NCBI GenBank assembly: GCA_018333515.1
Contig: JAGXSZ010000006.1
Coordinates: forward strand, 1-64,000
Direction of reading: 5' to 3'
Source: Actinomycetota bacterium
Lineage (GTDB): Bacteria > Actinomycetota > Aquicultoria > Aquicultorales > Aquicultoraceae
Length of the DNA stretch: 64,000 nucleotides
The notes under the pieces are model-generated. The model searched no databases, was not told the DNA's origin, and was given only the letters and a program-made list of their open reading frames with translations. Each line of letters opens with the position of its first letter. Positions within the stretch are counted from its first letter, which is position 1. The translations under genes and the position numbers were made by a program. Positions 1-64,000 of the stretch are shown here, in pieces.

Positions 1-1061
1 TCGAGCGGCTCGTCCCCGTCGATAAGGCCCGCTTCTCGCAGGTACGGCAGGCAGAGATTGGTCACCCTCTCCACGCCGGCGACCCTTATATGCTGTCCGT
101 TCAGCCAATTGAGCTTGGCGATGTCGAAGATAGCGGGGCTTTTTGAGATACGGTCTATTTTAAACGCTGCGGCCAGTTCATGGAGTAAGAAGACCTCTCT
201 TGTCTCTTCGGGCGCCCAGCTCAAAAGGGCTAAGTAATTATTAATAGCCTCCGGCAGATAGCCGCGCCTGCGATATTCGTCGACCGAGGTCGCGCCGTGC
301 CGTTTGCTGAGCTTGCCGCCGTCCGGGCCTAGAATCATCGCGTTGTGGGCAAACTCCGGCACCGGGTACCCGAGCGCCTTGAAGAGCGGCACGTGCTTCG
401 CCGTGTTCGTTATATGGTCCTCACCGCGTATGACATGGGATACCTTCATCTCGCCGTCGTCTACTACGACCGCCAGGTGATAGGAGGGCGACCCGTCGGA
501 GCGGAGGATTACGAAATCACCTATGACCTCGCTCGAGAAATCGATAGCGCCCCGGACCAAATCGCGTATCGTTATCATCCCGTCGGGAACCCGAAATCGT
601 AGCGCCGCTTTTTTACCCTCGGCCAGGTGCCGCGCCTCCTGCTCAGCGGTGAGTTCGCGGCAGGTCCCCTCGTACTTGGGCATCAGCCCGGCAGCCAGAC
701 GCGTTCTGCGTCGCTCTTCCAGCTCTTCGGGAGCGCAATAGCAGCGATAAGCCTGCCCTGTATCGAGCAATTCATCGGTCTTCTTGCGATAAATATCAAA
801 ACGCTCGCTCTGCCGGTATGGACCAAAACCGCCGCCGATATCGGGGCCTTCATCCCAATTCAGCCCCATCCAGGCCAGGTCCTCGAGAATCGAGGTCTCG
901 AACTCGGCCGTCGAACGGCTTAAATCCGTATCCTCGACCCTTATCACAAACGACCCGTCCATCTTTCTGGCGTAGAGCCAGTTTAAAAGTGCCGTTCGCG
1001 CGGTGCCGATATGCAGGTGCCCTGTCGGGCTCGGCGCAAATCTAACCCGTACATCGCTCAT
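1..1061 (-). CDS. gltX: Glutamyl-tRNA synthetase (3' end outside window)
   Basis: Charges tRNA(Glu), and possibly tRNA(Gln), with glutamate in the cytoplasm. About 353 residues are visible from an ATG at 1061; the anticodon-binding C-terminus runs off the left edge. The N-terminus reads MSDVRVRFAPSPTGHLHIGT, the class I HIGH signature, and a KLSKRHG motif near residue 240 is the KMSKS equivalent. The family is usually 460-500 residues. It follows ispF in the same direction after about 110 bp, the last visible member of the PIN-TRAM, ispD, ispF run. The SD is weak. Confidence 0.95.
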   Translation of the reverse strand, partial: MSDVRVRFAPSPTGHLHIGTARTALLNWLYARKMDGSFVIRVEDTDLSRSTAEFETSILEDLAWMGLNWDEGPDIGGGFGPYRQSERFDIYRKKTDELLDTGQAYRCYCAPEELEERRRTRLAAGLMPKYEGTCRELTAEQEARHLAEGKKAALRFRVPDGMITIRDLVRGAIDFSSEVIGDFVILRSDGSPSYHLAVVVDDGEMKVSHVIRGEDHITNTAKHVPLFKALGYPVPEFAHNAMILGPDGGKLSKRHGATSVDEYRRRGYLPEAINNYLALLSWAPEETREVFLLHELAAAFKIDRISKSPAIFDIAKLNWLNGQHIRVAGVERVTNLCLPYLREAGLIDGDEPL

Positions 1062-1170
1062 TCTATTTAAAACCTCTCTTCGTGAAGTGCTTTTACTCTT
1101 GAAAGGGCAACCTAATCGACCTAATACCCAAAGGTCGTATTTTCATCGCCGCCTAAATGCTCGGCTTGCG

Positions 1171-1644
1171 CTATATCTCTTCAACCAGTACGACCGCCTG
1201 CGCCGCGACTCCTTCGCCGCGGCCCGTAAACCCGAGCCCTTCGGTCGTAGTCGCCTTGACGCTTACCCTCGATACTTCGAGCCCGGCGGCGGCTGAAATA
1301 ACTTCGCGCATCCGCTCCCTGAACGGTGCGAGCTTCGGTCGCTCGAGAACAACGGTCACATCGATATTTACGAGCCGGAATCCCTTCTCTTCCAAAATAC
1401 CGACAGCGTCTTGGAGCAAAGCTATGCTGGAGATATCCTTAAACGCGCTATCGGTATCGGGAAAGTAGCGGCCCAGGTCGCCGGCGGCCGCTGCGCCGAA
1501 CATCGCATCGATAATCGCGTGCGTCAGGACATCGGCATCGGAATGGCCCTCCAGGCCGAACTCGAACGGAACCTCGACGCCACCGAGAACGAGCGGACGC
1601 CCCTCAACGAACCTATGCACATCGAAACCGGTTCCAACCCTCAT
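1171..1644 (-). CDS. ispF: 2-C-methyl-D-erythritol 2,4-cyclodiphosphate synthase
   Basis: Fifth enzyme of the MEP isoprenoid pathway; it closes CDP-methylerythritol 2-phosphate to the cyclodiphosphate with release of CMP. The 157 residues match the family length. Metal ligands are visible as D8-x-H10 (GTGFDVH) and H42, and the conserved segments HSDADVLTHAI and GDLGRYFPDTD are present. The C-terminus has the expected TTTEGLGFTGR motif. It lies 83 bp after ispD, as a separate enzyme rather than the IspDF fusion known elsewhere. Confidence 0.97.
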   Translation of the reverse strand: MRVGTGFDVHRFVEGRPLVLGGVEVPFEFGLEGHSDADVLTHAIIDAMFGAAAAGDLGRYFPDTDSAFKDISSIALLQDAVGILEEKGFRLVNIDVTVVLERPKLAPFRERMREVISAAAGLEVSRVSVKATTTEGLGFTGRGEGVAAQAVVLVEEI

Positions 1645-1727
1645 CCGTCTCTCACTTGTGGTTTATCGCCATATGACATCTAAATCTCGCGACTTACGGC
1701 ACCCTGCGATATGCGCGAACGGCTCTC

Positions 1728-2435
1728 TCATCGGTCGCGGTCGGTCTCAGCGAACCTCTCCTCCATAAGTGCTTCCGCGAAGACTAAATCGGTAGACGTC
1801 GTTATCTTGATGTTCTCATCAGAGCCCTTGACTACCTTTATCCGCCCTCCGACCCGCTCGACCAATACCGCGTCATCGGTCCCGTTAAAGCCCTCGCGCC
1901 GGGCGCGCTGGTAGGCTTCGAAGAGCAGTTTGTATCGAAAAACCTGCGGCGTCTGTATCTGCCATGTCAAATCGCGCGGCAATGTCTCCGCGATATAGCC
2001 GTCGCGAACGAGTTTTATCGTATCCTTGGCGGGAACACCCGCTACCGCGCCGTCGCAATCGCCGGCCGCGCCTATGACCTCATCGATAAGGCGCGACGTG
2101 ACCAATGGCCGCGCCCCGTCATGGACCGCCACGAGATCGACGCCCTCAAACTCGGCAGCCGCCAACAGGCCATTGTGGACCGAATCCCGGCGCTCGTCTC
2201 CACCGATTACTACACGGTCCGCCTTGATGATGCCGTGTTCATCTATCACATCCAGGCACTTCTTAACGTTCTCTTCCGCTACCACGACTACAATCGCATC
2301 GATCGAGAGCGCCCGCTCGAAGGCCGCAAGCGTATGGGCTATCACCGGTCTTCGGGCCAGCTCCAAAAACTGCTTGCCGCCTTCCGTCCCCATGCGCCTG
2401 CCTTTTCCGGCGGCGACTATCAGCGCCAGGTTCAT
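1728..2435 (-). CDS. ispD: 2-C-methyl-D-erythritol 4-phosphate cytidylyltransferase
   Basis: Third MEP-pathway enzyme; transfers CMP from CTP to methylerythritol 4-phosphate. The 235 residues start with the nucleotidyltransferase signature LIVAAGKGRRMG (about residues 5-16) followed by the lysine of GGKQFLEL. The substrate motifs VAVHDGARPLV and GTDDAVLVE are also seen. It sits 19 bp after the PIN-TRAM gene, the order common in Firmicutes and Actinobacteria. Confidence 0.97.
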   Translation of the reverse strand: MNLALIVAAGKGRRMGTEGGKQFLELARRPVIAHTLAAFERALSIDAIVVVVAEENVKKCLDVIDEHGIIKADRVVIGGDERRDSVHNGLLAAAEFEGVDLVAVHDGARPLVTSRLIDEVIGAAGDCDGAVAGVPAKDTIKLVRDGYIAETLPRDLTWQIQTPQVFRYKLLFEAYQRARREGFNGTDDAVLVERVGGRIKVVKGSDENIKITTSTDLVFAEALMEERFAETDRDR

Positions 2436-2454
2436 ACTACTCTTTCGCCACCAA

Positions 2455-3534
2455 TCAAACTTTCATCCGACCGAAAATCATGCGCCCGGCCGGCGTCTGC
2501 AACACACTGGTCACCGTTATCTCGACTTCGTCGCCGACGTGGATTTTTCCGCCATCGACGACGACCATCGTCCCGTCATCCAGGTAGCCGACTCCTTGGC
2601 CCGCTTCCTTGCCTTCACGGATAATCCCGACATACATCTCCTCGCCCGGCAACACCACCGGCTTGAGAGCGTTAGCCAGCTCGTTCAAGTTCAATACTTG
2701 CACGCCTTCAAAATCCGCCACTTTATTGAGATTATAATCGTTCGTCACTATCGGCGAGCCCGTATCGTTCGCGAGCTTAACGAGTTTCGCGTCGACATCC
2801 GCCACGTCGGGATAGTCGCGCTCGAGAATCTCGAGGTGGAGCGTGGGTATATTCTGGAGCGTCTTCAAGATATCCAGCCCCCTTCTTCCCCGGTTCCGTT
2901 TGAGCGAATCCTCGGAATCGGCTATCATCTGAAGCTCCCGCAAGACAAACCGCGGAATATTGAGGACTCCCTCGACAAATCCGGTCTTTGCGACATCCGC
3001 GATTCGCCCGTCGATGATCACACTCGTGTCCAGCAGCTTCGCTGTTCCTAAATCGAGTTTCGACCCTGAAGGCGCCTGCCCTTTAGCCAACGGTGACGGT
3101 ATGGCGCGCATGAATAACTGTAGCTCTTCTCTCTTCTTGAGAGATATTCGAACGCCCAAATACCCGAGGATGACGAAAGCGAATATGGCCACCGAGAACT
3201 GCAGAAACGGAATCTGGATATAACCGAACGGTATAGATACCAGCCACGCCAAAATCAACCCCGACAAGAGTCCGAAGAGCGCGAGAAAAAGGTCTCCGGT
3301 CGGAAGTTTCTGCGCATTATTCTCCAACCAGTTTAAAGTCACCAACAACCGGCGCCCGATTATACCACCGAGAACATAACCGATAGCGACTCCCAGTAAT
3401 ATATAAAGTATAAGTGCGGGAAATTCATATTGGGAGAGCGGTTCGGGTATGGGCGTGGTGACGGCCAGCTGATAGGCCCCGACGGCGCCGGTTACAATGA
3501 AAACAACGCGTATTAACTGTAACACATCAATCAC
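2455..3534 (-). CDS. Membrane PIN-TRAM domain protein (YacL family)
   Basis: A 359-residue membrane protein with a probable ribonuclease domain. Four hydrophobic segments lie at about residues 5-25, 38-58, 82-102 and 110-130. A PIN domain begins around residue 165 with LLDTSVIIDGR, placing acidic residues D169 and D175 in the metal site. A TRAM RNA-binding domain fills about residues 295-355. YacL-type proteins are conserved next to ispD in Gram-positive bacteria, but their substrate is not established. The carD gene often found between disA and this gene is absent. Confidence 0.9.
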   Translation of the reverse strand: MIDVLQLIRVVFIVTGAVGAYQLAVTTPIPEPLSQYEFPALILYILLGVAIGYVLGGIIGRRLLVTLNWLENNAQKLPTGDLFLALFGLLSGLILAWLVSIPFGYIQIPFLQFSVAIFAFVILGYLGVRISLKKREELQLFMRAIPSPLAKGQAPSGSKLDLGTAKLLDTSVIIDGRIADVAKTGFVEGVLNIPRFVLRELQMIADSEDSLKRNRGRRGLDILKTLQNIPTLHLEILERDYPDVADVDAKLVKLANDTGSPIVTNDYNLNKVADFEGVQVLNLNELANALKPVVLPGEEMYVGIIREGKEAGQGVGYLDDGTMVVVDGGKIHVGDEVEITVTSVLQTPAGRMIFGRMKV

Positions 3535-3855
3535 CCCTATCTTAAGTTTTGGTCAATTCTTGCATCAAGAAAGCTACATTATAGGCGCTCACCTCCAAGC
3601 AGAACTTACCCATTTCCCAGCATTTTTCAGCAAGCCTTCTAGCGCTTGCCGAGGTACGCATAATGATGACTGCACATAGACTGCTTAAGATCGATAAATT
3701 TAAAAAACCTTGTCGGTACTTTTTCGTTTTTTGCTAAAGCTAAATAATTACGCATTTTTAAGGATAGCACAGTTAGCCGATGCTTAGCCATGAACAAGCC
3801 GGACAAATATTCGAGTTACAACAGGGGGAGTTTTCAATCGACGCTATGCGACGCG
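3535..3855. other. Divergent intergenic region with a doubtful 39-codon frame
   Basis: This stretch separates the PIN-TRAM gene from the plus-strand MazG-like gene and must hold the promoter for the ispD/ispF/gltX unit. On the minus strand there is an ATG-started frame of 39 codons at 3661-3542 (MRTSASARRLAEKCWEMGK...) with ordinary codon use but no SD. A TATAAT on the minus strand near 3583 could be a -10 box but lacks a good -35. Nothing else is recognised. Confidence 0.3.
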
Positions 3856-3884
3856 TTGACAAGCGTCCGTCGGGTTACTACAAT
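3856..3884 (+). promoter_or_regulatory. Sigma-70-type promoter of the MazG-like gene
   Basis: TTGACA at 3856-3861, a 17-bp spacer and TACAAT at 3879-3884, close to a perfect housekeeping promoter. It lies 32 bp before the ATG at 3916 of the only plus-strand gene in the window, so that gene has its own strong promoter. Confidence 0.85.
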
Positions 3885-3915
3885 TAGTTCAACCGGAGCC
3901 TACAAGGGGTGTTAA

Positions 3916-4311
3916 ATGGGCGATAGAGGTTGTCGGCAATTTCAAAGTGCTGTCTCGGAGTATCTTGTGCGACACAAGAGTATCCTCGATGTCATGTCGA
4001 GACTCCAAGATTCCACCGCCCATGTAAACCGCGCCATCGTCAAGTCGGTCACGGCTTGCGGATGTCTGAAGATCGATGCGGGCAAACAAACGGTGCCGGA
4101 CGACGCCTCGCTCATCGACATCATCGACTATATCCAGACCCACGTCTCCGGGGATCTCTGCTCGAACTGCCTGGAAAACGTCGAGAGCGAACTGGGTAAC
4201 ACCCTCTTTTACCTGGCGGGAATCTGCAATCTTCTCGGCCTGGAAATGGACAATATTATCTGCAGAGAGAATAATCGCCTGGAAACGCTGGGGTTTTACA
4301 ACTTGACTTAG
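3916..4311 (+). CDS. Small MazG-like helical protein with cysteine pairs, function unknown
   Basis: A 131-residue cytoplasmic protein with an ATG after the SD-like AAGGGG. I recall similar proteins in Clostridia but know no function. The C-terminal part (ESELGNTLFYLAGICNLLGL, about residues 90-109, then ENNRLETLG) looks like the MazG nucleotide-pyrophosphohydrolase helices. The usual ExxD there reads ELGN, so a catalytic acid seems lost. Cysteines are paired as CGC (48-50) and CSNC (82-85), a possible metal or redox site. It is convergent with disA, only 21 bp apart, which might hint at a nucleotide-signalling link. The fold assignment is inference. Confidence 0.8.
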   Translation: MGDRGCRQFQSAVSEYLVRHKSILDVMSRLQDSTAHVNRAIVKSVTACGCLKIDAGKQTVPDDASLIDIIDYIQTHVSGDLCSNCLENVESELGNTLFYLAGICNLLGLEMDNIICRENNRLETLGFYNLT

Positions 4312-4334
4312 CCCCGCTCTCGCGGCTTGGGGTT
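4311..4334. terminator. Possible bidirectional hairpin between convergent genes
   Basis: An imperfect GC-rich stem (CCCCGC pairing with GCGG and GGGG across a bulge) fills the gap between the stop of the plus-strand gene and the stop of disA. There is no T-run on either side, so termination is only suggested. Confidence 0.35.
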
Positions 4335-5406
4335 AGATATACCTCTCCAGGATGTTGTACTCTTTGAGGCGCTGCAGGCCATGCTTGATGGCTTTCGCCC
4401 TTATCTCACCGACGCCCTCTACCGCATCCAAACCTTCGATACTCGCGCCCATGATGGACTGCAGGTCACGGAACTTGTTGACTATCTTGTCGATGACGCT
4501 CGACGGCAGCCGCGGAATCTTACTTAGCAAACGATACCCGCGCGAATGCAAGGGTTGTTCGAGAAAATCGACGGTATCCTTATAGCCCAGAACGACTCCG
4601 ATCTCGGAAAGGTCGAGCAACTCCTCCGAGGTCAGATTTACGAGGCTCTCTTTAACCCCGGTTATTTTCTTGAGATTGGCCGTGTAGTCTTTGATTATCA
4701 TCGACGCTTGTTCTTCGGTGTTGCCGACCAGCTCATCGAGTTGCATCCTGATAAGACGCCCTTCCGTGCCAAGCTCGCTGATATAGCGCTCTATCTCCCG
4801 CGAGACGCGCCCGACCATCTCCGAACGCTGCAAGACCGTAACGACATCCAAGAGGGTGACTAGGTCTTCGAATTCAAGGGCGCTAAGGTTTGCCAAAACC
4901 TCGTCGAGGCGAAGCTTATATTTCTCCAGGGTCTGCAAGGCTTGGTTCGCTTTAGCTAAAAGAACTCTGATATCCTGCAAGGCATACTTGATGCCGTCGT
5001 AGTAGATGCTGATGAGATCCCTTTTTTGAGATATCGAGATGACCAGCGCTTTCGTCTGTCGCGCGACGCGCTCCGCTGTCCGGTGACGCATACCCGTCTC
5101 GCTCGTAGGCAAAGTCGGGTCGGGTACCAGGTGGACATTGGCCCTTATTATGTGGCTTAGGTCGGCGTCCAAAAGTATCGCGCCGTCCATTTTAGCAAGC
5201 TCGAACAAGCGTTGCGCTGAAAATTCCACAGTCAGTTCGAAACCGCCGTTACAGAGAGTCTCCGCCTCTTCGGTGTCGCCGATTACGATGAGAGCGCCGG
5301 TGCGCGCGCTTAGAATGTGCTCAAGCCCTTCCCTAAACTCGGTTCCGGGCGCGACCCTGGCTAAGGTCTTTATCAATTCCTTTTCTTCACGGCGGCTAAA
5401 CTGCAT
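4333..5406 (-). CDS. disA: Diadenylate cyclase DisA (DNA integrity scanning protein)
   Basis: Makes cyclic di-AMP from two ATP and scans DNA for branched structures. The 357 residues match the family. The N-terminal DAC domain shows DGA at 74-76 and RHRTA at 107-111, both needed for catalysis. The middle is helical and the C-terminus (about 320-350) carries helix-hairpin-helix motifs (GLDAVEGVGEIRAKAI). radA lies just upstream in the same direction after 209 bp, the usual Gram-positive neighbourhood, and RadA is known to restrain DisA in Bacillus. Confidence 0.97.
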   Translation of the reverse strand: MQFSRREEKELIKTLARVAPGTEFREGLEHILSARTGALIVIGDTEEAETLCNGGFELTVEFSAQRLFELAKMDGAILLDADLSHIIRANVHLVPDPTLPTSETGMRHRTAERVARQTKALVISISQKRDLISIYYDGIKYALQDIRVLLAKANQALQTLEKYKLRLDEVLANLSALEFEDLVTLLDVVTVLQRSEMVGRVSREIERYISELGTEGRLIRMQLDELVGNTEEQASMIIKDYTANLKKITGVKESLVNLTSEELLDLSEIGVVLGYKDTVDFLEQPLHSRGYRLLSKIPRLPSSVIDKIVNKFRDLQSIMGASIEGLDAVEGVGEIRAKAIKHGLQRLKEYNILERYI

Positions 5407-5615
5407 CTGAGCACCTACTGGAGTCGACTACATAAAAGTCCGGCTTGGCCGACCCGACATTTGATATACAGACCTCCCCGACCTAAGAGATCTTGGGTGC
5501 GGCTATCGAAGAAATATTAGACCGGCATAGATATACCTAATAATAACCAAAAATTTCTGTTTAATCCATCGGCGAAAATTCGAGCCCGGTTAATAGACTT
5601 TTTCGAGAAGCTAAA

Positions 5616-6971
5616 TTATTCAACCAGGTCGAGCGCGCTTCTAACGCTTTTAGCTTTAAGCAACTCGATACCGAGGTCGGATTTACCGGCAACATCTTGG
5701 TCTGGGACAACGGCGCGCTTAAATCCCAGCTTAGACGCCTCCTTGAGCCGCGCCTCGAGCCGGCTCACATAACGCACCTCTCCGGTAAGGCCGACTTCAC
5801 CTATTGCGACCAGCTCTTTATCTATCGGTATCTCCTTGTGGGATGAGGCTATCGCAATAGCGACCGCCAAATCCGCGGCCGGCTCGGATATCTTTATCCC
5901 CCCGGCGACATTGAGATAGATGTCTTCCCGGCCCAAGTGCAAACCGACGCGCCGGTCGAGCACCGCTACGATGAGCGAGAGTCGATTATGGTCGTATCCG
6001 GTCGCCATCCGGCGCGGCATCGTCAGATAAGACGATGAAACAAGCGCTTGAAGCTCCACGAGCAAAGGCCGTGTTCCCTCGACTGTCGCGACGACAATCG
6101 ACCCCGAAGGACAATCGGGTCGCCGGCTTAGAAACTGCGCCGAAGGGTTTGCGACCTCCATGAGACCGGCGTCGGTCATCTCGAAGATTCCTATCTCATT
6201 CGTCGAGCCAAAACGGTTCTTTACCGCCCGGACAATCCTGAAAGAATGGTAATTGTCGCCTTCGAAATAGAGAACCGTATCGACCATATGCTCGAGAACC
6301 CTCGGCCCGGCGATGGAGCCCTCTTTCGTCACGTGACCGGTGATAAAAATCGGCAGGTGGGTCTGCTTGGCGATGCGCATAAGGTAGTGGGTGCACTCGC
6401 GCACCTGCCCCACGCTCCCCGGCGCGGACGGCAGGTCGGGATGGAACATCGTCTGAATCGAATCGACGATAAGAAGCGCCGGCTCGCTTTGGCATATCTG
6501 GCGCTCGAGTACCATGACATCGGTTTCGGAGAGAAGGAGCAGCTTTTCGGAGAGCGCGCCTAGACGCTTCGCCCGCAGGCTTATCTGCCTCGGCGACTCC
6601 TCCCCCGAAGCGATCAGCACCGTGCCGAGGCGCTCACCGAGGCTGTGCGCGACCTGCAGCAAAAGGGTCGACTTGCCGATTCCCGGCTCGCCGCCGATTA
6701 AAACAAGCGAACCCGGCACCACTCCGCCGCCGAGAACGCGGTCGAACTCCGGCATGCCGGTAGGCACCCGGGCTTCAACGTCCGATACTATGCCGGTTAC
6801 GGGCTGCGGTGCCTCAGCGGGCGCCAAACCCGCTTTCGACAGCGAAATGCCGGACTCAATGGGCTCCTCGACCATGGTGTTCCATTCACCGCAGTCGGGG
6901 CACCGTCCCATCCACTTAGGGGCGGTACACCCACACGCCCGGCATCGCACGAGATACTTTATTTTGCTCAT
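5616..6971 (-). CDS. radA: DNA repair protein RadA
   Basis: RecA-like ATPase that drives branch migration during recombination repair. The 451 residues show a zinc finger (C10, C13, C24, C27), Walker A GEPGIGKS at 94-101, the RadA signature KNRFGSTNE near residue 250, and a C-terminal Lon-protease-like domain. Its start overlaps the clpC stop by 4 nt (ATGA), so it is translationally coupled to clpC. disA follows. Confidence 0.97.
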
Positions 6972-9430
6972 ACGCCGCGCTCACCGGCTGTTCCGACCGG
7001 TGACGCATCGAGACGGACAAAATCTATCTTGCTGTCCTTGGCGTCGATAATTATCTTGTCGCCGGCTTTGAAGTAGCCGTTGAGCAACGCTTCGGATAGC
7101 GGGTCCTCGATAAACCGCTGAATCGCGCGGCGAAGCGGCCTCGCTCCCATCGCGGGCTCATAGCCCTCTTTGACGAGAACCTCCTTGGCCTCTTCGCGCA
7201 GCTCGACTTCGATAGCCTGCTCTCTGAGCTGGTCAACGACCCTCTTGAACATCAGGTCGACAATGGTCTTAACGTGTTCCTTGTTTAGCTCGTGGAAAAC
7301 TATACTGTCGTCTATCCGGTTGAGAAACTCCGGCCTGAAGGTCTTCTTTATCTCGCCCATGACCTTGGATTTCATCTCTTCGTATGATATGCCTTCTTGC
7401 GCTTTCCCGAAACCTAGCGGTGTTCCTTTCTGTATGAAGCGAGCACCGAGATTCGACGTCATAATTATTATGGTATTCTTAAAATCGACCGAGCGCCCCT
7501 GTGCGTCGGTAAGACGCCCGTCCTCCAATATCTGCAGAAGTATATTGAAGACATCGGGGTGCGCCTTCTCGATTTCGTCTAAGAGTACGACCGAGTAAGG
7601 CCGCCTGCGCACCTGCTCCGTAAGCTGGCCGCCTTCGTCGTAACCGACATATCCCGGCGGAGAGCCGACCATCCTCGATACGGTATGCTTCTCCATGTAT
7701 TCCGACATATCGAGCTGGATTAGCGCTTTCTCGTCTCCGAAGAGAAACTCGGCGAGCGCTTTCGCAAGCTCGGTTTTGCCGACGCCCGACGGGCCGAGAA
7801 ATATAAACGAACCCGAGGGTCGCTTCGGGTCTTTCAGGCCCGCGCGCGTCCTTCGAATCGCCTTGGAGACCGCCTTTATCGGCTCATCCTGTCCGACTAT
7901 CCTCTTATGGAGTTCTTCCTCCATCCGAAGGAGTTTCGCTGTCTCTTCCTCGGTTAGGCGAAATACCGGAATTCCCGTCCAGGTCGCGACAATCTCGGCA
8001 ATCTGTTCATCGGTAACGGCCGCAACCGGCATGCTGGCAAGCGCCTCCCATGTCGAGTCTTTCATAGTCAACTCTATTTCGAGACCGCGCTCTTTATCGC
8101 GGATACTCGCCGCTTTCTCAAAATCTTGAACCGCGATCGCGGCTTCTTTCTCACGTCGCAGATTGCGCAAGTCCTCTTCAATCTCGACGCTCTCGTCGGG
8201 CACATTCATCCTCTTCATGCGGACCTTGGACGAGGCCTCATCGACCAGGTCAATCGCTTTATCCGGCAAGAAGCGGTCGGCTATGTAGCGACTTGCAAGC
8301 TGCGCGGCCGCAATCAATGCGTCGTCCGTGATGGTAACTCTGTGATGATCCTCATAGCGTTGGCGAAGACCTTTTAGTATGTCGACGGTCTCCTCTACCG
8401 AGGGCTCGCCGACGACAATCGGCTGGAACCTGCGCTCGAGCGCCGCGTCCTTCTCTACATGCTTACGATATTCATCGAGTGTCGTCGCACCGATAGTCTG
8501 CAATTCGCCCCGGGCCAACGCCGGCTTCAAAATACTGGCCGCGTCGATTGCGCCCTCCGCGGCGCCCGCTCCGACCAAGTTGTGCATCTCATCGACGAAG
8601 AGAACGACGTCCCCTCGCTCGCGAATCTCTTTAATCACCTTTTTCAGGCGTTCTTCGAACTCACCGCGATACTTCGAGCCGGCTACGAGCGCTCCAAGGT
8701 CGAGCGTATATATCTCTTTGTCTTTGAGGATATCGGGCACGTCATTATTGGCTATGCGCTGGGCGAGACCTTCGACAACGGCCGTCTTGCCGACGCCGGG
8801 CTCACCGATGAGAACCGGATTGTTCTTGGTCCGACGGCTCAGAATCTGCATAACCCGCTCTATCTCTTTCTCCCGGCCGATAACCGGGTCGAGCGTATTC
8901 TCGCGAGCCAGCCGCGTGAGGTTGCGACCAAACTCGTCGAGGAGCGAGCCGCTGTAGGTGCGACCATAGGTCGCCGGTTCGCTCGTCTTTCCATAGTAGC
9001 CGCTCAGAAGCTGGATGACCTGATTTCTGACGCGGTCCAAATCGGCCCCCAAATTATATAAGACGCGGGCCGCAACGCCCTCACCTTCCCTGATGAGACC
9101 GAGCAAAATATGCTCGGTTCCTATGTAGTTGTGACCGAGTTGCAGTGCTTCACGCAACGACAACTCGAGAACTTTCTTTGCCCGCGGTGTAAACGGTATA
9201 TGCCCGACCGGAGCCGACGTGCCCCTCCCTATAATCTCTTCGACCTGCGCGCGAACGTCGTAAAGACTGATACCCAGGCTCTGAAGGCCCCGCGCGGCGA
9301 CACCCTCTTCTTCTCTTATCAGGCCCAAGAGAAGGTGCTCGGTTCCTATATAGTTTTGATTGAGCATGCGAGCTTCTTCCTGGGCGAACACCACTACCCT
9401 GCGCGCTCTCTCCGTAAATCGCTCAAACAC
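6968..9430 (-). CDS. clpC: ATP-dependent Clp protease ATP-binding subunit ClpC
   Basis: AAA+ unfoldase that feeds ClpP. The 820-residue protein has two Clp_N repeats (residues 1-150, each with [13 protein letters not shown]), AAA-1 with GEPGVGKT, a UVR segment with the [12 protein letters not shown] core, AAA-2 with GPSGVGKT, and a C-terminal D2-small domain. It starts at GTG 9430. The partners ctsR, mcsA and mcsB, which usually precede clpC in Firmicutes, are missing here and no CtsR heptad operator was seen, so regulation must differ. Confidence 0.97.
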
Positions 9431-9831
9431 GACCCATACTCCCTTTCCTTACTTCAATTAAGCTTTATGCACCTTCCGCTTACCATGAGTGCGATGGATG
9501 CGCGGCTACGTAATTGTAATATGCCCACAAATTTTTTGGCACAAACAGCTATTACTATATTACCATCAAACTCGCGCGACCGCTAAAGCGAGCAATCTAC
9601 TGGAATGGCTGCAAAGCCGCCGCCAAGCCGCCGATTGTTCGCATTAAACGCAGTAGAATGCGAAAACTTAGATGTCTCGCACCTCCGATAGTTGTGACTG
9701 TCTGATAGTTATGATTATCGGCACGCGTTTCGCGATTCATTACTCGCCCGCTTCGCGCGCGAACCTACAATTAGGATACCGTAGATGGGAGGGAGAATCC
9801 AGCTCCGCAAAGACGAAGGCAATATGAATAA
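9431..9831. other. About 400 bp leader/intergenic region before clpC
   Basis: No coding frame or known RNA is recognised. The minus strand holds a candidate housekeeping promoter at 9544-9516 and, further upstream, GCCGATAA (9722-9715) 16 bp after TAAT (9742-9739), which resembles a sigma-28 promoter but may be chance. A short hairpin (CGCATT...AATGCG) lies near 9640-9662. Confidence 0.4.
9516..9544 (-). promoter_or_regulatory. Weak candidate promoter for clpC-radA
   Basis: TTGTGC (9544-9539), a 17-bp spacer and TATTAC (9521-9516) on the minus strand, 86 bp before the clpC GTG. The match is partial. Confidence 0.3.
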
Positions 9832-9855
9832 GGCGCCAAACCGGGGTTGGGCGCC
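9832..9855 (-). terminator. Terminator hairpin after lysS
   Basis: GGCGCC arms (9832-9837 and 9850-9855) with an inner AACC/GGTT pairing and a 2-nt loop lie 20 bp after the lysS stop. The following minus-strand sequence TTATTCATATT is T-rich but not a pure run. Confidence 0.6.
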
Positions 9856-9875
9856 GACTTAACGGCCGCCGGCCG

Positions 9876-11381
9876 CTAATCTTTCTCGGGACGCATGTGC
9901 GGAAAGCTTATGACCTCGCGAATCGAGTAATTATCGGTCAAGAGCATGACGAGCCGGTCGATACCTATGCCCATTCCGCCGGTAGGCGGCATGCCGTACT
10001 CCAGCGCCCGGACATAATCCTCGTCGACCTGTTTCGGCGCTTCCTCATCGCCGTATTCGAAGAGTTCGACTTGCGCCTCAAAACGCTCACGCTGGTCTAT
10101 GGGGTCGGTCAACTCGGAAAACGCCGTGCCGACCTCGAGGCCGATGACTATCAACTCGAATCGCTCGGTTACTTCGGGGTCATCCTGCTTCTTCTTGGCG
10201 AGCGGGCTGATTTCGGTCGGATAATCGATGATAAAGGTCGGCTGCCACAGTTTCGCCTCGACCAGCTTCTCAAAGAGTTCGTTGATAAGCTTTCCCTTAC
10301 CGTAATAGCTCTTGACCTCGATGCCGTGCTTTTTAGCAACCGAGCGCAAGTCGTCTATGTCCATATCGAAAGAGACCGTTTCTTCGCCATACCGCTCAAT
10401 AGATTCGACCATAGTCAGCCGGAGCCACTTTCCAGAGAGGTCGACCGGCTTGTCCTGGTAGTCGAATTGTAGTGTTCCGAGGGCTGCTTCCGCGGCATGC
10501 TTGATAAGGCCCTCACATAAATCCATCATATCTTCGTAGTCGGCATAGGCCTGGTAGACCTCGAGCATCGTGAACTCCGGGTTGTGCCGGACCGATATCC
10601 CCTCGTTGCGGAAATTGCGGTTGAGTTCGTAGACCCGCTCCATATCGCCGACGATAAGGCGCTTTAAGTACAGCTCCGGCGCGATTCGCATATATAGATC
10701 GATATCGAGCGCCTGGTGATGAGTGATGAACGGCTTGGCCGTCGCCCCGCCCGGTATCGGCTGGAGCATCGGCGTCTCGACCTCTATGAAATCCCTGCTA
10801 TCGAGCCACCGGCGCATCGCTTTGACGATTTTGGTCCTCGTGAGAAGCGTCTTTCTCGCTTGCTCGTTGATGATGAGGTCGACGTAGCGCCGGCGGTGCC
10901 TGGTCTCGACGTCTTTGAGTCCGTGCCATTTCTCGGGAAGCGGCCTCAGCGACTTCGTCAGCAGACTGAAGTCCCTAACGTCTATCGAGAGCTCACCCCG
11001 CCTCGTCTTAAAGACTATGCCGGTGACTCCGACGATGTCGCCGATGTCGTAATCGAGAAAAGCCTTGTACCTTTCTTCGCCGAGGGCGCCCATGGAAAGA
11101 AAGAGCTGTATGCCGGCGGTGCGGTCTTTCAAGACTATGAAACCGGCTTTCCCGTGGCGCCGAATAGCCATGATTCTGCCGGCTACGATAACCGTCTCCC
11201 CGGTCTGGTCCCCCGCTTCGATCGACTCGAATCGCTCGATTATTTCGGAGAGGATGTGCGTGCGGTCGAATTTAGACTTGAACGGATTATCGCCGGAAGC
11301 CCGCATAACATCGAGCTTCCGGCGTCTCTGCAGCATCAACTCATTAATATCTGAGGCTTGTTGTGTTGGCTCGTTATTCAT
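9876..11381 (-). CDS. lysS: Lysyl-tRNA synthetase, class II
   Basis: Charges tRNA(Lys). The 501 residues carry an N-terminal OB-fold anticodon-binding domain (about 60-165) and a class II catalytic core with motif 2 (FRNEGIS) and motif 3 (GGMGIGIDRLVMLL). It is 7 bp after greA, a pairing also common in Gram-positive bacteria, and shares the greA promoter. A hairpin terminator follows. Confidence 0.97.
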   Translation of the reverse strand: MNNEPTQQASDINELMLQRRRKLDVMRASGDNPFKSKFDRTHILSEIIERFESIEAGDQTGETVIVAGRIMAIRRHGKAGFIVLKDRTAGIQLFLSMGALGEERYKAFLDYDIGDIVGVTGIVFKTRRGELSIDVRDFSLLTKSLRPLPEKWHGLKDVETRHRRRYVDLIINEQARKTLLTRTKIVKAMRRWLDSRDFIEVETPMLQPIPGGATAKPFITHHQALDIDLYMRIAPELYLKRLIVGDMERVYELNRNFRNEGISVRHNPEFTMLEVYQAYADYEDMMDLCEGLIKHAAEAALGTLQFDYQDKPVDLSGKWLRLTMVESIERYGEETVSFDMDIDDLRSVAKKHGIEVKSYYGKGKLINELFEKLVEAKLWQPTFIIDYPTEISPLAKKKQDDPEVTERFELIVIGLEVGTAFSELTDPIDQRERFEAQVELFEYGDEEAPKQVDEDYVRALEYGMPPTGGMGIGIDRLVMLLTDNYSIREVISFPHMRPEKD

Positions 11382-11388
11382 GTGTCAT

Positions 11389-11883
11389 CTATTTCTTTGC
11401 GGCGTTCTTCTTGATTTCGACTACCTTATACTCGAGAAAGCCCTCCGGCACACGAACCTGGACGACCTCCCCCGCTTTCTTACCCATAATAGCGCGCCCG
11501 ACAGGAGATTCGTTCGATATCCTGTGATTCGTAGGGTCGGCTTCGAACGACCCGACTATCTGATACTCCTCCTCATCGCCCGACTCGACATCGAGCAGTA
11601 CAACGCGTGAACCGACGCCGACCTTTGTCGATTTGCTCTGGCCGTTCTCTTCAATGACCTTTGCCAACGCAAGCATATCGTTGATCTGGATAATCCTGCC
11701 TTCCAGAAAGGCCTGCTCGTTCTTTGCGTCGTCATACTCGGAGTTTTCACTCAAATCTCCGAACTCGATGGCTTCTTTGATACGCTGCGCTACTTCCTTG
11801 CGACGCTTAGTCTCTAAATGGCGCAACTCTTCGACTAATTTGCTGTAACCTTCTTTGGTGAGAATGACTTCTTTCTCTGACAA
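11389..11883 (-). CDS. greA: Transcription elongation factor GreA
   Basis: Rescues backtracked RNA polymerase by stimulating transcript cleavage. The 164 residues show the N-terminal coiled coil (about 8-80, ending in LSENSEYDDAKNEQ with its acidic tip) and the C-terminal FKBP-like domain. The start is TTG at 11883, fixed by AAAGGAG 8 nt upstream. It opens the greA-lysS operon under a consensus promoter. Confidence 0.96.
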   Translation of the reverse strand: MSEKEVILTKEGYSKLVEELRHLETKRRKEVAQRIKEAIEFGDLSENSEYDDAKNEQAFLEGRIIQINDMLALAKVIEENGQSKSTKVGVGSRVVLLDVESGDEEEYQIVGSFEADPTNHRISNESPVGRAIMGKKAGEVVQVRVPEGFLEYKVVEIKKNAAKK

Positions 11884-11952
11884 ACCGTTTCGCTCCTTTA
11901 CATCTTAGAGGCCTTTGGCAACGATGCCGACCTCACGCGAGACTAGCTAAGT

Positions 11953-11981
11953 ATTATATGGAAACGCCGTATAATTGTCAA
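11953..11981 (-). promoter_or_regulatory. Consensus sigma-70 promoter of greA-lysS
   Basis: TTGACA (11981-11976), 17-bp spacer and TATAAT (11958-11953): a perfect match to both hexamers and to the optimal spacing. The -10 box lies about 70 bp before the greA TTG. Confidence 0.92.
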
Positions 11982-12136
11982 AATATTTGTACCCGCGCAT
12001 GGTCGTAAAAGATATCGGCAATACGGAAAAGAGTATTAGCGGGTATCGCCTGAATCATCGTGCTTAAAAGCGGGTCCCGTGCTAAACTCGGCACGCTCAG
12101 GATATGCCGGAGAGTTTAGGTTGCGCTCACGTGATT

Positions 12137-13216
12137 CTATTGGGCTAGGGCCATCTCAAATCGTGCTTTTTCCTTGATCTTTTGGATATGGGCATCGGTA
12201 AGTTTTCGCTCAAAACTCCGCAACCCCGCCAACTTAAAGCCGTGCTTCTCGGCAAAACCGTTTATCTCGCGGATTTTATCGACGCTTATATCTTTACCGA
12301 GCGTATAGTTCTCATAGCGCCCCTCCAGGGAGAGAATCATGGTCTCGGCCATACACGCGAGCGCCAACCGCTTAGGAAGGCCGAAATTGAAATTGAACTC
12401 GACATGCCCGGGCACCTCGACCACGCCTCCGTCGATTACCAAAACATCGGGTCTCGCCCTGACGACCAGCTCGGCAACGTCGCGCGGTCTAGCCACATCG
12501 CAGACGACGGCTCCCGCTTTTATAATCTCAGGCTTGATTATCGCATCCGCTGCTCCCGTTACGGTGATGATAATATCCGCCGAGCTTATCGCCGTGAGCG
12601 ATGTGCTCACCTCGAGCGAACCGACCTTGCCCGCAAGCCGCGCGGCGAGTTTGTCGAGTCGCCTCTCATCCCGCCCGATAAGCGTCAAGCCGCCGACCTG
12701 CCCGGCGAGTATCTCCGCGCATGCGCTCCCTATCGAGCCCGTCGCTCCGACAACCGCCAGCCGAGACACGGCCAAATCTATCTCCATTTTCCGCGCCGCC
12801 TCGAGCGTGCCTTCGATAGCCGTCGCTATCGTGTAGGTGTTACCCGTCGTAATGGGAACCTTCGAGATTTTCGCCACTTCTCTACCGCCATCACCGGGGA
12901 TTGCGGTAAACGCGCCGAGCCCGACGATTTTCGCCCCCTCTTTTCTCCCGACTTCGCAGGCTTTGGCTATCTTTTCGACGACATACTCTTGTTCCAGGTC
13001 GAAGAATTGGTTGGGCAAGAACGGGACGACTATGAACCAGCCGGCGGCAAGCTTGCCGGTTTGCGATTTTATGCCGGTAATCTCCGAAATCACAAACGGT
13101 TTGCGCCTTTTGAGGACGCTCCCGATTACGCGCGGCGAAATCTTCTTGGCTATCTTATATTTTTTTGCCACGTCTTCGATGTCCATCGGATGTATTAAAA
13201 AACCAAAAGTCTCCAT
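12137..13216 (-). CDS. Acyl-ACP reductase-like (AAR family) NAD(P)-dependent protein
   Basis: A 359-residue protein (start at the second in-frame Met, 13216, after GGGAG; an upstream ATG at 13243 lacks an SD). It resembles cyanobacterial long-chain acyl-ACP reductase along its whole length: the N-terminal FGFLIHPMD, GLGAFTAI, TTGNTYT, Rossmann motif VVGATGSIGSA (about 155-165), DGGVVEVPG, and the segment RLALACMAETMILSLEG whose cysteine (C288) lines up with the acyl-thioester cysteine of AAR. Automated pipelines often call it shikimate/quinate dehydrogenase. I infer reduction of an acyl thioester to aldehyde. It is third in an operon with two partners; no aldehyde-deformylating oxygenase is nearby. 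Confidence 0.85.
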   Translation of the reverse strand: METFGFLIHPMDIEDVAKKYKIAKKISPRVIGSVLKRRKPFVISEITGIKSQTGKLAAGWFIVVPFLPNQFFDLEQEYVVEKIAKACEVGRKEGAKIVGLGAFTAIPGDGGREVAKISKVPITTGNTYTIATAIEGTLEAARKMEIDLAVSRLAVVGATGSIGSACAEILAGQVGGLTLIGRDERRLDKLAARLAGKVGSLEVSTSLTAISSADIIITVTGAADAIIKPEIIKAGAVVCDVARPRDVAELVVRARPDVLVIDGGVVEVPGHVEFNFNFGLPKRLALACMAETMILSLEGRYENYTLGKDISVDKIREINGFAEKHGFKLAGLRSFERKLTDAHIQKIKEKARFEMALAQ

Positions 13217-13274
13217 CTCTTCTCCCTGCGCCAAACAAATCATTAGTTCTTCATCGACTATGCTGTCTATGCTG

Positions 13275-14180
13275 TCAGTTCAGTCGTTCGATTCTCGGTT
13301 TGAAATCGAGCCTCTTAAGAAGCTCTAAATAATCCTGTGCTTCGACCTCTTCCCACTCTTTACCCAAAAGCGCCAAGAAGGCCGCCTCCAGCACATTCGT
13401 CCCGAACGAGCGGCCCTCAAAGACCGGCGTGGTCGTAATTAGCAGCTCGACTCCGCGCCGCTTCAAGTCCGCGACATCGTCCGCGGTGGTCGTGTTGGTC
13501 AATATCCATTTACCCTTAAGATTCGCGGGCATATATTTTCTTATAAACAAATAGTCGCCGGCTATGATATCCGCTTCCTCGTAAAAGCGCGCATACTTCT
13601 CGTTCGACTCCTGCTCTTGCTTGCTTCCCGTCGGATACAACAACTTAAAGGGCATTCTGGTGACGATCGGCAATACTATCTTTGCGATTCTCGTAAAATT
13701 GTCCATCGTCCGGATAGGAAGCGGTATGTTCAGGCCGAATATCAAATCGCCGAATATCATCCTCGAACCCTGTAGGTCGATTGCTTGGGCCATCCCAAAA
13801 CGGTCGACCGCGCTGACCATCAAGACCGTCTTATCGGAAAAAGACAGCCCGGCGTCCTCGACCAGATAACGGACCGTCTCGCGCTCCAAAGTGTCTTTAA
13901 GCCCACTTCCGTCGACGACCGGAGTCTCCTTGACGACATTCTTGAGTTTTTGCGCATCGCGTATGGCATAACGCCGGCCATCGGCAACGAGGTACAAATC
14001 GATGCCGCCGAGGCCTATCGCATCGACCTTGCCGTCGAGTTCACGCAGAACCTCCATGGTCTTTTTCATGTCCCCATCGGTCCCGAGGCGCTCGATTGTC
14101 ATTCGTTCACCAAGAAGCTCTAGTTCAACTCTATGGTTTCTTTTTGAAGACCCCAAACTTGCGCTTACGACTCGTTTCAA
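13275..14180 (-). CDS. Uncharacterised protein of the 'quinate 5-dehydrogenase' label family
   Basis: A 301-residue soluble protein. I recall close relatives in Clostridia annotated as quinate 5-dehydrogenase, without biochemical support known to me. Visible features are MKRVVSASLGSSKRNHRV at the start, GLGGIDLYL, a DGSGLKDTLER loop, a Rossmann-like stretch (KTVLMVSAVDRFGMAQA) and ITTTPVFEGRSFGTNVLEA near the C-terminus. The start is TTG at 14180 with GGGAGGGGG 7 nt upstream, inside the last 50 nt of the regulator gene, so it is translationally coupled. It always seems to travel with the acyl-ACP reductase-like gene, suggesting a joint pathway; its own reaction is unknown. Confidence 0.8.
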   Translation of the reverse strand: MKRVVSASLGSSKRNHRVELELLGERMTIERLGTDGDMKKTMEVLRELDGKVDAIGLGGIDLYLVADGRRYAIRDAQKLKNVVKETPVVDGSGLKDTLERETVRYLVEDAGLSFSDKTVLMVSAVDRFGMAQAIDLQGSRMIFGDLIFGLNIPLPIRTMDNFTRIAKIVLPIVTRMPFKLLYPTGSKQEQESNEKYARFYEEADIIAGDYLFIRKYMPANLKGKWILTNTTTADDVADLKRRGVELLITTTPVFEGRSFGTNVLEAAFLALLGKEWEEVEAQDYLELLKRLDFKPRIERLN

Positions 14181-14718
14181 GGCTCGGCCCCCTCCCGTCG
14201 GTAATGCTTTCCAGCAGATCGCATAAGACCTCGGGCTTTACCTTCTTATCTTTTTTGATGGGAGAGTTCCCCAGCGGGACGCCGATTACCTCGCGGTCGA
14301 GGATTTTTTCGAGCATAGCGATGCGCTTATCCGACGCCAGAAAGACGACCACATCGAAATCTTTGAGACTCGCCAAGAGTTCGAGGAGTTCATTGAATAT
14401 CTCCGCGCCGCTCCGCCTCAGCACATAGTCCTTGCGCTCTTTTTCGCTCAAGAAATAGACGAGGTCGACCGCGAACTTCCCCGCGACCGACTCCAGCTCT
14501 TCTTTATTGGCTAAAGGAAAGCCGATGACGGCGATACGGTTTCCCCGCCGAACTTCCCCCAAGCCTTCGAGATGCGATACGAAGGCCCTCTCGACACCGA
14601 GCGAGAACGCGACCTCCTGCTGGGTCGCCCCGACGGCACGGCGATTTAGGATCTCGCCGATGATATTTGAAAGCCTGTCGCGGTCGACTATTTTATCGCC
14701 GATTCTGAGCAGCTTCAT
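14131..14718 (-). CDS. Helix-turn-helix regulator of the acyl-reductase-like operon
   Basis: A 195-residue protein starting at ATG 14718 (AAGGGG SD; an in-frame upstream start at 14748 would lie in the operator). Residues about 15-60 form a helix-turn-helix region (RAVGATQQEVAFSLGVERAFVSHLE) like XRE-type repressors. The rest, with VDLVYFLSEKER and FDVVVFLASDKRIAMLE, looks like an alpha/beta sensor domain but I cannot name it. It is first in the operon and its promoter region carries two palindromes, so autoregulation is likely. Confidence 0.8.
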   Translation of the reverse strand: MKLLRIGDKIVDRDRLSNIIGEILNRRAVGATQQEVAFSLGVERAFVSHLEGLGEVRRGNRIAVIGFPLANKEELESVAGKFAVDLVYFLSEKERKDYVLRRSGAEIFNELLELLASLKDFDVVVFLASDKRIAMLEKILDREVIGVPLGNSPIKKDKKVKPEVLCDLLESITDGRGPSLETSRKRKFGVFKKKP

Positions 14719-14726
14719 CGTTCCCC

Positions 14727-14748
14727 TTGTGCACAATTTTGTGTACAA
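14727..14748 (-). promoter_or_regulatory. Tandem palindromic operator
   Basis: TTGTGCACAA (14727-14736, a perfect palindrome) and TTGTGTACAA (14739-14748, TTGT/ACAA half-sites) sit 12 bp centre to centre, directly upstream of and touching the SD of the HTH regulator gene. Binding here would block initiation of the three-gene operon. The identity of the binder (probably the adjacent regulator) is inference. Confidence 0.7.
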
Positions 14749-14790
14749 TTTCTTCTATAGTTTAAACCAACGCTCGCGGGAGTTCAACTA

Positions 14791-15969
14791 TCACTCGCTC
14801 GTGCTTTGCGGAAGCTCGCCGAGCTTAAGCGAGAGCGATTCCTTTTTGCCCCCCCTGTAAATCTCGAGTTCGATAGTCTCGCCTACCTTGTTGTCCCGGA
14901 CGATGCCGACCAACTCATCCATGGTCGCGATCGTCACACCATCGATCTTTGTCACGACATCGCCGCCGATTATTATCTCACCCTGGCTGGTAATAAGGCG
15001 CTTGTCGCCGCCTTTTATCCCGGCGACCGCCGCGGGGCTTCCCTGGAAGACCCGTACTATCAGAACCCCCCGGTCCACGGGTAGCTTCATGAGGTCGGCG
15101 AACTCTTTGTTGATCTCGATACCGCTTATGCCCACCCACGGATGGCTCGCTCTCCCTTCATCTTCGAGCTGCGCGGTGATGTCCCTGACCGTGTTGCTGG
15201 GCACCGCAAACGCGACACCGGCGAAATCGCCCGAGCGCGCGGCAATCTGCGAATTGACGCCGATTACCTTTCCGGTCGCGTCTATCAGCGGCCCGCCGCT
15301 GTTGCCCGGGTTGACCGCCGCATCGGTCTGGACGACATTGCGGATTTTAAACTGCCCGTTCGGCGAGTCGATGGTCCGGTTGAGGGCGCTGATAATCCCT
15401 TCGGTCATCGTCCCCTCAAGCCCGAACGGTGAGCCGATGGCATATACCGAATCGCCGACTTTCAGCTTCGAGCTGTCGCCAAGCTCGAGGACTTCCAACT
15501 CGCGCTTACCCGGGTCTATCTTAAGAAGCGCGAGGTCCGTGTTGATGTCGGTGCCTAAAAGTTTAGCTTCGACCTCGGACTTGTCACTTAAGACCACGGT
15601 AATTCGGCTCGCCTTCACGTTCGAGCCTTCGACGACATGGGCGTTGGTGACGATGAGGCCTGTGCCGTCGATAATAAAGCCGGAACCTTCGGCTACCTGC
15701 GTCTCGACAATCGGAAAGCCGAAGAAGTCGGTTCGCGCTCCCGTAAAGGCAGACCTTACATGGACGACACCGTTGTTGAATCGCTCGTACACCTCAGCCG
15801 GCGATAAGGCCCGCTGAGACGTTTTAGCCCCGGAGTCGGGCGCGGTCGTAGTGGTCGTCGCCCCGGTAACCGCAGCGTCCCGTTGCGGGACAACGTAAGT
15901 GATACCCCCAAAGACCAGCGCGCCGCCGACAATAGCTGCGACAAGGCTCGTAATGGCTGTTTTCCACAT
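14791..15969 (-). CDS. HtrA/DegP-like membrane-anchored serine protease
   Basis: Envelope quality-control protease of family S1C. The 392 residues have an N-terminal membrane anchor (about 7-27), a Thr-rich linker (about 36-50), a trypsin-like domain with H111 (TNAHVV), D145 (TDLALL) and S224 (GNSGGP), and one C-terminal PDZ domain (about 275-385). The topology predicts an extracytoplasmic protease domain. It lies between coaX and the acyl-reductase-like operon and ends 42 bp before that operon's operator. Confidence 0.95.
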   Translation of the reverse strand: MWKTAITSLVAAIVGGALVFGGITYVVPQRDAAVTGATTTTTAPDSGAKTSQRALSPAEVYERFNNGVVHVRSAFTGARTDFFGFPIVETQVAEGSGFIIDGTGLIVTNAHVVEGSNVKASRITVVLSDKSEVEAKLLGTDINTDLALLKIDPGKRELEVLELGDSSKLKVGDSVYAIGSPFGLEGTMTEGIISALNRTIDSPNGQFKIRNVVQTDAAVNPGNSGGPLIDATGKVIGVNSQIAARSGDFAGVAFAVPSNTVRDITAQLEDEGRASHPWVGISGIEINKEFADLMKLPVDRGVLIVRVFQGSPAAVAGIKGGDKRLITSQGEIIIGGDVVTKIDGVTIATMDELVGIVRDNKVGETIELEIYRGGKKESLSLKLGELPQSTSE

Positions 15970-16133
15970 ATGTGTCTTCCTTCCCTGACATAAATAGACT
16001 TGAGCCGGTGCTAAGAAGTAATGGTTTGTGGGCTTGGTTCGTTCGTTATCGATAAAGACTTCGATTTCCGTGTATTATGATTTGCGAGATAGCCGCGGGT
16101 CGCTGAATCCGCGTGTCGAAGCGGAACTCTGTC

Positions 16134-16922
16134 CTAGCCTGGGATTTCCTTGTTGCGCTCATAGATGCGCTGAAGGCCGGTGAGCGTCAGCAACGTGTCG
16201 ATTGCGGTAATACGTTTACACTCGGGCGCCATGAGCGCGGCCAGGCCGCCGGTCGCTACGACATGCTCGACCTTGCCCATCTCGTCTTCGAAGCGCTCCA
16301 CGACACGGTCGACAAGGCCGCCGGTTCCTATCATCACCCCGGCCTGGATGCTCTTTCTGGTGTTCGTGCCGATTGCGCAAGTCGGATGGATCAGGTCGAC
16401 CTTGGATAGTCTCGCCGCCCTGCCAAACAAGGCCTCGGCCGAGACTTCTACCCCGGGCGCGATAGCCCCGCCGAGATACTCGCCGCTCTTGCTTATCGCG
16501 TCGAAGGTCGTGGCTGTCCCGAAATCGACTACGATAAGCGGGCTGCCATAGATCTCTACTCCCGCGACGGCGTTGGCGATACGGTCGGCCCCCATCTCAA
16601 AGGGGTCGTCATATAGTATGGGTATGCCTGTTTTCGTCTCCGAATCGACAAAGAGCGGCTCCATATTGAGGATGCCGGTCGACATCTCGCGCAACGCACC
16701 GGTCACCGAGGGAACGACCGACGAGACAACTACCCCCGTAATGTCCTTGAACGTAAAGCCGGCCAACTTAAAGAGATCCGAGATCGAGACCGCGAACTCA
16801 TCCGAGGTCGTATCGCGCCTCGTGGAGACGCGCCAACCGCCCACCAATTCCCTCTTCTTGAAGAGACCTAGAACCGTTTGCGTATTTCCAACATCAATCG
16901 TTAGTAACAAGCGTTGAGGCAA
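16134..16922 (-). CDS. coaX: Type III pantothenate kinase
   Basis: Phosphorylates pantothenate, the first step of coenzyme A synthesis. The 262 residues show the ASKHA phosphate-binding loop IDVGNTQTVLGLF (D10), the GADRIANAVA motif, and VDFGTATTFDAI. The family is potassium-dependent and insensitive to CoA feedback. The start is TTG at 16922 with AAAGGGGG about 10 nt upstream. An extended -10 promoter lies in the gap before it. Confidence 0.95.
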   Translation of the reverse strand: MPQRLLLTIDVGNTQTVLGLFKKRELVGGWRVSTRRDTTSDEFAVSISDLFKLAGFTFKDITGVVVSSVVPSVTGALREMSTGILNMEPLFVDSETKTGIPILYDDPFEMGADRIANAVAGVEIYGSPLIVVDFGTATTFDAISKSGEYLGGAIAPGVEVSAEALFGRAARLSKVDLIHPTCAIGTNTRKSIQAGVMIGTGGLVDRVVERFEDEMGKVEHVVATGGLAALMAPECKRITAIDTLLTLTGLQRIYERNKEIPG

Positions 16923-16967
16923 TTACCGAGAACCCCCTTTATTTAAGGAAAAAATATAAACACCAAC

Positions 16968-16976
16968 ATTATAGCA
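16968..16976 (-). promoter_or_regulatory. Extended -10 promoter for coaX
   Basis: TGC-TATAAT on the minus strand (16976-16968), an extended -10 element without a recognisable -35, about 45 bp before the coaX start. Confidence 0.5.
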
Positions 16977-17032
16977 GGAAGCCTGCGAGAGGTTTATATA
17001 TAAAAAATAGATTTGCTTCTAAATCGATTACC

Positions 17033-17644
17033 CTACAAGCCTATCCATGTTGTAACATCCGGATTGCGAGGTACGGCGGCGGGTTCCGCCTCCGGATATC
17101 CCATCGGCAGGACGGCCACAAGCTCGAAATCTTTTAGTCCCAAGTGGACCATGATTTCGGACTCTATCCAAAGCGTCGATGTCAGGCAAACCGAACCAAG
17201 CCCCAGCGACCAGGCCGTAAGCTGCATGTTCTGGATAGCGGCGCCACATGCCAGCAAATCGATTCGGTGCGCGTAATCGCTCCTCCTCTTGCCCATATAG
17301 ACAATGACTACGACGGGGGCTCCGCCCAGGTCTTGCGCGAACTTCGTTATCGATTCCTCGCTAATATATTGCGCCTCTCCCGGGTAAAGGGCGAGAATGT
17401 CCGCCAGATAGGCCGGGAATTTCCTCAAGATTTTGACGAGTTCATCTCGTTTTTCGCCGGCTACGACCATAAAGCGCCACGGCTGACTATTGAGAGGCGA
17501 GGGGGCCGCGGTGCCCGCCTCTATGACCTTCTCCAACATCTCCCTGGTTGCCGGCTTCGGCTGGAACTTACGGACGGTTCTTCTGGCGAATATAGCGTCT
17601 TCGAGACTGAGCGCATCTTCTCTTGCTTCTTTATCTATTCTCAT
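17033..17644 (-). CDS. Nitroreductase-family flavoprotein
   Basis: A 203-residue FMN-dependent oxidoreductase of the nitroreductase fold. The FMN-phosphate motif FARRTVRKFQPKPA (about residues 19-32) and APSPLNSQPWRFMVV (about 47-61) are typical, and the C-terminal LPMGYPE segment fits too. Substrate cannot be told. ATG start at 17644 with AAGGGG upstream. It stands alone between bioY and coaX, with AT-rich sequence in front. Confidence 0.9.
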   Translation of the reverse strand: MRIDKEAREDALSLEDAIFARRTVRKFQPKPATREMLEKVIEAGTAAPSPLNSQPWRFMVVAGEKRDELVKILRKFPAYLADILALYPGEAQYISEESITKFAQDLGGAPVVVIVYMGKRRSDYAHRIDLLACGAAIQNMQLTAWSLGLGSVCLTSTLWIESEIMVHLGLKDFELVAVLPMGYPEAEPAAVPRNPDVTTWIGL

Positions 17645-17779
17645 AAGCCGCCCCTTTTAGATAATCCCGAATAATCTCGAAATATACTAGGTATTAATTC
17701 GAATATAATATATCTAATCGAAAAAGTCATTATCTAGCGAATCCATAAGAGTTGATCGGCCCGGGGCTTGGTGGTGATG

Positions 17780-18316
17780 TTAGCGGTGGGTCGACTTACC
17801 GTCCGCGAGGCCGACCTTCCTCGCTACAGCCGTCGCGGCGACCGCTTTAATAACGTCAAAGATTATAAACGGCGCGGCGCCGGCGAGAGCCGCCTGCGTA
17901 AGCGACATTCCGGTCACGAGAGCTAGCTGGGCGACACCGGGAACGTAAATGGCAACGATGCCCGCGCCCATCGCAACGGCCGGCCGCCATATGGAGCTTT
18001 CCCCTCGCGAGCCCAAGCCTATAGCGCCGACTACGATAGCCGCCAGGATGAAGCCGAACAAATACCCCCCTCTCGGTCCGACAAGCACACCGATTCCCGC
18101 CGTCCCGCCGGCAAAGACCGGCAAGCCGACGATACCAAGAAGGATATAGACGACCATGCTGAGCGCGCCGTATACCGGTCCGAGCACTAAGCCCGCGAGC
18201 AGCACGAAAAAGACTTGAAGGGTGACGGGGACGGATCCGATAGGGATTGCGACTATGGCCGTCGCGGCGGTAAGCGCCGCGATAAGCGCGGCTTTCGCCA
18301 TGAGAGAGACGTTCAA
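17780..18316 (-). CDS. bioY: Biotin transporter substrate-binding subunit BioY
   Basis: ECF-type S component that captures biotin at the membrane. The 178 residues form about six hydrophobic helices, with the BioY signatures VPVTLQVFFVLLAGLVLGP and GGTAGIGVLVGPRGGYL. The start is TTG at 18316 with AAGGAG 9 nt upstream; an internal ATG at 18301 is an alternative. It follows birA by 81 bp and has a BirA operator in its leader. No EcfA or EcfT gene is nearby, so it either works alone or uses shared ECF subunits. Confidence 0.95.
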   Translation of the reverse strand: MNVSLMAKAALIAALTAATAIVAIPIGSVPVTLQVFFVLLAGLVLGPVYGALSMVVYILLGIVGLPVFAGGTAGIGVLVGPRGGYLFGFILAAIVVGAIGLGSRGESSIWRPAVAMGAGIVAIYVPGVAQLALVTGMSLTQAALAGAAPFIIFDVIKAVAATAVARKVGLADGKSTHR

Positions 18317-18331
18317 ATAACTCAGCTCCTT

Positions 18332-18365
18332 ATTGTAAACCTTCTACATTATCCAGGTTTACAAT
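18332..18365 (-). promoter_or_regulatory. BirA operator in front of bioY
   Basis: ATTGTAAACC and GGTTTACAAT form a perfect 10-bp inverted repeat with a 14-bp spacer (18332-18341 and 18356-18365). This matches the known BirA box pattern (TTGTTAACC, N14-16, GGTTAACAA) and lies 16 bp before the bioY start, with the birA gene just upstream. Confidence 0.9.
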
Positions 18366-18397
18366 TATATTAAGAACCGAGTCCGCGGTCAAGTATC

Positions 18398-19378
18398 CTA
18401 TGTTTTGACTGTGACATCACCGGCGGCAAAGGTCCGGACCTCGCCATCCGCCTGACGTAGACGTATGGCGCCGAAATCGTCGACGCCCGCGAAAAGACCT
18501 TCTTCTACCCCTTGATGCGTGTCGAGAACGATATGCTTATTTACCATATTGCAGCGCCGCAGCCAATCGGAGAGGACTCCCTCCCAGTCCCCGGCGAGCA
18601 ATCGGCGATATTCTTGCTCAAGCATCGAGAAGAGCGTCGCGACAAAGGGCGCCCGCGCTATCTCCCGGCCCGACACCTCGGCAAGGCTCGTCGCGCGCTC
18701 TCGCGTTTCAACCGGGATAGCATCCTTCGTGATATTGGCGTTGATGCCGAACCCTATGACGAGGTGCTCGATGCGGTCCGCTTGGGCGCTCAGCTCCAGC
18801 AGTATCCCGCATACTTTACGGCCCTCTATCAAGACATCGTTCGGCCATTTTATCTCCGGTGTAATATCGAGGGTTTCAATCGCCTTGGCGGCCGCGACAG
18901 CGGCGAGTAGTGTGAAGCGGGTCGTCCCGAGCGGCGCTAACGGCGGGCGTAAGATGACCGAGAGCCAAATGCCGCCGCGCGGCGAGGCCCAGCTCCGCTC
19001 GAGTCGTCCCCGACCGGCCGTCTGCGCTTCGGCTATGACGACGGTTCCCTCCGGAGCCCCGTTTTCCGCTAATTCCTTGGCGAGATTGTTCGTGGAGTCG
19101 ACCTCTTCGCGGTGGACGACTCTAAGGCCTATGGTCTCGGCTCTAACGAGTGCCGCCAACTCCTCCGGTATGAGAAGGTCGGGAGAGGAGACAAGCCGGT
19201 AGCCGCGCCTTGGAGCCGCTTCTATCACATAGCCTTTAGTCCGCAGACCCTCTATCTGCTTCCAGATAGCCGCCCGCGATACCGACGCGCCGACAGCGAG
19301 TTCTTGCCCGGACACATAGCGATCTTTACGCTCCTTGAGCGTCGCTATCACCGCTTGTTCCTTTGTCCGCTCGACCAC
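18398..19378 (-). CDS. birA: Bifunctional biotin-protein ligase / biotin operon repressor
   Basis: Activates biotin to biotinyl-AMP, attaches it to carboxylase carrier proteins, and represses biotin genes. The 326 residues carry an N-terminal winged helix (about 8-62, VSGQELAVGASVSRAAIWKQ), the catalytic GRGRLERSW loop (122-130), IKWPNDVLIEGRKVCGIL, and a C-terminal SH3-like domain. The HTH predicts that it binds the box before bioY. The GTG at 19378 has AAGGAGG close by; GTG 19351 with AAAGGA is an alternative. It overlaps the dedA end by 53 nt. Confidence 0.95.
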   Translation of the reverse strand: MVERTKEQAVIATLKERKDRYVSGQELAVGASVSRAAIWKQIEGLRTKGYVIEAAPRRGYRLVSSPDLLIPEELAALVRAETIGLRVVHREEVDSTNNLAKELAENGAPEGTVVIAEAQTAGRGRLERSWASPRGGIWLSVILRPPLAPLGTTRFTLLAAVAAAKAIETLDITPEIKWPNDVLIEGRKVCGILLELSAQADRIEHLVIGFGINANITKDAIPVETRERATSLAEVSGREIARAPFVATLFSMLEQEYRRLLAGDWEGVLSDWLRRCNMVNKHIVLDTHQGVEEGLFAGVDDFGAIRLRQADGEVRTFAAGDVTVKT

Positions 19379-19982
19379 GTCTCCTCCTTATGATATACAG
19401 CGCGCTCAAGGCGATTACCACCGCTAGAACAATTAGACTGAAGTTACCGACGAGCTTGCTGAGCAGCCGCCAATTCTGACCGAAAAAGAACCCCAGTAAA
19501 CCGATTCCGACCGTCCACGAGACGACGGCGGCTATGGTATAGATGAGAAACTTCCCGAAATTCATCTTCGAGGCGCCGGCGATGAGCGGCACAAAGACCC
19601 TGACCCCGGCCGCAAACCTTCCGATAAAGACCGTTTTTGGGCCGTGAATCGCGAAATACTCCTCGGCCGCGTCGATCTTTTCGGGCGATACCAAGCGTCC
19701 GCCATACCGCTTGATAAACGGGCGGCCGCCTTTCCGGCCGATTACGTATCCCGTGATATTGCCGAGAATCGCGGCTACGGCGGCTGTGATGATGACGTAG
19801 TAGATATTGAGATTCCCTTGTGCGGCGACGAACGACGCCAAAAGCAAGACCGTCTCCCCCGGGACCACCAGGCCAATTACGAAGAGGTTCTCCATCAAGA
19901 GAAACAGGAAGACAATATAATACCCGTACATATCGAAATAGCGGATTAGAAAATCCAGTATCTGAGCTTCGTTCAACTCCAC
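19326..19982 (-). CDS. DedA-family membrane protein
   Basis: A 218-residue integral membrane protein of the DedA/SNARE-associated family, whose members act in lipid carrier recycling (UptA-like) and membrane homeostasis. Visible motifs are ENLFVIGLVVPGETVLLLASF, and FIGRFAAGVRVFVPLIAGAS with the conserved re-entrant arginines. Start GTG at 19982 after GAGAGG. It lies between nadC and birA, with no clear functional link to either. Confidence 0.92.
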   Translation of the reverse strand: MELNEAQILDFLIRYFDMYGYYIVFLFLLMENLFVIGLVVPGETVLLLASFVAAQGNLNIYYVIITAAVAAILGNITGYVIGRKGGRPFIKRYGGRLVSPEKIDAAEEYFAIHGPKTVFIGRFAAGVRVFVPLIAGASKMNFGKFLIYTIAAVVSWTVGIGLLGFFFGQNWRLLSKLVGNFSLIVLAVVIALSALYIIRRRRGRADKGTSGDSDAQGA

Positions 19983-20108
19983 AGCCTCTCAATCATCATC
20001 TCGACCTTCGACCGCCGAACCAGGCCGGCAACGACATCGAACCCTGTAGATATTAAAGTGGAAATAGCCTATAAACACAAGGGTACCGTCGGACAAATCC
20101 GCTTCCGG

Positions 20109-20966
20109 CTAGCGGCGATACCCCACGACCTCGAGCGATATGTCGAGCGGCTTCGCCGCCTGCGTTAGCGCCCCGACCGAGATGCGGTCGACGCCGGTTG
20201 CGGCGACATCGGCGATATTCGCGAGCGTAATCCCGCCGGAGGCCTCCTTGAGCGCCCGGTCTCCGATGAGCCCCACCGCCTCCCTTAAGAGTGTCGTGTC
20301 CATGTTGTCGAGCAGAATGATATCGGCTCGCGCCTCGACCGCCGCCCGCGCCTCGTCTAAGGTCTCCGCTTCGACCTCGACGACAAGGTTAGGGTATGCG
20401 TCGCGGGCCTTGCGCACGGCCGCTTCGATGTCACGGGTGACCCCGATATGATTGTCTTTGATGAGTATCTGGTCGTAGAGTCCGAATCGGTGGTTACGCG
20501 CACCGCCGGTTCGGGCGGCATACTTCTCGAGATAGCGCAACCCCGGCGTGGTCTTTCGTGTGTCCAACAGGTCGACGCCGGTCCCCTCAAGAGCTTTCAC
20601 GTACTTGGCGACCTCGGTCGCGATGCCGGAGAGGTGCTGCAAAAAGTTGAGCGCGGTCCGCTCGCCCGCGAGCACCGCCAGCGCGTCCCCCGACACCTCG
20701 GCAATCCGGGTGCCCGCCTCGACTTGGGCCCCGTCATCGAAGAAAGCCTTGAACTCGAGCGCGTCGTCGAGATAGGCAAAAGTCCGCTCCGCCACGGCCA
20801 GTCCGGCAATCACTCCCGGACTCTTGACGAGGATCTCGGCGCGCACCTTCAGCCCGGGTCCGATAGTCGCCTTTGACGTAACATCCCCGGCCTCGCCAAG
20901 GTCTTCCCCGAGCGCGCGCGCCACCACTATTTCGATCTCCCGCTCCAGCAGATGCTTATCCGGCAA
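20109..20966 (-). CDS. nadC: Nicotinate-nucleotide pyrophosphorylase (quinolinate phosphoribosyltransferase)
   Basis: Converts quinolinate and PRPP to nicotinate mononucleotide, the third step of de novo NAD synthesis. The catalytic segments GERTALNFLQHLSGIAT, LDTRKTTPGLRYLEKYA and GGARNHRFGLYD are clear. I place the start at TTG 20966 because GGAGG lies 6 nt upstream; this gives 285 residues and an 11-nt overlap with nadB. An ATG at 20993 gives nine extra residues without an SD. Confidence 0.96.
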   Translation of the reverse strand: MPDKHLLEREIEIVVARALGEDLGEAGDVTSKATIGPGLKVRAEILVKSPGVIAGLAVAERTFAYLDDALEFKAFFDDGAQVEAGTRIAEVSGDALAVLAGERTALNFLQHLSGIATEVAKYVKALEGTGVDLLDTRKTTPGLRYLEKYAARTGGARNHRFGLYDQILIKDNHIGVTRDIEAAVRKARDAYPNLVVEVEAETLDEARAAVEARADIILLDNMDTTLLREAVGLIGDRALKEASGGITLANIADVAATGVDRISVGALTQAAKPLDISLEVVGYRR

Positions 20967-22563
20967 CCATATCCTCCGCGTAACGATTTTCAAGATGTAT
21001 CAGCCAACGGTCACTCGGCTCCGGGTAATCTTCCCGGTAATGGACCCCGCGCGATTCCTTACGCGTGAGCGCCGATTTTATCAGCAAACCCGCGATACAC
21101 AACATATTTTGGAATTCGAAACCGGCCGGCTCCGTAAAACCGGCCTTAAGGATATCGTCTTTCCTGTTGACCTCGGATAGCGCGAACAAGAGGCCTTCTT
21201 CGTTGCGGACGACCCCGGCGTAATCGGTCATCAGCTTCTGGAGCCGACTCCGCTCCGCGGCGATATCGACATCGCTAACGGGTTTGTCCGCGCTATATCG
21301 GAACCTTATCTCTTCGACCGGCTGGTCCTCTTCGGCCGCGAGTTCTCTCATGACCGCCGTCGAGATGCGCTTACTAAAGACCAACCCCTCCAGCAGCGAG
21401 TTGCTCGCGAGCCGGTTTGCGCCGTGCACGCCGGTGCAGGAGGTCTCGCCGGTGGCATAGAGACCCGCAAGGTTGGTCTCGCCATTGAGGTCGGTTTTGA
21501 CCCCGCCCACCGTATAATGCGCCGCGGGCCTCACCGGTATCAAATCCTTCGAAATATCTATGCCTACCTCCCGGCAACGGCTCCAGATATTGGGGAAGCG
21601 CTCCCGCAGTATCGATTGCGATATATGGGTGGCGTCGAGATAGACCGGTTTATCGTGACAACACTCCATCACCCGGACCATCTCTCTGGTCACGACGTCT
21701 CGCGGCGCCAGCTCGGCGAGCGGGTGCCTGCCGACCATAAAGCGCTCGCCGTCGCAATCTCTAAGATAAGCCCCCTCGCCGCGCAAAGCCTCGGTTATGA
21801 GGAACCTCGGCATCGCGTCACGGTCGAGCGCGGTCGGGTGGAACTGGATGAACTCCATATCGGCGAGGACCGCTCCCGCGCGGTAAGCCATCGCTATGCC
21901 GTCGCCGGTCGATATCGTCGGGTTGGTCGTCACCGAATACAACTGCCCCGCTCCGCCCGTCGCCAAAATCACGGCTTTGGCGAAATGGGCGACCATGCTT
22001 CCCGTGGGCTCATCGAAGGTAAGCACTCCGACGCAGCGCCCTTTATCCACCAGCAGGTCTACCGAGAACCTGTGCTCGAAGACCCGGATGCTCTGCCAGG
22101 CGTTAGCGGTTCGAATCAGGGTGGCCTCGATCTCGCTGCCGGTCGAGTCGCCCGAATGGAGTACCCGCGCCAGCGAGTGCCCCCCCTCCCTGGAGAGGCC
22201 GATGCGGTCGCCCCGCCAGTCAAACTGCGCGCCCATGCTAATCAGGTCGCCGATGCGGTCGGGACCTTCGCCCACCAGAACGCTTACGGCCTCCCGGTCA
22301 CAGAGACCGGCGCCGGCCTCGAGCGTATCCCTGAAGTGGAGTTTCGGAGAGTCTTCCCGGCTGACTGCGGTCGCGACGCCGCCTTGGGCATACCAGGTGG
22401 CCGTCTCTTTGAGTTCGCTTTTGGTGACGACCGCCACATCGAACTGTTTCGAAATTTCGAGCGCGGCGGTCAAGCCCGCGATGCCGCTTCCGACAACCAC
22501 CGCGTCGGTGAAGACCTTTTCGATATTGTCCGTATCGTAATTTACTAAATATCTGGGAATCAT
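20956..22563 (-). CDS. nadB: L-aspartate oxidase
   Basis: FAD enzyme that oxidises aspartate to iminoaspartate, first step of NAD synthesis. The 535 residues from ATG 22563 (MIPRYLVNYD) start with the dinucleotide motif VVVGSGIAGLTAALE, followed by TWYAQGGVATAV, EFIQFHPTAL, and GLYATGETSCTGVHGANRLA. The open frame continues about 155 codons upstream, but that part is an out-of-frame reading of nadA. nadA is 65 bp upstream and nadC overlaps its end. Confidence 0.96.
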   Translation of the reverse strand: MIPRYLVNYDTDNIEKVFTDAVVVGSGIAGLTAALEISKQFDVAVVTKSELKETATWYAQGGVATAVSREDSPKLHFRDTLEAGAGLCDREAVSVLVGEGPDRIGDLISMGAQFDWRGDRIGLSREGGHSLARVLHSGDSTGSEIEATLIRTANAWQSIRVFEHRFSVDLLVDKGRCVGVLTFDEPTGSMVAHFAKAVILATGGAGQLYSVTTNPTISTGDGIAMAYRAGAVLADMEFIQFHPTALDRDAMPRFLITEALRGEGAYLRDCDGERFMVGRHPLAELAPRDVVTREMVRVMECCHDKPVYLDATHISQSILRERFPNIWSRCREVGIDISKDLIPVRPAAHYTVGGVKTDLNGETNLAGLYATGETSCTGVHGANRLASNSLLEGLVFSKRISTAVMRELAAEEDQPVEEIRFRYSADKPVSDVDIAAERSRLQKLMTDYAGVVRNEEGLLFALSEVNRKDDILKAGFTEPAGFEFQNMLCIAGLLIKSALTRKESRGVHYREDYPEPSDRWLIHLENRYAEDMVAG

Positions 22564-22628
22564 ATTCGCAAACTTCTCAACGATGATTATGCGCGAATAG
22601 CGCGTGTTGCCTGCTAAAACCGGAACAT

Positions 22629-23552
22629 CTAGACTATCTCGAGCATCCGGTCGATAGCCCGTTTCGCCCGCGCCGCGATATCCTCCGGAACCGTTATGAC
22701 ATACTCCATGTCCTGGAGGGACCATAAGACTTTTTCCAGAGTTATCCGCTTCATATTTGGGCAAACCGAGCGCTCGGAGCCTGTGTAAAATATCTTGCCC
22801 GGATTTTCCTTCTCCAGGCGATGGATTATCCCCATCTCGGTGCCGATGATGAATTCCGTATCGCTCGACGCGTTGACGTAACGGAGGATTCCCTCGGTGC
22901 TCGCCACCGCATCGGCAAGCGCGATGACCTCCTCTGTGCACTCGGGATGGACGACTATCTTGGCGTTCGGATGCGCCTCTTTGCGCGCGGTGACAGACTG
23001 GGCGGTAATCCGGCGATGGGTCGGGCAAAAACCGTTCCAGAGAATTATCTTCTTCGAGGTCTGCGTCGAGACATAATGCCCGAGATGTTGGTCGGGCGTG
23101 AAGATTATCTCATCGGAATCGACGGCGTTGACGACTTTTACGGCATTGGCCGAGGTGCAGCAGTAGTCGCTTTCGGCCTTGACCTCGGCGCTGGAATTGA
23201 CATATGTGACGACCGGCACCCCCGGATGCTCGGCCTTGAGTTCTCTTAGTTTGTCGACCGTCACCATATCGGCCATCGGGCACCCCGCATCGATATCCGG
23301 TAACAGCACCGTCTTTTGAGGCGAAAGAATCGCCGCAGTCTCGGCCATAAAATGAACGCCGCAGAAGACGATGACATCGGCGTCGGTATCCGACGCCTGC
23401 CTGCTCAAACCGAGGGAATCACCGACGAAATCGGCTATGTCCTGAACCTCGCCTATCTGGTAGTTGTGAGCCAGTATTATCGCGTTCCTCTCTTTTTTCA
23501 GCCTGAGAATCTCGTTTACTAAATTTTCACCGCAATCCAAGACAGCTAACAC
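22629..23552 (-). CDS. nadA: Quinolinate synthase
   Basis: [4Fe-4S] enzyme that condenses iminoaspartate with dihydroxyacetone phosphate to quinolinate. The 307 residues match the short NadA type. Three cysteine regions fit the cluster: [21 protein letters not shown] and [17 protein letters not shown] near residue 29 is a substrate motif. Start GTG at 23552. It heads nadA-nadB-nadC and has a promoter plus a tandem repeat just upstream. Confidence 0.96.
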
Positions 23553-23558
23553 CTCTCG

Positions 23559-23600
23559 CTTTTATTTAGTCGCGCCCTTGCTTTTTATTTAGTCACGCCC
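23559..23600 (-). repeat. Tandem 19-bp direct repeat before nadA (operator candidate)
   Basis: On the minus strand GGGCGTGACTAAATAAAAA (23600-23582) is followed by GGGCGCGACTAAATAAAAG (23577-23559), two near-identical copies 23 bp apart. They sit between the nadA promoter and its start codon, where a bound repressor would block elongation. An NAD-status regulator is a reasonable guess, but the sequence does not match a regulator site I know. Confidence 0.6.
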
Positions 23601-23610
23601 CCGCTCTGCC

Positions 23611-23639
23611 ATTATAGCGTTATAGCGCCCTCAATCCAA
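23611..23639 (-). promoter_or_regulatory. Promoter of nadABC inside the folK 3' end
   Basis: TTGGAT (23639-23634), a 17-bp spacer and TATAAT (23616-23611) on the minus strand. It overlaps the last codons of folK and gives nadABC a start site independent of the fol genes. Confidence 0.65.
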
Positions 23640-24128
23640 ACTGCCGATTATTTTGACCGCTTGACCTTCGATTCCGGCGAGACGCTCACTTACCGCACAC
23701 CCGCTCGGCAACACCAGCCGCGGCGCGATATCGCCGAGCGGCGCCAGCACGAACGCCCGACTCTCCATCTCCGGATGAGGAATAACCAAGTCCTTCTCCG
23801 CAATCAAGGCGTCCCCGTAGAGGAGGATATCGATATCGATGGTTCTCGGGCCCCAGCGCTCGCCCCGGACTCTGTGGAGCCGTTCCTCGACTCGATGTGC
23901 CATGTTTAGCAGCTCTCGCGGGGATAGACTCGTCTCGATACGCGCTACCATATTGTAAAAATCGCCCTGCTCGACGCCGCCGACCGCGACCGTCTCGTAG
24001 AGCGGAGATAGTTTTTCGACGGAAACCCCGTCGCTCTCGCCTATTATTCTGAGCGCTTCTTTGAGGTTGCGACGACGGTCACCCAGGTTGGAACCTAAGC
24101 CGAGATAGGCTTCGACCGACCCGGTCAC
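23631..24128 (-). CDS. folK: 2-amino-4-hydroxy-6-hydroxymethyldihydropteridine pyrophosphokinase
   Basis: Transfers pyrophosphate from ATP to the pterin alcohol in folate synthesis. The 165 residues show YLGLGSNLGDRR near the N-terminus, RWGPRTIDIDILLYGD with the two metal-binding aspartates, and IPHPEMESRAFVLAPL. Start GTG at 24128 overlaps the folP stop by 4 nt. It is the last gene of folE-folP-folK; a separate folB (dihydroneopterin aldolase) is not present between folP and folK. Confidence 0.96.
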   Translation of the reverse strand: MTGSVEAYLGLGSNLGDRRRNLKEALRIIGESDGVSVEKLSPLYETVAVGGVEQGDFYNMVARIETSLSPRELLNMAHRVEERLHRVRGERWGPRTIDIDILLYGDALIAEKDLVIPHPEMESRAFVLAPLGDIAPRLVLPSGCAVSERLAGIEGQAVKIIGSLD

Positions 24129-25327
24129 GAACCCGCCCCGCCGGTTATAGCGTCGACGACGGTCGCCGCCCGGCGTGCCTCTTTCACATCATGTACCCTA
24201 ACGATGCCCGCGCCCTTGGATATTGCGTAAACGATTGTCGCGAGCGTCCCCTCGAGGCGCTCTTCCGCCGGCGCATCGAGTATCGTTCCGATAAACGCCT
24301 TACGCGACGTGCCGATAAGAATCGGGAATCCCAGGCTCTTAAACTCCGATAAGCGCCGCAACAGCTCCAGGTTGTGTTCGAGGGTCTTGCCGAAACCGAT
24401 ACCCGGGTCGACTATGATATTGTGCTCGGCCACACCGGCCGCTATCGCCTGCCGCGCCTGCCCGTCGAGCCGGTCGATGACTTCGGCGACGACATCTCCG
24501 TAGACCGGGTCTTGCTGCATATCCCGGGGCGTGCCCTTCATATGCATTATAACAACCGGAACGTTTCGCTCAGCCGCGAGCGCTATCATCGCCCCGTCGC
24601 GAAGGCCGCCTATATCGTTGATGAGCGATGCTCCCGCATCGAGCGCGCTCCTCGCGACGTCGGGTTTGTAGGTATCGATCGATACCGGGACATCGATTTC
24701 GGCGGATAACCGCTCAATCAGCGGGACGACCCGCTTGAACTCTTCATCGAGACCTACCTCCGCCGCCCCCGGACGCGTCGACTCACCGCCGACGTCGATG
24801 ATATCAGCCCCTTCGCTTACCATTCGCTTCGCTTGTGCGAGCGCGTCTTCCAAACTGAAATACCGTCCTCCGTCAGAGAACGAGTCGGGTGTTACGTTGA
24901 GGATACCCATGATGTGCGTTCGCGACGCCAATTCGAGCGCAAACCGGCCGGCCTGTAAGACAGGTGGTTTCTTTGTATAGCTTTCGAGCGTTTTCTCGAT
25001 GTCTTTGGCGAGCGCCGGCAGGCCAAACGGTTGCTTGGAGAGCTTGTCGAGTAACGCGTCGAACTGCTTGGCCGTACCCATGAGAATCATATCGATTTTT
25101 CTCGCGTCGAGCATGTAAAGCTCATACGGTGCGGCGGCTTCGCCGCCTCGGGCCAGCATCTCCTGCTTGATTATGTTTGCCGCCCTACAGTCGATACCGG
25201 TAATCTTGACCAACCGGTATATCCCCTTCGGGGACATGATATCGATGCCCTCCGGCGACACGCGCATCATCTTCAGCGCTTCGCGCACAGCTTCTACCGA
25301 ATCGATATTTAAAACCCTTGGCCGCAT
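24125..25327 (-). CDS. folP: Dihydropteroate synthase with N-terminal extension
   Basis: Joins the pterin pyrophosphate with p-aminobenzoate; the sulfonamide target. The catalytic TIM barrel begins around residue 135 (IMGILNVTPDSFSDGG), continues with GGESTRPGA and INDIGGLRD, and ends near residue 395. At 400 residues it is about 120 longer than classical DHPS; the extra N-terminal domain (residues 1-125) is seen in several Gram-positive and thermophile relatives, role unknown. It lies between folE and folK with 46-bp and overlapping junctions. Confidence 0.95.
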   Translation of the reverse strand: MRPRVLNIDSVEAVREALKMMRVSPEGIDIMSPKGIYRLVKITGIDCRAANIIKQEMLARGGEAAAPYELYMLDARKIDMILMGTAKQFDALLDKLSKQPFGLPALAKDIEKTLESYTKKPPVLQAGRFALELASRTHIMGILNVTPDSFSDGGRYFSLEDALAQAKRMVSEGADIIDVGGESTRPGAAEVGLDEEFKRVVPLIERLSAEIDVPVSIDTYKPDVARSALDAGASLINDIGGLRDGAMIALAAERNVPVVIMHMKGTPRDMQQDPVYGDVVAEVIDRLDGQARQAIAAGVAEHNIIVDPGIGFGKTLEHNLELLRRLSEFKSLGFPILIGTSRKAFIGTILDAPAEERLEGTLATIVYAISKGAGIVRVHDVKEARRAATVVDAITGGAGS

Positions 25328-25373
25328 CGACCGCCAACCCCCCTACTTAAAGGCCCTATTTAAAGGTCGTTAT

Positions 25374-25937
25374 CTAAATACTATTCGCAATGAGCGACAG
25401 CGCTTCGGAGCGAGCCGCTTTCTTTCTGAACTGGCCGCGCACAGCCGAGGTGACCGTAGTCGAGCCCGGCTTCTTGACGCCGCGCATACTCATGCAAAGA
25501 TGCTCGGCTTCGATGACGACCATGACCCCTTGCGGGTTGAGCGCCTCTACCATCGCGTCCGCGATTTGCGTCGTCAGCCGCTCCTGAACCTGGAGCCTCT
25601 TAGTCAGCACGTCGACGACGCGCGCCAGCTTGCTTATCCCTGTGACTCTCCCGTTTTCACTGGGGATGTATGCTACATGCGCCTTCCCGATAAAGGGCAT
25701 CAAGTGGTGTTCGCACATCGAATAAATCGGAATGTCCTTGACCATAATCATCTCATCATGTTCCTCGCCGAAGGTAACGCTTAAGACCGCGACCGGGTCT
25801 TGCTCGACGCCTTGAAGAATCTCTTCATACATTGCCGCGACGCGACGCGGCGTGTTGAGTAAGCCTTCGCGGTTTAGGTCTTCCCCGACACCTTCCAGGA
25901 TGAGCCTAACTCCCTGTTCGATCTTCTCCCTGTCCAA
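25374..25937 (-). CDS. folE: GTP cyclohydrolase I
   Basis: Makes dihydroneopterin triphosphate from GTP. The family core reads [37 protein letters not shown] (zinc ligands C and H), and [16 protein letters not shown] (third zinc cysteine). I choose TTG 25937 ([10 protein letters not shown], 187 residues) because GGGG lies 8 nt upstream; the frame is open to an ATG at 25976 without an SD. It has its own promoter after the ftsH terminator. Confidence 0.95.
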
Positions 25938-25976
25938 TAAAGAAACCCCTTTCAGAGCAATTGCCCGGCATACCAT

Positions 25977-26005
25977 ATTATGTCACAATTCCGACGATTT
26001 GCGAA
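25977..26005 (-). promoter_or_regulatory. Promoter of folE-folP-folK
   Basis: TTCGCA (26005-26000), 17-bp spacer, CATAAT (25982-25977) on the minus strand, 40 bp before the folE TTG and just after the ftsH terminator. Four of six and five of six matches. Confidence 0.55.
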
Positions 26006-26015
26006 TATGGGGAAA

Positions 26016-26044
26016 CGAAAGGCCACTGCGGTAGTGGCCTTTCG
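26016..26044. terminator. Perfect 12-bp stem terminator between ftsH and folE
   Basis: CGAAAGGCCACT (26016-26027), 5-nt loop, AGTGGCCTTTCG (26033-26044). It lies 47 bp after the ftsH stop and is followed on the minus strand by GTTTCCCC. It separates the tilS-hpt-ftsH transcripts from the folate genes. Confidence 0.85.
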
Positions 26045-26090
26045 TTAAATTCTAATCATCCGGCTTTTTTAGAAGCCTTCGGTTTCGAGA

Positions 26091-28025
26091 TTATCCTTCG
26101 GCCGGCCTGAGTTTGCCGGGAATATCGACTCGTTCTTTTTCTTGCTCTTTGCCCTTGGCGGGAGTTTGTTCCTCAGCCGGTGTAGCGCTGCCGGTGCTCT
26201 CCTTTACTTTGGGGGCAAGCTCTTTGCCGTCGAAAATAAGTTCCAGCTCTTCCCGCTCGAGAGTCTCTCTTTCTATAAGGTACTTGGCGATACTTTCGAG
26301 AAGGTCCCGCCGCTCGGTCAAGATAGTCTTCGCTTTCTTAAACGCATCGTCCACAATTCGGCGAATCTCTTTATCGATCTCGAATGCTATCTCTTGGCTA
26401 TAATCGGGGTGCGACGCGAAATCGCGTCCCAAAAATACCTGTTCCTGTTTTTGGCCGAGCGTAAGCGGCCCGAGTTTCTCGCTCATGCCGTACTCGCAGA
26501 CCATCTGTCGCGCGACCTTGGTCGCCCGGCTCAGGTCGTCGTGGGCCCCCGTTGTAACGTCATCGAACCTCATCTCCTCGGCGACCCTGCCGCCGAGAAA
26601 TACCGCGAGCTTCGCCGTAAGTTCCGCTTTTGAAACCAGGAACCGATCCTCGGTCGGAAGGGTCAAGGTGTATCCGAGCGCCCTTCCTCTCGGGATAATC
26701 GATATCTTGTGAACCGGGTCGGTGTCGGGCAGCTCATGCGCTACCAGCGCGTGACCTGCTTCATGATAAGCGATAATCTCCTTTTCATGCTCGCTGATAA
26801 GACGCGTCTTGCGTTCCGGCCCGGCCATGACCCTGTCAATCGACTCTTCAAGCTCGCGCATGTCGATCTCCTTCTTTCCGTGGCGAGCGGCGAGCAACGC
26901 GGCTTCGTTGACCAGGTTTGCAAGGTCGGCTCCGGTGAAGCCGGGGGTTCTTCGCGCCAACACGTCCAGGTCGATATCTTTGGCGAAAGGCTTGCCTTTG
27001 GCATGTACATCGAGAATACCCCTCCGGCCATTCAAATCCGGCCGGTCGACGATTATTTGACGGTCGAAACGACCCGGACGAAGGAGCGCCGGGTCTAAGA
27101 TGTCCGGCCTGTTCGTCGCCGCTATCAATATAACGTTATCCTTTATATCGAACCCGTCCATCTCGACCAAGAGCTGGTTGAGAGTCTGCTCTCGCTCATC
27201 GTGCCCGCCGCCCAGACCGGCGCCCCTGTGCCTTCCGACCGCGTCTATCTCGTCCATAAATATGATAGAAGGAGCGCTGGTCTTAGCCTGCTCGAACAAA
27301 TCACGAACTCTCGAGGCGCCGACGCCGACGAACATCTCTACGAAGTCAGAGCCGCTAATCGAGAAGAACGGCACACCCGCCTCCCCGGCGACCGCGCGCG
27401 CCAACAGCGTCTTTCCCGAGCCCGGAGGCCCGTAGAGCAAGACACCCTTCGGTATCTTCGCGCCCAGTGCCTGAAATTTCGCGGGATTTGCGAGAAAATC
27501 CTTTATCTCCTCGAGTTCCTCCACGGCCTCGTCGGCCCCGGCGACGTCTTTAAACGTCACCCTCGGCTGCTCTTTTGTAAGCCGCTTCGCCCGGCTCTTG
27601 CCGAACGACATGACCTTGTTGCCGCCGCCTTGCATCTGCTGGAGCATGAACAACCAGATGCCCAATATGAGCACGAACGGCAAGAAGCTTAGCGCAATCG
27701 ACCACCAAACGGTCTCTGTCTGCGGGTCGACCTTGACGACAACATTGTTGCGCCTCAAACTTTTGACCAGCTCATCATCGTTTTCGCTATAGAAGACGGT
27801 AAAGTCGCCGCCCTTCTTATAGTCGGCCTTGTAATTCCCGTCAATGCGGTTGTCCTTGTCGAACACCTCGACCTTCGCCACCCGGCCCTTGTCGACCTGG
27901 CTGAGAAACTCGGTGTAGACCAGCTCCTCCGGCTTCGCACTGGGCTTAAGACCCTGTATGACAACTAGAACCACCAGCAACATCATGATGAACCAAAAGC
28001 CGGCACTTCTAAACAATTTCTTCAA
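26091..28025 (-). CDS. ftsH: ATP-dependent zinc metalloprotease FtsH
   Basis: Membrane AAA+ protease that degrades misfolded and regulatory membrane proteins. The 644 residues show TM helices at about 8-26 and 108-128 flanking an extracytoplasmic domain, Walker A GPPGSGKT (199-206), the SRH region [20 protein letters not shown], and the zinc site HEAGH near residue 425. The C-terminal tail is charged and low complexity. Start TTG at 28025 with AAGGAGG. It is 62 bp after hpt. Confidence 0.97.
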
Positions 28026-28087
28026 AAAAGCTCCTCCTTATTTTTTCTTTGCTTAAGATGCTATCACAACTACACCCGCCGGACAAT

Positions 28088-28666
28088 TTACACGAGCCCG
28101 TCGTCCTCATAAGCGGAACGCTTGAGCGTCCCGATAATCGGAATATTTCTATACTTCTGAGCATAGTCCAGCCCATATCCGACGACAAAGGTGTTGGGGA
28201 CGGTAAATCCCGAGTACTTCGGTGTTATCGGAACCCGCTGCTTGCCCTCCTTGATGATGAAGGAACAGACCTCGAGACTTGCCGGACGGCGTGAACTCAA
28301 GTTCTTGACCAAATAGTTGAGCGTAAGCCCGGTATCGAGTATGTCCTCGACAATCAGGATATGCCGGCCCTCGATATCATCGTCCAGGTCCTTTAAGATT
28401 CGAACTACTCCCGAGGTGTTCGTCGATGACCCGTAACTCGATATCGCGATAAAGTCCGTCTCCATGGCTATATGAACTTCACGGATAAGATCCGCCAGAA
28501 AAACAAAGGCGCCGCGCAAAATTCCTACCATCAAGAGATTCTTGTCGCTGTAATCCTTGCTTATCAAAGCGCCGAGTTCCTCGACCTTCGATCGAATGTC
28601 ATCTCTGGTAACAAGGACCTCGTCGATGTCGTTCGCGAGGATTTGTTCCATAATTTCCGCCTTCAT
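28088..28666 (-). CDS. hpt: Hypoxanthine phosphoribosyltransferase
   Basis: Purine salvage enzyme that makes IMP (and GMP) from the base and PRPP. The 192 residues from ATG 28666 (GGAGAG SD) show LMVGILRGAFVFLADL, and the PRPP loop ILIVEDILDTGLTL with its acidic pair, then VVGYGLDYAQKYRNIP. The open frame upstream of 28666 lacks an SD. It lies between tilS and ftsH, the order typical of Gram-positive genomes. Confidence 0.96.
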   Translation of the reverse strand: MKAEIMEQILANDIDEVLVTRDDIRSKVEELGALISKDYSDKNLLMVGILRGAFVFLADLIREVHIAMETDFIAISSYGSSTNTSGVVRILKDLDDDIEGRHILIVEDILDTGLTLNYLVKNLSSRRPASLEVCSFIIKEGKQRVPITPKYSGFTVPNTFVVGYGLDYAQKYRNIPIIGTLKRSAYEDDGLV

Positions 28667-28696
28667 CGTCTCTCCAATCATTCCGACTTCACAAAT

Positions 28697-28725
28697 AATA
28701 CAATTCGGTCGCAACACGCTGTCAA
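28697..28725 (-). promoter_or_regulatory. Promoter candidate for hpt-ftsH
   Basis: TTGACA (28725-28720) followed by TGTATT at 17-bp spacing (28702-28697) or TATTAT at 19-bp spacing (28700-28695), 31 bp before the hpt ATG, in the 195-bp gap after tilS. Consensus -35 box; the -10 choice is uncertain. Confidence 0.55.
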
Positions 28726-28861
28726 GAGATACTCCTTAGCTGCCGAAGCCGCCCCTCGGATAATGCCCGGTTTCAGCCGCGCCATTTATTATCAAAGCCG
28801 CGTTGCCTGTCGCGCTCGACCATTCTATATCACCAAACGGAACAGGACAAACGGCCTGAGT

Positions 28862-30256
28862 TCAGATTCGCAGCAGCCGTAGGGCCAAAACTTCTTTCGT
28901 CCGCTCGGTGACCCTGAACGAATCATCGATTCGAAAGCCGGCCACCCATGCAATTTTACCATTCGATTCGATAATGGGCACCCTATTCCGCTCTCGTTTC
29001 GATATTTTTTTATCGACAAATAAATCCTGTAATTTTTTCTCACCGGTCATGCCGAACGGCCTAAAAGAATCTCCGGGCCGCCTTACGCGCAACTTCAGCA
29101 CCGAGCCGACGACCGCGGCGTCGAGATACGCAATATCACCGTCGCGCCCAAAGACAAGCCCCGCCGGTTCGGTCAGTTCCGCCTTTATCTCGACCCCTAG
29201 CGCGTCGATTCGCGTCACACCGGGAACCTTAAGCTCGATCGATTCGAGCCGCAACGCCTCAAAGAGCGCTCTTTCGCCGATGACCAGCTGCCCATACTCG
29301 ACTCTCGCTATTATTTGCCCCGGTAGGTCTATCTCCATGCGCCCGGACCCATTTCGCAGGCCGCGGAGAATCGCGTCGACGTGCTTAAACTCAATACCCC
29401 TCAAATCGCCTTTGGCCGACCTGATTGCCAAGCGAACAAGCCTGCGCTCAATCGCAAGCGGCTGGTTTGTGATTTCGACTATCGGCAGTCTCGCCAATCC
29501 AGGCTCTCTTTGAGCGTGCCCGCTAAAGACACCGGCGACTATTTCTTCGATAAACGCTTGGTCTTCGCGGACAATCTCGATCGTGTTTAGAAGCGTCTCT
29601 CGAAATTTCGGGTTGTACTCGCCAAGAAGGGGTATGAGTTTGTGCCGGATGCGGTTTCTTAAGATAGACTCGTCTTGGTTTGAAGCGTCTACCCTGTATT
29701 CGAGGGAATATTCCTCGATATACCGGAATATCTCGCTCTTCGTCTCATCGATCAACGGCCTGATGTATCCGTCCCGGACCGGCTTTATCGAGCCCAGACC
29801 TCCGAGGCCCGAGCCTCGGAGCAAACGTATCAAGAAGGTCTCGACCTGGTCGTCGGCATGGTGTCCCAGCGCTATCCTATCGATGCCCAGCTCCGCCGCC
29901 AGACGCTCCATCTCCCGGTAGCGGGCTTCGCGAGCGGCCTCTTCCAACGAAAGTCGCTCCCGCTCCATAAGCAGTCGCGCATCGGACTCGACAAGTATGG
30001 CCTTTAAGCCCATGCCGGCGGCGAATTCGCCCGCAAACCGCGCATCGGCATCGGCCTCGGGCCCACGCAGTTTGTGGTTGAGATGAAAGACAATTATATC
30101 TAAGCCTAATACCGGTTGGAGTCGTTTTAAAACATGGAGAAGCGCAACGGAATCCGGACCCCCGGAGACCGCAACGAGCACGCTTTCGCCTCCGCGAAGC
30201 ATACCGTGGTTGTTAATCGTCTTCAGAACGCGGTCGAAAAAGCTTGCGCCGACCAA
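28862..30256 (-). CDS. tilS: tRNA(Ile)-lysidine synthase
   Basis: Modifies the wobble cytidine of tRNA(Ile)(CAU) to lysidine so that it reads AUA. The N-terminal PP-loop ATPase carries SGGPDSVALLHVL (about residues 27-39 from this start) and GHHADDQVETFLIRLLRGSG; the C-terminal tRNA-binding domains end with FGMTGEKKLQDLFVDKKI. I place the start at TTG 30256, about 7 nt after a GGGTG; the frame stays open to 30307, but that stretch contains a terminator-like hairpin. About 464 residues. Confidence 0.94.
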   Translation of the reverse strand: MVGASFFDRVLKTINNHGMLRGGESVLVAVSGGPDSVALLHVLKRLQPVLGLDIIVFHLNHKLRGPEADADARFAGEFAAGMGLKAILVESDARLLMERERLSLEEAAREARYREMERLAAELGIDRIALGHHADDQVETFLIRLLRGSGLGGLGSIKPVRDGYIRPLIDETKSEIFRYIEEYSLEYRVDASNQDESILRNRIRHKLIPLLGEYNPKFRETLLNTIEIVREDQAFIEEIVAGVFSGHAQREPGLARLPIVEITNQPLAIERRLVRLAIRSAKGDLRGIEFKHVDAILRGLRNGSGRMEIDLPGQIIARVEYGQLVIGERALFEALRLESIELKVPGVTRIDALGVEIKAELTEPAGLVFGRDGDIAYLDAAVVGSVLKLRVRRPGDSFRPFGMTGEKKLQDLFVDKKISKRERNRVPIIESNGKIAWVAGFRIDDSFRVTERTKEVLALRLLRI

Positions 30257-30282
30257 CGCTATCACCCAGCCCAGCCAGAATA

Positions 30283-30301
30283 AAAAACGCCCTCGCGGGC
30301 T
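30283..30301 (-). terminator. Terminator-like hairpin in the tilS leader
   Basis: On the minus strand GCCC-GCGA-GGGC (30301-30290), a short stem with a GNRA tetraloop, is followed by CG and a run of six T (30288-30283). It lies between the tilS promoter and the chosen start codon, the position of an attenuator. The stem is only 4 bp, so efficiency is doubtful. Confidence 0.45.
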
Positions 30302-30327
30302 CCCCAATATCTTCCGTTGCCTTTACA

Positions 30328-30356
30328 AGTATAATGGCTTTAACGGCTCCTGCCAA
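30328..30356 (-). promoter_or_regulatory. Promoter of the tilS operon
   Basis: TTGGCA (30356-30351), 17-bp spacer, TATACT (30333-30328) on the minus strand; five of six matches in each hexamer. Confidence 0.8.
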
Positions 30357-30420
30357 GTCCGGCACCGCCTCGACCCGCCCTTACAACTACTCATCGCGGC
30401 CGCTCGATGGCCGAAACGCT

Positions 30421-30452
30421 ACGCGGCGCCTACCGGTATGTAGACGCCGCGT
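30421..30452 (-). terminator. Hairpin after the binding-protein gene
   Basis: ACGCGGCG pairs with CGCCGCGT (30421-30428 and 30445-30452), with an inner CTAC/GTAG stem. It lies 52 bp after the stop of the lipoprotein gene and before the tilS promoter. No T-run follows, so it may end transcripts poorly or protect the 3' end. Confidence 0.55.
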
Positions 30453-30503
30453 TCCGGTTATTACCATAAATATGTGCCGCCGGCTACCAATGTCGACCGC
30501 GAC

Positions 30504-31664
30504 TTAGGGCTCCAACCTTTTAGCGAAGACCGGCTTGCCGTCTTTGATGGTCATAATAACGCTGCCTTTGACCGGGTTGCGGTTTTCATCGAAGGTGAAT
30601 TTTCCGGTGACGCCCTCAAAGTTCTTTATCCCCGCAAGAGCGGTCGCGATCTTCTCGGGCCTGGTCGAATCAGCACGCTTGACGGCCTCAAATAAAAGGT
30701 GCATCGCATCATAGCTGAGCGCTGAGGAAAACTCCGGTTTGGCGACATAGTCACCTTCATATAGTTCGACAAAATCCTTTACTTTTGGATTGGGGTCGTC
30801 CGCGGAAAAATGCGCCGTATAATAGCTTCCTTCGGCGGCCGCCCCGGCCTCTTTTACCAAGCTAAACGCGTTCCAAAAATCGGTACCGAGATATTTCGCC
30901 GTGATATTCAACTCGGCCGCCTGCTTCATTATCAAGCTCGAGTTGTCGTCATAGTCGTTGAGTAATATAACGTCCGGCTGTGCTTTGGCGACTTCTTTGA
31001 GCTGTGCGGAAAAATCGGTGACGCCGGACCCATACGACTGAACCGTCTCGACCTTGCCCCCGTGTTCAGCCAGCGCTTTTTTGAAACTGTCCACTAACGC
31101 CTGCGCATCCTGGTCTTCAGTATTGAATATGACGGCGGCTTTCTTCGCCTTGAGGTCGCGCCCGGCGAACTTGCCGAGCATCGTTCCCTGGTATGTGTCG
31201 ACGTAGCAGGCCCTGAAGATGTACTTGCCTATCGCCGTTATATTCGCCTCGGACGAGCGAATCGTAATAAGCGGCACACCGTCCCGGTTCGCGACCGGAG
31301 CCGCGGTCAAAGCCGACTGTGTCGTGAAAGGACCGATTATCGCGGACACGCGTCTGATCTGCGTATATTCGTTGGCTATATGCGATGCGACATTCGGATT
31401 GGAGGTGTCATCGCCGTCGATGGTCTCGACTTTCATACCGAGCAGACCGCCTTGGGCGTTGATTTCGTCAACAGCCAGGTCGATTGCCCGCTTGCTGAGT
31501 ACACCGTACACCTCCAGCTCGCCCTTCATCGGCAAGATTAAACCTATCTTGATAGTCTCTTCGCCTTCCGACTTTGTCGGGACCGGCTCCGAGCAACCCG
31601 ATAAGACCATAGCGCTAAGAATCGAAAACAAAACGAGCGAGGTAAGAAATATACGTTTGAACAC
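30504..31664 (-). CDS. Branched-chain-amino-acid-type ABC substrate-binding lipoprotein (orphan)
   Basis: A 386-residue periplasmic-binding-protein type I (LivK/Leu-Ile-Val family). The signal peptide ends in the lipobox LSGC with C24 as lipid anchor. IGLILPMKGELEVYG, DEINAQGG, and DDTSNPNVASHIANEY are family features. The true ligand is unknown. Start GTG at 31664 with AGGAGG. No permease or ATPase gene is present within 30 kb, and the neighbour is a two-component system, so a sensing role is possible besides transport. Confidence 0.92.
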   Translation of the reverse strand: MFKRIFLTSLVLFSILSAMVLSGCSEPVPTKSEGEETIKIGLILPMKGELEVYGVLSKRAIDLAVDEINAQGGLLGMKVETIDGDDTSNPNVASHIANEYTQIRRVSAIIGPFTTQSALTAAPVANRDGVPLITIRSSEANITAIGKYIFRACYVDTYQGTMLGKFAGRDLKAKKAAVIFNTEDQDAQALVDSFKKALAEHGGKVETVQSYGSGVTDFSAQLKEVAKAQPDVILLNDYDDNSSLIMKQAAELNITAKYLGTDFWNAFSLVKEAGAAAEGSYYTAHFSADDPNPKVKDFVELYEGDYVAKPEFSSALSYDAMHLLFEAVKRADSTRPEKIATALAGIKNFEGVTGKFTFDENRNPVKGSVIMTIKDGKPVFAKRLEP

Positions 31665-31754
31665 GTGGCCTCCTGGAAGTTTAAGGATTTACATGCGCGG
31701 ATACGCTTTTCACATCTCACGCGCGCAAGTAACCAAATTACACTGTTCGACCAT

Positions 31755-31783
31755 ATAATACGCTCAGTTTACCTATAAGTCAA
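31755..31783 (-). promoter_or_regulatory. Promoter of the binding-protein gene
   Basis: TTGACT (31783-31778), 17-bp spacer, TATTAT (31760-31755) on the minus strand, five of six in each box. The gene therefore has its own promoter, separate from the two-component genes that end at 31865. Confidence 0.82.
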
Positions 31784-31864
31784 AATATGCTGCGCGAGAT
31801 AGAATAACACGGTCGGCTCGGAATAGTTCTAGGGTGTAGGTCAAAACGTTACAGGAAAGGTTGG

Positions 31865-32521
31865 CTACCCGACTCTCGCCGGGACTTCCACGAGTCCTAA
31901 CTTTATCGCACGGAGTATGGCCTGGGTCCGGTCGCTCTGTCCCAACTTTTGCAGAATGTGACTGACGTGCGTCTTTACGGTCGTCTGGCTTATCCACAAT
32001 CTCTCGGCAATATCTTTATTTTTCAAGCCCTTAGCCATCAGCTCAAGGACTTCCAACTCGCGGTCGGAGAGAATATCGGCGGAGAATTCGCTCTTGCGGC
32101 TGATAGCCGGCGCCAGCAGCTTGTCGGCGACGCCGGGGTCGAGGATAGTCTTCCCCTTATTGACGGCATCCAACGCCTGCACAAGGTCACACGGGGCGAT
32201 ATCTTTTAATACATAGCTTGAAGCTCCCGCCTTCATAGCGCCTTGGATGTCCTCCGCGTCATCGAAGGTCGTCAAAATAACGACTTTTACTTCGGGTCTT
32301 AATTCTTTTATCCGAGCGCAGACCTCCACGCCGTCGATATCGGGCAAGCGCAGGTCGAGCAAGACAACGTCGAGGTCGAGCGCCCGCGCTTTATCGATGG
32401 CCATGCGCCCGCTAGACGCCTCACCGACTATCTCGATACCGTCTTCGATTTCCAGAACCGCTTTCAGACCCTGGCGCACCAGTTCATGGTCATCGACGAT
32501 GAGAATTTTGACTCTATCCAA
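31865..32521 (-). CDS. NarL/FixJ-type response regulator
   Basis: DNA-binding output of a two-component system. From TTG 32521 (GGAG 7 nt upstream) it has 218 residues: a receiver domain with acidic D10-D11 and phospho-acceptor D56 (LLDLRLP), and a C-terminal LuxR-type HTH (LSDRELEVLELMAKGLKNKDIAERLWISQ region, about 150-210). It overlaps the kinase stop by 8 nt, so translation is coupled. A longer in-frame start at 32611 would lie deep in the kinase gene. Confidence 0.94.
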   Translation of the reverse strand: MDRVKILIVDDHELVRQGLKAVLEIEDGIEIVGEASSGRMAIDKARALDLDVVLLDLRLPDIDGVEVCARIKELRPEVKVVILTTFDDAEDIQGAMKAGASSYVLKDIAPCDLVQALDAVNKGKTILDPGVADKLLAPAISRKSEFSADILSDRELEVLELMAKGLKNKDIAERLWISQTTVKTHVSHILQKLGQSDRTQAILRAIKLGLVEVPARVG

Positions 32522-34196
32522 CACATATCTCCTCGACCGGTAGGCTGACCCGAATCGCGGTTCCGCCATCGGGACCACTCGCGATCCTAAGTTCTCCCCC
32601 TTGCTCAACAATCCTTTCGCGCATGCTCATAAGGCCGAAGGTTTTTCGTTTTTCCGCCGCCGCAAGCGCGCTATCGACATCAAAACCCCGCCCCTTATCT
32701 CTTACCAGTAATTCGACCCTGTCTTCCATGTACTTAAGGGAAACCATGAAATTATCGACCTTAGCGTGTTTAGCAATATTATTAGTGGCTTCCTGCACAA
32801 CCCTGTAAATCGCGGATTCAGCGCGTGGCGGCAGGCTGCGCCGTTTGCCGTAAGTCCGCAGACGACCAGCGGACCCATTGAGTTTGTTAATCTCCTCCAA
32901 ATGAAAGACGATCGCGCCGATTAGGCCCATGTCCTCAAGGTTCTTCGGGCGCAAGTCATATATGTAGCGCCGCAATTCAGCCATGCCCTGCGATGCGACG
33001 GCTTGCATCTCGCCCATCTTCTCCTTGACCGACTGAGGGTCATCATCTATCTTCTTCCGGCACACCTGTAAGTTGAGCACCAGACTGAAGAGCGATTGCG
33101 CCAGCCCGTCATGCATCTCCTTCGCGATACGATTGCGCTCATCGGCAACGAGCAGTAGCTGCGCCCGGTTAACAAGACGCGCGTTTTCAATTGCGACCGC
33201 CGCGAAACCGGCTAGGATTTTGAGCGCCTCGATGTCATTTTCGGTAAATCCTTTGTCGTATGAGTTCATCGCGGAAAGAAGCCCCACCGACCGGTCTTTG
33301 ACCTTTACCGGAACGCACAAGAGCCAAGAACCGGCGTGCCCGGCCCCCTCGGGCGCACGCGCGATAAGTCGTTCATTCCCGCCGGCCATGACATCATCCG
33401 CGATATCCGCGATTTGCAGCCGCCACCACGATTCCGGATGCTCGCCGCGACTTCCCCGCACGGCCGCCAGATGCCGGCTGGACGCGCGTTTATTCTCGTC
33501 GATATCGATGAGATGCAAGACCGTCTTCTCGCCCTTGATAATTCGCTTAGCTTGGTCGACCACCGACTCGAGGATATCGTCGAGAAAAAATTTTGAGGAT
33601 ATCCTCGAAGCCACGTCATAAATGGATGAGAGCGTATCGATATTCGCTTCAAGCCGTGAAGCGGTATCTTTATGCCGCTTAATAATAAGGGACACCTGCG
33701 CAAAAAAGACCGCTATAATATACAAAGCCGCGATATAGGCGACATTATTAAGAAAACCATAATAGGTCGACGCGGCTACAAGGTCGGGCGCTTGGGTAAA
33801 ATACCGCGCCGTAATGAAAAATATGGCGACTATGGTGGCGCTCGACAAGCCGGCCCTACCGCCAAAGAGAAAAGCGGATAGCAGCACCGAGCCCGCCGCG
33901 TAGGCTCCAAAACCACTCAATGAGGCGCCGCTGAAAAACAGCAACCATCCGCAAGTAGTCGCATCGAGGACTACGAACAATCCGCGTCCGCCGACTCTTC
34001 GCAGCGCCGAAAATGTTACCAATGCGGTGTGGGATACGGCTGCGGCTGTAATGAGCAACCCGTCAAAACCCGGCGTCGATCGAGCCGTATAGACATAAGC
34101 CAGCGCCAACACCAGCGTAATCCATCTGAGCACTATGATGAGCACACGCTCATCATAGTTCTTCTGTGTGAAATCCAACCGCCGCAGGTAATCCAA
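32514..34196 (-). CDS. Membrane sensor histidine kinase with GAF domain (NarX/LiaS class)
   Basis: About 560 residues. The N-terminal third has roughly five or six hydrophobic helices (about 20-170) as a membrane sensor. A GAF domain follows (about 190-340), then HisKA_3 with the phospho-accepting histidine in ERNRIAKEMHDGLAQSLFSL (near residue 362), and an HATPase domain with VVQEATNNIAKHA and DKGRGFD. The signal is unknown. Start TTG 34196 has AAGGGA upstream; TTG 34202 is too close to it. It pairs with the regulator just downstream. Confidence 0.93.
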   Translation of the reverse strand: MDYLRRLDFTQKNYDERVLIIVLRWITLVLALAYVYTARSTPGFDGLLITAAAVSHTALVTFSALRRVGGRGLFVVLDATTCGWLLFFSGASLSGFGAYAAGSVLLSAFLFGGRAGLSSATIVAIFFITARYFTQAPDLVAASTYYGFLNNVAYIAALYIIAVFFAQVSLIIKRHKDTASRLEANIDTLSSIYDVASRISSKFFLDDILESVVDQAKRIIKGEKTVLHLIDIDENKRASSRHLAAVRGSRGEHPESWWRLQIADIADDVMAGGNERLIARAPEGAGHAGSWLLCVPVKVKDRSVGLLSAMNSYDKGFTENDIEALKILAGFAAVAIENARLVNRAQLLLVADERNRIAKEMHDGLAQSLFSLVLNLQVCRKKIDDDPQSVKEKMGEMQAVASQGMAELRRYIYDLRPKNLEDMGLIGAIVFHLEEINKLNGSAGRLRTYGKRRSLPPRAESAIYRVVQEATNNIAKHAKVDNFMVSLKYMEDRVELLVRDKGRGFDVDSALAAAEKRKTFGLMSMRERIVEQGGELRIASGPDGGTAIRVSLPVEEICVG

Positions 34197-34224
34197 GACC
34201 AATCCCTTATTAGTCGCAACCGCG

Positions 34225-34252
34225 CTTATACTACTAAATCGACCTTAGACAA
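34225..34252 (-). promoter_or_regulatory. Promoter of the two-component operon
   Basis: TTGTCT (34252-34247), 16-bp spacer, TATAAG (34230-34225) on the minus strand, about 30 bp before the kinase start. Confidence 0.65.
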
Positions 34253-34444
34253 TAGTATCTTAAGCGGGATGGGCGAGATCGAATCGGGTATTCGGAGAGC
34301 CTTCAGACAACAACGGTCGGCCGGCACAGAAAATTCCCCGTCGGGCAACCTGGAACAGCGAAAACAAGTATGGCTCTGTCGATTGAGATTGGTCGACTTG
34401 ACAAGCTGTTAGCCTAAGGCATGCTCTCTGCCGGAGGCTGATGT

Positions 34445-34675
34445 TTAGACCGTCCGCGGATATGTTTGAGAAGTTATGCCGAGCAATTTTGCCCGGTAAA
34501 TACTGCAGGAGCCGCAACGGCTCTTGTCGTTTCGCCTGCAACACGGGATGTCCTCTGAGTCCCAACAGTTTGTGCCGTTCTTATACGCCGCGCAATTGTG
34601 GTAATGGCTCGCCGGGCATCTCCTCAGGTCTGCGCAGATACACTTCCGCTTTGAACTGAGTTCATATACGTTCAA
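34445..34675 (-). CDS. Small nine-cysteine protein (CW/CC-type motif), function unknown
   Basis: A 76-residue protein from TTG 34675, fixed by GGAGG 6 nt upstream. Nine cysteines lie at 12, 14, 20, 28, 37, 45, 46, 54 and 57. The pattern NCAAYKNGTNCWDSEDIPCC then CGSCSIY resembles short cysteine/tryptophan domains (C..Y, NCW, CC, C..C.VY) that I recall from small proteins and sensor proteins of anaerobes. A metal-binding or redox role is inference. It lies before the two-component operon and has two dyads in its promoter region. Confidence 0.65.
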   Translation of the reverse strand: MNVYELSSKRKCICADLRRCPASHYHNCAAYKNGTNCWDSEDIPCCRRNDKSRCGSCSIYRAKLLGITSQTYPRTV

Positions 34676-35053
34676 GTAACACCTCCACACACCAGGTGCG
34701 ATATCTTAGCATGCGCTTTATGGTAACAATATACCATATTTTGGCATAATATGTAAGCACTTACCGGCATATTTCTCGATTGCCGGACAACCGAACTCTA
34801 GAAAGATCGCAACAACTCTCCCCTTCGGGATTTCGGCTCAATAAAGCACTCACCTCGCGCAAAATCGACATCGAAACCTGCTGTTGAAAACTGCGTAAAA
34901 TACGATAAAGGGAGGCGCGGAGATTAATCATGCGACCGGCAAGCCAAAAAACCGACATTATTGCCTGTCCGCTATTGATGAGTCGAAGAGCACACCGGGT
35001 TGGACGTAAGCACCGCTGAGACAAGGCTCGTGAGGGTTACCGCCGCACAATAA
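34676..35053. other. 378 bp without a convincing gene
   Basis: Holds the promoter region of the cysteine-rich gene, a small hairpin (CCGGCA/TGCCGG, 34764-34786), and short frames on both strands with poor codon quality. No known RNA is recognised. Confidence 0.4.
34719..34753 (-). promoter_or_regulatory. Two adjacent dyads at the cysteine-rich gene promoter
   Basis: TATGGTA-N6-TACCATA (34719-34738) is a perfect 7-bp inverted repeat; next to it CATATT-N7-AATATG (34735-34753) is another. An extended -10-like TGG-TATATT lies inside the first dyad on the minus strand, so a bound protein would cover the promoter. Confidence 0.5.
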
Positions 35054-35170
35054 CTAACGACCCGGCTGCACGGCGATCCCTTGTTCAAAGATGACCACCG
35101 CAACCGAGATAAATAAAATCAAGGCCGCTATAAGGATTATTACCGCTGCGTTTCTCATTGTATGTCGCAT
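35054..35170 (-). CDS. 38-residue single-helix membrane peptide
   Basis: A short gene with ATG 35170 and GGGGGAG 4 nt upstream, ending with TAG. The peptide starts MRHTMRN, then has one hydrophobic helix (about residues 8-28, VIILIAALILFISVAVVIF) and a polar tail EQGIAVQPGR. Basic residues before the helix predict an N-in orientation. The good SD, promoter and operator-like dyad upstream argue that it is expressed. Function unknown; a small regulatory or stress membrane peptide is possible. Confidence 0.6.
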   Translation of the reverse strand: MRHTMRNAAVIILIAALILFISVAVVIFEQGIAVQPGR

Positions 35171-35223
35171 AAAACTCCCCCATAACAATATGCTATATCA
35201 AGAGAACAGTCGATGTACTTCCT

Positions 35224-35245
35224 GTAACTATGATACTATTGTTAC
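35224..35245 (-). promoter_or_regulatory. 22-bp imperfect dyad downstream of a promoter
   Basis: GTAAC and GTTAC arms with further inner pairing form a near palindrome between the promoter at 35278-35250 and the membrane-peptide gene, the location of a repressor site. Confidence 0.45.
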
Positions 35246-35249
35246 TAAG

Positions 35250-35278
35250 AGATTAAACAAATAATTATTGCCTGTCAA
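35250..35278 (-). promoter_or_regulatory. Promoter candidate for the membrane peptide
   Basis: Consensus TTGACA (35278-35273), 17-bp spacer and TAATCT (35255-35250, weak) on the minus strand, 80 bp before the ATG at 35170. Confidence 0.5.
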
Positions 35279-35384
35279 TAATTCCGAGCATTTTCGTATG
35301 ATTATTATTTTCAAGAGCCTTCCCCCGCATGCGCTTGAAGTACCCGGTAGTTATCGGCAACACACTGCACGCAAGGGGTCATCC

Positions 35385-35573
35385 TTAGAATAGCTCCTTA
35401 GCCGCTTCAAGAAGGGCGTTGAGCGACCCCGCAGTCGTGTCGCCGGAGGAGATAGCCTTAAAGGGGGGAGGAAGAGCTCGGCAGCAGGACAAACCGGAAA
35501 CCCTGAAGGAGAGCTTTTGAAATGAGAGCTTGAGCCCTTCCTCAGTAAAGTTATCGGCATGCCCCTCGACAAC
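35385..35573 (-). pseudogene. Coding-like fragment without a start codon
   Basis: A 62-codon open stretch lies between two stops, beginning VVEGHADNFTEEGLKL and ending AGSLNALLEAAKELF. Codon use looks like that of real genes here and VEGHADN recalls the OmpA/MotB motif VEGHTDN. There is no ATG, GTG or SD at the front, so it may be the 3' remnant of a decayed gene or chance. Confidence 0.2.
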
Positions 35574-35612
35574 CTACACGTTTTTATTATAAGCAGGTCG
35601 CTAAGGCGCGGG

Positions 35613-36749
35613 CTAGAGCTGCTCCAGCATATCTTTCGGACTCATTATTTCGGTTATGCGAATTCCGAAGTTATCATCGATAACGACGACCTCGCCCCTC
35701 GCGATTACCTTGCCGTTTACAAGAAATTCGACCGGCTCGGAGGCCAATTTATCGAGTTCGATGACCGAACCCCTGCCCAACCGCAGTATGTCGGATATTG
35801 TCATCTTTGTCTTTCCAAGCTCTATCGAGGCATCGAGCACTACGTCGAGGAGGAGCGATATGTTGTTCGACCCTTCGCCGACTGCGCCTACACCCAACAC
35901 ATCGAAAGCAGCCGGCTGCAAATCTCTGACTTGAGGAACCGCTTCCCGTATAAACACATCTTCATCATCTATTATCGAAGGTATTTCGGTTTCGTCCAGG
36001 TAAACGACTCCTTCGGTTATAGCTCTGCTCTCCTTCACCGCCTCATCGCCGGCTGCGACCTCAATATCATCATCCGCCAAATCCTCAGAAGCATCTTGAA
36101 CAGCCGTGGCGGTGTCGCCCGCTTGCGCGTCGCCCAAGAGCATATCGATGATTTGCCCGCCAAGTTCAGTCGGGATGAGATAACCGGCATTCGCCCCCGC
36201 GCCCGGAAGGGTCAATTCCGCTGAAGCCAGCAAGAGATTCCCGTCCGGGTACATAAAACTTATGCTCTCTAGGCCCGATTCATCTTGGAGAATCAAGGTG
36301 TCGATGACAGCACAATCGATAGTTCGACCCATGCTCTCAGCGAAATTGCTCATCGCTTCCGAAATCGCGCCGCCTATAATATCTTTGAGATTCTCAAGAA
36401 TCGCATCGTCATCCGCGCCGATGTCCTTTGCGCTTTCAGGAATCGCCAGGTCGAACACGGCTGGGAGTCCTTCTCCGTTAACGTACAGAAAGAGTTGCCC
36501 GTCAAGACCGGATGAACAACTAAGCTGTATCAACAGAACCGGGACCGGCACCTCCGTCGCCAAGCTCTCGAATTTCGCCACATCCACAACGGACGGGCTC
36601 ATGCCGACATCGTCCCCCAACTTCTCGCTAAACAGCTTGGCGAGAGACGCGGTCATCAAGTCGCAGATTTCACCAACAGCACTTTTTTCGATCTCTGAAA
36701 GCCCTACTGTTTGCTTTTTTTTACTCATACCGCGCCTCTCTTCACTCAA
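35613..36749 (-). CDS. fliY: Flagellar motor switch protein FliY/FliN with CheC-like domain
   Basis: C-ring subunit. The 378 residues have a CheC-like region (about 15-225), a linker, and a C-terminal SpoA domain (about 295-372: LLDVVLDASIELGKTKMTI, then GSVIELDKLASEPVEFLVNG). In phosphatase-active FliY the two ExxN motifs dephosphorylate CheY-P; here they read EICD and EAMS, so phosphatase activity may be lost. It overlaps fliM by 8 nt and is the last gene of the flagellar run. Confidence 0.93.
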   Translation of the reverse strand: MSEERRGMSKKKQTVGLSEIEKSAVGEICDLMTASLAKLFSEKLGDDVGMSPSVVDVAKFESLATEVPVPVLLIQLSCSSGLDGQLFLYVNGEGLPAVFDLAIPESAKDIGADDDAILENLKDIIGGAISEAMSNFAESMGRTIDCAVIDTLILQDESGLESISFMYPDGNLLLASAELTLPGAGANAGYLIPTELGGQIIDMLLGDAQAGDTATAVQDASEDLADDDIEVAAGDEAVKESRAITEGVVYLDETEIPSIIDDEDVFIREAVPQVRDLQPAAFDVLGVGAVGEGSNNISLLLDVVLDASIELGKTKMTISDILRLGRGSVIELDKLASEPVEFLVNGKVIARGEVVVIDDNFGIRITEIMSPKDMLEQL

Positions 36750-37731
36750 CAGTCGTAGTCGTCTTTACGGCCAATCGTTTCCCGATGAGGCCCGGTCGCG
36801 CGAGAAACTTGAGCCTTCCATTGACCAAGACTCTTATATCATTGCCGGCGGATGTGTCAAGCTCTATGGCATCACCCGGTTTGAGCGCCAGCAAGTCTTT
36901 GACCGTCAATTTCGCCCGGCCAAGCTCTATCGAGACGGGCAGCAACACCTTGTTGAGGCTCTCCTGGACATTCGCGCTTTCGATATTCTCGCCGTCTTTT
37001 TGCTCGAATCTCGCCGAAAACCACGTCTGGCGCGTCAGCTTCGCCATGATGGGTTCGAGCGTTAGATACGGCAAGCAAATACTCATTGCCCCAGTCGCCT
37101 CGCCGATTCTGACTTCGAGCGTCGCCACGGCGACGATTTCGTTCGGCGGGACGACTTGGAGCAATTGCGGATTGGTTTCGAGAGACTCGATGTTGGGCTC
37201 GACGTCATAGATCTCAGACCACGCCATCCTAAACGCCATCAAAGTCCTGTCGGCGACCTTGCGAATTATCCCATGCTCGATTTCGGTCAAATCGCGTATC
37301 TTGACCGGCTGGTCGCCGAGACCACCAAGCAACCTGTCGAGTATGAGAAAGGTCAACTCAGGACTTATCTCCAGAACCGCGCTCCCCGGAAGGCTCTTCA
37401 TTGTAAACGTAATAAGGGAACTGGGTGTGGAAAGTCCTTCGAGATACTCCTCGAAAGACTGCTGTTCGACGGAGGCCAGACTAAAGTTGATACTTTGTCG
37501 AACATAAATAAAAAGAGCTGCTTTTAGGTGGCGCGAAAAGCCCTCATAAATCAGCTCCATGGTGCTTAAATGACTCTTTGAAAATTTATCCGGATGCCTA
37601 AAGTTATATATGCGAACGTGCCTAGAACCGGCCGGTGCCGGCGAAATCTCTTCCTCAAGATCGAGCGACACGCCCGAAGACGATGCTGTCAATAATGCAT
37701 TGATCTCATCTTGTGAAAGCGTTCCTGCCAT
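36742..37731 (-). CDS. fliM: Flagellar motor switch protein FliM
   Basis: C-ring protein that binds CheY-P and controls rotation sense. The 329 residues start with the CheY-binding peptide LSQDEINALL (residues 4-13), followed by the CheC-like middle (about 45-235) and the SpoA domain (about 255-325: VSIELGRAKLTVKDLLALKPGD). It lies 32 bp after fliL and overlaps fliY. Confidence 0.97.
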   Translation of the reverse strand: MAGTLSQDEINALLTASSSGVSLDLEEEISPAPAGSRHVRIYNFRHPDKFSKSHLSTMELIYEGFSRHLKAALFIYVRQSINFSLASVEQQSFEEYLEGLSTPSSLITFTMKSLPGSAVLEISPELTFLILDRLLGGLGDQPVKIRDLTEIEHGIIRKVADRTLMAFRMAWSEIYDVEPNIESLETNPQLLQVVPPNEIVAVATLEVRIGEATGAMSICLPYLTLEPIMAKLTRQTWFSARFEQKDGENIESANVQESLNKVLLPVSIELGRAKLTVKDLLALKPGDAIELDTSAGNDIRVLVNGRLKFLARPGLIGKRLAVKTTTTVE

Positions 37732-37763
37732 GGCAAACCCCTACAGCATCTAAGATAAAAATA

Positions 37764-38297
37764 TTACTGCATAATGAACGTAGTAAAGTAGACACGTTCA
37801 ATTTTACCATAGCCGAGCAAAGAGTCTACCGACTTTTTAATCTCTTCCTTAAGCTTCTCCCGTCCTTGGTTATCCGCTATCGCGTCGATCGACTTCTCGC
37901 TTAAGATCGTTAAGACCGCATCATTGATCTGGGGTTTGCGCTCTTTCACTTCCTTTTCCAGCTCAACGTTCTTGCCGTCAAGCTCTAAAGCAATCACTGT
38001 TTGCAGGTAGTTCTGCCCTCCGGCAAGATTTACGGTAAAGGCATCGAGAGTTATGAATTTACCGATTACGACCTCTTTTTTCGTTTTCTTCTCGCTTGCT
38101 TCCTTCTCTTTGCTTTCACCGCCTACCGCTTTAGTTATGACGAGGGCGGTCCCAACGGCAAGCAATATCACCGCTAAAATGATGATCGGTATTTTGAGCC
38201 CTCCAAGTTTTGACAGAAGACCGGCCTTCTGTGGCTCCGGAACTACTTCCAACTGGGAAACCTCTTTCGCTTCACTGACAGCTTGCTCTACGGCCAT
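37764..38297 (-). CDS. fliL: Flagellar basal body-associated protein FliL
   Basis: Membrane protein that surrounds and stabilises stators. The 177 residues have one TM helix (about 33-54, IPIIILAVILLAVGTALVI), a Lys/Glu-rich linker, and a stomatin-like extracytoplasmic domain ending with the usual GYGKIERVYFTTFIMQ. It follows motB by 27 bp. Confidence 0.95.
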   Translation of the reverse strand: MAVEQAVSEAKEVSQLEVVPEPQKAGLLSKLGGLKIPIIILAVILLAVGTALVITKAVGGESKEKEASEKKTKKEVVIGKFITLDAFTVNLAGGQNYLQTVIALELDGKNVELEKEVKERKPQINDAVLTILSEKSIDAIADNQGREKLKEEIKKSVDSLLGYGKIERVYFTTFIMQ

Positions 38298-38324
38298 TCA
38301 AACATCACCTTTTCATTCCTTAAG

Positions 38325-39152
38325 TCATTGCCTTGGTTCTTGAATATTCAACGTCGGGAAGAGAACTACTATCTCGACCCGGCGATTTTGAGCCCTGTTC
38401 ACATCGCTGGAATTTGGAGCGACGGGTTTGTACTCGCCGTAACCGGATACCGCCAAACGCGACGACTCGATGTTTTGGTTTTCCACAAAAAAGCGCAGAA
38501 CCGAAATGGCGCGCGCCGTTGATAACTCCCAATTAGAGGGAAACTGCGGCGTGCTTATCGGCAAGTCACACGTATAACCCTCAACCTTTATCGAATAGTT
38601 TGTGGACGCCAAAGTACCGCCGATTATTTTGAGCGCCGGATACACCGGCGGCCGCAATTCCGCTTTTCCCTTTTGGAAGAGAATACTTTCATTTAACCGA
38701 ATCACCAATCCCCGCTCGGTCACCTCCATCTCGATGCTGGAGCTTAACGGAGTACCCTCGAACTCCTTCGTGAGCTGATGCTTCAGTTGCTCCATGGCCC
38801 GAACCTCGGTTTGCGGAATACCGATTTTCGATTGTTTCTTCAAATCTTGAATAGGCGAGCGCTGTCCAAGGCCCTCCGACTGCTCCGCGGGGTCGCCGCT
38901 TCCGGGCGACACGACCTCGAATTTCTCGGGCATATCCATTACTTTGAACTGCCTCCCGTTGCTGCCGGTCATGGCTTCTTGTATCGAACCTATAGCCGTG
39001 CTGAATTTCTTGGGGCTTACTACGGAAAATGAGAAGAGCATTACGAAGAAGACTAGAAGAAGTGTTACCATATCGCCATAGGTTACTATCCAGGCCGGCG
39101 CCCCGTTTCCGCTAGCCGGGGGCCGTTTCAACCGGCGTCTCATGTTCGGCAT
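38325..39152 (-). CDS. motB: Flagellar stator protein MotB
   Basis: Ion-channel and peptidoglycan-anchoring half of the stator. The 275 residues have one TM helix with the essential aspartate in WIVTYGDMVTLLLVFFVML (about 22-40), a plug/linker region, and an OmpA-like domain (about 150-265: KVEGYTCDLPI, LSTARAISVLRFF, SGYGEYKPVAPNSS, NRRVEIVV). The ion (H+ or Na+) cannot be assigned safely. It overlaps motA by 41 nt; ATG 39143 is an alternative start. Confidence 0.96.
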   Translation of the reverse strand: MPNMRRRLKRPPASGNGAPAWIVTYGDMVTLLLVFFVMLFSFSVVSPKKFSTAIGSIQEAMTGSNGRQFKVMDMPEKFEVVSPGSGDPAEQSEGLGQRSPIQDLKKQSKIGIPQTEVRAMEQLKHQLTKEFEGTPLSSSIEMEVTERGLVIRLNESILFQKGKAELRPPVYPALKIIGGTLASTNYSIKVEGYTCDLPISTPQFPSNWELSTARAISVLRFFVENQNIESSRLAVSGYGEYKPVAPNSSDVNRAQNRRVEIVVLFPTLNIQEPRQ

Positions 39153-39933
39153 AGACCCTCCGCTCTCTTATGTTATCGACGGTCTCTCGTCCGTCCGGAG
39201 CTAGAAACGACTTGAGTTTTTCTTCGATCATCCGCGGGTTGTGGCCCGCCTGCACCGCGAGAATGCCTTCGAGTATTAGTTCTTTGCGCAGGACTTCCTC
39301 GGCACTCCTTACCCCGAGCTTGCCCGCCATGGGGGTTAGGAAGAGGTATGCCAGGAGCGCCCCGTATAGTGTCGTAAGAATCGCGACCGCCATACCCGAA
39401 CCGATCTTTGAGGGGTCGTTAAGCTGGTTCAACATCTGAACCAGACCGATCAAGGTCCCGAGCATTCCAAACGCAGGTGCGTAAGAAGCCATGGCCTCTA
39501 TAATACTTTTGCCTTGCGCATGCCGCTCCGCGACATATATAATATCGGTCTCCATGACCTCTTGTACCAATTCAGGGTCCGCGCCGTCGATAACGAGCTG
39601 CATGCCTCGCTCAAGAAAATCGTCGCCTATCTCATTAATATCCTCTTCCAGCGCGAGCAGACCCTCTTTCCTGGCGCGCTCGGCAATCCTTACCATCGTC
39701 GCTATCAATTCGGCCGAATTCAATTTTGGGTCCGAAAACGCTTTCTTAACAATTTTCATTACGCCGGCCACATGGCCGACCTTAAAATGAATTAGAGTGG
39801 CCGCCAAGGTCCCGCCAAAGGTGATAAAGATCGACGGCAGGTTGAAGAATACGGCTATATCTCCTCCCATTACGATGGACGACGTAATCAAGACAAGACC
39901 GATAATAATACCGATTATAGTTGTGATATCCAC
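39112..39933 (-). CDS. motA: Flagellar stator protein MotA
   Basis: Four-helix stator subunit. The 273 residues show TM helices at about 4-24, 30-50, 150-170 and 182-202. The conserved cytoplasmic loop carries RKEGLLALEEDI and the charged residues that act on FliG; FGMLGTLIGLVQML marks TM3. It follows flbD by 30 bp and overlaps motB. Confidence 0.97.
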   Translation of the reverse strand: MDITTIIGIIIGLVLITSSIVMGGDIAVFFNLPSIFITFGGTLAATLIHFKVGHVAGVMKIVKKAFSDPKLNSAELIATMVRIAERARKEGLLALEEDINEIGDDFLERGMQLVIDGADPELVQEVMETDIIYVAERHAQGKSIIEAMASYAPAFGMLGTLIGLVQMLNQLNDPSKIGSGMAVAILTTLYGALLAYLFLTPMAGKLGVRSAEEVLRKELILEGILAVQAGHNPRMIEEKLKSFLAPDGRETVDNIRERRVYAEHETPVETAPG

Positions 39934-39963
39934 AAACGCACCTTCTTCACGCGAAAAATCGCA

Positions 39964-40215
39964 CTATTTTGCGAGCCTCGAGTCCGGGTGGTCGTCGGAA
40001 TGGGAGGTGTGCGCAAGATTCACTATCAATCTAGGCCCTCCGGCCTTTTTGTAGTGGTCTTCCGCCATTGCGGTGATTTCGAGCGGTGACTCTTTTACGA
40101 GAAACTTTTTGTTCGTTATAAGGGTTACTACCGTGTCGGGGTTTGCTTCTATTACTTCGATTAGATTTGCGTTTACTGTTAATTCGCTTCCATCTATCCG
40201 TGTCAACTTAATCAC
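39964..40215 (-). CDS. flbD: FlbD-family flagellar protein
   Basis: An 83-residue protein of the FlbD/Swarming-motility family found before motA in many Gram-positive bacteria; exact role not established. The family core reads IKLTRIDGSELTVNANLIE followed by PDTVVTLITNKKFLVKES. GTG 40215 fits GAGGT 6 nt upstream; the frame continues to 40239 without an SD. First gene of the flbD-motA-motB-fliL-fliM-fliY unit. Confidence 0.9.
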   Translation of the reverse strand: MIKLTRIDGSELTVNANLIEVIEANPDTVVTLITNKKFLVKESPLEITAMAEDHYKKAGGPRLIVNLAHTSHSDDHPDSRLAK

Positions 40216-40295
40216 TGGTCTACCTCGCCAATCTAGCAATCATTGATACGATAACGACCTAATTTAAACTACTGCTTTTCAAGCTACGATTATTC

Positions 40296-40323
40296 TTATC
40301 GGCAAGAATACCCGCCGACCTTA
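40296..40323 (-). promoter_or_regulatory. Sigma-28-like promoter before flbD-motAB
   Basis: TAAG (40323-40320) and GCCGATAA (40303-40296) on the minus strand, spaced 16 bp. The -10 element is a perfect match to the flagellar sigma-28 consensus and the spacing is within one base of the usual 15. The stop of flgE and its terminator lie just upstream. Confidence 0.65.
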
Positions 40324-40329
40324 GTAAAA

Positions 40330-40356
40330 CGGAAGGGCGGCAATGCCGCCCTTCCG
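40330..40356 (-). terminator. Intrinsic terminator after flgE
   Basis: CGGAAGGGCGG (40330-40340) pairs perfectly with CCGCCCTTCCG (40346-40356), plus one inner pair and a 3-nt loop, and the minus strand continues with TTTTAC. It lies 48 bp after the flgE stop and splits the flagellar region into two units. Confidence 0.88.
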
Positions 40357-40404
40357 CAGTGATATTATGCCGCTAATTTGCGGTCTGTTTTTAATCGTTA
40401 GAGA

Positions 40405-41667
40405 CTACCGCTTAAGATTGACCAACTCCTGCAACATCTCGTCGGATGTGCTGATGATTCGCGAGTTCGCCTGGAAGCCGCGCTGGGTGATGATCATATT
40501 CGTAAACTCTCGAGAGAGGTCGACATTTGACATCTCCAGCGAGCCCGAGACGAGCGTTCCGTTCGCGCCGGTCGCCGGAGCGCCGTAGTGGAGTTCACCC
40601 GAGTTGTTCGACTGCTTAAACGCGTTGGCGCCCGCCTTCAAGAGGCCGGCCGGGTTGCCGAAGACACCCAGCCCGACCCTGGCAAGCTCTTGGTTCATAC
40701 CGTTGGTAAACGTTCCGGTGATGACACCGTCCACACCGATAAAGAAGTTCTCAAGAACACCCATCGGGAAGCCGTCCTGGTACCGGGCGGCGATATCGGA
40801 TTTATCCGAGGCGAACTGGATTGCGCGTGCAAAATCGAGGGCGACGTTAATCGCACTCGCGCCGTTGCCGGGGTTAACCACAAGCGCCGGGATAGTCGAG
40901 CCGGTAGGCGGTGCTGTAAGGTTGATAGAGCCGTCTGTGTTAAACTTTAGCGTACCCGTACCGCCACTCGTTATGCTTGTCGGCGCTACCGTCGTGATGG
41001 CGTAGTCCCAGGTGTTCGCGGTCGCGTTTTTAGTAAAGGCAAAGGTTAGGTTGTGGGCGGTACCCTGGCTGTCATAGACCTGAACCGTCGCGTTAGCTTT
41101 GTAGCCGGTTATCTCGTCCGCATCGAGATTGCCGGTAAACGTGACGTTCGATGTGGCTTTCGCCAACATCAATTGGCCCATTGGGATATTGATATGCGTC
41201 GGCTTCATGCTTGTATCGATAACGGTGGGCTTAGCGGCGTTGTTGCCCTTCGTCCAACCCATGACATAGTAACCGGTCGCGGGGTCGACGAGGTCTTTCT
41301 TAAGGTTGACATCGAACGCGCCGACCCTGCTGAACACCTTTCCCTGGCCGGTATCGAGAACGAAGAAACCGTCGCCCTGGATTGCGAGGTCGGTTGATTT
41401 TCCGGTCGACTCGAGCGAGCCCTGGGTCATAAGCGTATCGACTGAGCGGACCATCATGCCGAGACCGACCTGGTGTGCGTTAGAGCCGCCGAGGCCCTCC
41501 GACGGGGCGCTCGCCGCCTTGGTCAACTCGTAGACCATATCCTGAAAGGTTACGCGGCTACCCTTAAAGCCGACCGTGTTGACATTTGCGATGTTGTTAC
41601 CTATGACGTCCATGCGGACCTGGTGATTTCTAAGACCCGATACCGCACTAAACATTGAACGCATCAT
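40405..41667 (-). CDS. flgE: Flagellar hook protein FlgE
   Basis: Forms the hook. The 420 residues have the N-terminal rod/hook motif FSAVSGLRNHQVRMDVIGNN (about 6-25), NVNTVGFKGSRVTFQDM, the central D1/D2 domain, and the C-terminal motif VDLSREFTNMIITQRGFQAN. Length fits FlgE rather than the shorter FlgG. It follows a TIGR02530-type gene by 126 bp and ends the early hook/basal-body unit before a terminator. Confidence 0.95.
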   Translation of the reverse strand: MMRSMFSAVSGLRNHQVRMDVIGNNIANVNTVGFKGSRVTFQDMVYELTKAASAPSEGLGGSNAHQVGLGMMVRSVDTLMTQGSLESTGKSTDLAIQGDGFFVLDTGQGKVFSRVGAFDVNLKKDLVDPATGYYVMGWTKGNNAAKPTVIDTSMKPTHINIPMGQLMLAKATSNVTFTGNLDADEITGYKANATVQVYDSQGTAHNLTFAFTKNATANTWDYAITTVAPTSITSGGTGTLKFNTDGSINLTAPPTGSTIPALVVNPGNGASAINVALDFARAIQFASDKSDIAARYQDGFPMGVLENFFIGVDGVITGTFTNGMNQELARVGLGVFGNPAGLLKAGANAFKQSNNSGELHYGAPATGANGTLVSGSLEMSNVDLSREFTNMIITQRGFQANSRIISTSDEMLQELVNLKR

Positions 41668-41793
41668 AGCGCATCTACCTCCTAAATAATCCGTAGTTAT
41701 TAATAATCTCGCCCGTGGTGAACCGGCCTCGATTAGCCGCCTCTGTCAATCGGCGACTACGAACTTCCTCAGAGAGGTCCAGTTCAAAACAAC

Positions 41794-42183
41794 CTACATA
41801 ATCACGGCGCTATCGATGTTTGTGAAAACGTTTTCCTTCAAGTTCTTATCATCGACCGCTGTGATAACGGTTTTGTTCTTTATGCTCACCACGAGAGCTA
41901 CATCATCGACGAGCACCAGCGACTCACGCGCGCCCTTGCTCGCCGCCTTGTCCACACCGGTATGAAGCCGGCTTAGCTGTGACTCGGTCAGCTTGATATT
42001 CCGCGCCTCCAACCTGGCCCTAGCATGGGCCGAGAACTTGAGTTCATTGCCGATTTCTTCCGTCAAAACATCTTTAAACGATGGTCCCTGGGTGGCCGCA
42101 GTCTTTTTGACCTGCTTTTTGTCTCCCTCTATCCGCTCTATCGGCCGTATAGGTTGCCGGTGCACGAAAATCTTGTCTGTCAC
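41794..42183 (-). CDS. Flagellar operon protein of the TIGR02530 type
   Basis: A 129-residue protein of the family found between flgD and flgE in Gram-positive flagellar operons; role unknown. The conserved half reads LKFSAHARARLEARNIKL, then VDKAASKGARESLVLVDDVALVVSIKNKTVITAVD. It is 42 bp after flgD. Confidence 0.88.
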   Translation of the reverse strand: MTDKIFVHRQPIRPIERIEGDKKQVKKTAATQGPSFKDVLTEEIGNELKFSAHARARLEARNIKLTESQLSRLHTGVDKAASKGARESLVLVDDVALVVSIKNKTVITAVDDKNLKENVFTNIDSAVIM

Positions 42184-42225
42184 GTAAATCCTCCTTTCCC
42201 TAAATATTCAAGGCTCTTCCAGTTG

Positions 42226-42675
42226 CTAGGCGCTAATCTTAGTTATCGGCGCCTGGGCCGCTTTCTCGTAGATTCCGGCAATCTCGCTCAGGCTTAATTG
42301 CTGTGACCCTACTACGAGTCTCGGCTCGCCTTCAACATAGCGAACCTCCTTGACGGCTCCGGATATGGTACCGTCTGGCGTAACGCCATCGACTTCCTTG
42401 CCTATTAAGCCGCTTGCCTGGGTCATTTGCGACCATTTAAGCATCTTGTCGACCTTGTCATTCAAGTTCTGCATCTGCTCGAGTGAGTTGAATTGAGCAA
42501 GCTGCGCGATATACTCGGTGTCTTTGACCGGCTCAAGCGGGTCTTGGTGCCGCATCTGAGTTATCAGAAGCTGCAAGAAACTGTCTTTGCCGAGTCCGTC
42601 TCCGAGCGTCATGGTCTTGTTTTGGCCGCTCTCGACAACTGTCGAACCGGCCTGGTAGACTGCGCCTACCGTCAT
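42226..42675 (-). CDS. flgD: Flagellar hook capping protein FlgD
   Basis: Scaffold that caps the growing hook. The 149 residues include the export/capping segment LGKDSFLQLLITQMRHQDPLEP (about 28-49) and YIAQLAQFNSLEQMQNLN (about 55-72). It lacks the long C-terminal FLN/tudor part of enterobacterial FlgD, as is common in Gram-positive bacteria. It lies 12 bp after fliK. Confidence 0.95.
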   Translation of the reverse strand: MTVGAVYQAGSTVVESGQNKTMTLGDGLGKDSFLQLLITQMRHQDPLEPVKDTEYIAQLAQFNSLEQMQNLNDKVDKMLKWSQMTQASGLIGKEVDGVTPDGTISGAVKEVRYVEGEPRLVVGSQQLSLSEIAGIYEKAAQAPITKISA

Positions 42676-42687
42676 AATAATCGCCTC

Positions 42688-44346
42688 CTATGCCAACAGG
42701 TTTACGGCTATGTTGCCTTCGATATTGCTGCCGGCCTTGATCTTTTGCGCTTCACCTTCGGTATTCAGAAGCCCCTGCTCCGCTTGCGTATCGGCACGGT
42801 TTTTGTGGAGACCTTGCCCGCCGCGGCTCTGCTGTTGCCCTACGAATACTTCGAACCTGCCGACCTGAATGCCCTGATTTTCGAGAGATTGCTTAAGGCT
42901 CTGTAAATTCGCCTCGAGCAACTCCTTTACCTGGTATGTCGAAGCGTCCAGTACCGCCTTGATCGAGCCGTTTTCGACGAGCAGATGTATCTTGAGTTCG
43001 CCCAGATATTTGGGGTGAAGCTGAATTTTGGCCTCGCCCTTGCCTGCGGAGAGAAGCAGGTCGAACTTCTCGACGAAATTATCGCTTACTTGGCGCACGA
43101 CACCGTGGGGATCGGTCGCGCCTGCCTTTGCCGACTCCGCGGCATTCGCCATGTGCTGAGCAAAACCGGCCCTGGAAACGCTTGAGTTACGCTCGGCTGC
43201 CGAGCCGTTGACTTGAAGGTTCGTTTCGCCGCGTGCGTCGTGTGACGCGCCGCCCTCACTTCGACCACCTTCAACCTCCGAGCCGGCGACCTCGACAAGC
43301 GCCGTATCTTCTACCTGGGCCTCGGTCGTACTAGTATCCGCTACGCTACGACCTTCCTTCGCGGATACGGTCTCCGGCCGGACAGGCGCGACGTCATCGA
43401 TTGCGGCTGTCATCGCATCGCCCGCCGCGCCTTGCTGCGCGCGAACCGCATTCCGCGCGTTCTCGCCGGCATTAGAGGTTGCGGCGAGTTTGTTCGCGAC
43501 TATCGACTTCAATCCGTCCGTTGCCGGTCGCTCATTGTCGTTTACCATCCCGTCGAGCGCGTCACCTCTTACCGACATCCGACTCTCCGCGAGTAGCCGT
43601 GCCGCATGGCCTCCGATAGCGGGCGCGGTGTTCGTCAATTCCGCGTGGATATTACCTAAACCCCGCATCGTAGCCATCATGTTAGCGTGTGGGTTGAGAA
43701 CGCCTGCCTTGTCCGCCTGGGCGCACTCTCCACTAATCACATGCGCAATGAGCTTGAAACGGAACGTATCGGTCCGCGAGCCTTCGGGCAAGCCTGTCTT
43801 CGCCGCATCCTTCAGATGGAGATTGAGCTTGAGTCTCAATGACTCCGGAAGGGTTTCAGCAGACCTCTCGAGTGCGTTAGGCGCCCCTTCGCTATTGAGG
43901 ACAGCCTCAAGGCTTAGCAGCGCGTTCAAGATGAGATTATTTCCCTTCATCTTCTCCGCGCTTTCACTAAGCTCGGATATCGAACCGGTGATTGCGCCTT
44001 TGAGCCCTTCCATCTGAGACTCAATTCTCTCTCCGCCAAGCAGCGATGTCATTATCTCCTCCAGCTTGTCACCGAGAGCGGTCAACGCATCGCCCGCTTC
44101 CTCAAGGATCGCCAGGAGTTGTTCCTCGCTCATCTTTTGGTTGGAGAGTAAGCACGTCGGGGTATCGCCGAGTATGCGGGCTTCTGCTTCAGCCGGGGTC
44201 GAGCCGGCCGCGTCCATGTTCTCGGAGATCATGCCGGCTAGCAGGCCTTCGAAATCTTGAGCGGCTTCTTTTAGGTCCGCTCCTTGTGCCGGCGTGGATG
44301 AACGGCTCTGAGTCGAGCCGGATATGGGCAAATGAGCTATGTTCAT
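42688..44346 (-). CDS. fliK: Flagellar hook-length control protein FliK
   Basis: Molecular ruler that switches the export specificity when the hook is complete. The 552 residues are low in complexity over the first 400, and the conserved C-terminal Flg_hook domain (about 430-510) reads KIQLHPKYLGELKIHLLVENG and EANLQSLKQSLENQGIQV. It follows motE by 35 bp and precedes flgD, the standard order. Confidence 0.93.
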   Translation of the reverse strand: MNIAHLPISGSTQSRSSTPAQGADLKEAAQDFEGLLAGMISENMDAAGSTPAEAEARILGDTPTCLLSNQKMSEEQLLAILEEAGDALTALGDKLEEIMTSLLGGERIESQMEGLKGAITGSISELSESAEKMKGNNLILNALLSLEAVLNSEGAPNALERSAETLPESLRLKLNLHLKDAAKTGLPEGSRTDTFRFKLIAHVISGECAQADKAGVLNPHANMMATMRGLGNIHAELTNTAPAIGGHAARLLAESRMSVRGDALDGMVNDNERPATDGLKSIVANKLAATSNAGENARNAVRAQQGAAGDAMTAAIDDVAPVRPETVSAKEGRSVADTSTTEAQVEDTALVEVAGSEVEGGRSEGGASHDARGETNLQVNGSAAERNSSVSRAGFAQHMANAAESAKAGATDPHGVVRQVSDNFVEKFDLLLSAGKGEAKIQLHPKYLGELKIHLLVENGSIKAVLDASTYQVKELLEANLQSLKQSLENQGIQVGRFEVFVGQQQSRGGQGLHKNRADTQAEQGLLNTEGEAQKIKAGSNIEGNIAVNLLA

Positions 44347-44381
44347 ATTTTCACCTCCCTTCAGCGAAATCGGTCAAACGG

Positions 44382-44864
44382 CTAGAGACCGAGTTTTTTG
44401 CTAAGAGCGGCAGCGCGATCCGTATCCATGGCGGATAGCACTTCGGCGGCTATCTCCTCGTCCATCACGCTTAATATGGACACAGCTTCACTGTCGGTAA
44501 GCTTGGACATGATAATAGCCGTTTGGCCGGCGTCCATAGCTTCGTAGATCTTCACCAGTCTTTTAAGCTTGTCCGAACTTTTGTCTTCCCCCGCCGCCGG
44601 ATCCTCAGACGTCGTCGTTGTCGTTAATATCGTCGTTGTCGTCGTCGGAGTTGCTTCGGATCCGGTTTCCGCTGCTGTGGTCGTTGTAGTCGACCCACTC
44701 TTATCCTTTTTATCGGTTTCTTCCTTCGCGACATTAGTCTTTTTCTTGGCCGGAAATTTTATTACGCCGGTGTATTTGAGCGAGCCGAGCAGCACTACCG
44801 CATATACCAATATCAAGATAATGCTGAGCGTCGCTCCGCCTTTCTTCTTTTTGTCGGCGCTCAT
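44382..44864 (-). CDS. motE: MotE/YlxF-like protein with MgtE N-terminal domain
   Basis: Structural flagellar protein family found between fliJ and fliK; MotE stabilises stator parts in some species. The 160 residues have a TM helix (about 12-30), a linker with long Thr runs (about 57-92), and the helical MgtE_N domain (about 100-155: LVKIYEAMDAGQTAIIMSKL, AAEVLSAMDTDRAAALS). Start ATG 44864 overlaps the stop of the small upstream gene (ATGA). Confidence 0.87.
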   Translation of the reverse strand: MSADKKKKGGATLSIILILVYAVVLLGSLKYTGVIKFPAKKKTNVAKEETDKKDKSGSTTTTTAAETGSEATPTTTTTILTTTTTSEDPAAGEDKSSDKLKRLVKIYEAMDAGQTAIIMSKLTDSEAVSILSVMDEEIAAEVLSAMDTDRAAALSKKLGL

Positions 44865-45043
44865 CCTCTCAACCCCTTATCTCTCCGGCGTCGCGTGACT
44901 TTCTCTACATAGGCCCGCGTTTCTTTAAACAGCGGTATCCCTTCGCGAGTCTCAAAAGCTTTATGTTGAGACAGTGTAAAAGCGCTTAGGCGATATCGTA
45001 TTTTGTAAGGGCGCGAGCCGACTCGCTCAAGATCGCTCGGCAT
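44861..45043 (-). CDS. 60-residue basic protein in the flagellar operon, function unknown
   Basis: ATG 45043 has AAGGAGG 4 nt upstream, and the frame overlaps fliJ by 17 nt and motE by 4 nt, so both junctions look coupled. The peptide (MPSDLERVGSRPYKIRYR..., ending TRRRRDKGLRG) is strongly basic and has no TM helix. I do not recognise it. An alternative is that the SD serves only to couple translation. Confidence 0.55.
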   Translation of the reverse strand: MPSDLERVGSRPYKIRYRLSAFTLSQHKAFETREGIPLFKETRAYVEKVTRRRRDKGLRG

Positions 45044-45506
45044 GATTCCTCCTTAGCGGACTCCCATCGTCCCTGTTGTGGCGGACCGTCGCAATCTCAT
45101 CGATTATACCCTGTTCGACTCGTTCAGCCTCCAACTTATACTCACTAAGCTGTTTTTCCTCGAGCTTCTCTAGAACCTTCCGGTCTTTCGCGGCACCAAG
45201 CAAGCGCTCTTGAACTTTTCGAACCTCGTACGCAAGGTTGGCTACCCGGGATAATTGTACCTCTATCTGACGCTCCAATCGTTCTATGAATTTTGCATGC
45301 GCCGATATCTCGGTCGCGTCTATGGCGGATTTTTGCTTTTCGCGCAAACCTTTACGGGAATCGGCATGCCAAACGCTCAGCTCCGTCAAGCGCTCTTTTT
45401 CAGACTCATACAACCGCTTTACTTCAGCCAATTCCTTTTTCAGCAAATCTTCCTTCTTATGTCGATGATGGAGAACCGGCTTTAATTTAAAGACAAACCT
45501 ATTCAT
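45027..45506 (-). CDS. fliJ: Flagellar export chaperone FliJ
   Basis: Coiled-coil stalk of the export ATPase. The 159 residues are almost entirely heptad-like helix (FKLKPVLHHRHKKEDLLKKE at the start). It lies 8 bp after fliI and shares the fliI operon. Confidence 0.9.
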   Translation of the reverse strand: MNRFVFKLKPVLHHRHKKEDLLKKELAEVKRLYESEKERLTELSVWHADSRKGLREKQKSAIDATEISAHAKFIERLERQIEVQLSRVANLAYEVRKVQERLLGAAKDRKVLEKLEEKQLSEYKLEAERVEQGIIDEIATVRHNRDDGSPLRRNHAERS

Positions 45507-45514
45507 AATGTCCC

Positions 45515-46858
45515 TTAGAACTCTTGTCGCTCGGCGAATATTTCCAGTAGCTCGGCTACCGTATCGTTAAAGGGAAGCGATTCTTCAACATCTTGCTTTA
45601 AGAACGCTCTCGCCTGATCTATCAAATCAATCGCGTAGTCTATTCGCGAGTTGCTGCCGCTTACATAGGCGCCGATATTGATAAGATCTTCGGCCTCCCT
45701 GTATGTGGCGAGCACATCGCGCAGCCGGCCTGAGCCGGCTATGTGTTCCCTGCTTACGATATCGGGCATTACCCTGCTTACGCTCTGCAAGACATCGATA
45801 GCCGGGTAATGGTTTTGAGCGGCGAGTCTTCGAGATAGCACGACATGGCCGTCGAGAATCCCTCGGACCGCGTCGGCGATAGGCTCATTCATGTCGTCCG
45901 CCTCGACCAGGACCGTATAGAGCCCGGTAATCGTACCGTATTTAGCGGTACCTGAGCGCTCAAGCAGCTTTGGCAAGAGCGCGAAGACAGACGGTGTGTA
46001 ACCGCGGGTCGCCGGAGGCTCACCGATTGCGAGCCCGACTTCGCGCTGCGACATAGCAAACCTCGTCACAGAGTCCATCATAAGCATCACGTCGAGGCCT
46101 TGGTCTCTAAAATATTCGGCAATCGCCGTTGCCGCGAACGCACCTTTAAGACGTATCAGCGCCGGCTTGTCGGATGTAGCCACAACCACGACTGAACGCG
46201 CCAAACCTTCCGCGCCTAAATCTTTTTCGATGAAGTCGCGAACCTCCCTGCCCCTCTCGCCGATCAGCCCGATAACATTGACATCCGCATTCGTATTTCT
46301 GGCGATCATGCCGAGAAGCGTGCTTTTTCCGACACCACTGCCGGCGAATATACCGATTCTTTGCCCCCTGCCGCATGTCAAAACCCCATCGAGGGCCTTA
46401 ACTCCCAGCGTGAGCGGTTGACTGATCCGCGCGCGCTTTAGCGGGTTTGGGGGTTGGTTGTGGAGCGGGTACTCCTTTTCGGGAAATATCAGACCCTTAT
46501 CATCTATGGGACTACCTAAGCCGTCTATGACTCTGCCCAAGAGGGACCTGCCGACCCCTGCCGACAGAAACTTGCCGCTCGCCACTACTTCGCAGCCCGG
46601 TTTGATGCCGCTCATATCTCCTAGAGGCATGAGAAGAACTCTATTCTCCTTAAAACCGACGACTTCAGCCTCGACCGGAGGCTGGTTCCTGGATATGTGC
46701 AAATAGCAGACTTCGCCGACCTGGGCAGGCGGCCCCTGCGCTTCGATTACGAGGCCTACAACCTGGGTAACCCTGCCATTCTGCTTAATCGTCGAGATCC
46801 TCCTGAGCGCGTCGTGCAACTTGACGAAATCCGGGGTGCTCTGTTGCGAATCAATCAA
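45515..46858 (-). CDS. fliI: Flagellum-specific ATP synthase FliI
   Basis: ATPase of the flagellar type III export apparatus. The 447 residues show Walker A FAGSGVGKSTLLG near residue 175, GERGREVRDFIEKDLG, Walker B MLMMDSVTRFAM, and the C-terminal export-specific helices. It overlaps fliH by 8 nt. Confidence 0.97.
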   Translation of the reverse strand: MIDSQQSTPDFVKLHDALRRISTIKQNGRVTQVVGLVIEAQGPPAQVGEVCYLHISRNQPPVEAEVVGFKENRVLLMPLGDMSGIKPGCEVVASGKFLSAGVGRSLLGRVIDGLGSPIDDKGLIFPEKEYPLHNQPPNPLKRARISQPLTLGVKALDGVLTCGRGQRIGIFAGSGVGKSTLLGMIARNTNADVNVIGLIGERGREVRDFIEKDLGAEGLARSVVVVATSDKPALIRLKGAFAATAIAEYFRDQGLDVMLMMDSVTRFAMSQREVGLAIGEPPATRGYTPSVFALLPKLLERSGTAKYGTITGLYTVLVEADDMNEPIADAVRGILDGHVVLSRRLAAQNHYPAIDVLQSVSRVMPDIVSREHIAGSGRLRDVLATYREAEDLINIGAYVSGSNSRIDYAIDLIDQARAFLKQDVEESLPFNDTVAELLEIFAERQEF

Positions 46859-47507
46859 CGTCGATTGCTCCCTTTAAGGATTGCCTTGCTTCGTTTAATT
46901 GAGACTCGATACCGGCGTCGATATTACCGGCGTTAGTCTCTATCACGCACCCGCCCCTTCTTATCCTGCGGTCGGCAATCAATTCTATTTTTTCAATCCC
47001 ATCCATGGCGCACATGAGATCTTCTTTCGCTTTCTTCATCGCCTCGAGGTCCTCGGAGTTGACCCGTATGACGATATGCTCCCGCTCCACCGCTAATAGC
47101 AACGCTTTTTTCGCGATCTTCGTTACGGTCTCGGGATTGAGCTTGACGTGCTCGGCAACGATCTTCTCCGCTATATCCAACGCCAACTCGACGATATTTT
47201 CTTCCGCCCTGTGAATGAACTTCCATTTCTGTTCGGAGGCTTCTTGGGCTAGTGCGATTATCGCTTGAGTCGTCTCGGCGACCCGCAACGCCGCCCTCTC
47301 CATGCCGGCACGGTGCCCCGCTTCGTGGGCCCCGTTCCTGATTTCAACCGCATCCGCTTGCGCTTTTTCGATAATAGCGGCCGCTTGCGCGTGAGCATCG
47401 GCCAAGCCCTCGGGACCCCCCGTAAGCCCGGACGCACCGGGCTCATAAGCCAGCCTATCGAAACTCAAGCTCTTTACGCTGTCGCGGTTGCGAATAATTC
47501 TAGACAA
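46851..47507 (-). CDS. fliH: Flagellar assembly protein FliH
   Basis: Stator-like regulator of the FliI ATPase. The 218 residues have an Ala-rich coiled coil (about 35-110) and the conserved C-terminal domain (LALDIAEKIVAEHVKLNPET, then GGCVIETNAGNIDAGIESQL). It overlaps fliG and fliI by 8 nt each, so the three are coupled. Confidence 0.94.
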   Translation of the reverse strand: MSRIIRNRDSVKSLSFDRLAYEPGASGLTGGPEGLADAHAQAAAIIEKAQADAVEIRNGAHEAGHRAGMERAALRVAETTQAIIALAQEASEQKWKFIHRAEENIVELALDIAEKIVAEHVKLNPETVTKIAKKALLLAVEREHIVIRVNSEDLEAMKKAKEDLMCAMDGIEKIELIADRRIRRGGCVIETNAGNIDAGIESQLNEARQSLKGAIDVD

Positions 47508-48540
47508 CTATCTCTTCCTCTCCGCCGCGCGCTATGATGATCTCCCCGTCTTCCTCTAGACGGCGGACTGTGTTTACTATCTCTTGCTGCGCGAGTTCCA
47601 CGTCTTTTAGGCGAACCGGACCGAGAAACTCCATATCTTCGCGGAGCATCTCTCCGGCTCGTTGCGACATGTTGGCGAAGATTTTCTCTTTGAGTTCGTC
47701 ATTCGCGGTCTTAAGCGCGAGGGCGAGCCTCTTCGTCTCGACCTCGCGAAGAACACGCTGAATCGCACGGTCTTCGAGGTTGATAACGTCCTCGAACGTA
47801 AATAGCTTGCGCCTTATCTCGTCGGCGAGTTCCGGGTTTTCGTCCTCAAGAATCTCAAGAATGGCCCGCTCGGTGCCGCGATCCACCTGGTTGAGTATCT
47901 TGACCGTCGCATCGAGACCGCCCACGGCGGCATACTCCTGACCTCTGGCGAGAGACGATACTTTAGATTCGAGGATGTTTTCTACCTCAGCGATAATATC
48001 CGGCGTCGTCCTATCCATCAAAGCGATACGCCGCACCACCTCGGCCCGCAAGACCGTCTCGAGCTGTTTTAAAATCAACGATGCCTGCTCCGGGCGAAGA
48101 TGGGTTAAGACCAACGCGATAGTCTGCGGATGCTCGTCCTCTATAAAACTCAATATCTCGTTAGGGTCGGCGTTACGTAAAAAATGAAAGGGGGCTATTT
48201 CGAGAGTAGCGCTCAAGCGCTCGATAATCTCACGGGCCTTGTTCTTGCCGAGCGCCCGCTCAAGAATATCGCTCGCGTACTCGAGCCCGCCGGAGGTGAT
48301 AAAGCCCTGCGCTTCATACAAGTCATGAAACTCGCTGAGAACCTTGTCGGTGACTCCTTGGGGTAACTTCTCAACGTGAGCTATCTCCGCGACCAGCAGC
48401 TCGACCTCGCCTTCGTTGAGCCTCTTTAACACCTGTGCCGACAAATCCGGCCCCAGTGCGAGCAGGAGGATTGCGGCTTTTTGCCTGTCGGATACTCCTT
48501 GCTTAAGGCCTCCCGAACGTATCCTTGCCACCACTTGCAA
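47500..48540 (-). CDS. fliG: Flagellar motor switch protein FliG
   Basis: Rotor torque generator. The 346 residues show the N-terminal FliF-binding domain, the middle EHPQTIALVLTHL motif (about 134-146), and the C-terminal torque helix (LAHRAIQRVLREV-like segment EDRAIQRVLREVETKRLALAL). Start TTG 48540 after GGGGG; GTG a few codons later is possible. The gap to fliF is unusually long (129 bp). Confidence 0.96.
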   Translation of the reverse strand: MQVVARIRSGGLKQGVSDRQKAAILLLALGPDLSAQVLKRLNEGEVELLVAEIAHVEKLPQGVTDKVLSEFHDLYEAQGFITSGGLEYASDILERALGKNKAREIIERLSATLEIAPFHFLRNADPNEILSFIEDEHPQTIALVLTHLRPEQASLILKQLETVLRAEVVRRIALMDRTTPDIIAEVENILESKVSSLARGQEYAAVGGLDATVKILNQVDRGTERAILEILEDENPELADEIRRKLFTFEDVINLEDRAIQRVLREVETKRLALALKTANDELKEKIFANMSQRAGEMLREDMEFLGPVRLKDVELAQQEIVNTVRRLEEDGEIIIARGGEEEIVV

Positions 48541-48607
48541 TCAACCCCCGTGATACTTTGTATAAAACTAATATGCTTTCCGCGTGACCGTTACGATAAA
48601 AGACGCG

Positions 48608-48663
48608 GGCCTTAAGACAAAAGGCCGGCATTGTGCGCCGAGTGCCGGAGCCTGTGGCCGGCA
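48608..48663 (-). other. Two short hairpins in the fliF-fliG gap
   Basis: GGCCTT/AAGGCC (48608-48626) and TGCCGG/CCGGCA (48643-48663), 6-bp stems with 7- and 9-nt loops. No T-run follows, so they may tune transcript stability between fliF and fliG. Confidence 0.45.
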
Positions 48664-48669
48664 GAGCGC

Positions 48670-50295
48670 CTACGTGTTTAACCAGATGCGCAGCAACTGA
48701 GCGACGTCTCCGGGTCTCTCTTTCGCGAGGTTTTGTATCTCCTCTTTCGTGAGCTGCGATTTTCGCTGCTCAATCTGCATCTCTCTCTTCTTCTCGGGTG
48801 TAATATTGCTGATACTTATATCTCCGAGGTCTAGACTCGCGGCCCCGGCCGCCGACACCGAGCGAGGTATCAACAACTCCGGTCGCCTTGCGGGCCTTAA
48901 GCTAGAGATAACTTTCAACAGAGCGAACATACCCACTATAAATACAATCGCGACCAGCGCATATTTGCCGTATTCCGTATACATCTCCCGCTGCTGGGCA
49001 TCGGCGATAGCCTTTTCTTCCTTTTTCATCCATTCGGTATCAAAAGGCACGCTGCTAACGGTTAGCACATCGCCCCGGCCCTTGTCGATGCCGCAAGCCG
49101 CAGCTACCAATTGCTCGATCGTCTCATCAAGAATCGGCTTACTGCCGTCATTGTTGACGACTACCGCGACCGACAACTTCTTGAGTTCGCCGGGCGGTTT
49201 TACCTCTTCTTCGCTGATTTCGGTAAAACCGTAGTTGGTCGTTTTCTTCTGCCGCGAATAATTCGACTCACCGTCACCCTGGCCGCTGCTCGGATATGTC
49301 GCGGATGCCTGCTGCTCGGTGGTGTTAGGACTCGGCACTTGGGACGTGACTCCGGGGATACCGCCCGGTGCGGCGCCTTTGCCCTCGTATTTCTCTTTGT
49401 CGACCTCTTCGCTGACTACGACAGGTGTCTCTTCTTGTTTGACGATTTTGCTCGCCGTACTCTTCTGGGTGAAGTCGAGGTCGGCCGAGACTCGCACAAC
49501 GGCATTGTTCTCGCTCCCCAAGACTTTTCCGAGCATAGACTCGATCGATTTCTCGAGTGTTCCCTCATAAGCTTCCTTGGCGCCCAGCTGGGTCTTGGTG
49601 TAATTACCGCCCGATGCGAACGACGAATCTCCGGTGGCATCATTCAGGATATTGCCGGCGGTATCGACGACCGTTATGTTCTCGGTCTTTAGCCCTTCGA
49701 TGCTCTTCGAGACCAAATTTACAATACCTTGAACCTTATTATCGGCAAGCCTGGCGCCGGCACGGGGTTTTATTACGACCGAAGCGGTCGCCGGATTCTC
49801 CTTATCCTTATAGAGCGAAGGTTCGGGCATGACTATGTGTACCCTGGCCCCCTGTATCTCGTTTATCTGCGAGATGGTCCTCCCCAACTCACCCTCCAAG
49901 GCCCTTCTATAATTGAGCTTCTGAGCGAACTCCGATAATCCAAAATTGGTCTGGTCGAATATCTCGAAACCGACCGTGCCTCCCTCGGGCAGGCCCTCGC
50001 CAGCCAATTGGATACGGGCTTCATGGACTTGATTGCTCGGAACCTCGATTATGCTCGAGCCGTTGAGACGATAGGGAACTTTCTTCTCTTGGAGTTTGGC
50101 CACGATCGCGCCCGCGTCTTCGGAACTCAAGTTCGAAAAGAGAACGGAGTACGATGGTCTTGTGACCCAGAAGAAGAGCGAACCCAGCGCAACGACAAAT
50201 AAGATGACCGTCATCAAGATAATCATCTTCTGATTTATATCAAGCTTATCCCAGCCTGTTTTGGCGTTTTCAAGCACTCCGGGGGGCGATGCCAT
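48670..50295 (-). CDS. fliF: Flagellar MS-ring protein FliF
   Basis: Forms the MS ring in the membrane. The 541 residues have TM helices at about 24-44 and 443-463 and the YscJ-like ring-building motifs (PYRLNGSSIIEVPSNQVHEA; YRRALEGELGRTISQI). The C-terminal tail that binds FliG ends in RPGDVAQLLRIWLN. It lies 19 bp after fliE. Confidence 0.97.
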   Translation of the reverse strand: MASPPGVLENAKTGWDKLDINQKMIILMTVILFVVALGSLFFWVTRPSYSVLFSNLSSEDAGAIVAKLQEKKVPYRLNGSSIIEVPSNQVHEARIQLAGEGLPEGGTVGFEIFDQTNFGLSEFAQKLNYRRALEGELGRTISQINEIQGARVHIVMPEPSLYKDKENPATASVVIKPRAGARLADNKVQGIVNLVSKSIEGLKTENITVVDTAGNILNDATGDSSFASGGNYTKTQLGAKEAYEGTLEKSIESMLGKVLGSENNAVVRVSADLDFTQKSTASKIVKQEETPVVVSEEVDKEKYEGKGAAPGGIPGVTSQVPSPNTTEQQASATYPSSGQGDGESNYSRQKKTTNYGFTEISEEEVKPPGELKKLSVAVVVNNDGSKPILDETIEQLVAAACGIDKGRGDVLTVSSVPFDTEWMKKEEKAIADAQQREMYTEYGKYALVAIVFIVGMFALLKVISSLRPARRPELLIPRSVSAAGAASLDLGDISISNITPEKKREMQIEQRKSQLTKEEIQNLAKERPGDVAQLLRIWLNT

Positions 50296-50314
50296 GAGCT
50301 AATTCTCACCCACC

Positions 50315-50617
50315 TTAAACTTGCATTCTCATTACTTCCTGATATGCTTCCATTACTTTGTTCCTGAGTTGGATTGTCAGCTGCATTGCGACGCTTGCTT
50401 TTTCTACCGCGATCATTACTTCATGGACATCAAGCTCACCGGCGGCGAATTTCTCGACCGCCGTATCCGCGCTTTTCTGTAATTCAGATACTTTGTTGAT
50501 TGTTTGATCGAAGACCTCGGTAAATGAGCCGAAGACTTTCCCAGACGGACTTTCGACCCTAGCCGGTGAGATTGCCGCACCCTGTATCGGATTGAGCTTA
50601 ACGGGATCTATTTCCAT
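50315..50617 (-). CDS. fliE: Flagellar hook-basal body protein FliE
   Basis: Joins the MS ring to the rod. The 100 residues end with the family signature HEVMIAVEKASVAMQLTIQLRNKVMEAYQEVMRMQV-type segment (about 64-100). ATG 50617; 18 bp after flgC. Confidence 0.95.
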   Translation of the reverse strand: MEIDPVKLNPIQGAAISPARVESPSGKVFGSFTEVFDQTINKVSELQKSADTAVEKFAAGELDVHEVMIAVEKASVAMQLTIQLRNKVMEAYQEVMRMQV

Positions 50618-50635
50618 ATCGGCCGACCTTCTTTA

Positions 50636-51067
50636 CTATATCTCCAGCGATTTCATAGCCATACTTTTTGCCGCGTTCATCACAGTGACGTTGGCCTCAT
50701 AGGCACGTGTCGCCGCAATCATGTTTACCATCTCTGTTACGACATTTACATTCGGCATTGCTACATATCCATTCGCGTCCGCGTCCGGGTGCTCGGGGTT
50801 GTACGTCATGCGGGGAGCGCCGCTATCTTTCAATATGGCCGCTACTTTGACTCCTTGTCCTGCTAAAGTGCTGCCCGCGCTCCCTAGTAATTGAGAAAAA
50901 CCGCCTCGACCCTGCGGCGTCATGACGATATCCCGCCTTCGGTAGGGGCCGCCTTCGGCCGTCCTCGTCGTGTTCGCGTTGGCGATGTTGCTCGATATCG
51001 TATCCAGCCATAAACGGTTTGCGCTAAGACCCGATGAACTTATCCGCAGCGTCGAAAATATACTCAC
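50636..51067 (-). CDS. flgC: Flagellar basal-body rod protein FlgC
   Basis: Proximal rod subunit. The 143 residues carry FSTLRISSSGLSANRLWLD and ISSNIANANTT at the front and the rod C-terminal motif NVVTEMVNMIAATRAYEANV. Three bp after flgB. Confidence 0.96.
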   Translation of the reverse strand: MSIFSTLRISSSGLSANRLWLDTISSNIANANTTRTAEGGPYRRRDIVMTPQGRGGFSQLLGSAGSTLAGQGVKVAAILKDSGAPRMTYNPEHPDADANGYVAMPNVNVVTEMVNMIAATRAYEANVTVMNAAKSMAMKSLEI

Positions 51068-51070
51068 GTC

Positions 51071-51487
51071 TTACCTCCTTCCTTCGTTGATAACATTCTT
51101 AAGACCGGTGAAACGGCCTGCGATTAGCTGAGCCATAGTATTGAACCGGATATTATTTTCCGCCAAATTCGTCATCTCTTCATCGACGTCGACGTTGTTG
51201 CCATCCTCGCGCATTGAAGTCGCGTTAAGCACGTCGACTCGCGCACCGACCCCCGCAAGCGACCTTCCTCCGGGGAAATGCCGCGCATCGGTCTGCCGCA
51301 TTCCCGAATCGTACTTCTTATCCAGCGCGCGCTTTAGCTCCCCCTCAAATAGGACTTCTCGCTTTTTATAGCCGGGTGTATTAATATTCGCTATGTTCTC
51401 CGAGATTACCTGCTGCCTGAGCGAAGTCGCGTCCAAGCCTTTTTGCAGAACGACGATCGCGGCACCTGAAAACAATTTCCCAATCAA
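51071..51487 (-). CDS. flgB: Flagellar basal-body rod protein FlgB
   Basis: Proximal rod subunit. The 138 residues show LDATSLRQQVISENIANINT near the front and DEEMTNLAENNIRFNTMAQL at the end. It overlaps the stop of the upstream DNA-binding gene by 4 nt, a sign of coupling. Confidence 0.96.
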   Translation of the reverse strand: MIGKLFSGAAIVVLQKGLDATSLRQQVISENIANINTPGYKKREVLFEGELKRALDKKYDSGMRQTDARHFPGGRSLAGVGARVDVLNATSMREDGNNVDVDEEMTNLAENNIRFNTMAQLIAGRFTGLKNVINEGRR

Positions 51488-51711
51488 TTCCGGTCGCCTC
51501 CAGCCGCCTCTAGACTCTCAAAGACCTCTTCGAAATTGCTCCCCGAGGCAATATACTTGTCGATGAGCGCCTTAGGGAAACGCCATGCCTTGCCTATTTT
51601 CAGACCCGGCAATTTTTTCTCGCGCGCGAGCCTGCAAACCGTAATCCGGCTCATCTGCAAATATTCGGCAAGCTGTTTTGCGGTCATGATATCTGTGGTA
51701 CTCTTCTTCAT
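51484..51711 (-). CDS. Excisionase/MerR-type small DNA-binding protein ahead of flgB
   Basis: A 75-residue protein from ATG 51711 (GGAGG 6 nt upstream; an in-frame start at 51765 has no SD). It is a single winged HTH of the excisionase type: MTAKQLAEYLQMSRITVCRL, then REKKLPGLKIGKAWRFPKALIDKYI. Being first in the flgB-fliE-fliF operon it is a candidate local regulator of flagellar genes; no integrase or phage gene is near, which argues against a true excisionase. Confidence 0.82.
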   Translation of the reverse strand: MKKSTTDIMTAKQLAEYLQMSRITVCRLAREKKLPGLKIGKAWRFPKALIDKYIASGSNFEEVFESLEAAGGDRN

Positions 51712-51787
51712 CACAATCCTCCGGCTTCGCCGTTGGTCTCGCCGGCTAAACACCAGATCCGTCATCCGGCAATCAACGGCTTTCTAT

Positions 51788-51817
51788 ATGTTAAGATAAA
51801 AACCGATTACTTATCAA
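51788..51817 (-). promoter_or_regulatory. Promoter candidate for the flgB operon
   Basis: TTGATA (51817-51812), 18-bp spacer, TAACAT (51793-51788) on the minus strand, about 80 bp before the DNA-binding gene, within an AT-rich 200-bp gap. Confidence 0.5.
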
Positions 51818-51965
51818 CTAATTAGCCAAATTATTATTTTTTAGAAGCCTATTTTATAAGATACGGTTTTTTGCGCTTTTTGTGTGCTAACCACAAGCCA
51901 TTTTATCGTTTTCAATAAGATATAACATCTTTTTGATCTTTTCCTATCTCGCAGCGCTGGAACGA

Positions 51966-52160
51966 TTACATGCGAGCGGCGAAGAAAACAATTTTCGGCT
52001 CTAACTCTGAGGAATCTTCGGGGAGGTTGATGTTGATTTGATTGGTGCGGAATACTTCTGTCATTCGGTATTCCCTGGCCCCTGTTACCAGCCCGGCCCT
52101 GTCAACCCTTTGTTCGCCTCGCGCCTCAGAATCCATGCTTAAAGCTATTGCTTCCGACAT
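51966..52160 (-). CDS. 64-residue protein of unknown function
   Basis: ATG 52160 is preceded by AAGGAG at 5-nt spacing. The peptide starts MSEAIALSMDSEARGEQ, has REYRMTEVFRTNQININLP in the middle and ends EPKIVFFAARM; no TM helix or known motif. It follows the glycosyltransferase gene by 91 bp in the same direction and precedes the flgB operon promoter. Confidence 0.55.
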   Translation of the reverse strand: MSEAIALSMDSEARGEQRVDRAGLVTGAREYRMTEVFRTNQININLPEDSSELEPKIVFFAARM

Positions 52161-52251
52161 CTTCGCTCCTTATCAACGGTCTCGCGACCTAATGTTAACT
52201 TCGGCAAGGAGCGGAGAGCGCTTTAAGGTTTTTTAAGATTAATAGCCCTGC

Positions 52252-54405
52252 CTATATGCTCTGTCTAAGCTCGGCAATTAGGGGGGAGTTCGGGTATTTG
52301 CCCGCGCCGGCGTCGAAGACCTCCGCTGCGAGGCCTATCTCACCTTGTTTTATGAGGGTGCGACCTAACAGTACGAAGAGCCCGAGTTCTTCGACTCCTC
52401 TATGCAACGCTTCAAAGAAAAAAGTCTTAGCCTCCTCGAAGAACTCGTTGTCGAACGCAGTGCTGCCAAGGATATAAAAAGACTCTCCATCGGCGCTTCC
52501 GCTTTCGTACGCGTGAATCAACTCCTCGACAGCGATTTCGTTATAGCCTGCATCATAATATATCTTCCCAAGGAATAGACTGCTCTCGCCCGGCGACAGG
52601 CCGAACTCGTCTAATAGGGCTACGGCTTTTTCGAAGACGTCCAGATTTTTCAGCTCTAAGAGTTTTCCCATAAGGTCGGCGACAATTTCCAGTGCGCTAT
52701 CTTTCTCGGCATCATTCAGCGAAATCGAAGAGGCCTGTCCCTTCGATAGGGAAGCGACCGATCGATAAATCGCGTGAACCAAAGCAAAATCTTCGATGCT
52801 TTTGATGAGGTCGATGGCCTCGATCGCTCGCTTACTATCTCCGATGAGCATATAGCAGACCGACTTGTTTGCGCATGCCGCGGAGTAATGTCGGCTCGAT
52901 ATCGCGACCTTATCGAACTCAGCGATCGCCTCCTTGAAATACCCCAGATTAAACAAGCATTCCCCCTTAAGGAGCGCCGTTTGCGAGGGCGCGGAACCTC
53001 TTTCCGCTAGTCGTTCTATATATATCAGGCCTATATCGTAATAGCCGGTTTGGCTAAATAGAAGCGATAAGGAAGAAAGCACGGCCTCGGATGCCGGGTC
53101 AACCTGCGACTCTAAAATTTGCCTGACATTTTCCGGCCCGTTTTTGCGCATTAGAAGCAGTCCTAAATCATACGCGGCCCGGCCATACCCGGCATTCAAC
53201 GCCAGGGCTTTTTCATAATAACATATAGCCTTCGCCTCGTTGCCGAGGGCCAAACATGTTCGGGCGGCCATGTACGCCGCCATATAACTACCGACGCCTG
53301 AATGGCCGTAATAGAGACTTCTTCGCGAACCCATCGTCAAGCAAGCCTCAAAACACGTTGAGGCCGATGCGTAGTCCCGCTCCTCGAAATGGACCAAGCC
53401 CTCCAAGTAGAATAGATCCGCATATTCCGGATAAGCGTCTTGAGCATCCCTGAGCAGCTTGAGTGCCTCGCGGTGCCGGCCCAGTCCCTTAAGACACAGC
53501 GACATGTTACTCACGAGCCTCGCGGCGTTTTGAATATCCGAACCCGCGAGATTCGCGAAAGCACGCTTGTAAGTCTCGAGCGCTCTCTTGAAGTCACCCT
53601 GCGCTAAGTAATCGACCCCGACCTTGATTCGAATACTCGAATCGCCCGAGCCGTCATCCGGCTCGCCTACAATAAACCTAAGGTCACGCTGCGCCTTACC
53701 GGTGTTTGGTCTATTCAGATAGCTGAAATTATTGACCCTGACCTCCGCGACACCAACACTCGGGTCGTTAGGGCCGGCGCTCGCCTTTAACTGCTCCTTG
53801 CCTCCGTCAGCGAAACGATACTCCGATTTGTTCCGCCAAAGACTGAAGGAAAGATTTGAAACGGCGCCATCTTCCTCATGCTCCCCGATGTAATATATCT
53901 CACTAAGATAGAATCGACTACGATCAATGTCTTGAATCAATTCAGCCAGCCTCGATACGTCCTCCGCTATCAACTCTTCATCGGCGTCGAGAAAGAGCAC
54001 CCAGTCGCAGGTAGCGTTCTCCAGGCAGATGTTGCCGGCTTCCGACCAACTGTTGTTCCACGGGTGGAAAAATACCTTCGCGCCATAACTCCGCGCGATC
54101 TCTACGGTCTGATCGGATGAGCCGGTATCGACAATAATAATCTCGTTCGCTACGTCTTTGATGCTCTCCAAACTCCGTGCGATATTGGTTTCGTCATTTC
54201 TGACTATCATCGCTACCGATAGCGACGCAAGCTCGATATGCTTATCCGGAAATCGCCAAGGCTCCCGCATGAAGCGTGTGGCAAAGACCTCTATCGGGTC
54301 GCTTTCTCCCAAATCATCCGCCGGGAAACCCGGGGCTGTGCTCGTGAGGCCAAAAGCTAAACCGCAATCGCTCGTTCTCTCGTCGTCTAGCTTTTTACCA
54401 GGCAC
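52252..54405 (-). CDS. Family 2 glycosyltransferase with TPR repeats
   Basis: A 717-residue protein. After a 60-residue lead, a GT-A domain (about 62-260) begins SLSVAMIVRNDETNIARSLE, with GSSDQT and the metal motif DAD (140-142, in FLDADEE). Residues about 265-710 are TPR-like helical repeats, such as GDFKRALETYKRAFANLAGS. Such proteins near flagellin genes usually glycosylate flagellin, which is inferred here. Start GTG 54405 with GGGGGG 7 nt upstream, overlapping the previous gene by 19 nt. Confidence 0.87.
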   Translation of the reverse strand: MPGKKLDDERTSDCGLAFGLTSTAPGFPADDLGESDPIEVFATRFMREPWRFPDKHIELASLSVAMIVRNDETNIARSLESIKDVANEIIIVDTGSSDQTVEIARSYGAKVFFHPWNNSWSEAGNICLENATCDWVLFLDADEELIAEDVSRLAELIQDIDRSRFYLSEIYYIGEHEEDGAVSNLSFSLWRNKSEYRFADGGKEQLKASAGPNDPSVGVAEVRVNNFSYLNRPNTGKAQRDLRFIVGEPDDGSGDSSIRIKVGVDYLAQGDFKRALETYKRAFANLAGSDIQNAARLVSNMSLCLKGLGRHREALKLLRDAQDAYPEYADLFYLEGLVHFEERDYASASTCFEACLTMGSRRSLYYGHSGVGSYMAAYMAARTCLALGNEAKAICYYEKALALNAGYGRAAYDLGLLLMRKNGPENVRQILESQVDPASEAVLSSLSLLFSQTGYYDIGLIYIERLAERGSAPSQTALLKGECLFNLGYFKEAIAEFDKVAISSRHYSAACANKSVCYMLIGDSKRAIEAIDLIKSIEDFALVHAIYRSVASLSKGQASSISLNDAEKDSALEIVADLMGKLLELKNLDVFEKAVALLDEFGLSPGESSLFLGKIYYDAGYNEIAVEELIHAYESGSADGESFYILGSTAFDNEFFEEAKTFFFEALHRGVEELGLFVLLGRTLIKQGEIGLAAEVFDAGAGKYPNSPLIAELRQSI

Positions 54406-56210
54406 AAGCCCACCCCCCCTCTATCGTCGGCCCTAACCTTTTTAGCTACCATCATATAATGAGAGTATTGAATCTCGGCGGTCAGGCTCTCCGCCGCCAC
54501 ATTCAACGGTTTGATGCTCTTCATGAAAGCGCTAGCCTCATCGGAGTCGACACGCCCATTGGTGATCCCCTCTACGGCTTCGATCTCAAATCCCGCCAAT
54601 TTGAAGATATAAACGATTTCGCGCAGGGTAAACGATTTGGGATGGGTCCCGTCCAAAGTGCCGCTACCGCTATAGCGCCAACAACCCTTCAGGAAGTCCT
54701 TGATTACCGGCAAAAACAATGTGTTGGGAATGGACGCTATAATCCTGCCGCTTGCGGTCAAGAAGTTCCCCTGCTTCGACAACGCCCGCCAGGGCTCCCG
54801 CAAGTTCTCCAGCACCCCCCTATAGATAATGCAATCAAAGAAATTACTCCTAAACGGAAGCTCCACTTCTTCTATATTACCTATAATAACCTTGTCGAGG
54901 CGGTCGATGGCCTTGTTCGCGACGACCTCGTTCTCTTCAACGCCGAAAATCTCCTTAACACCTTTCGACCTCAAAATATCGCTAAGGAGTCCCTCACCGC
55001 ATCCAATCTCCAGAACCCTCTTTGCCTCGACCGGCACGGTCCTCGCAATAATCTCGTCATCTCTTCGGGAATTAAACCTGTTTTTTTCATAGGTATGCGC
55101 CTTATCGTTGTTTACGGACGCGACGGCATCTCGAATCAGCATCCCGCTATCTCTGTGTAACGCATGCTCCAGTATAAACTCTAGCCTTTTGACATAAGTG
55201 TGCTCTTTTAAACATCGCTCACGTGCGAGACGAGCCATTTCTTCTCTTTCGTCAGAATGCTCTAAGTAATACGCGATTTTATCGGCCAACTCAACGGGCG
55301 ATGTGAAGATATCGACCTCTCTGCCGACCTCAAAGTATCTTTCAAGATTGGGCGATACGCTCTCGATTAGCTGGAAGCCGCCACTGGCCGCAATCTCGAA
55401 GGTCTTGTGCTCCGGCGAAGAGCGCACGATATCGCATTCTTGCCCGTTGACTCGGAGCGTCAAATCGCGGTTGCCCCGCGGATTTAGATTTATCTTCGCA
55501 TTCGAATAGTATCTCGCCCTATCCGCGGCGTATATCGCCCGGTTAGAAATCGACTTATTAAGCATATGCGCGGATTTTAACGCGTCCCATCGCTCACCTA
55601 AGATTCTCGTTCGAACATCGCCGTCGATAAGAAAACCGGCTATCGCATCGATAACCTCGGCGGAGCCGCCATCGGCGGAGCCGATAACGCACACGTCAAA
55701 CTCAAAATGAGAAGCGGGCTGTTTCTTAAAGACACCCGGGAATGCCGCTTGTGGTAAGTAAGCTACATTCGCGCAACCGGCATCGAGGTAAATTTCGACG
55801 AGGTTCGACTCGAATGTGAATACGTAGTCGTAAACATACGAATACTTAAGTGTCTCGTCCGCTCCATTGTCGTCCAAAACCCACAATACGACTACGGCTC
55901 CCATTTTTTGCATCGACCGAACGGTCATCGGCGGCAGAAAACAGCCTTGGGTAGCCAGAACCAAATCGGGCTCAAAATCAGAGACGAGCTGGAGAAGCGG
56001 AGCGGCTGAATGCCTATAGAGTTGATTAGATGAATAGTCTATGTCATATGCTGTTTTAGCATGGTTAAACGCATCGTCGAAGAATTTGATGTGAGCGGCA
56101 AAATCGAACAACCTGTAATCGACGCCCATATCGCGGAGGGTTAAATCGATATACCTATCAAACGGTTTATCAGCCGAATCCAAGCCGGAGTTAACGAATA
56201 CGACCTTCAC
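54387..56210 (-). CDS. CgeB-like glycosyltransferase fused to a SAM methyltransferase
   Basis: A 607-residue fusion. Residues about 1-355 resemble the CgeB/DUF3880 glycosyltransferase group (FEPDLVLATQGCFLPPMTV; NLNPRGNRDLTLRV; SPEHKTFEIAASGGFQLIES; EMARLARERCLKEHTYVKRL). Residues about 380-590 are a class I methyltransferase (VLEIGCGEGLLSDIL, then FDCIIYRGVLENLREP). GTG 56210 has AAGGGG 6 nt upstream; the frame extends to TTG 56228. With the next gene it likely builds and methylates a flagellin glycan (inference). Confidence 0.87.
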   Translation of the reverse strand: MKVVFVNSGLDSADKPFDRYIDLTLRDMGVDYRLFDFAAHIKFFDDAFNHAKTAYDIDYSSNQLYRHSAAPLLQLVSDFEPDLVLATQGCFLPPMTVRSMQKMGAVVVLWVLDDNGADETLKYSYVYDYVFTFESNLVEIYLDAGCANVAYLPQAAFPGVFKKQPASHFEFDVCVIGSADGGSAEVIDAIAGFLIDGDVRTRILGERWDALKSAHMLNKSISNRAIYAADRARYYSNAKINLNPRGNRDLTLRVNGQECDIVRSSPEHKTFEIAASGGFQLIESVSPNLERYFEVGREVDIFTSPVELADKIAYYLEHSDEREEMARLARERCLKEHTYVKRLEFILEHALHRDSGMLIRDAVASVNNDKAHTYEKNRFNSRRDDEIIARTVPVEAKRVLEIGCGEGLLSDILRSKGVKEIFGVEENEVVANKAIDRLDKVIIGNIEEVELPFRSNFFDCIIYRGVLENLREPWRALSKQGNFLTASGRIIASIPNTLFLPVIKDFLKGCWRYSGSGTLDGTHPKSFTLREIVYIFKLAGFEIEAVEGITNGRVDSDEASAFMKSIKPLNVAAESLTAEIQYSHYMMVAKKVRADDRGGVGLCLVKS

Positions 56211-56350
56211 CTGCAACCCCTTCTTCAACCACTTCTAGACAAAGACTTTAATTACCGCTGCGATATATGAGTCGCAAAATCCCTGAAACCATAATGTACC
56301 CATGTTATCAAAAATCCATAACAGAAGCGACACATTCCGACAACACGTAA

Positions 56351-56374
56351 CCACCTTAGAAAATCCTAAGGTGG
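56351..56374 (-). terminator. Terminator hairpin after fliS
   Basis: CCACCTTAG (56351-56359) and CTAAGGTGG (56366-56374), a perfect 9-bp stem with a 6-nt loop, 29 bp after the fliS stop. The downstream sequence TTACGTGTT is only partly T-rich. Confidence 0.7.
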
Positions 56375-56403
56375 CCAGAGGGTGTGCTTGATTTTTGAGA
56401 AGC

Positions 56404-56778
56404 TTAGCGAATCTCTCGCCAAGCGGTCCTTAGCTCTTTTAGCAGCGCTTCGATTTGCCGTATCTTCGCGGCATCGTTAGTGATATTGGCAATCGTCAGT
56501 TCCTTTTGCATATACAGGTAGAGGCTCTGCAAGCTTTCCGCGATCTCCCCGCCGGCCTCATGGTCGAGCGAGGCTAGAAGTTCCTCGACAATCGCCATCG
56601 TCCTCGTAATGTATTGCGTTTTTTGAGAGACGTTATTATCTTTCATGCTGAGCGACGCTTTATTGAGAAACCCTATGGCTCCATCATAGAGAAGAATGAC
56701 GAGGTCGAGAGGTGTTGTCGATGTGTTGACCATGGCATGCGTATATGCGTTTTGCGCGTAAGCCGTATTTGGCATCAT
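56404..56778 (-). CDS. fliS: Flagellin export chaperone FliS
   Basis: Binds the flagellin C-terminus and keeps it export-ready; in Bacillus it also helps FliW control. The 124 residues show AYAQNAYTHAMVNTSTTPLDLVILLYDGAI at the front. It overlaps the fliD stop. Confidence 0.96.
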   Translation of the reverse strand: MMPNTAYAQNAYTHAMVNTSTTPLDLVILLYDGAIGFLNKASLSMKDNNVSQKTQYITRTMAIVEELLASLDHEAGGEIAESLQSLYLYMQKELTIANITNDAAKIRQIEALLKELRTAWREIR

Positions 56779-58193
56779 TATTTACTGCCTCCGATACTCT
56801 TTATCTGTGTTTGCAGCTGGGTTAAGTAATTTCCCTGACCTTGAAGTTGCGCCAACTGCCGGTCGAGGTTTTCAAATTTCTTTCTGAGCATTTTTTCGGT
56901 CTTGCTTAACCGGAGTTCCATATCGGACCCGCGCTTGGTTATGACCTTGATCGTCGCCCGGTATCCGTCTTGCTTGTCGGGAATAGCGGTCTTGATATAG
57001 CTGTCGAGTTTCGATTCCAGGCTCGTACCCATAGTGTTGAGCATCTTGGTCACATCTGCCGTACTCGCCGACAGCTTACTGTCGAACTTTGCGGCATCAA
57101 AGCTCATCACGCCATATTTGTCTACCGAGACGCCGATATCGGCCAGGGTCAACCCGCTGTAAGCGTTGCTTGTCAGCCCTCGCAGTTCGGAGTAGACCGT
57201 GTTGACGACATTGTCGGTGCGAAGCAAGCCCTTGCCGGTCGAGCCGCCCCGAAGATCTTTTACGGTGCCCATCAGGTTGTTGTAGGCCCCGGTAAGCGCG
57301 GTCATCTTCGCTTTAAGCGCGTCTCTATCCATCGAAACATCGAGCGCGAGCGTGCCGCCCGCCGAATCTTTCTTAAGGCTCAAAGTGACACCGGAAATGA
57401 CATTCGTTATCGTATTCGATGAGTTGGTCACGGCAAGACCATTTACGGTAAGCGAGGCGTCCCTGGCTGCCTGAGATTGGGTCATATTCATAACGCCGGC
57501 GGTAGGATTCCCGGCGGCGTCATAGCTGGTGGGATTGAACGCGAGCCTCGATAGCCCGATTAAATCCGTCTCCGCGGCTTCGCCGAACACGCCGTTATTA
57601 TCTTCGTCGACGAGCACCGAGATTCTGTTTGAAGCTCCGGTCGTTGTCGAAGTTAATATCAACCGGTGTCCTGTCCCGTCATTCAAAATAGAAGCCTTGA
57701 CGCCGGCATTGGCGCTGTTTACGGCATTGCGCACGCCGGCCAACGTGTTGTTATTGGCATCTATGGTTATGGTAACGGGATCCGCCGCGCCGACCTGGAT
57801 CTTAAGTTTCTGTACGGCATGCGTAGTTAGATCGGCCACGGCGGCTGTCTCCGAGGTGAAAGCCGCCGAATAAATACTCTGCACGCTCGCGATATTATTG
57901 ACCTTGATATTATGGAGAGCGGCGACCGCGTCGGTCGTCGCGGACGCGGTAAAGACGTTGCTGTCTTGCGAGACCGCCTTCATGCTTATGAGGCTGCTTC
58001 CTTTGATCGCGGTCATCGAACTCTTAAAACCCGAAAGAGCCGAGAGCATCGTGCCCAACCCGCTGATCTTCGCTTGGTAGCCGGCTTCTTTTTTCTGTAG
58101 CCGGACGAGCGGCTGGCGCTCGACCTGCATGAGACCTTTGATCATACTTTCGACGTCCAAGCCCGAATAGATCCCTGAAGTCGCTAAAGCCAT
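56778..58193 (-). CDS. fliD: Flagellar filament cap protein FliD
   Basis: Caps the filament and drives flagellin folding. The 471 residues have the N-terminal FliD motif SGLDVESMIKGLMQVERQPL (about 9-28) with coiled coils at both ends (about 33-60, 420-465). It sits 6 bp before flaG's end in the usual flaG-fliD-fliS order. Confidence 0.96.
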   Translation of the reverse strand: MALATSGIYSGLDVESMIKGLMQVERQPLVRLQKKEAGYQAKISGLGTMLSALSGFKSSMTAIKGSSLISMKAVSQDSNVFTASATTDAVAALHNIKVNNIASVQSIYSAAFTSETAAVADLTTHAVQKLKIQVGAADPVTITIDANNNTLAGVRNAVNSANAGVKASILNDGTGHRLILTSTTTGASNRISVLVDEDNNGVFGEAAETDLIGLSRLAFNPTSYDAAGNPTAGVMNMTQSQAARDASLTVNGLAVTNSSNTITNVISGVTLSLKKDSAGGTLALDVSMDRDALKAKMTALTGAYNNLMGTVKDLRGGSTGKGLLRTDNVVNTVYSELRGLTSNAYSGLTLADIGVSVDKYGVMSFDAAKFDSKLSASTADVTKMLNTMGTSLESKLDSYIKTAIPDKQDGYRATIKVITKRGSDMELRLSKTEKMLRKKFENLDRQLAQLQGQGNYLTQLQTQIKSIGGSK

Positions 58194-58199
58194 GATACA

Positions 58200-58517
58200 C
58201 TACACCTCTCTATCAACAAGATGTTCGATGATTTTCCGGACATGCTCAGCCGCCGCGATCATCTCTTTCGACGGAATCTGCTTTGTTACATCGCCTTTTT
58301 CGTCTATGAATTGGATAACCGTTTGCTTGTTGTCTAAAAGCTTGAAGACCGCTTTGTTGCTGGGAGCCTTCTCGATTTCAGGCTTAGGGTCCGCTTTAGG
58401 CTGTTTGCCTGCCCTTGCCGCCATGTCGGCACGCTGAAGTTTGGGCGACTCGGCGAGTGCGGTAATCCGCTTTATCTTTAAGCTCAAATCGGTTGAACCT
58501 ATCTTCCACATTTCCAT
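58200..58517 (-). CDS. flaG: FlaG-family protein
   Basis: A 105-residue protein of the FlaG family, linked to filament length control. The C-terminal half has the family pattern KLLDNKQTVIQFIDEKGDVTKQIPSKEM. The first ATG (58517) lies 5 nt after a large palindrome that would bury its SD, so expression may be tuned by that structure. Confidence 0.87.
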   Translation of the reverse strand: MEMWKIGSTDLSLKIKRITALAESPKLQRADMAARAGKQPKADPKPEIEKAPSNKAVFKLLDNKQTVIQFIDEKGDVTKQIPSKEMIAAAEHVRKIIEHLVDREV

Positions 58518-58522
58518 AGTAT

Positions 58523-58552
58523 TTGAAGGGAGGGCTTAAGCCCTCCCTTCAA
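58523..58552 (-). terminator. Perfect 30-bp palindrome between flagellin and flaG
   Basis: A fully palindromic 30-bp sequence (arms TTGAAGGGAGGGC and its complement around TTAA), 10 bp after the flagellin stop. It lacks a T-run, but would fold into a very stable hairpin that could stop or protect the flagellin transcript and lower flaG readthrough. Confidence 0.75.
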
Positions 58553-58562
58553 CCCTCCAAAT

Positions 58563-59993
58563 CTACCTGCCGCCCAACAGGGAGAGTACGTTCTGAGGCA
58601 ATGAATTCGCCTGAGTAAGTACTGAGATACCAGCCTGCTGGAGAATTTGTGATTTAGTGATGTTCGCTGCTTCAGCCGCGAAGTCGGCATCCATGATGCG
58701 CGAGTGGGCTGCCGTGATGTTCTCGAGAACGTTCGACAAGTTCGAATTGGTCGACTCGAACCTGTTCAAGATAGCGCCGAGTTCCGCTCTCATGGTCGTG
58801 ATGACCTGGAGCGCGGAGTCGACTCTCTTCATCGCATCGTTGGCTTTGTCCGCGGTTGTAACGTTTACGCTGTTAAGAGTCGTGCTGTCTTTCGCGATAA
58901 CAGCGCTCGCGCCGAAACCGAGCCTGTTGTTCGCATCGGTCACGGTGATGTTGTTAGCTGCCGAGAGCTTGATGAAACCGCGGGTCTGGGTTGTGCCGGC
59001 GGCGAATGCTACCGTATCGGCGAGGCCGGCGTCTACCTTGGTAGCGGTCAGGTCGATATTGCGACCATCCGACGCGGTAAGCGCGATATTGGTGCCGTCA
59101 AGGGTCGCCGTGACACCCGTCTCGGTGGAGTACAGGTTGATCCGATCCATGAGCGCGGCTTGCGAGACGCTGGTTATGCCTGAGTAAGACGCGACGACCA
59201 CGGTGTTGATGGTGAGCGAGTAAGAGTCACCCGCGTTATCCATGGTAACGCCCGCGCTGGCGGTATTGGAAAGCCTGGTTCCGGATACGGCTGACGCGGT
59301 CACGCCGGTTATGCCGCTCGAATTAATCGCCAGCGCTTTCGCGTAAGCACTGCTGGCGGCCTGGCCCTTACCCGAGCCCACTACGGAGTCGGCTACGCGG
59401 ACGCCGTTGATCTGGACGTTATCGCCGACTACTATGCCGTTGGCATCGACAGCCGTACCAGCGGTCTGCTCGGCGATTTGACCGATTTGCGTGACCCTAA
59501 GGCCGGTCGTCATAGAGAGCGCGATGGTCTGGCCGGATGAGGCGCCAACCTGGAATGTCTTGGTGCCGAGGGTACCGTCGAGCAATGTCTGGTTGTTGAA
59601 CTGCGTCTGGGTAGCGATCCTGTCCATCTCTTGGAGAAGTTGCTGGACCTCTTTGTCGGTCGCGCCGCGGTCCAACGATGTGTTGGTCGCGTTGGCCGAC
59701 TGGACTGCCAGCTCCCTGACCCTCTGGAGGGCGTTGGTCATCTCATCGATGGCGCCCTCAGCGGTCTGCACCATCGAAACCGCGTCGTTCGCGTTTCTGA
59801 TAGCTTGGTTAAGACCTCTGATCTGTGACGACATTCTCACTGCGATAGCGAGACCGGCTGCGTCGTCTTTTGCGGAGTTGATGCGAAGACCCGAAGATAG
59901 CCTCTGCATCGCTGTCTGGAGCGGCATGAGGGTCTTACTTAGGTTCCTCTGTGCGTTGAGTGATTGCATGTTTGTGTTGATTACTAAAGCCAT
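58563..59993 (-). CDS. fliC: Flagellin
   Basis: The filament subunit. From ATG 59993 (AAGGAGG SD) it has 476 residues: the N-terminal D0/D1 helix MALVINTNMQSLNAQRNL, SSGLRINSAKDDAAGLAIAV, a variable central part (about 180-385) and the C-terminal helix with AAHSRIMDADFAAEAANITKSQ and VLSLLGGR. The leader after csrA is about 177 nt and contains several GGA motifs, including those in the SD, consistent with CsrA repression relieved by FliW. Confidence 0.97.
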   Translation of the reverse strand: MALVINTNMQSLNAQRNLSKTLMPLQTAMQRLSSGLRINSAKDDAAGLAIAVRMSSQIRGLNQAIRNANDAVSMVQTAEGAIDEMTNALQRVRELAVQSANATNTSLDRGATDKEVQQLLQEMDRIATQTQFNNQTLLDGTLGTKTFQVGASSGQTIALSMTTGLRVTQIGQIAEQTAGTAVDANGIVVGDNVQINGVRVADSVVGSGKGQAASSAYAKALAINSSGITGVTASAVSGTRLSNTASAGVTMDNAGDSYSLTINTVVVASYSGITSVSQAALMDRINLYSTETGVTATLDGTNIALTASDGRNIDLTATKVDAGLADTVAFAAGTTQTRGFIKLSAANNITVTDANNRLGFGASAVIAKDSTTLNSVNVTTADKANDAMKRVDSALQVITTMRAELGAILNRFESTNSNLSNVLENITAAHSRIMDADFAAEAANITKSQILQQAGISVLTQANSLPQNVLSLLGGR

Positions 59994-60170
59994 TCTTGTT
60001 TCCTCCTTGAATTTCCTCTGTTTATTTGGCATCCTTGCCATTGCCGTCCGTAACCGAGAGTGCCCTTTCCGGCCGGCCGGTGCCCGAAAAGATCCTCCCT
60101 GAACAGGACTGGACTTAACAGTTATATCGTCAGCTTTTTAAAGTTTCTCCACAAAATCAAGGAGGTTTTT

Positions 60171-60407
60171 TTAAGAAATATCTTTGGCGAGAAGGTCACT
60201 TAGGTTCTGGAGGGCGTCTTTAGATGTGGAAGCGGCGCGGTCATTCTCCTCAAGAATAGCCTTGTATATCTCCTGGCGGTAGACGGGGATATTCTTAGGA
60301 GCTTTGATGCCGATTTTAACGTGGTCGTCTTTTACCTCGACTATGAAGACCTCGATATCGTTGCCTATGTTAATACTCTCGTTGATCTTCCTGGTAAGAA
60401 CCAGCAC
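60171..60407 (-). CDS. csrA: Carbon storage regulator CsrA
   Basis: RNA-binding translational repressor of flagellin in Gram-positive bacteria. The 78 residues show MLVLTRKINESINIGNDIEV and KIGIKAPKNIPVYRQEIY, with the key R44 equivalent. It is 8 bp after fliW, its protein antagonist. Confidence 0.97.
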   Translation of the reverse strand: MLVLTRKINESINIGNDIEVFIVEVKDDHVKIGIKAPKNIPVYRQEIYKAILEENDRAASTSKDALQNLSDLLAKDIS

Positions 60408-60415
60408 TCTTCCTC

Positions 60416-60940
60416 CTAGGCTTCTGATATCAGCGGATGCTTAGTCATATAGCCATCATAAGCCAAAATAACCTGAATTGCTAAGTTATTGCGAAGATTA
60501 ATGATTATGGGCGCGGTGAGATTGGCGGTGATCTTTTTCGGGTCGCCCGGGATGGTCAAAATAGACAAAACCAAAAGTGATGCTTCGCAATCGGCTTCGC
60601 CTTCTTCCGCGGCTTCAAGCTTCTCCAAATCCCACTCGCTTATGGCCGGGTTATAGTCTTTAAAATATGCCCAGGGCTCAATTACGACAAAAGCGACATC
60701 CGCCAACTCAGTCGATTGAAGCCAGGCCAGCGGGCTGTTTTCCTTATGCGGTATCAAGACAAATTCCTTCGCGTCGGGAAACCCCGGTATGCTCTCGACA
60801 AATCGTATTATTTTGTCCTCATCTATCTCGACTACTCCAAATCTGGTGGTCGCAAACTTCACTCTGGACGTCATTTCAACCTTTGCCATAATTTTTTCGG
60901 GAGCCTCTTCGGGCATCAACGATACAGTTCGGGCATCCAT
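60416..60940 (-). CDS. fliW: Flagellar assembly factor FliW
   Basis: Binds flagellin and, when free, CsrA; the partner switch tunes flagellin translation. The 174 residues show ATTRFGVVEIDEDKIIRFVE and IPGFPDAKEFVLIPHKENSP. ATG 60940 with GAGGAG upstream. It follows flgL by 133 bp. Confidence 0.96.
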   Translation of the reverse strand: MDARTVSLMPEEAPEKIMAKVEMTSRVKFATTRFGVVEIDEDKIIRFVESIPGFPDAKEFVLIPHKENSPLAWLQSTELADVAFVVIEPWAYFKDYNPAISEWDLEKLEAAEEGEADCEASLLVLSILTIPGDPKKITANLTAPIIINLRNNLAIQVILAYDGYMTKHPLISEA

Positions 60941-61073
60941 AGGTGTCTCCTCTGTTTAATAATATTAACGCTAATAGCTCGTTTGTTAAACGACTTCCAT
61001 CTATTTTGTTTACTCCGCGGACGCGCAGTTTGGCGATAGCGCTTATACCCCGCGCCGCTCTTATCCTCAAAAG

Positions 61074-61967
61074 CTATCTCAAGAAGTCGATGAGCGACTT
61101 CTGTATGGACATGCTCCCGGTCATAAGCGCCGACTGGTACACATTCTCTTCGGCCTTCAGCCTGACCACTACCTCGGCGAAATCAGCGTCCTCGACGCTA
61201 CTTAAGATCTCCGTCAGGTTTAGGCTGTCCTCCATATGTCTATCGTTCGCGAAATCCAAGCGGTTCAGCCTCGCCCCGACAACCGCCAGAGAATCCGTAA
61301 TCGCATCGAGCGCGTTATCTATAAGGCTGGTAGAGGCCGATACCGACGCGAAATTACCCGCGCGAAGGTGCGCGCCGAGGTCGAGTAAGACCTGAAAAAC
61401 ATCGGTCGCTCCCTTAAAGACGGTATTTCCGGCGAGGTTTACCTTGATGGTCGCCCCCTTGCCGATATCGTAATCGATAGTGTTGCCGTCTCCGTTATAG
61501 TTCACAGCAGGCGCCGGCGCGCTTACCTGAGTAAACGGTGCCGTCGTCGTCCTTTGCCCCGAGAAGATATATCTTCCGGCAACGTTGGCATTCCCGATAT
61601 TGACCATATCGGCCACTATCGAATCCACCTCGTTCGCGATTTTGTTCAGCTCGCTTTGGCCGAGCGTGCCGTTGGCGCCCATAACAGCCAGCTCTTTAGC
61701 CCGGTACATAAGCTCAGTGGCGTTTCGCATCGATACGTCCGCGGTCGATAGCCACGTGATGCTGTCGTCGACATTGCGCGCATACTGCTCGATCTCCTTA
61801 ACGGACGACCTAAAGCTGAGCGATTTATTGACAGCGGCCGGGTCATCGGAGGGGCGGCGATTTATCTTGCCCGAAGCTAACTGCGCCTGATACTTCTCAA
61901 TGCGGCCATATGAGGCGGATATGTTGTTAAGTATCGTGTTGGAAAGCATATTCTGGGTAACTCTCAT
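61074..61967 (-). CDS. flgL: Flagellar hook-associated protein 3 (FlgL)
   Basis: Hook-filament junction protein. The 297 residues have the flagellin-like N-terminus MRVTQNMLSNTILNNISASY and RPSDDPAAVNKSLSFRSS, and the C-terminal VEDADFAEVVVRLKAEE. 12 bp after flgK. Confidence 0.96.
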   Translation of the reverse strand: MRVTQNMLSNTILNNISASYGRIEKYQAQLASGKINRRPSDDPAAVNKSLSFRSSVKEIEQYARNVDDSITWLSTADVSMRNATELMYRAKELAVMGANGTLGQSELNKIANEVDSIVADMVNIGNANVAGRYIFSGQRTTTAPFTQVSAPAPAVNYNGDGNTIDYDIGKGATIKVNLAGNTVFKGATDVFQVLLDLGAHLRAGNFASVSASTSLIDNALDAITDSLAVVGARLNRLDFANDRHMEDSLNLTEILSSVEDADFAEVVVRLKAEENVYQSALMTGSMSIQKSLIDFLR

Positions 61968-61979
61968 CTACTTCTCCCC

Positions 61980-63371
61980 CTATCTGACCATTTGGTTTAT
62001 CAATACGTCGAGCATCTCGTCATAGATATTGACCAGGCGCGCGGCCGCTTGATAGGCGCGCTGAAACTTAATCATATTGGTCGCCTCTTCATCCAACGAG
62101 ACCCCGGTCACCGATTGCCGGTGGTTCTCTATCAGTTCAAAATAGAGTTTGCCGTTCGCCAGCATTCTGGTAGCTTGCTGAGACTCGACGCCAAGATTAG
62201 TTACGATGGACCGATAGTAGTCGTCCATGGTAACGGTGTTGCCGCTCATGGTAAACGCATCCTTTATGCGCGCAATCGCCAGCGCATTCGCGTTGTCCCC
62301 TACCGCGCCGCTGAGTGACGCGCCGATTCGCCTCGGGTCGGACATGTCCGCGCTTATGGCTATATTCGCGGCGCCGGTTCCCGCAAAGAAATTCCGTCCC
62401 GCCAAACCATCGAGGCCGATTCCGACGAAATGGACTGAATTGACCCTATCGATAAGCGCCGCGGCAAGCGTATCGAGCTTACCCTTGTAAGCCGGCACCG
62501 TCGCGTCGCGCATCGTGGTCAAACCCTTTAGCTCACCGCCGTAAATCGTGGCATTAAGACCGGAGGCCTTCCACCTCACGTCGTAGTAGCCGTTGTTCAA
62601 CGGATTGGCCGTCGTCTCGAGTTCGGTATGGTTGTATTCCGAGACCAGTTGGGCGCCGTTTATATATACGACAAGTGTGCCGGTATCCATTTCGCGGAGT
62701 TGAACATCGACCATCTTGGACAATTTGTCGACCAGTAGATCTCTTTCGTCGAGCAAATCGTTCGGCTCGGCGCCGTAGGTCTTGACCCTGAGCACATCCC
62801 GGTTTATCTCCGATATTCGGCGTGCTATCGTATTTATCTCGCTCACTTTGACCGCGACTTGCTCGTTGAGGTTGGCCTGGACTCTGGTGAGCTTCCCGTC
62901 CAGTTGGTTGAAGACCGTTGCGACCATGCGCCCGGTTTCGATTACCGACGTCCGCATCGACAAGCTCTCGGGGTTTTTGCTCAACTGCTGCCAGGAATTC
63001 CAGAGTTCACCCATGGCCTTGTGTAATCCGCCGTCCGAGGGCTCATTTAATATAGTCTCGATTTGCTGCAAAGTGCTTTGGGTCGTCTCCCAACCACCGA
63101 GCGACTGGTTCTCACGCCGTATCTGACCGTCGTAGAAGCTATCACGTACCCGTTGTATGGAGTGAACCTCGACACCTGTCCCGAGCTGCCCTTGAATTAG
63201 CGGTCTGTTCCACGAAGGAGCTGGGAATGAGGGTGTCGTCCCCTGGATGACCCTCTGCCTCGAATACCCGGGCGTGTTTGCGTTAGCTATGTTGTGCGAT
63301 GTGACGTCCATAGCGTATTGGCTCGTCTGCAGCGCTTTTCGCGCTATATTTATACCAAAGAACCCATTCAT
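61980..63371 (-). CDS. flgK: Flagellar hook-associated protein 1 (FlgK)
   Basis: First hook-filament junction protein. The 463 residues show FFGINIARKALQTSQYAMDV, SHNIANANTPGYSRQRV, and the C-terminal motif GVSLDEEATNMIKFQRAYQA. 13 bp after flgN. Confidence 0.97.
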   Translation of the reverse strand: MNGFFGINIARKALQTSQYAMDVTSHNIANANTPGYSRQRVIQGTTPSFPAPSWNRPLIQGQLGTGVEVHSIQRVRDSFYDGQIRRENQSLGGWETTQSTLQQIETILNEPSDGGLHKAMGELWNSWQQLSKNPESLSMRTSVIETGRMVATVFNQLDGKLTRVQANLNEQVAVKVSEINTIARRISEINRDVLRVKTYGAEPNDLLDERDLLVDKLSKMVDVQLREMDTGTLVVYINGAQLVSEYNHTELETTANPLNNGYYDVRWKASGLNATIYGGELKGLTTMRDATVPAYKGKLDTLAAALIDRVNSVHFVGIGLDGLAGRNFFAGTGAANIAISADMSDPRRIGASLSGAVGDNANALAIARIKDAFTMSGNTVTMDDYYRSIVTNLGVESQQATRMLANGKLYFELIENHRQSVTGVSLDEEATNMIKFQRAYQAAARLVNIYDEMLDVLINQMVR

Positions 63372-63384
63372 CTAAGACACCCTT

Positions 63385-63882
63385 TTATGCTCTTCCGTCG
63401 AACAAACGCGGTTTCGAATTACGTGCGACTGATTTTTCAGCGTAGCAAAAGCTCTCATCATCGGAGATAAGCGTGCCGAGCAGGAAATCGATGTAACCGA
63501 TGCTTCTCTGCGCCAACTCGGCATTGGTCCTGTTGGCTTCACTGAGAGCTTCGATAACTTCGAGGATCTCGTCCCTAAGCCGGGCGGCCTCGGCGGCCAT
63601 CGTGCCGCTCAAGCTATCCATAACCGAAGAGAGCGTTTGGGGTGGTTGGGACGGAGTCTGGTTAAGCCCCGCCGATATCAGGGCTAGGCGCTCGCGCTCG
63701 AGTTCGCGCACGGTTTCGATCAACCGCTCTGTCGCCCTGATGACTTCCATCAGTCCCTCCGCATCTCGTTCTAGGATGAATCTCTCTTCTCTTTCCGCCA
63801 GTTCAAGCAAGTCCCGGTACGATTCTCTCTCGCATCTTAATACATCGACTAGAGCAACATCATCGATCTTCAATTTTCTCAC
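63385..63882 (-). CDS. flgN: FlgN-type flagellar export chaperone
   Basis: Chaperone for FlgK and FlgL. The 165 residues are mostly helical (DVLRCERESYRDLLELAERE, then FILERDAEGLMEVIRATERL), the FlgN pattern. Start GTG 63882. It lies 12 bp after the flgM stop and before its clients. Confidence 0.88.
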   Translation of the reverse strand: MRKLKIDDVALVDVLRCERESYRDLLELAEREERFILERDAEGLMEVIRATERLIETVRELERERLALISAGLNQTPSQPPQTLSSVMDSLSGTMAAEAARLRDEILEVIEALSEANRTNAELAQRSIGYIDFLLGTLISDDESFCYAEKSVARNSKPRLFDGRA

Positions 63883-63894
63883 CCTTGGTATAGT

Positions 63895-64000
63895 CTAGAC
63901 CATCTTATCGACAATCATTCGATGGACTATCTTGTCTGCCACTTCTTTGCTGGTTACTTCGTAATCACCAGACTTGATTTTGGTTTTTACCTCATCAACC
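63895..64000 (-). CDS. flgM: Anti-sigma-28 factor FlgM (C-terminal end only)
   Basis: The last 34 codons before a TAG at 63895 read VDEVKTKIKSGDYEVTSKEV and continue ADKIVHRMIVDKMV, the typical FlgM C-terminus that binds sigma-28. The start is beyond the right edge. Position just ahead of flgN-flgK-flgL supports the call. Confidence 0.75.
   Translation of the reverse strand, partial: VDEVKTKIKSGDYEVTSKEVADKIVHRMIVDKMV

Follow-up and report, generated by a model that had tools for sequence, protein, structure and literature searches.

We analyzed a stretch of 64,000 nucleotides (hereafter, the window) from a deep-branching actinomycetotal genome of 2.33 Mb in 40 contigs, whose nearest named relatives belong to Candidatus Aquicultor (Actinomycetota). 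Three genes, all on the minus strand, form a compact operon in the window, in the order HTH regulator, Q5D (the middle protein, which the preliminary description labeled quinate 5-dehydrogenase) and a reductase resembling acyl-ACP reductase (AAR). The features are as follows.

14131..14748, minus strand: HTH regulator whose C-terminal domain resembles a sensor (open reading frame; homologues of 33-91% identity lie upstream of Q5D in most relatives)
13275..14180, minus strand: Q5D, uncharacterized, 301 aa (open reading frame; 25 of 199 genomes of the phylum; Q5D-AAR fusions; profile similarity to AAR)
12137..13243, minus strand: AAR/PigE-TR-type acyl-thioester reductase, 368 aa (open reading frame; family scores; residues)
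14727..14748, no strand: operator in the form of a composite palindrome, TTGTGCACAATTTTGTGTACAA, after the -10 box and before the ribosome binding site (RBS)

The HTH and Q5D genes overlap by 50 bp, and 31 bp separate Q5D from the reductase gene. The same gene order was found in many genomes, with 45-93% identity and at a fixed site between coaX/htrA and greA-lysS-clpC that is kept across the class. Because this arrangement recurs in a fixed place at such identities, the three open reading frames are real genes. The operon is real, conserved and regulated.

The dedicated HTH regulator reported in the preliminary description was borne out, and members of its family gave weak matches to the HTH_31 and HTH_3 Pfam models. 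The two operators ascribed to it, however, proved to be the halves of the one composite palindrome. Shuffling gave an expected count of 0.00 for this palindrome in the window, and it is the sole such site in the 2.3-Mb genome when up to two mismatches are allowed. It is conserved in relatives of families f1, f2, f3, f5, f6 and f22, upstream of the HTH gene, just after the -10 box and before the RBS. Counted from TTG, the HTH open reading frame has 205 aa, and this TTG falls inside the palindrome; the true start is likely the ATG at 14718, behind AAGGGGA. We also observed that a TTG start would put the operator in frame, in which case the annotated N-terminus MYTKLCT would be an operator artefact. 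The HTH protein is predicted to repress its own operon via the composite palindrome, and it probably senses a metabolite of the pathway.

Next to the regulator and Q5D, the preliminary description had placed an AAR-type reductase outside cyanobacteria, matching cyanobacterial AAR along its length. The family assignment held, while the nearest relatives turned out to be the thioester reductases of PigE and TamH. The reductase matched the PigE model NF053554 with 201 bits (E 2.8e-59, over residues 13-358) and the cyanobacterial AAR model TIGR04058 with 131 bits (E 4.5e-38), which falls well below the curated cut-off of 449.7 bits for the latter. Its best PDB sequence matches were PigE (4ppm, E 4e-34) and SeAAR (6jzq, E 2e-30). 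Since the reductase is closer to PigE/TamH than to cyanobacterial AAR, its type of reaction is already known, contrary to the earlier impression that it was not. In the tree it took no firm position among the reductase-aminotransferase fusions.

Residues 48-340 of the reductase align with SeAAR 38-338. The dinucleotide loop GATGSIG (residues 166-172) corresponds to SeAAR 162-GATGDIG-168, the catalytic cysteine C297 to SeAAR C294, and the residues of the NADPH 2'-phosphate site, R189, R193 and R314 in SeAAR, are R191, R195 and K317 here. Both GATGSIG and Cys297 were invariant in an alignment of 19 homologues (A2), and Cys297 was also present in all rows of the SeAAR-anchored alignment; loss of the cysteine was thus not seen among these relatives. 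A true shikimate dehydrogenase was considered and rejected for this gene product, because the shikimate dehydrogenase (AroE) models reached only E 3e-5, versus the E value given above for PigE. The genome's own Shikimate_dh_N protein is a separate one, on contig C5.

The similarity to SeAAR along its length and the shared catalytic residues would also suit an AAR of the cyanobacterial type in a route to alkanes, where an unconventional partner replaces the aldehyde-deformylating oxygenase (ADO). Several results make this highly improbable. ADO requires oxygen, and sulfite-reductase-like genes described below suggest that the host is an anaerobe. The ADO family had no match in the whole genome, while the S. 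elongatus control gave one, so that the earlier statement that no ADO is near can be widened to the genome. The PigE model outscored the AAR model, as noted. Furthermore, of the ADO-docking residues of SeAAR, R73, R79 and K80 (PMC7089970), two of three are not kept, the corresponding residues here being E84, E90 and K91. With no ADO and changed docking residues, an ADO-type alkane pathway was rejected.

We also considered whether the substrate of the reductase is a small thioester or that of an amino acid, as in a pathway for amino acids or cofactors, rather than a fatty acyl chain. Two points would fit this: the fold is related to that of glutamyl-tRNA reductase and shikimate dehydrogenase, and the location between coaX and greA is a conserved housekeeping one. 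However, the thioesters used by its closest characterized relatives carry medium or long acyl chains (PMC9594044, PMC8341465, PMC7089970), and the SRPBCC family linked to it (see below) has a hydrophobic-ligand fold, which makes a small substrate quite unlikely.

The coupling of Q5D to the reductase, proposed earlier from the operon, was reinforced by co-occurrence and by natural fusion. Of 199 genomes, 25 have Q5D and 21 of these have the reductase too, whereas 6 genomes have only one of the two; in a larger draw Q5D was present in 47 of 397 genomes, counting two distant fused forms. These Q5D-reductase fusions, in two f14 genomes (L185:8633-10828 and L186:8606-10933; 731 and 775 aa), have a divergent Q5D as the N-terminal half (E 1.8e-26 against the Q5D profile) and a reductase with the loop and the cysteine as the C-terminal half. 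Q5D also occurs without the reductase in f5 and f28, yet one f5 genome (G343, locus L199) has a reductase gene after Q5D, and the reductase occurs without Q5D in G084 and G098. Q5D is therefore not strictly a subunit and, since it occurs without the reductase, may also act independently. Two variant loci were observed as well: in G084 (L123:8673-10364) the HTH gene is directly followed by the reductase gene, with no Q5D at that locus and none detected in the rest of the genome, and G018 carries tandem duplicated Q5D genes (L047:8489-10428).

Q5D had no match to any Pfam family or PDB sequence, no plasmid match, and no shikimate dehydrogenase Pfam match in any of 27 members. An AlphaFold model built from two near-identical sequences, those of the window and one relative, had a pLDDT of 36 and was discarded. 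Using narrow profiles, a first hhalign comparison of Q5D with AAR was not separable from controls, and the result improved only with more diverse families. The enlarged profiles of Q5D and the reductase were colinear over 251 columns with a score of 33.1 (P 0.0015), at an HH-suite probability of only 7-23%. This match is weak, with P about 0.001-0.005, and is to be read against maxima of 26.3 for 300 column shuffles and 24.7 for unrelated control families. The match of Q5D to the AroE profile was weaker (27.5 over 61 columns, P 0.0074). In the Q5D-reductase alignment, Asn262 stands opposite the catalytic cysteine and SAVDRFG takes the place of the dinucleotide loop. Judged by these comparisons, Q5D appears to be kin to the reductase and not a quinate dehydrogenase, and moderate evidence makes it a probable Cys-less paralogue and partner of the reductase.

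A candidate for the next enzyme came from gene neighborhoods. In families f2, f4, f6, f9 and f43, genes for a class III aminotransferase (AT) and an SRPBCC protein (Polyketide_cyc) lie between Q5D and the reductase. This arrangement was seen at eight loci of the first sample (L040, L041, L043, L044, L045, L051, L054 and L055; the SRPBCC genes of L045 and L055 were placed by separate searches), to which the larger draw added L190, L197 and L198. In the window's family the two genes lie apart from the operon; the window's own genome has them on contig C30 (AT ~303752-305035, SRPBCC ~305054-305509). In the 199-genome phylum sample, top-tier AT (at least 702 bits, the next being 492) and top-tier SRPBCC (at least 119 bits, the next being 70) were confined to one identical set of 18 genomes, and in the rows listed the two genes lie side by side. 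Every genome of this set (most of one class, plus f9 and f43) has the reductase, with a Fisher P of 2e-21 that is inflated by shared ancestry. The relatives of the reductase on Proteobacterial plasmids are, with few exceptions, fusion proteins with a class III aminotransferase, and both domain orders occur; no relatives were found on viral contigs. An AT-reductase fusion of ~1400 aa on a Leisingera plasmid (L138:3609-7796) has several hundred more residues past the reductase.

These results suggest, with fair confidence, that the next enzyme after the reductase is the class III aminotransferase, acting with the SRPBCC protein. The earlier expectation that the aldehyde has another fate than ADO is thereby given a named enzyme. 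It is possible, though doubtful, that the window's clade does not aminate the aldehyde. The reductase and Q5D would then make up a pathway complete in itself (such as one from acyl-ACP via fatty aldehyde to alcohol or a wax/ether lipid precursor), and the AT pair would serve separately as an enzyme of polyamines or amino acids. Such a pathway would agree with the tree, where the type A reductases (window, f3, f8 and f22), whose loci lack an aminotransferase between the genes, form one clade (support 96/93), and with the good scores of the aminotransferase against putrescine aminotransferase models. Families f3, f8 and f22 have the reductase and Q5D but no SRPBCC, and their aminotransferase is of the second tier only (453-488 versus at least 702 bits), so that the amine step may not be universal. 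However, each of the 10 sampled f1 genomes has the reductase together with an AT-SRPBCC pair encoded at another locus, and across the 199-genome sample the pair was never seen where the reductase was lacking. The PigE model also matches the aminotransferase (E 7e-126).

The operator was absent from the AT-SRPBCC loci that were fetched (L116-L129), including the pair of the window's own genome, and the idea that the pair belongs to the same regulon as the operon was therefore rejected. At four of these loci (L117:12580-14928, also L118, L126 and L127), the pair adjoins genes for two NIR_SIR proteins and a Pyr_redox/Fer4 protein. The two NIR_SIR proteins look like dissimilatory sulfite reductase subunits, which suggests an anaerobic host.

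Altogether, our preferred reading, held with moderate confidence on sequence comparisons, is that the operon encodes the reductase half of a split PigE/TamH-type fatty-amine module (acyl-ACP to aldehyde to primary amine), with Q5D as partner and a self-repressing HTH regulator. In the first step, which is strongly indicated, an acyl chain would move from acyl-ACP (or acyl-CoA) onto Cys297, and the resulting thioester would be reduced with NAD(P)H, probably NADPH, to release the aldehyde. In the second, the class III PLP aminotransferase encoded on C30 would turn the aldehyde into a primary amine, and the neighboring SRPBCC protein would bind or shield the hydrophobic chain. Q5D, probably a paralogue of the reductase that lost the catalytic cysteine and dinucleotide loop, would be its structural partner and act as a non-catalytic subunit or as an allosteric or channeling half. 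Under this proposal, a reductase family otherwise read as a misplaced alkane enzyme acquires both a reaction and a partner, and the natural fusions link the uncharacterized Q5D physically to the reductase.

A long-chain alkylamine is also found in the phosphoglycolipids of Thermus and Deinococcus, where it is amide-linked to glyceric acid (PMC3398001, PMC3035268), a biochemical parallel only; the enzymes that form the third hydrophobic chain have been treated as not identified in Thermus (PMC9636437). By analogy, the reductase, class III aminotransferase, SRPBCC protein and Q5D might be the proteins, so far missing, that form the alkylamine of phosphatidyl-N-glyceroyl-alkylamine-type lipids, a signature of Deinococcus/Thermus. 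Aquicultoria would then make related lipids, with a second CDP-alcohol phosphatidyltransferase attaching the head group. We regard this as a rather unlikely extension. Downstream of AT-SRPBCC, the window's family carries such a second gene (PF01066; L116:10673-11236), whose product scored below the cut-off of the ClsA and PgsA models, and the housekeeping PgsA sits elsewhere, beside rimO-like and cinA-like genes; the PF01066 gene may be an ordinary cardiolipin synthase, so it is a hint only. Matches to TIGR04058 were obtained in Thermus composti and Deinobacterium chartae, but also in M. jannaschii, and may be only Rossmann matches. Finally, a family "annotated as quinate 5-dehydrogenase" was found in all 33 Deinococcus genomes of one survey, is present in Thermus, and was named as probably important and uncharacterized (PMC9425974); it is a candidate for the Q5D family solely through the name given in the preliminary description. 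If the amine is a membrane component, the genes described here become candidates for the synthesis of alkylamine lipids.

Among characterized systems, PigE of the prodigiosin MAP pathway (NF053554, PDB 4ppm) is similar in combining a thioester reductase of the same family, with its catalytic cysteine, and a class III aminotransferase. PigE reduces and then transaminates its thioester (PMC8341465), and the same sequence from thioester to aldehyde to amine is proposed here. Unlike PigE, which is one TR-AT polypeptide from an antibiotic cluster, the present system would consist of separate genes, with SRPBCC, Q5D and a dedicated HTH regulator, and no secondary-metabolite genes were seen near its reductase or aminotransferase genes. 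These two genes are adjacent in sister families and apart in the window's own genome, whereas they are fused in PigE and TamH. The AT-TR fusions TamH (tambjamine) and KecF (koreenceine), with a domain order opposite to that of PigE, have the same two activities as proposed for the separate genes here: supplied with C12-ACP, L-Glu and NADH, TamH produces C12 amine, and with TamA it converts C12 acid to C12 amine (PMC9594044), while KecF is predicted to reduce and transaminate likewise (PMC6498172). TamH is NADH-specific, whereas the NADPH 2'-phosphate site of the window reductase still has its three basic residues. With cyanobacterial AAR (TIGR04058, SeAAR 6jzq) the reductase shares the fold family, the GATGxIG loop, the catalytic cysteine and the basic NADPH-site residues; it differs in its score relative to the model cut-off, in the missing ADO and docking residues, and in its linkage to Q5D and an aminotransferase. 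GluTR-GSAM (HemA-HemL), an analogy already drawn for PigE (PMC8341465), likewise pairs a Cys-thioester reductase with a PLP enzyme to which the aldehyde is channeled, although GluTR uses a tRNA substrate and belongs to a different family. Relative to these systems, the chemistry is known, and the gene architecture and the Q5D partner are new.
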